Both the position numbers and the translations under genes were made by a program. From the IMG/VR virus record IMGVR_UViG_3300032665_002789, positions 1 through 20,451 of that record: DNA of 20,451 bases, one strand, 5' to 3'. This DNA comes from a virus. Shown here piece by piece: positions 1 through 20,451 of the stretch. Each line of letters starts with the position of its first letter. Positions within the stretch are counted from its first letter, which is position 1. The notes below the pieces were generated by a model. The model worked only from the letters and a program-made list of their open reading frames with translations. It had not been told where the DNA came from and did not search any database.

Positions 1-499
1 GTTCTGTTTTCGCAACATCGTTATCTGCGGCATGATATAGTTTTATAATTGCATCCTCTACATCAAGCCCTACATATCCGCTTTCTGTCAAAGAAGTTGC
101 ATCGACTATTGTCATCGGTACATCTAATATTTTGGCAATATTTTGTATTGTATAGGTTTTGCCAGTGCCTGAGCCGCCGATCAACAGCATATTACTTTTA
201 TCTATTTCTATGCCATCTATTACCGGATTCCCAATACGCTTCATATGATTATAAACGGCTACGGCCAAAATTCTTTTGGCGTTATCTTGCCCTATAACAT
301 AATCGTCAAGTTTATCTTTGATTATAGTGGGAATCAATGATATTTCTGTTGTAGGTGGGATATGATCTTGCTTAAGAATATCGAAGCATAAGATTACACA
401 CTCATCGCAAATATATACATCATTACCTGCGATTAGTTTTTTAACTTGTTTTTGACTTTTGTCACAAAAACTGCAATTATGATAATTTTTGTTTGTCAT
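1..499 (-). CDS. clpX: ClpX, ATP-dependent unfoldase (N-terminal part, cut by window edge)
   Basis: ClpX is the AAA+ unfoldase that recognises degrons, including the C-terminal LAA of tmRNA tags, and feeds substrates to the ClpP protease. The 166 visible residues match the family end to end. A zinc-binding domain has Cys9, Cys12, Cys31 and Cys34, with the typical LIAG and VYICDEC surroundings. It is followed by YVIGQDNAKRILAVAVYNH, a Walker A GGSGTGKT at about 108-115, and the LTESGYVGLDVE segment after it. The Walker B, sensor and substrate-loop regions lie outside the window. The ATG at 499-497 overlaps the stop of the upstream membrane-protein gene (ATGA), which suggests translational coupling. 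No ClpP is visible here, so it may work with host ClpP or alone as an unfoldase. The identification is secure; whether the rest of the gene is intact cannot be seen. Confidence 0.95.
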   Translation of the reverse strand, partial: MTNKNYHNCSFCDKSQKQVKKLIAGNDVYICDECVILCFDILKQDHIPPTTEISLIPTIIKDKLDDYVIGQDNAKRILAVAVYNHMKRIGNPVIDGIEIDKSNMLLIGGSGTGKTYTIQNIAKILDVPMTIVDATSLTESGYVGLDVEDAIIKLYHAADNDVAKTE

Positions 500-1707
500 T
501 TCCTACTGCTGTAATTGATATGTGTTGGCTTGAAGTGGTCAAGAACATGATACGTGTCAGTTGTTGATGCGGTTTGTGTAACTGCATCGTTAACCGGCTC
601 TTGTGTGTTATTAACTTCTGCTGTGTTATCAACTACTGTATGTGTGTCTGCAGTTGGTTTGTCAATTGAAATGTCTGTTGAAATAGTTGTCGGTTTAGGC
701 TCGTTTTGCGAAGTTGGTTCGCTAAGAGTTTTAGCCAACCATTTGTCCAAACTGTCTGTGACAATCTCCTTAATTACGTTAGCGTCAACAACATCATTTG
801 TTGCTATATGTGAAGTATCCATCTGAGAAGGTATCAGTTCCCACGCCTGGCCCGTCCACCAAACTGTTTGGCCGGAGTGTCCAATTACCATAGTTTGCCC
901 TAACACAGGTTCATTTTGTGTGTCTTTCACAGTTTCTTGCCTAGGTTTAGATTCTACCGTGTCAACTCTGCTAGTTTCATTTTTTATGCTTATGTTTGCA
1001 GCAATTAACATTAAAACTGCTAACGGATCGAATACCAATACTAATACAATGATCACATATCGCACCGCTTGATCAGTATCAACATTAGAACCATTTGCAA
1101 AGAATTCGGCAATATATTTAATTGGACCAATTTTGGTTTCAACAATTGAAATATCTTGCTTAATTTTCAACTGTTGATCCGTAAGATCTTGTATGGTCTT
1201 TGACTCTATCTCTAATTTTGTCTTGATATCATTACGTTCTGATTCTTGTGATTTTCTAGATGCTAGCGCTTGTGTCGCTCTATTGGCATCAAGTTGAATG
1301 TTAATGGATTTATCAAGTTGGGATAATTGCGTTTGATATCTAGTTATAGCAGTCTTGTGCTGATCAATTTGTCCGGTGATTTGTTCTAATTTCAAAGAAA
1401 GCTCAGTGTTGGCAAGTCCAGCTTCCACATGCGCTCGTGTTAAAAATCCAAAAATACCTAAACTTGTTATTATCATTAGCACAACTACCGCCGTAGTTAA
1501 GTAAATTTTTAACAATGGCGGAATAATATTCCATTTTTGATACAACCAACTAGCAACAACTAATTTTGATATTTCTAAAATGGTAGCCATGGCAACAACA
1601 GGCCAAAAGCTGCTTGCAAAAATTGCTGCTAGACCTGCAATACTATAATACGCAGCGGTAGTACTCAGACACAATGCACAACCTAGCAGAATAGTGGATA
1701 TTTTCAA
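496..1707 (-). CDS. Multi-pass membrane protein with long coiled coil
   Basis: This 403-residue protein has three hydrophobic segments in the first 90 residues (about 5-30, 32-55 and 67-89). A charged, Gln/Lys-rich probable coiled coil follows at about 95-192, then a fourth membrane segment at about 216-238. The hydrophilic Thr/Asp/Val-rich tail of about 160 residues contains a short Trp-rich patch near VWWTGQAWE. No enzymatic motif is visible. The layout resembles membrane/coiled-coil proteins that recur in T4-like marine phages, but I do not know a function. The start overlaps the stop of the decarboxylase-like gene by ATGA, and the stop overlaps the clpX start the same way, so the three are probably translated as a coupled unit. 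A role in the host inner membrane during infection or lysis is possible but only a guess. Confidence 0.85.
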   Translation of the reverse strand: MKISTILLGCALCLSTTAAYYSIAGLAAIFASSFWPVVAMATILEISKLVVASWLYQKWNIIPPLLKIYLTTAVVVLMIITSLGIFGFLTRAHVEAGLANTELSLKLEQITGQIDQHKTAITRYQTQLSQLDKSINIQLDANRATQALASRKSQESERNDIKTKLEIESKTIQDLTDQQLKIKQDISIVETKIGPIKYIAEFFANGSNVDTDQAVRYVIIVLVLVFDPLAVLMLIAANISIKNETSRVDTVESKPRQETVKDTQNEPVLGQTMVIGHSGQTVWWTGQAWELIPSQMDTSHIATNDVVDANVIKEIVTDSLDKWLAKTLSEPTSQNEPKPTTISTDISIDKPTADTHTVVDNTAEVNNTQEPVNDAVTQTASTTDTYHVLDHFKPTHINYSSRK

Positions 1708-2117
1708 GGCAATACCTTTCTGTATGTGCCGGTATCAATCTCCGTAAACGCAGTCTCTCTATCTAAAAATTTGAATTGTGCGTTTGAAATTTCGAAATTT
1801 TCAGCCAAGTAATCAATTACTTCCATTACTTGAAACGGAGCACAGCTATATAAATCAAACTGCATAATGCTTGGATATGGCGCTGGCATATTCCATATGT
1901 GCATTGCACAATGACTTGTTGTCAAAATGACAGTACTTGTTATCCCTTCATTGCCTTCATCATAACAGTATGCACTAACAGGGTCAAGCATAACTTTCAT
2001 TCTAACATGTTCAACCATGCCTCGCATGATTTCATTTACCTTATCGCAATCATTGGGGTCAGGTGGGTTGTTAATCTCTGCTCTAATTAATAAGTGCAGA
2101 TGCGCAGATGGTTTCAA
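1704..2117 (-). CDS. speD: S-adenosylmethionine decarboxylase-like pyruvoyl proenzyme (SpeD/SpeH family)
   Basis: AdoMet decarboxylases of this family self-cleave before a serine that becomes the pyruvoyl cofactor; the classical product feeds spermidine synthesis. In this 137-residue protein, TTSHCAMHIW at 66-75 aligns with the family SESHLTIHTW. Ser68 sits at the cleavage site, His69 and His73 match the conserved histidines, and Cys92 in FDLYSC matches the catalytic cysteine. The length equals the short bacterial class (about 120-135). Two departures are visible: the residue before the serine is Thr instead of the usual Glu, and about four extra residues lie between His73 and Cys92. The start is a TTG, 11 bases after GGAG, with an in-frame TAA just upstream, so no ATG start is available. 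Family membership is likely. The substrate is uncertain, because some homologues of this fold decarboxylate ornithine or arginine instead. Confidence 0.75.
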   Translation of the reverse strand: MKPSAHLHLLIRAEINNPPDPNDCDKVNEIMRGMVEHVRMKVMLDPVSAYCYDEGNEGITSTVILTTSHCAMHIWNMPAPYPSIMQFDLYSCAPFQVMEVIDYLAENFEISNAQFKFLDRETAFTEIDTGTYRKVLP

Positions 2118-2135
2118 TGTTTGAAATTCTCCTTA

Positions 2136-3302
2136 TCAAATACCAGGTATCTGTGTAACAGTTATATTATTACTGACAATTAGAATGTTTGCAACTACAT
2201 CTATGCCTTGCGCTGTAACATTTTCAATTATTGCAGGATTGCAGAATGTGGCTTGTCCGCTATATTGAAAAACACTTGGATTAAAAACTTTTCTATTGCT
2301 TGACCAAGTGTTTGTCATACCTCTGGCTACCCAACGTTGTATAGCAGCAGTGCCTGTAAAAGTTGCACCGTAATCTGGTTCAGTTGGTAAGGCGGCTGTG
2401 TATAACTGACTGTAACATTCATAGCCAACTGTCCACGTTATAGAATTTAACGCAGCATTAGCGATATTTCCAACTCTAACAATGTTATCATATTTGTTCG
2501 GAGTAGCTGTGCTTTCCAGCTGATTTACTACCTGGAACCATCTCATGTTTGCTCTTTCTTTTTCTTCGCTCAGAGCAATGTTGCTTGGGTAGCCTGTATA
2601 AACGCCTGGTGTAAAACCAATATTTGTTGCAGCATTTCCACCATTTATTACCCATGGTTGTGTCCAGCCCGCGCTTTCCAATTGAATATATGGACCAGCA
2701 ATTTCAGCTGCTACACCTGTTGAAGGAGTGTAATTATTAATTTGGCTTACAGCACTTTGAATGTTACCTGCAGTAAAGGTAATAGTAACGTTGTTGATAG
2801 ACAGTGTTGAATGAGTTGTTACATCAGAAAATGCAGACGGTGCAACTTGGCTAAAGGCATTCTTGAATTGTCCAGCAGGATAATAACCTGGATTATTCAA
2901 TCCAAGCGTTGCAAGTGCTGTAGCGTTACCTTCTTCAATATAAAATGGAGTACCTTCATAACCCGGCGCATTTTGTAAAGTAATGTAGTCTGAAGCTACA
3001 CTCTGGCCAGCATAAACTCCTGTAAACTTTGTCAACAGATTTATTTTGTCAATTGCTGTTGACAACGTATCAGTGGAAGAAAATGTAACAGTATAGTTGT
3101 TAATTATTATTGTAGATCCATCTGTAAAAGGACTTCCAGTGACAGGTGATCCTCCTGTGGTTCTGATCCAACTTTGGATTTGCCAGCTGGTTTCACTGTC
3201 TAATCCACCGCCTCTATTACCTGAGAGGCTTGAGTAATCGGTAGGAGTTGTGTTGTTCCACGTTATTTGGTAATAAGTTGGATTGAATGAGTAATTGGCC
3301 AT
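2136..3302 (-). CDS. Probable virion structural protein with two flagellin IN-like repeats
   Basis: This 388-residue protein has no signal peptide or membrane segment and is rich in Thr, Ser, Asn, Gly and Tyr, as expected of a phage particle protein. It contains two similar blocks, at about 60-144 and 163-238. Each has the pattern I-(I/S)-INN-(Y/V)-T-(V/I)-T-F, then a spacer with a hydrophobic (K/Q)IN segment, then a Y-I-(T/Q)-L strand, and a G-N-A-(T/A) turn before a Gly/Tyr-rich end. This resembles the flagellin IN motif of hook-associated proteins such as FliD and FlgL. The C-terminal 150 residues show nothing recognisable. The ATG has AGAGGA upstream and an AT-rich late-promoter-like motif about 28 bases before it. 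It is the first gene of the leftward group ending in clpX. Structural function is inferred from composition and repeats, not from a named family. Confidence 0.75.
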   Translation of the reverse strand: MANYSFNPTYYQITWNNTTPTDYSSLSGNRGGGLDSETSWQIQSWIRTTGGSPVTGSPFTDGSTIIINNYTVTFSSTDTLSTAIDKINLLTKFTGVYAGQSVASDYITLQNAPGYEGTPFYIEEGNATALATLGLNNPGYYPAGQFKNAFSQVAPSAFSDVTTHSTLSINNVTITFTAGNIQSAVSQINNYTPSTGVAAEIAGPYIQLESAGWTQPWVINGGNAATNIGFTPGVYTGYPSNIALSEEKERANMRWFQVVNQLESTATPNKYDNIVRVGNIANAALNSITWTVGYECYSQLYTAALPTEPDYGATFTGTAAIQRWVARGMTNTWSSNRKVFNPSVFQYSGQATFCNPAIIENVTAQGIDVVANILIVSNNITVTQIPGI

Positions 3303-3330
3303 GAATTATCCTCTGTATACAAATGTACTT

Positions 3331-3338
3331 TATTTATT
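3331..3338 (-). promoter_or_regulatory. Possible late promoter for the structural gene
   Basis: The minus strand reads AATAAATA here, one base from the T4 late consensus TATAAATA, about 28 bases before the ATG. Such 7-of-8 matches are common in AT-rich DNA, so this is weak evidence alone. Confidence 0.35.
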
Positions 3339-3373
3339 ATACATACCGTTGATTGATAATTATTGATTTAGAA

Positions 3374-4138
3374 TCAACCTATCCAAAAGAGGGTTTGACC
3401 TAATTTGATCTTTCTATGCCTAATAGCCCAAACTTCAGATACTGATGTGCTGCTGAAATAGATAGCTCCCTTAGCAGGATCTGACAATCTACCTTTGTAT
3501 ACTGCAACAGCAATCTGTTGCATTTTTTGCCAGGCATCGTCTTCACGTTCCCATCTAGAGCCAAACCTATAGCCCACCCAACTGAATTGGTGCCTTTTTC
3601 TGCCATTATGCCAATCATATTGAAAGACATTGCTACAAATGTCGTCACCAAAATCCTGTTGTCCAATTCGGTTTATTGGTACATATGCAACTGCTACCTG
3701 TTCTTTAGATGTTCCGCCTCGTGCCTCAAAATATAAAGTCCAGGCTAGGCATTCAACTTCTTGCCTTTTGTGTATATTAAGATTTTCTACGTCAGGAATA
3801 GAGAGGGGCAAATGTTTTCGTAATGTTGGAATACTACTGAAGTCAGTTTTGATTTTTTGATTTGCGGTATTACCAATAGTTAAATCTGTTAACCTAATAT
3901 CTTTAGAATGAGATTCATCTGAGAATTCAACTTTTTGTTCTTTGAGATTTACAATATATAGGTCATTTTGTTCAGGTGGATGATATACCGCAAGTTCTAA
4001 GTTTGCAGTTTGAGGTACAGGCGAAGCAGGTGTGTTAGACACTGCTGTTTCCCTTGTTGAATAAAGCCAATTATTGCTTTCATATTGCGTAAAAGTAAAA
4101 AACAATAGTAAACACATGGCGATTGGTCGTCGTGGCAT
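3374..4138 (-). CDS. Cell-wall hydrolase, SleB/Hydrolase_2 family, with N-terminal membrane or signal segment
   Basis: The C-terminal 125 residues match the SleB/CwlJ hydrolase family (Hydrolase_2), which cleaves peptidoglycan. The segment CLAWTLYFEARGGTSKEQVA carries the conserved EAR with its presumed catalytic Glu (about residue 138). It is followed by the INRI segment, a Cys in DDICSNVFQ, the QFSW motif and the GAIYFSSTSVSEVW end. The chosen ATG (4138) follows AGGAG at 11 bases and begins MPRRP plus a hydrophobic stretch, as in a signal peptide or anchor. An in-frame ATG exists 27 codons upstream but lacks such support. Residues about 25-125 are a low-complexity linker. The 254-residue protein could be an endolysin exported by its signal, or a virion-associated lysin. 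It reads away from the region at 4139-4423. Confidence 0.85.
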   Translation of the reverse strand: MPRRPIAMCLLLFFTFTQYESNNWLYSTRETAVSNTPASPVPQTANLELAVYHPPEQNDLYIVNLKEQKVEFSDESHSKDIRLTDLTIGNTANQKIKTDFSSIPTLRKHLPLSIPDVENLNIHKRQEVECLAWTLYFEARGGTSKEQVAVAYVPINRIGQQDFGDDICSNVFQYDWHNGRKRHQFSWVGYRFGSRWEREDDAWQKMQQIAVAVYKGRLSDPAKGAIYFSSTSVSEVWAIRHRKIKLGQTLFWIG

Positions 4139-4423
4139 CAAGCTCAGTTCTCCTATAATTATGTTAAGATGGGTTGAGAAAGATAAGTGAAAGAATCTCA
4201 AACCATTGATAGATAACAAGTAAGAATCTATCGGACATTATGTCACACAGCTGTTGCTGCTAAAAATATTTAAGTGTACTAAACGTAATATAAACACACT
4301 ATATGTATGGGGAGAATTCCCCATATGCTAGATCTTTCCTTCCAGCTTATACTATATATGACACGACGAAAGAAAATGCAAGTTTTTATAGACGATGATT
4401 TTGAGCCAAAGATATAATACAAT
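4139..4423. other. Divergent intergenic region
   Basis: This is the spacer between the leftward hydrolase gene and the rightward genes. It must hold promoters for both directions. I see a perfect 7-base inverted repeat at 4306-4325 and AT-rich stretches, including a TATAAACA at 4290-4297 one base from the late consensus on the plus strand. An 18-codon open frame from the ATG at 4358 is too short to support. No tRNA-like fold was recognised. Confidence 0.5.
4306..4325. repeat. Short perfect inverted repeat
   Basis: TATGGGG (4306-4312) and CCCCATA (4319-4325) pair perfectly around a six-base AGAATT centre. There is no T-run on either side, so it is not a typical terminator. In this divergent promoter region it could be an operator or an RNA hairpin. 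Confidence 0.45.
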
Positions 4424-4640
4424 ATGGAAGATAATATAGTTTCAACGCTTGAAGCCTGTGAAATTTTAACACAGCAAATAGAACAACATACTAGCAGAAC
4501 TTAACTTACATTGTGAAGAAGCTGCCAAATTTGGCATGTATGTCCAAATTTCAAAAACAGAAAAAATAGTTGATAATAAGAATATACCTTCCTTTATTCT
4601 AAATCAAGCTTCTTATAATGTTGTTTTTGCTAAAACCTAA
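4424..4640 (+). pseudogene. Small gene apparently broken by a +1 frameshift
   Basis: The ATG at 4424 opens a frame that stops after 26 codons at 4502. The frame one base later is open from 4482 to a TAA at 4638. The two halves join smoothly: MEDNIVSTLEACEILTQQIE, then about 50 residues beginning NNILAELNLHCEEAAKF and ending in VVFAKT. The span is 3n+1 bases, as expected from one extra base between about 4482 and 4504. The corrected protein would have about 71 residues, and its stop lies 15 bases before the radical SAM gene, a normal operon gap. I do not recognise the protein, and no clear ribosome-binding site precedes it. A sequencing insertion, a real mutation or programmed +1 frameshifting would all fit. 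Confidence 0.5.
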
Positions 4641-4655
4641 ATCTATAATATATCT

Positions 4656-6170
4656 ATGGATGTAATCTTATTAAATGGTGGAATAGCTTATAGGCCAATT
4701 CTAATGCGCTCAATTGGTCCGTATAAAATTGCACATTGGTTACGAAAATATGGGTATCAGTGTCAGGTGATTGATCATGTGCTGTATTTCAATGCAGATC
4801 AGTTATATACAACACTCAAAAAGTTTATTACACCTGATACTAAAATCATTGGTTTAAGCACTACATTTATTTGCAACAATGCATATAAGCACTCCGACGG
4901 GCGCATCAAACGAATTCCAGAATTTGTATTGAATGTATTGTCTCAAATTAAGTTAGAACATCCGTCAATACGTTTTGTTATGGGCGGATATATAAGTGAT
5001 CGGCTTCCAAACTGGGATGTGTTTGATGTTACTATAATGAGTTATCTGTCAGCGCCTGAAGAAATTTTTCTAGAATATCTAGATTGGTTATCAGGCAGAG
5101 GGACAGAGCCTGTATTTGAGAAAAAGCGAAACAGTATAGGAACAGGTTTTGAGGATAAAATTATCTATTCTGCTGCTAGAAATCCAAAATACAATATAGA
5201 AACAGATGATTTTAAGTTTATACCGACTGATGTCATTCTGCCAAACGAACCATTGCCATTAGATGTAAGTCGCGGCTGCATTTTTACCTGTCGTTTTTGT
5301 CAATACCCGCACCTTGGCAAGCATAAACTTGATTATGTTAGGGCTATGGAACATATTTCTGCAGAATTATCTTACAACTTTGCTACTTTTGGATCTACTT
5401 CTTATTATATTATAGATGATACTTTTAATGACACAGAATGGAAACTCAGGTCATTCCATAGTGCTGTTTCAAAATTACCATTTAAGATCCGTTTTAGTGC
5501 ATATTTGAGAGCAGACTTATTAAATCATTTTGATGAAACCCCTTACATTTTAAAAGAATCTGGCTTAGTAGGCGCATACCACGGTTTGGAAAGCTTGCAT
5601 AAAGACGCAAGTAAAATAATTGGAAAAGGCTGGAATGGAAATTATGCAAGGGAATATATACCTTACCTTTTCCACAATATATGGAATAAAAGTGTTGCGC
5701 AACATTGCAATTTTATTGTAGGTCTACCGTATGAAAAAGAAACTGATGTATACGGTACAGTTAATTGGTTTATAGAAAATAATTTACATTCTATAGGATT
5801 TGATCTTCTTGGCTTGTATGGAGTAGATAACAGCGCAAGTCCAAATAGTATTTTTAGTGAATTTGATAAGAATCCACAAAAATATGGTTTCAGTTTTGAG
5901 GCTGATCCAATAAATTTCAATGGTACAACTATGAACTGGAAAAATTGTACATGGACAGTAGGCGAGGCCTATCGGGTAACACAATTGGCTACAAAAATGA
6001 CTAGAGAATTTTCAAAAACCAGAATGTGGTCTATACTCGCTCTATTATGGCAAGGATATGACTTAACTTATCTTATGACCACACCTCAAGAGCAGCTTTC
6101 ATGGGATGATATAAAAGCATCAACATTGACATCATTTGATGTATACTTTAATAAACTAATGCTATTATAA
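4656..6170 (+). CDS. B12-binding-like radical SAM protein
   Basis: Residues 207-216 read GCIFTCRFCQ. This gives the radical SAM CX3CX2C motif (Cys208, Cys212, Cys215) that binds the 4Fe-4S cluster and AdoMet. The N-terminal 150 residues have the alternating strand/helix pattern, with GPYKIAHWLRKYGYQCQVID and RFVMGGY, of the B12-binding-like domain found in class B radical SAM enzymes. However, the DXHXXG cobalamin motif is not visible, so cobalamin binding is doubtful. The AdoMet-domain strands run to about residue 370, including YIIDDTFND and NFIVGLPYEKETD. The remaining 130 residues have no known motif. The 504-residue length is normal for this group. The substrate is unknown; related phage genes are often near glycosyltransferases, as here. 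The Smr gene follows after 12 bases. Confidence 0.85.
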   Translation: MDVILLNGGIAYRPILMRSIGPYKIAHWLRKYGYQCQVIDHVLYFNADQLYTTLKKFITPDTKIIGLSTTFICNNAYKHSDGRIKRIPEFVLNVLSQIKLEHPSIRFVMGGYISDRLPNWDVFDVTIMSYLSAPEEIFLEYLDWLSGRGTEPVFEKKRNSIGTGFEDKIIYSAARNPKYNIETDDFKFIPTDVILPNEPLPLDVSRGCIFTCRFCQYPHLGKHKLDYVRAMEHISAELSYNFATFGSTSYYIIDDTFNDTEWKLRSFHSAVSKLPFKIRFSAYLRADLLNHFDETPYILKESGLVGAYHGLESLHKDASKIIGKGWNGNYAREYIPYLFHNIWNKSVAQHCNFIVGLPYEKETDVYGTVNWFIENNLHSIGFDLLGLYGVDNSASPNSIFSEFDKNPQKYGFSFEADPINFNGTTMNWKNCTWTVGEAYRVTQLATKMTREFSKTRMWSILALLWQGYDLTYLMTTPQEQLSWDDIKASTLTSFDVYFNKLMLL

Positions 6171-6182
6171 AAAGAGCCAAAC

Positions 6183-6563
6183 ATGACAACAAAAGCAAAT
6201 CATACTGAGAATTTTGAGCTATCAAACGAAGATAAGGAAGTTTGGAGTACATTTGTGCAACAGAGTTTGAAAAGTTCTAGCAGATTCTATATTCCTGACA
6301 AAGGGCTTGATCAGAGTCTACGCTATAAACTTGATTTACACGGTTGCACTGTACAACAAGCTTTTGTAAAAACTAGAAATTTTCTAGAAGAACATTGGGC
6401 AGTAGGATCAAAATATGCAATTATAATTACAGGCAAAAGCGGTAAAATAGCAGATGAGTTCAAGTTTTGGATTGACAATTTAGGATTTGTAAAATCATGT
6501 ATACCATTAACTGATACATCTGGAACCCACGGCGCGTATAAGATCACCTTTTACAGAAAATAA
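6183..6563 (+). CDS. Smr-domain protein
   Basis: The 126-residue protein has an N-terminal charged extension of about 45 residues and then an Smr domain. LDLHGCT at 50-56 matches the LDLHGLT hallmark. It is followed by an amphipathic helix (AFVKTRNFLEEHW) and the strand IIITGKSG at about 80-87, which takes the place of the family's I-HGKG-G motif. Smr domains are nucleic-acid-binding or endonuclease domains; in bacterial SmrB the DLH residues are needed to cut mRNA at collided ribosomes. Asp51, Leu52 and His53 are all present. The usual His of HGKG is Thr83 here, so the binding loop is altered. The gene lies 12 bases after the radical SAM gene and is probably cotranscribed with it. A link with the phage tmRNA is discussed as a finding. 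Confidence 0.75.
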   Translation: MTTKANHTENFELSNEDKEVWSTFVQQSLKSSSRFYIPDKGLDQSLRYKLDLHGCTVQQAFVKTRNFLEEHWAVGSKYAIIITGKSGKIADEFKFWIDNLGFVKSCIPLTDTSGTHGAYKITFYRK

Positions 6564-6593
6564 TTTCTTTTTGCATAGCTGGTATGCGGAATT

Positions 6594-6614
6594 TTATGTT
6601 GCAGTGCAGCATAA
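6594..6614 (+). terminator. Hairpin after the Smr gene
   Basis: TTATGTTGC (6594-6602) and GCAGCATAA (6606-6614) form a 9-bp stem with one G-T pair and a three-base loop, followed by an AT-rich run. It may attenuate or terminate transcription between the Smr gene and the DUF3563-like gene, and it overlaps the CATAAATA motif. Confidence 0.4.
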
Positions 6615-6617
6615 ATA
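6610..6617 (+). promoter_or_regulatory. Probable late promoter
   Basis: CATAAATA differs by one base from the T4 late consensus TATAAATA. It lies 31 bases before the ATG of the DUF3563-like gene, with an excellent AAGGAG in between. Placement after a hairpin and before a new gene pair supports it. Confidence 0.5.
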
Positions 6618-6647
6618 CTTTATATTTAAGATATAAGGAGACCAGAA

Positions 6648-6806
6648 ATGTGTTTTAACAGAATAGTTAATTTACTTAGATCGTGGTGGCAAAGATTTAC
6701 TATGAGTCCAACTGAACGTTGGTTAAGTCAAAGCAGCGATGTCGTCGAGTTAGAGAGCAGACTTCGACAACTTTGGGGCTACAGTAATCAAAAATTTACT
6801 TACTAA
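6648..6806 (+). CDS. DUF3563-like small protein
   Basis: A 52-codon gene starts at ATG 6648, seven bases after a perfect AAGGAG, and ends with TAA at 6804. The N-terminus is short and basic-hydrophobic (MCFNRIVNLLRSWWQRF). The C-terminal half, ERWLSQSSDVVELESRLRQL, matches the YLaxAtDlaeLErRmrxl pattern I associate with DUF3563, a family of tiny proteobacterial proteins of unknown function. The family assignment is from memory of this pattern. The ribosome-binding site and conserved-looking sequence support a real gene despite its size. It is followed 27 bases later by the phasin-like gene and shares its terminator. Confidence 0.7.
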   Translation: MCFNRIVNLLRSWWQRFTMSPTERWLSQSSDVVELESRLRQLWGYSNQKFTY

Positions 6807-6833
6807 TTTTAAACTACAAAAGGAGAAACCAAA

Positions 6834-7025
6834 ATGTACGACAACACAATGATTAAGGACGCAAATCAGGCTGTTTTTGATTATGCTACCACTGCTACTC
6901 GTCAAACAATTGAGCTGCAAACAGCTCTTTTCAAAGACTTTGTAGCTTTGAACAAGAAACTAATGGACCTCAGCCCAGCTAAAGAATGGGCCAATGTGTT
7001 TACTTCTCAACTATCAAAGAAGTAA
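6834..7025 (+). CDS. Phasin-like small protein
   Basis: The 63-residue protein starts at an ATG preceded by AAAGGAGAAACC, an ideal ribosome-binding site. The sequence is almost entirely helical and amphipathic. ANQAVFDYATTATRQTIELQ, then LFKDFVALNKKLMDLSPAKEWA, resembles the helical core of phasins (surface proteins of polyhydroxyalkanoate granules), which usually run to 100-180 residues. This version would be a truncated or minimal form. The similarity is by pattern only and could reflect a general amphipathic helix. The gene is the last of the rightward group and is followed directly by a strong terminator, so it can be expressed at high level. A role on lipid or granule surfaces is inference. 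Confidence 0.7.
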   Translation: MYDNTMIKDANQAVFDYATTATRQTIELQTALFKDFVALNKKLMDLSPAKEWANVFTSQLSKK

Positions 7026-7030
7026 AAATA

Positions 7031-7066
7031 AAATAGGGTTAACGCACTGTTGTTAACCCTATTTTT
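7031..7066. terminator. Bidirectional intrinsic terminator
   Basis: A perfect 13-bp stem is formed by AAATAGGGTTAAC (7031-7043) and GTTAACCCTATTT (7052-7064) with an eight-base loop. The plus strand ends in a T-run (to 7066), and the A-rich left flank gives T residues on the minus strand. It separates the rightward phasin-like gene from the leftward gene ending at 7089 and should serve both. Confidence 0.9.
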
Positions 7067-7088
7067 CTGACTAAAATTAACTTTTAAA

Positions 7089-7403
7089 CTAGGTACCGTA
7101 TTCTTCTTCTTCCTCGCCGGGTAGGTACCAACGATTTTTTTCATGATTCCAATGCCGTCCGTCATACAATTGGATATTGAAAAATAATCCTAATATAGTG
7201 ATTTCAAATCTAGGGCCTGCATGGTCATGTCCGCGCCAGTGAGTTTGAACGTGTAGTTCAAATATAGTTTGCCAATCAAACCATGTCAGTTGTACCTCGC
7301 AATTTTTGTTTTTGGAAACGGACCAATCCTTACAGAAAAAATCCATTTGTTCTGAACGCGATTTAGCCCAAGGATTTTCGACCCTTAGTGTAAAATGTAA
7401 CAT
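7089..7403 (-). CDS. Conserved-looking hypothetical protein
   Basis: The 104-residue protein is rich in Trp, His, Phe and acidic residues (for example NPWAKS, FFCKDWSVSKN, THWRGHDHAGPRFE) and ends in an acidic GEEEEEYGT tail. I see no signal peptide, membrane segment or catalytic motif. The alternating hydrophobic pattern suggests a small beta-rich globular protein. The ATG at 7403 is preceded by AAGGAA at good spacing, and the gene follows the glycosyltransferase by 11 bases, so they are probably one transcript ended by the terminator at 7031-7066. Function unknown. Confidence 0.8.
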   Translation of the reverse strand: MLHFTLRVENPWAKSRSEQMDFFCKDWSVSKNKNCEVQLTWFDWQTIFELHVQTHWRGHDHAGPRFEITILGLFFNIQLYDGRHWNHEKNRWYLPGEEEEEYGT

Positions 7404-7414
7404 TTTGCTGTTCC

Positions 7415-8062
7415 TTATAAGATAATTGTTTTTTCGTGTCCAACTGTGATTGTTGGATCAATCCAAATCTTGTGACCTAGTTCTTGTGCAGTCCAACAAA
7501 AACCGACGTCTTCTGCGCAGAAATCGTGAAAATTATTGCTTGTTACCCATTTTGGCTGAAACCATGGATATTCCATACTTTCTAGTATGCCGTGCTGCAT
7601 GCATAAAAATCCAAAACCGGTGTAGCTTACAGGAAAAATTTGATTTTTTCCTGCTAAATCTTCTTTGGTAAGAAACTGGAATACGCCGTTAGTAGCTAGA
7701 TGTTTGAAGTCTAAATGTTCCACTATGGGATATTGCGTAGTTGATTCCATTAGATATGTACCAGCTATAATTGGTTTGTCGCTTGCTATCAACGAAAGAA
7801 CATTATGCGGCTGCCAGACAATATCGTTATCTATCCATATAATTTTATCATAGGGAATTTGCCCTTGCCACGGTTTTTGGTATCTGCCATTTCGGTTGTC
7901 TCCTCCTAGTATTTTATTTCTTGTATAGTATACCACAGGATCATATGCAATAGAATATGCGTATTGAATTTGATTTTGTTGTAGTAATGCTATGGTTTGA
8001 TTCCAGGAATTGAAAAAATTGCTACTAAAATTTTTTCCTGGTAGGCAAAAAACGATTTTCAT
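7415..8062 (-). CDS. Putative GT-A-type glycosyltransferase
   Basis: The 215-residue protein begins with MKIVFCLPGKNFSSNF and carries KIIWIDNDIVW at about 74-83. This is the Asp-Asn-Asp (78-80) form of the DXD motif used by GT-A glycosyltransferases to bind the metal and sugar nucleotide. A later segment, SYTGFGFLCMQHGILESM, and the acidic FCAEDVGFCWTAQELGHKIWIDP near the end match the acceptor-side ED region of such enzymes. The small size fits phage glycosyltransferases that modify DNA, virion or host surface. The substrate is unknown. The ribosome-binding site (TAGGAT) lies inside the 13-codon extension found after the TGA of the upstream radical SAM gene. Confidence 0.8.
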   Translation of the reverse strand: MKIVFCLPGKNFSSNFFNSWNQTIALLQQNQIQYAYSIAYDPVVYYTRNKILGGDNRNGRYQKPWQGQIPYDKIIWIDNDIVWQPHNVLSLIASDKPIIAGTYLMESTTQYPIVEHLDFKHLATNGVFQFLTKEDLAGKNQIFPVSYTGFGFLCMQHGILESMEYPWFQPKWVTSNNFHDFCAEDVGFCWTAQELGHKIWIDPTITVGHEKTIIL

Positions 8063-8109
8063 ATACTTTATCCTAATTTTTTTCTAGCCATTAAATCGTG
8101 TTCGTGTCT

Positions 8110-9003
8110 TCACCATTTCATATTGCATGTAATAGGATTAAGGTTCCAAGACCAAGAGGTCATATGGTGTTGGTGCATTGATAGTTGTGCACACCAGCCC
8201 CGTCTTACAAAGCCTCTACTGTCAATTACCAACGTATCAATGCCTGCATAACAATCCCAGTTGGTAAATTCTCTTAAGCTGTCGTTCTCACTTAGATTAA
8301 TATCAGCGTATTTGATCTGATCAACTGCTTGAATAACATTATTCTCATCCTTAGTTGTTATAAGATATGCAGTGTTGTCATGCGTTGAACGCAAGTTTTC
8401 TTTAATTTCTTCAGTATATTCTTTTTTCAGTTTTACAGGTTCTACGGGGTTTGAGAAAACAACCTGTTGACCAACATTGATGTTGGTTTTTTTGGAAAAC
8501 CACTCAATATCTTTTATTTGTTCATCATAACGATCTGGTAGCATTGGGACTGTAATATTGATATCCCGCACAACGTCTCGTATTGCGCAAATTTTGTCCG
8601 CTAGTTCCGGAAGCGATGTGTACTCGTAATGAACAGTGCCGGAAATATGCTTTATAACATTACCATGCTCTTCGAACCATTCAAGTGGAGCTGTGAGATT
8701 GGTACTAACTGTACACCCTGCTATTCTGTTGTTTAGCAAACGCAATAAGTTTCCAAACCACGGAACCAGTGTTGGTTCTCCTGAACCTCCAAATCCTATA
8801 TATAAACTTTTGCCGATTAAATCGTAATAATCACACATTCTATCGGCAAAAATTTCTACTTGATCCCAGTTGCCATTAGAAAAATGGCCATTTTTAAAAA
8901 CATCTGGACAGTATGAACAGTTTTGATTACACTCGTTGCCTAGATCCCAAGATACCTGTACAATTTTATTATCCCATCTTGAATGCATAAATGTTTTGAC
9001 CAT
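8110..9003 (-). CDS. Radical SAM protein, C-terminus possibly cut by a TGA
   Basis: NECNQNCSYCP gives the CX3CX2C cluster motif (Cys25, Cys29, Cys32 from the ATG at 9003). It is followed by the GFGGSGEPTL motif that contacts AdoMet, then VSTNLTAP and INITVPMLPD strands typical of the half-barrel. Near the C-terminus, WDCYAGIDTLVIDSRGFVRRGWC resembles the start of a SPASM-type auxiliary cluster domain. The frame stops after ITCNMKW, where such domains usually have further cysteines. The same frame continues for 13 codons past the TGA to a TAA at 8070-8068, ending five bases before the next gene. A TTG two codons upstream is a possible alternative start, but no ribosome-binding site favours it. 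Substrate unknown; a peptide or sugar modification role is possible. Confidence 0.8.
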   Translation of the reverse strand: MVKTFMHSRWDNKIVQVSWDLGNECNQNCSYCPDVFKNGHFSNGNWDQVEIFADRMCDYYDLIGKSLYIGFGGSGEPTLVPWFGNLLRLLNNRIAGCTVSTNLTAPLEWFEEHGNVIKHISGTVHYEYTSLPELADKICAIRDVVRDINITVPMLPDRYDEQIKDIEWFSKKTNINVGQQVVFSNPVEPVKLKKEYTEEIKENLRSTHDNTAYLITTKDENNVIQAVDQIKYADINLSENDSLREFTNWDCYAGIDTLVIDSRGFVRRGWCAQLSMHQHHMTSWSWNLNPITCNMKW

Positions 9004-9049
9004 AATCAATAATAGCTAAAAATTGTAATAACAGCGACTTTCCATTAGA

Positions 9050-9057
9050 TATAAATA
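9050..9057 (+). promoter_or_regulatory. T4-type late promoter
   Basis: TATAAATA is a perfect match to the T4 late -10 consensus. It sits just upstream of the lipoprotein gene, in the gap between divergent genes. Transcription would begin near 9063, which argues against the ATG at 9057 as the translation start on this transcript. Confidence 0.65.
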
Positions 9058-9062
9058 TGATA

Positions 9063-9446
9063 ATGAGAGCAGCAATGTTTATTATTTTGATAAGTAGTCT
9101 TGCAGGATGTGCTCCTAAATTCAATCAATATAATTATGACAGAATGGTAAACATTGCAGTTATTTCTCGAGATTCGGATAGTGTATGCCAAAATAGAGAT
9201 TCCATGCTAAAAAGTTTTGGCATATTACGCAGAGAAGCGATATATGCTATAGAAGACTCTGAAGGTCGTAGCGACACTGATGTAGCACAAATGATGAAAA
9301 ATCAACTGGACGAAATAGATAGATTTTTAGACATGTTGAAAAAGCAGACACCGAGTCCATTTTATTGTAAATTAAAAACGAAAAATATCTACGAAACTGC
9401 TAAAATTATTACCAGAGCTGAAGGGAATAAGTTGAAAATACTATGA
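9063..9446 (+). CDS. Small lipoprotein
   Basis: The N-terminus MRAAMFIILISSLAGC has a basic residue, a hydrophobic core and the lipobox SLAGC. Cleavage by signal peptidase II should leave a lipidated Cys and a mature protein of about 112 residues. The rest is charged and probably helical, with two further Cys residues (in VCQNRD and FYCKLK) that could form a disulfide. Starts at 9057 and 9078 are also in frame. I chose 9063 because the TATAAATA at 9050-9057 would start RNA near there and because it keeps the Arg needed by a signal peptide. An outer-membrane spanin-like lysis protein is one possibility, but nothing specific supports it. It overlaps the next gene by four bases (ATGA). Confidence 0.75.
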   Translation: MRAAMFIILISSLAGCAPKFNQYNYDRMVNIAVISRDSDSVCQNRDSMLKSFGILRREAIYAIEDSEGRSDTDVAQMMKNQLDEIDRFLDMLKKQTPSPFYCKLKTKNIYETAKIITRAEGNKLKIL

Positions 9447-9694
9447 GTCAGATAATGAACAATTTAAATTTTCTAGCTACAAATGCTTCTCAAATTGTTG
9501 CAAGAAACGCTATGCAAGCTCTCCAGTATCAGCAGGCATTAGAACAACAGCAAATATCACAGTTTGAATATTTGGATTTAATGCAGGATCTTGCTGCTAT
9601 GGTCCGTGTTGCAGAAGCAGAGGACGATCTGAATAACAAAATATTGTTAGAACAATGCATTTCGGCAGCTATAACCGTAGCAGGTGTTCTTTAA
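9443..9694 (+). CDS. Small hypothetical helical protein
   Basis: The 83-residue protein is Gln-, Ala- and Leu-rich and reads as one or two long helices (for example ARNAMQALQYQQALEQQQISQFEYLDLMQDLAAMVRVAEAEDDL). The C-terminus is mildly hydrophobic (AAITVAGVL). Its ATG overlaps the stop of the lipoprotein gene (ATGA), so the two are coupled and may act together. I do not recognise a family. It ends two bases before the convergent gene at 9697, with no clear terminator between. Confidence 0.75.
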   Translation: MSQIMNNLNFLATNASQIVARNAMQALQYQQALEQQQISQFEYLDLMQDLAAMVRVAEAEDDLNNKILLEQCISAAITVAGVL

Positions 9695-9696
9695 AT

Positions 9697-9915
9697 CTAC
9701 CAGTCTTTGTCAGACATTTCATCGAACGTAAGCAGATACTCTACAAGATCTTGTTGATTTTCAAAATAAAGGCCGCCGTTGTATATTTTTAACTGACCTA
9801 GTCTATGTGACCACCATTCTTTGAATTCAGCAGACATTGGATTTAATTTAAGGTCGTAACAATATACTCCCTTACGTATAGACGCAGAATACCAATTATC
9901 ATTTATTTTCTCCAT
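9697..9915 (-). CDS. Small hypothetical protein
   Basis: The 72-residue protein is Trp/Tyr-rich with an acidic C-terminus (LLTFDEMSDKDW). It shows no signal peptide or known motif. Its ATG lies inside the last codons of the GT2 gene, overlapping it by 13 bases in another frame, so it depends on translation from that gene. Function unknown. Confidence 0.7.
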   Translation of the reverse strand: MEKINDNWYSASIRKGVYCYDLKLNPMSAEFKEWWSHRLGQLKIYNGGLYFENQQDLVEYLLTFDEMSDKDW

Positions 9916-10619
9916 GGAAACTTTCCGTTATATCTTTCATTCATGATTTTGTTGCCATTTACGAAAAATTCTGCATTTACAGAATTTGTATTGCCGTCGA
10001 GTCTGTAACATACAGTTGAATGCCCTGTGCACTCAAACACTGGAAAATGTTTTGAAATCGCTGAATAAAATCTACGGTCGCCGCCCCAACCACTGTACCA
10101 CGCTGGTGCAATTTGAACTATAACATCACGACTGATACAATACGTAGAAGTATCAACTAAAAAGTGTTGATCACTCAAATAGAGTGGCCATTTTCCTAAA
10201 CTTTCACAGTTATCATCGCAAATGTATGTGCCATTTAGGTCATGAATTTTACGTAAACTGTAGCACCATTGTAGTTTACTAGATTCACAGGTGTCCAGCA
10301 TGTATTCAACATGCGTAGGTTCGTACCAGTTGTCTTGGTCTAGGTATAAAATGTAATCGTGGTTAATTAGATAACTTACTGCTGCATATATTCTATGTCC
10401 ATACCAGCCATTAGCGCCTGTGTTAGCTGGTAATTGTAAGACTTTTATCGTAGGAAATTTTGACAAGATTGTTGTAGCTGCTGCTGAAAATTGCGGGCCA
10501 TCTATTACCGCCCATACTTCGCAATTTTCATAAGTTTGATTTATAGCGCTATTACATGCATCAGCTAATGTATGGGCACCGGTAGTAGGTATGACAATTA
10601 CTGCAGACTTGTTATTCAT
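9903..10619 (-). CDS. Family 2-like glycosyltransferase
   Basis: The 238-residue protein has the GT2 hallmarks in order. VIVIPTTGAHTLADACNSAI and QTYENCEVWAVIDG form the nucleotide-binding half. YLDQDNWYEP, with Asp94 and Asp96, is the DXD motif followed by the usual N-x-x-x-P. GWGGDRRFY at about residue 178 stands where the acceptor loop with its acidic pair lies. It probably transfers a sugar from a nucleotide donor; the acceptor is unknown. Third in a leftward run after the Nudix and tilS genes, it starts 45 bases after tilS without a strong ribosome-binding site. Confidence 0.85.
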   Translation of the reverse strand: MNNKSAVIVIPTTGAHTLADACNSAINQTYENCEVWAVIDGPQFSAAATTILSKFPTIKVLQLPANTGANGWYGHRIYAAVSYLINHDYILYLDQDNWYEPTHVEYMLDTCESSKLQWCYSLRKIHDLNGTYICDDNCESLGKWPLYLSDQHFLVDTSTYCISRDVIVQIAPAWYSGWGGDRRFYSAISKHFPVFECTGHSTVCYRLDGNTNSVNAEFFVNGNKIMNERYNGKFPWRK

Positions 10620-10663
10620 ACCATATTGTAAAGAGCATTACAGAATTAATCAAAAATACAATT

Positions 10664-11614
10664 TTAGGTTTTTTGAATTAGCACACGTCTACCAATTTTA
10701 TTAAATGTCATTCCTTTGACGACCAATTGATTTCTATTGTCTAAATCGGCAGACATTAGCCCTGCTGCAAATTGTTCAATTTGACCAATGCTAAAACTGT
10801 AGGTATTTTCCAAACTTAGCAAATAGAGCAGCAGATTTTTAATACGCAAGTATCCAATTTCTTGAAGACTATGCCAGTCTAAAACACCATCTGATAAGGT
10901 AACTTTTTTAAGATCAATTTCTGCCAATTGATTAGTTAACTGCCAAGCTTCATCAAGATGATTGATGCTCTTAAGAACATTTACATCCGCGATGCCAAAT
11001 CTTTCATCAATTTTTGGCCATACTACATTCCTAATGTAGTTTCTGTCATATTTGTTATCGCTGTTACTAGAATCCAGCACAAAAGGCACGCTATGATGCT
11101 CGGCATAGATTTCAATATCTGTCCTAGTAATATTTAACATAGGGCGAATAATTGAAACGCTAGCGTTGTACCAACAAGGACTGATTGCATTCATGCTTTT
11201 TAGACCTCGAAGTCCGCTGCCTCTAAACAATTTTAGGAGGAAATTCTCACACTGATCGTTGGCATGATGTGCAAGTAGAATGCAATCTGCTCCTGTATCA
11301 CAAAATGCTTTGTAACGTGCTTTGCGTGCTGCGTATTCTAGATTGTTTCCAAGGCCGTCTAAACACACAGAAACACCAATAAATGGCAGGTTATATTCGT
11401 GACACTGCGATTTAACAAACTCATGCCATGCAAGGCTATCGCTTTGAATGTTATGGTTAACATGCACTACCGAAATTTCACAAGGCCAGGCTTTTTTATT
11501 GGTTGCCAGCCAATGCAATAGTACCATGCTATCAACTCCGCCGCTAACTCCTACAATAGGTTTTTTGAACCCTGTAAGAATCTGCGATACTCGTTGAACA
11601 TCAAGTAGATCCAT
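10664..11614 (-). CDS. tilS: tRNA(Ile)-lysidine synthase, TilS
   Basis: TilS converts C34 of the CAU-anticodon tRNA-Ile to lysidine, using ATP and lysine, so that it reads AUA as Ile. The PP-loop SGGVDS is at 24-29. It is followed by VVHVNHNIQSDS, EYAARKARYKAF, LLAHHANDQCENFLLKLFRGSGLRGL and DSSNSDNKYDRNYIRN, all diagnostic of the TilS core. At 316 residues it is close to the short TilS type and lacks much of the long C-terminal domain of the E. coli enzyme. The start at 11614 follows GGAG by six bases; an in-frame ATG nine codons upstream has no such site. A phage-borne copy suggests reliance on AUA decoding, or a phage tRNA outside this window. Confidence 0.92.
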   Translation of the reverse strand: MDLLDVQRVSQILTGFKKPIVGVSGGVDSMVLLHWLATNKKAWPCEISVVHVNHNIQSDSLAWHEFVKSQCHEYNLPFIGVSVCLDGLGNNLEYAARKARYKAFCDTGADCILLAHHANDQCENFLLKLFRGSGLRGLKSMNAISPCWYNASVSIIRPMLNITRTDIEIYAEHHSVPFVLDSSNSDNKYDRNYIRNVVWPKIDERFGIADVNVLKSINHLDEAWQLTNQLAEIDLKKVTLSDGVLDWHSLQEIGYLRIKNLLLYLLSLENTYSFSIGQIEQFAAGLMSADLDNRNQLVVKGMTFNKIGRRVLIQKT

Positions 11615-11692
11615 TTCGTTCTCCATGTTTGAGCATAGCATGCAACTAGAACATAGTCAATACTTTATAGACTAATGTAAACTAGATTTAGT

Positions 11693-12154
11693 TCACAGTA
11701 ACTTGGCTTTGGCTGCATCTACAAATTCTTTTAATAGTTCGGCAGACTTGTCATGATTAAGCATCTGCTGAACGCCCCAGTGCAATGGAGATGGTAAATT
11801 ATCAAGATCACACCATGTATAATTCGAGCATTCATAATTAAGAGCTGGTTTAAACTCATTTTTTACAATGGATGCAAAGGTGTAATATTTAAAGCGCGGG
11901 GCATGAGATTCATTTGTGTAGATTAATTTTAGATTCTGTTCGTTAAGATGATGACCAATTTCTTCCATAGCCTCTCTTATAGCAGCATCGGCAGGAGTTT
12001 CATCTTTGTCAACCACACCGCCTGGCAAACTCCATGTTAGAGGTAAAGGAACATATTCACTGCGTTGTATCATTAAAAATTTATTTGTATCTAAGCTGTA
12101 AATAAGGCAACCTGCGCCTAGCTTAGCTTTTGCTTGTAAATCTTTTACTTTCAT
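11693..12154 (-). CDS. Nudix hydrolase
   Basis: The Nudix box GX5EX7REUXEEXGU is complete: GVVDKDE at 46-52, then RE at 60-61, EE at 64-65 and IG. The fold begins with AGCLIYSLDTNKFLMIQRS, which matches the usual beta strand with its (I/L)xQR. It hydrolyses a nucleoside diphosphate linked to another moiety; the substrate cannot be told from the motif. The ATG at 12154 gives 153 residues and lies seven bases after the stop of the topoisomerase medium subunit. A longer frame begins 22 codons upstream but would overlap that gene and adds nothing conserved. Possible roles are nucleotide-pool cleansing, NAD or sugar-nucleotide hydrolysis, or RNA decapping. Confidence 0.9.
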   Translation of the reverse strand: MKVKDLQAKAKLGAGCLIYSLDTNKFLMIQRSEYVPLPLTWSLPGGVVDKDETPADAAIREAMEEIGHHLNEQNLKLIYTNESHAPRFKYYTFASIVKNEFKPALNYECSNYTWCDLDNLPSPLHWGVQQMLNHDKSAELLKEFVDAAKAKLL

Positions 12155-12161
12155 GGAATAT

Positions 12162-13511
12162 TTATCGTTCAATTTTTGGTAATTTTTTGAGAGCTGTAAC
12201 TTCTTGCCTGTATATTGCACGAATACGTGCTGGATCTGCTAGTATTTGGGTGAAATTTGCAATGGCTTTTTTGAGTTCTGCTATACGATCAACAACATCA
12301 TCATAAGCATCTTTAGCCCATCTGTACGAAGGTAAGGATGCTAGTCTATCAAGCTGCTCATTGTCTAACGGAATTGCTGCGGTAATAGTTTTTATCTTGT
12401 CAACTATACTGGATTTGTCCTGCGCTTGTGTTAGAAAGGTAGGTAATTTTTTTTCGTAACAGATTTTAAGAGCTTCGTTCCAATTTAGTTGATAAGTTGT
12501 GTCGTCTATTAGTTTTTGATATCTAATAGCATAAAATTTCAATCGCCATTCTACGAAGTCTTTTATAAGATTTTCAGCTGTATCGTATTGTTTGATGTTA
12601 TTTCCGTCGTAATCTAACACTACCAATCGTTCAGTGGTTTTGCTTTTAAGTTTCAAAAAATCAATGGCTTTGGTTTCAGTCCAGCTGGCAATCGATCCGC
12701 GTTTAAATCTTATTTCTAAATTGATATCTTTGGTGCTGCGATCTATGTAGGTTTGGATTAGTTCATCATCCTCCATCTTATTCAATCTTGCTTTGAATTT
12801 TTCCAATGATAAATCTGGCGGTAGTTCCTTTACAAAAATACTACTACCATCAATCTTGACCTTGCCGGTGAACTCATAGCTGTTATTTCCAAGATGTACA
12901 ACATGACAGTCTAAAAAATCATATCTAGGTAAAAGTTCGGGCAACTTCTTTTTGTCTATGGCAGCAAGTGTTGCAGAAATAATATCATCAAAATTGCGCG
13001 GTAAAATCTCTGTGCTCCACCCTACAGCGATTCCGGAAACACCATTTAACAGAACTAACGGAATTAATGGAAGGAAGTGCCTAGGTTCATGAACAGATCC
13101 GTCATAATTTTCCTTAAGAGGAATTATATCATAATCTTCATATATTAATGATTCGGTATAGGTATTTTTTTTAACATAGGTATATCGCGGAGCACCCCAG
13201 TCAGTAGGACCTACCCTTGTTCCAAATGCGCCTATACCGGATAACAATGGAATGTTGTTGCAATATGGTGCAGCCATTAGAGATATCGTGTCGCATGCAG
13301 CAGCATCACCATGCAAATAAATGTTTTCACTAATAAGTCTACCAGCCAATGAAATTGTTTTGATTTTTTCATTTTGTGTCTTCATGACAAATAGTGCCTT
13401 ACGTTGTGCATCTTTTAGACCATCGCTAACAGACGGAATGCCTCGGCTTTGGCAAACGTAGATTGAGTATTCCCTGCTTGAATCTTTAATAAATGTAGTT
13501 GTATCCACCAT
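12162..13511 (-). CDS. 52: Type II DNA topoisomerase medium subunit (gp52-like)
   Basis: This is the DNA breakage-reunion subunit of a T4-type topoisomerase. The 449-residue length matches T4 gp52 (about 440). The N-terminus has REYSIYVCQSRGIPSVSDGLKDAQRKALF, the A-subunit signature. WGAPRYTYV follows, with Tyr110 as the presumed nucleophile next to Arg109, equivalent to RYT in GyrA. The segment LLNGVSGIAVGWSTEILPRN matches the conserved GIAVG-T-IPPHN region. There is no GyrA-type C-terminal wrapping domain, as expected for phage enzymes. The start overlaps the stop of the small upstream gene by one base. It should assemble with the trans-spliced large subunit encoded at 14095-17977. Confidence 0.95.
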   Translation of the reverse strand: MVDTTTFIKDSSREYSIYVCQSRGIPSVSDGLKDAQRKALFVMKTQNEKIKTISLAGRLISENIYLHGDAAACDTISLMAAPYCNNIPLLSGIGAFGTRVGPTDWGAPRYTYVKKNTYTESLIYEDYDIIPLKENYDGSVHEPRHFLPLIPLVLLNGVSGIAVGWSTEILPRNFDDIISATLAAIDKKKLPELLPRYDFLDCHVVHLGNNSYEFTGKVKIDGSSIFVKELPPDLSLEKFKARLNKMEDDELIQTYIDRSTKDINLEIRFKRGSIASWTETKAIDFLKLKSKTTERLVVLDYDGNNIKQYDTAENLIKDFVEWRLKFYAIRYQKLIDDTTYQLNWNEALKICYEKKLPTFLTQAQDKSSIVDKIKTITAAIPLDNEQLDRLASLPSYRWAKDAYDDVVDRIAELKKAIANFTQILADPARIRAIYRQEVTALKKLPKIER

Positions 13512-13792
13512 TAATCACCTTTATTTTCGTATTGACTGAGTATAAAATGGCAATAATCATTTTGTGAACAAAATGATGCATACCAGGTCACGGTTCTGTA
13601 GCTATCTTCTATATCGTAATATTTGTAATATTTTACTGTGTTTGAATATGTATTTGTACACCATTCCACAATTATTCCACAGTGTTTTTGTAAAAGAATA
13701 TCTTCTATAAGATCTCTCAGATCGGCATCAAGAGACATTTTAGTTTGACCAATTTTCACAGAGAAGTTAGGTAGTGTAATGTCATTTTGCAT
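13511..13792 (-). CDS. Small hypothetical protein
   Basis: The 93-residue protein is rich in Tyr, Asp and Cys in its second half, with no signal or membrane segment. It has the look of a small soluble phage accessory protein. Its stop overlaps the start of the topoisomerase medium subunit by one base (TAATG), so the two are probably coupled. I do not recognise it. No strong ribosome-binding site precedes the ATG. Confidence 0.7.
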   Translation of the reverse strand: MQNDITLPNFSVKIGQTKMSLDADLRDLIEDILLQKHCGIIVEWCTNTYSNTVKYYKYYDIEDSYRTVTWYASFCSQNDYCHFILSQYENKGD

Positions 13793-13865
13793 GAGCTAAC
13801 TTACATTATGCCAAAAAAAGAAGTCAATTATCATATACAAACCAAGGACCAAGTTGCCACAGGAC

Positions 13866-14093
13866 CTATGAAAATTCATCATATGTTAAAAATGAGAATT
13901 CAACTTCGAAGCATGTGGGTCCAATATGGGTTATATCTGCTATGATTCTGTGTTCGTCCCAATCGCTAAGATTATTTTTACACCAATTGACCAATTCTAT
14001 ATTGGCACCAATCCAATAGCACTTCAATAAGTTAAATCGGTTTTCATAATCTAAATTGAAAGTTCGAGCACCAATTACTATTCGCTTTTGCAT
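13866..14093 (-). CDS. Small hypothetical protein, possibly longer in relatives
   Basis: The 75-residue protein begins MQKRIVIGARTFNLDYENRF, is Trp/Cys-rich and ends EFSFLTYDEFS at a TAG. It begins one base after the stop of the topoisomerase C-terminal gene. After the TAG the same frame stays open for 13 codons, reading VLWQLGPWFVYDN before a TGA, a coding-like aromatic sequence. I know no family for it. Confidence 0.65.
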   Translation of the reverse strand: MQKRIVIGARTFNLDYENRFNLLKCYWIGANIELVNWCKNNLSDWDEHRIIADITHIGPTCFEVEFSFLTYDEFS

Positions 14094-14094
14094 C

Positions 14095-14817
14095 TTATAA
14101 GGCTACCCACGCTTTGCGATCGTCTGCTCGGGAACTATTAAAAATAAGATCCAGTGCTTCAGATAATTTACCATCATCTAAAAGTGGTACAAGTTTTGGA
14201 TTAGAAAGACTATGAGTCCAATCTGCCTCTTCTAAACTGCCTAACCCTTTTGCTCTAGTTGGCTTTGGAGCTCCTTTCCAATCTTCTGCATTATAATTTT
14301 TATAGTCATCGGCATACCAGTAAAAACGTTTTTTGCCTTTTTCCTGTATAATAAAAGGAGTTTGAAACACATAAAATACTGGCGCCAGTTTTGGATCAAA
14401 CAACTCAGGCCAATGTAGATAGAAAAAATTGACCAATAAAGCAGTAATATTAGCACCGTCAGGATCTTGATCTGCTGCCAAGTAAACTTTTCCGTATCTC
14501 ATATTAGATCTTACAGCTTTTTGTCCTAGTCCAATGCCTAATGCTGTCATAATATCTGCTATAGTTTGGTTTTCAATAATAGTTTTGGCTGCTTCGCCTC
14601 TAACATTCATAATCTTACCTCTGAGAGGCAACGCTCCGTGTATTTCAGGATTGCGTACAGCTGCTACCATGCTTTTTGCGCTATTATGACTGAGCAGTCC
14701 GTTTGATAACACAAATGTTTCGTCATCCAAAACTTGTATATCATACATGTTTGTTTTTCCTATAGGAGAGATATCTATTATCTCTTCCATTAAAAACAAA
14801 CTTTCATTTATATTCAT
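14095..14817 (-). CDS. 39: Topoisomerase large subunit, C-terminal part, with C-intein (gp39/60-like)
   Basis: The first 45 residues are a C-intein. YDIQVLDDETFVLSNGLLSHN matches intein block F and G, ending in the His44-Asn45 pair needed for Asn cyclisation, followed by Ser46 as the +1 nucleophile. The remaining 195 residues are the rest of the topoisomerase TOPRIM domain and its tail. SAKSMVAAVRNPEIHGALPLRGKIMNV continues the EGDSA motif, and the metal-binding DQDPDG lies at 116-121. The start ATG overlaps the endonuclease stop by four bases (ATGA). The intein may begin at Met10, giving a 36-residue C-intein. After trans-splicing with the product of 16160-17977 the mature subunit would have about 627 residues, close to the joined gp39 plus gp60 of T4-like phages. 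Confidence 0.93.
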   Translation of the reverse strand: MNINESLFLMEEIIDISPIGKTNMYDIQVLDDETFVLSNGLLSHNSAKSMVAAVRNPEIHGALPLRGKIMNVRGEAAKTIIENQTIADIMTALGIGLGQKAVRSNMRYGKVYLAADQDPDGANITALLVNFFYLHWPELFDPKLAPVFYVFQTPFIIQEKGKKRFYWYADDYKNYNAEDWKGAPKPTRAKGLGSLEEADWTHSLSNPKLVPLLDDGKLSEALDLIFNSSRADDRKAWVAL

Positions 14818-16112
14818 TGTTGTGCCTTACTTAATATATTAGATATTGTAGTCTTATAATCATTTGGATCCATTATAATGGATCCAAATAAGTGTTCTTT
14901 TTTTAGCATATGTTCTTTATAAGTATGAGAATCACCGCCGGCAATTTCAACATATATATTTTGATGAATAAACCATATATCATAAAATAATTCACTATTG
15001 GGATATCTCTGGTTGAAGACAAAATCTTCTGTCTCCTTTAAGCCAATTTTACACAAGTAATCGTATATCCAAATTTCATAGAAACTCTTCAAAATAGTTC
15101 CGCAGTCTGTGTAAGAATAACAACTATAATTATTGCGAAATATTTTCCTTTTATTTGTCCTATAATTAGGTAATATTTTTGCAATATATTCTTCGATATC
15201 GTAAAGCGATAACTCAAAAAACTCTTTTGCAACATCATAAAATTTATAAAATCTCAATTCTTTTTCTAAATTATACATATGATATTGATATAGCGGATTA
15301 CGCTGGACAATGTTGGTAACTTTTTTTATAAAACCAGAAATCAAATCATTTGAATCTGTATTTTCTACATGGTTGATATGCACCTTAAGATAATTTGTTG
15401 TTCCCTGTATCTTACCAAATTTTTTGATAAATGTTGCCAGACTTAAATTAGTATTCTCTTTCCATTGATTATATTTTGCTGTACCAATTTCTACACCGTA
15501 TTTGTCTATAAGGGCAGATAATGTAATCGCTTTACGTTTTTGTATGTCTTTCCATTCATCTCCCCTGTTTTTTTCTACATACCCTTGATAACTTCTAGAA
15601 TGATTGGCTTTCCTTATCCATTCCTGGCGATCTTTCTTATTTTTTTTAAACCAGTCAGGTGATCTACTTTGAGATAGCTTATAATCCTCTATTGACTGAT
15701 GATTAATTTTATAAAATGGGCTGCTGTTTCTTGTGTGTATTTTCTTTAAAGCCTCCGATTCGCTTAATCCATATGCTTTGCTGATAAATTCTACACTGTT
15801 TTTGTTGAGTTTTTTTCCCAAGCACTGATGTTTTGAAAAACACAGGTATAATGCGGTATGTCGCCTACGAACACCTGTTGGAATAATATTGGTATCATTG
15901 ACTGTATGTTCTATACCACATATATCGTGGTTATAATCGCCACACCATGCGCATCGCAATTTATTGTGTTCGATATTCCATAATTCAAGGTATTTGAATA
16001 TTGATATTTTGTTTTTGGTTAAGGTTGCTCTCAAACGAAAACTTCTGTCATGGTCTGTATCTTTTGATCGAAACTTAATACCAGTTTTTTCACATTTAAA
16101 TTCTTTTAGCAC
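14814..16112 (-). CDS. Free-standing homing endonuclease, PD-(D/E)XK/Vsr-like
   Basis: The 432-residue protein begins at a GTG with AAGGTG five bases before it. Residues 54-69 (CAWCGDYNHDICGIEH) look like a zinc finger, and further Cys/His follow at 91-97. A helical region has KAYGLSESEALKKIHTRNSSPFY. Two copies of a short DNA-binding-like repeat follow at about 199-217 and 226-243 (LIDKYGVEIGTAKYNQW and FIKKFGKIQGTTNY). The C-terminal 90 residues have the PD-(D/E)XK nuclease pattern: Glu346 in SFYEIWIYDYL, Asp378 in FYDIW and Glu389 in IYVEIAGG. No LAGLIDADG or GIY-YIG motif is present. Its placement between the two intein halves fits the endonuclease family of fractured genes. The stop overlaps the start of the C-terminal topoisomerase gene. 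Confidence 0.8.
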   Translation of the reverse strand: MLKEFKCEKTGIKFRSKDTDHDRSFRLRATLTKNKISIFKYLELWNIEHNKLRCAWCGDYNHDICGIEHTVNDTNIIPTGVRRRHTALYLCFSKHQCLGKKLNKNSVEFISKAYGLSESEALKKIHTRNSSPFYKINHQSIEDYKLSQSRSPDWFKKNKKDRQEWIRKANHSRSYQGYVEKNRGDEWKDIQKRKAITLSALIDKYGVEIGTAKYNQWKENTNLSLATFIKKFGKIQGTTNYLKVHINHVENTDSNDLISGFIKKVTNIVQRNPLYQYHMYNLEKELRFYKFYDVAKEFFELSLYDIEEYIAKILPNYRTNKRKIFRNNYSCYSYTDCGTILKSFYEIWIYDYLCKIGLKETEDFVFNQRYPNSELFYDIWFIHQNIYVEIAGGDSHTYKEHMLKKEHLFGSIIMDPNDYKTTISNILSKAQQ

Positions 16113-16137
16113 GATATCACCTTCTGTAAGATATATT

Positions 16138-16145
16138 TATTTATC
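16138..16145 (-). promoter_or_regulatory. Possible late promoter for the endonuclease gene
   Basis: The minus strand reads GATAAATA, one base from the T4 late consensus, about 26 bases before the GTG start of the endonuclease and inside the 47-base gap after the N-intein gene. It could give the endonuclease and the C-terminal half their own transcript. Confidence 0.35.
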
Positions 16146-16159
16146 ATAGAGGGCGATAC

Positions 16160-17977
16160 TTACTGTAAATTATGTGCCATTAATAAATGGATATCAATGT
16201 CTAGATTTTTAGCAGCGACCTTTTCAATAGTAGCAGTGCATATATTTAAAACAGAGAATAAATGATTCTCGGACGTTATACATGTTTGATTAATTACACC
16301 ATTTGTAAAAGAAATTGATTTATTAAATTTTTTATCATCAAAATCATTAACAGAAATGATCTCAAAAAATGTAGAATCCATATTAATTATAGAGGAAAAC
16401 AGTTTATGTTTAGACTTGTCTAAATCTTTTCCTTTTACAATTTCATATTGGTTTAGTTGTATGTTATAAACAGGTATTTTATGCTCAAGACTTATTTTTA
16501 ATATTTTTCCAGATGACGTTGTAATGGTAATTCCATCTGTTATTTTTGCCTGTTTATTACATACTGGTTTAATTCTGCCTTTATGCGTTAAAACTAAATC
16601 ACCTAGTTGGATGTCTTTAATTTTTTTTCTACTAAATTTTCCATCTTCGAATATTGCGATTTCTGTATCTTCTGCTACACAGTCACCTTCACAAATTAAC
16701 AGGATGCATTTGGTTCGTTCTTTTGATGTTGCATCTAATAACTTAGGAACTTTGTTTCTAAGTAGTTTTCTGTTGGCCTTGGCAACGTCAGCGTCATCCT
16801 TCTTTTGAGTACGTGCTGCACATCTAGCATATACTGTGTCTATCCATTCTTTATTATGCTTTATTATGTCTTTGAAAGTAATGTCATTTTCAAGTGTATT
16901 CTTAATATATTTGTCTACTTCGTCATTAATCAACCTTGTCTTGCTTTGGCTATCAAAATTAGGAGCATGCATTACCGTGGTATTGTAAATTAACAGTCCT
17001 TCGGCAATATCGCTTCGATTAGGAGTTAAACCTCGTTTAGAGCTTTCTCGTTCTAGAGCTTTTAAAATACCGCTGAAAAAAAGTCTCTTGAAAGTATCAA
17101 TATGTTGACCACCATTAAATGCAGGAATGTCGTTTACTGTACTGTGTAAAAACTCTCCTTCGTCTGCAAAATTAGGTATTAGATAATAATTGCTAACAAA
17201 TTTTTCTTGATTGATTGAAACAATAATGGGCTTCTTCTGAGAAAAAAATGTTTTATCAACTGATTTTGCAACAGTGATTTTTTGTCCATTAAATGTAAAT
17301 TTGATATTGGGATGGTTAGCTGCTACCTCGTAAACTCTTGCATATACAAAATCGATCGGCAAGTGAGCTTTTGGAAAGACAGTAGAACTAAGCGTAAAAG
17401 CAGTTTCAGTTCCAGATTTCATAGAACTTTTAAAAATTCTAGGTTCGCTGATATCTAAGTCTGGTAATAGATCTGTCCCTTCTTTAAAAGTCTGTTGAAA
17501 TCTTTTACCATCTCTCTTGATATCAATTGAAAATTCTTTTGAACAACTTACTACTACAGAAGCGCCAATGCCATTGGTACCTCTAACTTCCTGTCGTTCG
17601 CCGAAGTTTCTCCCTGCACGAGCCTGCGTAAGTGCAATGGTCGCTTTATGCATGCGCTCATTTTCGTCCCAATCGATGGGAATACCTCTTCCATCGTCAG
17701 CAACACTAAAGGTAAGAGTTTTTGGATCGTATGTAACATCAATCTTGCTTCCGTGCCCGTGTCCTATAACTTCATCCAAACTATTGTCAAAAATTTCTCG
17801 TAAGGCACAGTAAACTGCAGGTGTCCAAGAAATTTCTTCGGCTATTAATTGATTATTTTTCCAGTTAATTACAGTTTGTGTATGTAGATTACGACTGCCT
17901 AGATACATTTCTGTTCGTAAACGATGATGAGCGTAATCGCTTAATTTAACAATTTCGTCTGTTGTTTTTTTAACCAT
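16160..17977 (-). CDS. 39: Topoisomerase large subunit, N-terminal part, with N-intein (gp39-like)
   Basis: Residues 1-432 are the ATPase and start of the TOPRIM domain of a T4-type topoisomerase II. The GHKL motifs are in order: EIFDNSLDE (Glu61, Asn65), DDGRGIP at 94-100 and GTNGIGAS at 133-140. The N-extein ends in ILLICEGD, the catalytic TOPRIM acid. The N-intein follows directly (173 residues), beginning Cys-Val-Ala-Glu-Asp-Thr (block A, Cys1), then KDIQLGDLVLTH and two block-B-like segments (SLEHKIPVYN and TSENHLFSVLN), ending ...LMAHNLQ at a TAA. The ATG at 17977 fits the family start (MVKKTTDEIVKLSDYAHHRLRTEMYLGS), and 20 upstream codons are not conserved. The product is expected to splice in trans with that of 14095-14817. 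Confidence 0.93.
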   Translation of the reverse strand: MVKKTTDEIVKLSDYAHHRLRTEMYLGSRNLHTQTVINWKNNQLIAEEISWTPAVYCALREIFDNSLDEVIGHGHGSKIDVTYDPKTLTFSVADDGRGIPIDWDENERMHKATIALTQARAGRNFGERQEVRGTNGIGASVVVSCSKEFSIDIKRDGKRFQQTFKEGTDLLPDLDISEPRIFKSSMKSGTETAFTLSSTVFPKAHLPIDFVYARVYEVAANHPNIKFTFNGQKITVAKSVDKTFFSQKKPIIVSINQEKFVSNYYLIPNFADEGEFLHSTVNDIPAFNGGQHIDTFKRLFFSGILKALERESSKRGLTPNRSDIAEGLLIYNTTVMHAPNFDSQSKTRLINDEVDKYIKNTLENDITFKDIIKHNKEWIDTVYARCAARTQKKDDADVAKANRKLLRNKVPKLLDATSKERTKCILLICEGDCVAEDTEIAIFEDGKFSRKKIKDIQLGDLVLTHKGRIKPVCNKQAKITDGITITTSSGKILKISLEHKIPVYNIQLNQYEIVKGKDLDKSKHKLFSSIINMDSTFFEIISVNDFDDKKFNKSISFTNGVINQTCITSENHLFSVLNICTATIEKVAAKNLDIDIHLLMAHNLQ

Positions 17978-18036
17978 TGTAAATTCCGTGATAGCGTTGT
18001 ATAAGAATAAGCATAACTGAATACATTTTGCAGTCA

Positions 18037-18042
18037 ATTATA
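18037..18042 (-). promoter_or_regulatory. Possible -10 box upstream of the topoisomerase gene
   Basis: TATAAT on the minus strand lies 60 bases before the topoisomerase ATG, just downstream of the hairpin at 18048-18073. No good -35 is placed 17 bases upstream, so it would need an activator or is chance. Confidence 0.3.
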
Positions 18043-18047
18043 AATGT

Positions 18048-18073
18048 AAACAGGGGGTTCTGACCCCCTGTTT
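18048..18073. terminator. Strong GC-rich hairpin
   Basis: AAACAGGGGGT (18048-18058) and ACCCCCTGTTT (18063-18073) pair perfectly over 11 bp around a TCTG loop. A six-T run follows ten bases later on the plus strand; the minus strand has only TTT and an AT-rich tail. All nearby genes read leftward, so it probably ends leftward transcripts before the topoisomerase gene. Confidence 0.7.
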
Positions 18074-18239
18074 GTTAGTTTTTTGATATAATTATACGCT
18101 TTTAACAATGCTTTACAACCAGAGATTCTAGCACCAGTGTGTTGATCCTGGCCGTTAGAAATAAAATACTAGGTTTTTATAAAAATATATTTAGTGTTTA
18201 GTTAAAATAGTTATCGTATTATTTATTGGTGTTGTAGTT
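18074..18239. other. Non-coding spacer between two hairpins
   Basis: This 166-base AT-rich stretch between two perfect hairpins has no supported reading frame. A weak internal stem-loop (CCAG/CTGG near 18135-18152) is present, but no cloverleaf or known RNA was recognised. It could encode a small leftward RNA ended by the hairpin at 18048-18073. Confidence 0.4.
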
Positions 18240-18271
18240 TTATGCACAGGATTTTATTGTCCTGTGCATAA
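18240..18271. terminator. Perfect hairpin after the small gene
   Basis: TTATGCACAGGA (18240-18251) and TCCTGTGCATAA (18260-18271) form a 12-bp perfect stem with an eight-base loop, six bases after the stop of the gene at 18278. There is no T-run on the minus strand, so it may stabilise the 3' end of the RNA rather than terminate alone. Confidence 0.6.
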
Positions 18272-18277
18272 TGCTAT

Positions 18278-18517
18278 TTATGCTCGTTTGCTTACAAATT
18301 CGTTTAGCTTGCTTGCAAGTTCAGTAATAGCAGTGCTCGACGGCACCGCTGGGATTTCAGGATATTCGACAACCTGTTGATTATATTCTTGTATCATTTG
18401 GATATCACGTTTTTGACAATAAACACTATCAATAGCCTGTTTTTTACTATGCCAATCCTCCATAAGGATGTCCTTGGCCATCTTGAGCAGTTCTAGTCTA
18501 ATCTCATACGCTTCCAT
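18278..18517 (-). CDS. Small hypothetical protein, helical
   Basis: The 79-residue protein begins MEAYEIRLELLKMAKDILMEDWHSKK, an amphipathic helix. A Pro-rich stretch follows (YPEIPAVPSS), then a second helix (ITELASKLNEFVSKR). The pattern recalls small conserved proteins of T4-like cyanophages and pelagiphages, but I know no function. The ATG is preceded by CAGGAGAATAAA, a good ribosome-binding site. It lies directly downstream of the tmRNA with no terminator I can see between, so it may be cotranscribed from the tmRNA promoter. Confidence 0.8.
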   Translation of the reverse strand: MEAYEIRLELLKMAKDILMEDWHSKKQAIDSVYCQKRDIQMIQEYNQQVVEYPEIPAVPSSTAITELASKLNEFVSKRA

Positions 18518-18540
18518 TTTATTCTCCTGTGTGTTTGTGT

Positions 18541-18793
18541 GTGAGTGGGCTCACTTCTGTTCCAAGGTAGAACCCGCACCCGTTGAGGTTAGGCCGCTAG
18601 GCGGACATCCTCAAATGCAACGTTGTTATCGTTAGCATTTATTTTTTGTCTTGCGTTAAGGTAGCTTGCGCACCAACACCTACTTCAACCCTTAATGCTG
18701 CCAATCGAATCCTGCGTCACCCCCCTATGGTGGAAGTGCCGGGTGCTGCCCCCGGGTCTTGACGAACTTATTTGATTGCTATCAACAGTGTCA
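18541..18793 (-). ncRNA. ssrA: Circularly permuted (two-piece) tmRNA
   Basis: tmRNA frees stalled ribosomes by acting as an alanyl-tRNA and then as a short mRNA for a degradation tag. The gene here is permuted: the CCA end lies upstream of the 5' end. The acceptor piece has a T-stem CCGGG/CCCGG (18755-18751, 18743-18739) with loop GGCAGCA, then CACTTCC and ACCA ending at 18728. Three bases later the coding piece starts at 18724 with GGGGGTGACGCAGGATTCGA, matching the universal tmRNA 5' end. The acceptor stem pairs perfectly over 7 bp, with G3-U70, the alanine identity pair. GATTG (18706-18702) can pair with CAATC (18778-18774) as P2. The tag frame follows at 18636. The outer ends are estimates. 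The T-loop is not the usual TTC type. Permuted tmRNAs are known from alphaproteobacteria and some cyanobacteria. Confidence 0.93.
18589..18636 (-). other. tmRNA tag reading frame
   Basis: The resume codon GCT at 18636 opens a 15-codon frame, ANDNNVAFEDVRLAA, closed by TAA at 18589. The ANDN start and LAA end are those of proteobacterial tmRNA tags; the C-terminal LAA is the signal read by ClpX and ClpA. An A-rich single-stranded stretch precedes it, as expected after the first pseudoknot. Confidence 0.93.
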
Positions 18794-18797
18794 ATTT

Positions 18798-18828
18798 TAT
18801 TTATACAACCTATTGCACTGTATGTCAA
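18798..18828 (-). promoter_or_regulatory. Promoter of the tmRNA: sigma70-type with late-type -10
   Basis: On the minus strand TTGACA (18828-18823) is followed after exactly 17 bases by TATAAATA (18805-18798). The first is a perfect -35. The second is both a near-perfect -10 (TATAAA) and a perfect T4 late promoter motif. The gene could therefore be read early by host sigma70 polymerase and late by the phage-modified enzyme. The start would be near 18793. Confidence 0.8.
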
Positions 18829-18839
18829 TACATTAGCCA

Positions 18840-18870
18840 ATATAAAAGGCGCACTAGGCGCCTTTTATAT
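18840..18870. terminator. Bidirectional intrinsic terminator
   Basis: ATATAAAAGGCGC (18840-18852) and GCGCCTTTTATAT (18858-18870) form a 13-bp perfect stem with a five-base loop and T-rich ends in both directions. It ends transcription of the secreted-protein gene (stop at 18883) and insulates the tmRNA promoter. Confidence 0.85.
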
Positions 18871-18882
18871 GCTTTACCAATA

Positions 18883-19131
18883 TCAAGAGTTGGTTTTAGG
18901 TTTGTTTGGCTTGTTAGCTGCCGGTGCAGGTGCAGGGGCAGGTGCGGGTGCTTTCTTGGCATTTGAATCCTTGACAGCCGGTTCAGCCGCAGGTGCAGTA
19001 GGCTTTTTAACAGACTTAGACTCTTCAGCAGGTGCCTGTGCTGTTTGAGTCTGTGCAATTGCTACAACAGGGGCCACTCCTATAGCAAGTGCTGTGCCAA
19101 ATGCAGTCAAGTTACGTAAAAAGTTCTTCAT
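18883..19131 (-). CDS. Secreted Ala/Pro/Lys-rich protein
   Basis: From the ATG at 19131, preceded by GGAG at eight bases, the product has 82 residues. MKNFLRNLTAFGTALAIGVAPVVAIAQ is a clear Sec signal peptide with a probable cut after VAIA or AQ. The mature part is low-complexity, made of Ala, Pro and Lys, with an (AP)n run before the end. An in-frame ATG 16 codons upstream would bury the signal peptide and is unlikely. The mature protein should be extended and periplasmic, perhaps binding the cell wall or membrane surface. No family is recognised. It ends at the terminator at 18840-18870. Confidence 0.75.
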   Translation of the reverse strand: MKNFLRNLTAFGTALAIGVAPVVAIAQTQTAQAPAEESKSVKKPTAPAAEPAVKDSNAKKAPAPAPAPAPAANKPNKPKTNS

Positions 19132-19187
19132 ATTTGTTTCTCCAGACGCTAGTGATTGGGTAGTCTTCTCTAGCAACACTATTAAGT

Positions 19188-19193
19188 ATTATA
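19188..19193 (-). promoter_or_regulatory. Possible -10 box for the secreted-protein gene
   Basis: TATAAT on the minus strand lies 57 bases before the ATG at 19131, in the gap after the gene at 19241. The -35 region is not a good match, so confidence is low. Confidence 0.3.
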
Positions 19194-19240
19194 TTCTTAG
19201 CGAAACTTGTACAGATTTATGTTTAAAGTATGTTTTTATT

Positions 19241-19438
19241 TTAGGCATAACCGTGTGTGTGCTTGCCATGGCTGCTGTGTTTAACTCTGTCATCATGGTC
19301 AAATATTTTGAAATTATCGCACTCGTAGTTATTTGCAAAGAAAAGAGCATCTTCAAAAGTTTCAAATGTATGATCTAGATATTTTAGTACACCGTTTACC
19401 CAAGAATGAGTTCTCACCCTATGAAATTCGCCTGCCAT
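19241..19438 (-). CDS. Small hypothetical phage protein
   Basis: The 65-residue protein MAGEFHRVRTHSWVNGVLKY... has a compact pattern with FETFEDALFFANN and KIFDHDDRV and a His-rich C-terminus (HSSHGKHTHGYA). I recall similar short proteins in T4-like marine phages without a known role. The ATG follows AAAAAGGAGCTAAAT, a strong ribosome-binding site, and lies 28 bases after the glycosyltransferase gene. The His-rich tail could bind metal. Confidence 0.8.
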   Translation of the reverse strand: MAGEFHRVRTHSWVNGVLKYLDHTFETFEDALFFANNYECDNFKIFDHDDRVKHSSHGKHTHGYA

Positions 19439-19466
19439 GATTTAGCTCCTTTTTGTTATGACTTAT

Positions 19467-20451
19467 TTAGTTTTTAAAATGTTCTACCCATGTTTTGCGT
19501 GTTTCATCTGTATATGATGTCAACATAAGTTGATTAAGCGCAACATTCATTTTTGAAAATTTCCAAGTTCGATGAAGTTTGCGATAAATGTCTTCACTGC
19601 TTGTTGGATTGGCCGAAAACCATTCAACACTCCACGGAATTTCAGTACTACTTACAACAGGGACACCTTGACTTATGTGATCTGCACCCACTATATTGAA
19701 TGTTTCTGAAAAACTAACTTGCATTCCTATATCCATTTCCCTACACAATTTAAGAAATTCATCGCGTGGTCGCCACTGATGGTTTATCAACTCATGCCCT
19801 TTGTCTGCCATTTGTTGAAAAAGACCTTTTAGGTTATTCAAAACTGGCTCGCCTTTCATTTCAATACGTCCAGAATTAATATGAAAACGTAGTTTTTTGT
19901 CCAAAGAGTTGGCAAATTTTATTGCCGAAAGAGCTTGCACAAGGTGATTTTTTAATGGACGAATGGCACCGAAACAAGAAACGTTAATATAATCTGATTC
20001 CACTAAATTTTTTCTATTATCGTATTCCTGTGGATAGAAGTTAGGCATATAGATAACACGCTTATTTGTCTCGGCATCAGTCCAATTATACATATGCTGC
20101 AAATAAAATCTTGTTTCTTTTAACATACGCGGAGCATTGACGCCTATAATGATATTTGGAAAACGCACGTAATCGGCGATCCAATCTATAGCTATGCCTT
20201 CGCTTGCAATGAACGGCATTTCACTATGCAAGCGTATTATCCATGTTACAGAAGGGTGAAGTTTGGATAAAATTAAGAATTTTGTAGGAACGACCCATAA
20301 CGCTTCAACTATTACATGTGTAGGCCTAAAAAGGGTAACTTCTCTGTCAATAGAATTATTATCTGGCACAACTACCAATTTACTTTCTACATTTGCTGTT
20401 TGCAGCATTTCGTTCATAAAATTTGCACTGTTGAAAAGTCCTGTACTTAAG
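19467..20451 (-). CDS. GT-B glycosyltransferase (GT4-like), start outside window
   Basis: The frame is open to the window edge; 11 codons lie upstream of the first ATG (20417), reading LSTGLFNSANF, which fits the N-terminal Rossmann half of a GT-B enzyme. The true start is therefore beyond the window. The C-terminal half has the GT4 signature: ISCFGAIRPLKNHLVQALSAIKF opens the second domain, and MDIGMQVSFSETFNIVGADHISQGVPVVSS is the donor-binding region with the conserved E-x-F-x-x-x-x-x-E-like arrangement (Glu in SETF). The second Glu is replaced by Asp or another residue, so the motif is not canonical. The donor and acceptor are unknown. It is the third glycosyltransferase in the window. 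Confidence 0.85.
   Translation of the reverse strand, partial: LSTGLFNSANFMNEMLQTANVESKLVVVPDNNSIDREVTLFRPTHVIVEALWVVPTKFLILSKLHPSVTWIIRLHSEMPFIASEGIAIDWIADYVRFPNIIIGVNAPRMLKETRFYLQHMYNWTDAETNKRVIYMPNFYPQEYDNRKNLVESDYINVSCFGAIRPLKNHLVQALSAIKFANSLDKKLRFHINSGRIEMKGEPVLNNLKGLFQQMADKGHELINHQWRPRDEFLKLCREMDIGMQVSFSETFNIVGADHISQGVPVVSSTEIPWSVEWFSANPTSSEDIYRKLHRTWKFSKMNVALNQLMLTSYTDETRKTWVEHFKN

Follow-up and report, generated by a model that had tools for sequence, protein, structure and literature searches.

A circularly permuted, alphaproteobacterial-type tmRNA gene with a three-nucleotide intervening sequence in a putative jumbo phage contig

The stretch of DNA analysed here, referred to as the window, is a 20,451-base IMG/VR record, and its minus strand carries, from position 18828 to 18544, a complete, circularly permuted tmRNA gene of the alphaproteobacterial type. 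ARAGORN called a permuted tmRNA at 18820-18498 (-) with the tag ANDNNVAFEDVRLAA, and the Rfam model tmRNA_permuted (RF04321) matched over its full length (model positions 1-213) at 18792-18589 with 85.3 bits (E 2e-15; cut-off 47 bits). The model alpha_tmRNA (RF01849), a comparison proposed in a first-pass annotation that had read the locus as a permuted tmRNA, gave a significant match at 18849-18544 (74.6 bits; cut-off 50 bits) and came top of the permuted types in its clan. The 3' end of the RNA, near 18544, was placed from the alpha model alone, and the ARAGORN end at 18498 is probably too long because it overlaps the next open reading frame (ATG at 18517). The features discussed below are as follows, with the basis of each in brackets.

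18823-18828, minus strand: -35 box TTGACA, with a 17-nt spacing to the -10 box (sequence, conserved at loci)
18798-18805, minus strand: -10 box TATAAATA, which also holds the T4 late-promoter core TATAAAT (sequence, conserved at loci)
18718-18792, minus strand: acceptor (3') piece, spacer and start of the 5' piece (RF04321 match, parsing)
18739-18755, minus strand: T-arm CCGGG-GGCAGCA-CCCGG with a 5-bp stem (parsing; same fold when folded alone)
18738-18732, minus strand: acceptor 3' strand CACUUCC (sequence, Rfam, parsing, covariation)
18731, minus strand: A73 (sequence, parsing)
18730-18728, minus strand: encoded CCA (sequence, Rfam, parsing)
18725-18727, minus strand: 3-nt intervening sequence TAG (parsing, pattern scan, local fold)
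18718-18724, minus strand: acceptor 5' strand GGGGGUG (parsing, covariation)
18589-18636, minus strand: tag frame, with resume codon GCT (18636), tag ANDNNVAFEDVRLAA and stop TAA (ARAGORN, Rfam alignment)
18544-18588, minus strand: 3' part of the mRNA-like piece, end approximate (RF01849 alignment to the model end)
1-499, minus strand: N-terminal 166 residues of ClpX, the gene running off the window (translation)

The acceptor 3' strand and CCA lie upstream of the acceptor 5' strand, which is followed by a GGAUUCGA element and then by the tag frame, with its alanine resume codon, hydrophobic AA end and stop codon. All acceptor positions pair (7/7), including the alanine identity pair G3.U70 and a second wobble, G4.U69. 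Only the triplet TAG (18727-18725) separates CCA from the acceptor 5' strand, and the same triplet occurs in the overlapping IMG/VR contigs L005 and L021; in the local hairpin folded alone, A-C-C-A-U-A-G forms a 7-nt loop closing the 7-bp acceptor stem. The first-pass annotation was thus accurate on the permuted order, the 7-bp stem with G3-U70, the three-base spacer and the tag frame running to TAA (18636-18589). It had also set the extent at 18541-18828; the gene does lie there, although on the minus strand the -35 box begins at 18828.

The minimum free energy of the whole precursor was not below that of shuffled sequences (z -0.17), which is unsurprising for an RNA built partly of pseudoknots, and support for the gene therefore comes from the covariance models and from covariation rather than from folding energy. 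Covariation was scored on loci found via the topoisomerase gene or in Sinorhizobium phage Phosso, none of them selected for pairing, with locus L020 omitted because its acceptor reading is uncertain. Among the 11 distinct acceptor stems of these relatives, 97.4% of positions were paired, compensatory changes were present at three positions, and the covariation score was 0.481, four times the 0.124 of shuffled stems and a value reached by 0 of 500 shuffles. The G3.U70 pair of the window is invariant across the aligned relatives. An acceptor covariation count on the pattern-scan set was discarded as circular, since the parser had demanded 7/7 pairs.

Relatives of the locus were collected with the N-terminal part (435 aa) of the topoisomerase large subunit encoded just downstream of the tmRNA, yielding 19 IMG/VR loci; in nearly all of those reaching far enough upstream, a permuted tmRNA at gathering score precedes the topoisomerase gene. 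The large subunit has its closest counterparts in Sinorhizobium phage Phosso (53%; genome 469 kb) and Agrobacterium phage Atu_ph07 (50%; 490 kb), and relatives lie in virus-classed contigs of 453 and 519 kb. Judged by these sequence relationships, the window is therefore part of a jumbo phage of broadly T4-like character. The gene is thus phage-borne, as had been proposed, and "T4-like" holds in the broad sense given by a split type II topoisomerase and relatives of this size. An alphaproteobacterial host, which the first-pass annotation had read from the tmRNA, is likely from the 50-53% topoisomerase identity to rhizobial jumbo phages; the alpha-type tmRNA alone is no proof of it, because phage Melnitz carries one and infects a gammaproteobacterium (PMC9004378). 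At the DNA level, the only match in the phage collection was one of 32 bp in Acinetobacter phages, taken as chance. Across the clade the tags have kept an ANDN close to their start and a terminal LAA. Atu_ph07 gave no tmRNA match at E <= 0.001, and the gene is therefore not essential to such phages.

A few loci of the clade depart from the common pattern. In L009 and L010 (about 5035-5316) the acceptor stem of the permuted tmRNA pairs at only 5/7 positions. Similarity to L014 in the acceptor piece and to L007 in the 5' piece gives the appearance of recombined halves, and these loci lack the promoter at its usual upstream place. L020 (about 5397-5628) carries a permuted tmRNA without an encoded CCA (CGCTCTCCAAAA), so its phage would need CCA addition.

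Several other genes of the window were recorded. The topoisomerase large subunit (14095-18037, -) is broken within the EGD|SA TOPRIM motif: its first open reading frame ends in an N-intein-like sequence (CVAEDTEIAIFEDGKF...), its last starts with a C-intein-like one (...VLSNGLLSHN|S), and between them lies a 432-aa open reading frame with no Pfam match, an arrangement suggestive of a "fractured gene" in which a split intein is combined with a free-standing endonuclease. A TilS-like PP-loop protein at 10664-11641 (-) (PF01171, 180 bits) is a possible phage tRNA(Ile) lysidine synthetase, and two radical-SAM-like proteins are encoded at 4656-6170 (+) and 8110-9009 (-), the second scoring under the Pfam cut-off.

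An element of the form TTGAC[A/T]-N16/17-[T/C]ATAAAT, or close to it, was present upstream of the tmRNA in 12 of the 13 loci compared, its -10 box sitting 17-32 bases ahead of the structured RNA, and the summed promoter score was 134 against a maximum of 115 in 100 shuffles. By its sequence, this would be a sigma70-type promoter whose TATAAAT core could serve T4-like late transcription as well, so that dual use is possible. A T4 late promoter as such was considered and set aside: TATAAAT is well placed, but TTGAC[A/T] at 16-17 nt in 12/13 loci fits sigma70 better.

The intervening sequence was compared in two surveys. Pattern scans with fixed flanking bases allowed 0-8 bases (0-30 in one viral scan), and a separate, even draw of alphaproteobacterial genomes gave 94 parsed genes. 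In the even draw the median spacer was 34 nt, with <=3 nt in 1/94 and <=8 nt in 9/94. Over all sets together, at least four distinct cellular genes among the matches listed had a 2-nt spacer and at least eight a 3-nt spacer, the distinct viral genes sampled numbered seven and three, respectively, and none from cells or viruses had a spacer of 0 or 1 nt in this fixed-flank form. Because the scans require fixed flanking bases, these counts are samples and the 2-nt floor holds within the scanned form. Spacers of 2-8 nt were nonetheless frequent, with dozens of cellular and viral examples among alphaproteobacterial genomes and IMG/VR contigs, and permuted phage tmRNAs have been published, so that the earlier description of the arrangement as unusual stands only in that 3 nt falls in the short tail of the even draw. 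The literature searched yielded nothing on short-spacer tmRNAs.

Within the window's phage clade the spacer is highly variable, with 2 nt in L016, 3 in the window, 5 in L012, L013 and L018, 18 in L017, 71-100 in several others and 410 in Phosso; 3 nt is therefore short but not exceptional. Longer spacers of jumbo and marine phages (L007, L008, L024-L060) often open with TAAACACA or GTAAACAT; the complement, followed by TGAT or a similar sequence, closes them, and the two ends make a stem that runs on from the acceptor end. Of 53 distinct viral sequences, 50 have U or C immediately before G1, and the window is the sole one with G at that position, so that its cleavage site may be less clean; together with the second G.U pair of the acceptor stem, this G is an oddity of the window. 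Cellular tmRNAs of Pelagibacteraceae, SAR116, OCS116, Holosporales, Rickettsiales and others combine spacers of 2-8 nt with a 7-bp stem containing G3.U70 and an encoded CCA, as in the window, but their G1 is usually preceded by U or C.

We favour, with a probability of about 0.82, the reading that the locus encodes a functional, two-piece tmRNA of the alpha type, transcribed from a sigma70 promoter, processed by the host, acting with host SmpB and adding a tag ending in LAA for degradation by ClpX. During infection, host RNA polymerase would transcribe the precursor from the TTGACA-N17-TATAAA promoter, and the RNA would fold so that A73-C-C-A-U-A-G caps its 7-bp acceptor stem as a loop. Cleavage ahead of G1 by host RNase P would follow, and host 3'-processing enzymes would trim the UAG to leave CCA, the two pieces remaining base-paired with no re-joining. 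Charged with alanine through G3.U70, the tmRNA would be brought by host SmpB to stalled ribosomes for rescue, and the added tag would be recognised for degradation by ClpX, whether the host's or the phage's own.

Two surveys bear on the part assigned to the host. A search of 12 related records, Phosso, Atu_ph07 and the contigs of 453 and 519 kb among them, gave no SmpB match at E <= 1, so SmpB would be the host's; a self-contained phage trans-translation system with its own SmpB is not what these 12 records contain. Among alphaproteobacterial genomes, 108/114 scored above the permuted-tmRNA cut-off, nearly all with a single strong match, and in this class a permuted tmRNA is normally the cell's tmRNA. 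Processing across a spacer of 2-8 nt is plausible by analogy, since alphaproteobacteria with such spacers depend on genes built in this way. How the two ends are separated, a question raised by the first-pass annotation, is a real one, but it had already been posed for the permuted tRNA-Tyr of Thermofilum pendens, whose 1-nt intervening sequence presents the same puzzle of opening a tiny acceptor loop (PMC3978253). That RNA is an archaeal tRNA, and permuted tRNAs have been proposed to be re-ligated elsewhere, whereas a tmRNA stays in two pieces.

The possible degradation partner is also encoded in the clade. The window holds only the first 166 residues of ClpX, and the whole gene is present in the overlapping contig G008 (L287), where it scored 533.7 bits with TIGR00382 (equivalog cut-off 370.75 bits); matches above this cut-off were obtained in 9 of 10 records searched, and ClpP is also present in the four largest genomes. 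The phage protein has the zinc domain (CSFC/CDEC), the pore-1 motif GYVG and the IGF loop, and among the nine phage ClpX sequences read (L287, L293-L300, including Phosso and Atu_ph07) GYVG is kept in 9/9 and the IGF loop in 8/9. In all nine, however, the degron-contact loop, which lies beyond the part encoded in the window, reads RKN (GRKN), compared with GRKH in E. coli and in 21 of 22 parsed alphaproteobacterial ClpX proteins. In E. coli ClpX, the RKH loop touches the ssrA tag through its histidine, a residue of importance for specificity (PMC7652416); the loop is not part of the curated TIGR00382 family definition, and it bears on tag reading. The change is not tied to the tmRNA, because Atu_ph07 has RKN and no detected tmRNA. 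A bolder proposal, which we regard as doubtful, is that the clade supplies the larger part of its own tag-and-degrade pathway, made up of the tmRNA, the His-to-Asn ClpX and, in the largest genomes, ClpP, with only SmpB borrowed. If so, tagged proteins could go to phage ClpXP, or phage ClpXP could read degrons other than those of the host.

A tmRNA could also serve as a decoy that occupies SmpB, AlaRS or stalled ribosomes, blocking host trans-translation instead of completing it. A tag-less phage tmRNA (DS6A) is reported to inhibit the endogenous tmRNA when expressed in E. coli (PMC11915505), and a phage without detectable smpB would compete for that of the host; however, the acceptor stem and CCA are retained here, and so, across a divergent clade, is a complete tag frame with its ANDN and LAA, for which a decoy would have no use, making this role improbable. 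We give slightly less weight still to the idea that the gene is a decaying, nonfunctional passenger from a host, its short spacer and double-wobble stem being marks of decay. It is rare for an acceptor stem to hold two G.U pairs or for a G to stand at -1, the stems of L009 and L010 are imperfect (5/7) and the gene was not detected in Atu_ph07, yet cellular tmRNAs have equally short spacers, and the compensatory changes, promoter, tag and locus are conserved across divergent phages. A chromosomal origin of the contig, whether from the host itself or from the remnant of an integrated prophage, is very improbable: such genes also occur in cells of this class, but jumbo phages give the closest matches to the topoisomerase large subunit, and the relatives' contigs, up to 519 kb, are classed as viral.

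As a phage tmRNA, the gene has close company. Two-piece forms made up 53 of 133 unique phage tmRNA structures, mostly aquatic (PMC9004378), and tmRNA and even SmpB have been described in huge phages (PMC7162821). Melnitz (on OM43) and Mosig (on Pelagibacter) are likewise large lytic myophages with a complete two-piece, alpha-type ssrA (PMC9004378), but they belong to a different phage clade, and their genes are reported with a glutamine riboswitch, for which Rfam gave no match at gathering score in the window. Marine phage tmRNAs found by pattern scan have spacers mostly of 28-29 nt, against 3 in the window. Phosso (PV764938) is a related jumbo phage with one permuted, alpha-type tmRNA, ClpX and a related topoisomerase, but its tmRNA, with the 410-nt spacer, lies about 28 kb from the topoisomerase gene rather than just upstream. 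The Sinorhizobium jumbo phage AP-J-162 also has one tmRNA, ClpX and related topoisomerase genes (PMC11242549). Phage-borne permuted tmRNAs and short spacers are thus already known or common, and the gene is mostly an ordinary member of a known family; its interest lies in the spacer-length comparison and the link to ClpX rather than in its being phage-borne or permuted.

The loci described here contribute a jumbo-phage clade with a conserved permuted tmRNA, mostly at one locus, whose spacer can be as short as 2 nt or as long as 410 nt. Cells and phages alike tolerate a spacer of 2 nt, with none seen at 0 or 1 nt, and this comparison opens the minimal substrate of RNase P and of the 3'-processing enzymes to direct testing. 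A phage ClpX with an altered degron-contact residue, in turn, provides a concrete hypothesis on how phages may use trans-translation.
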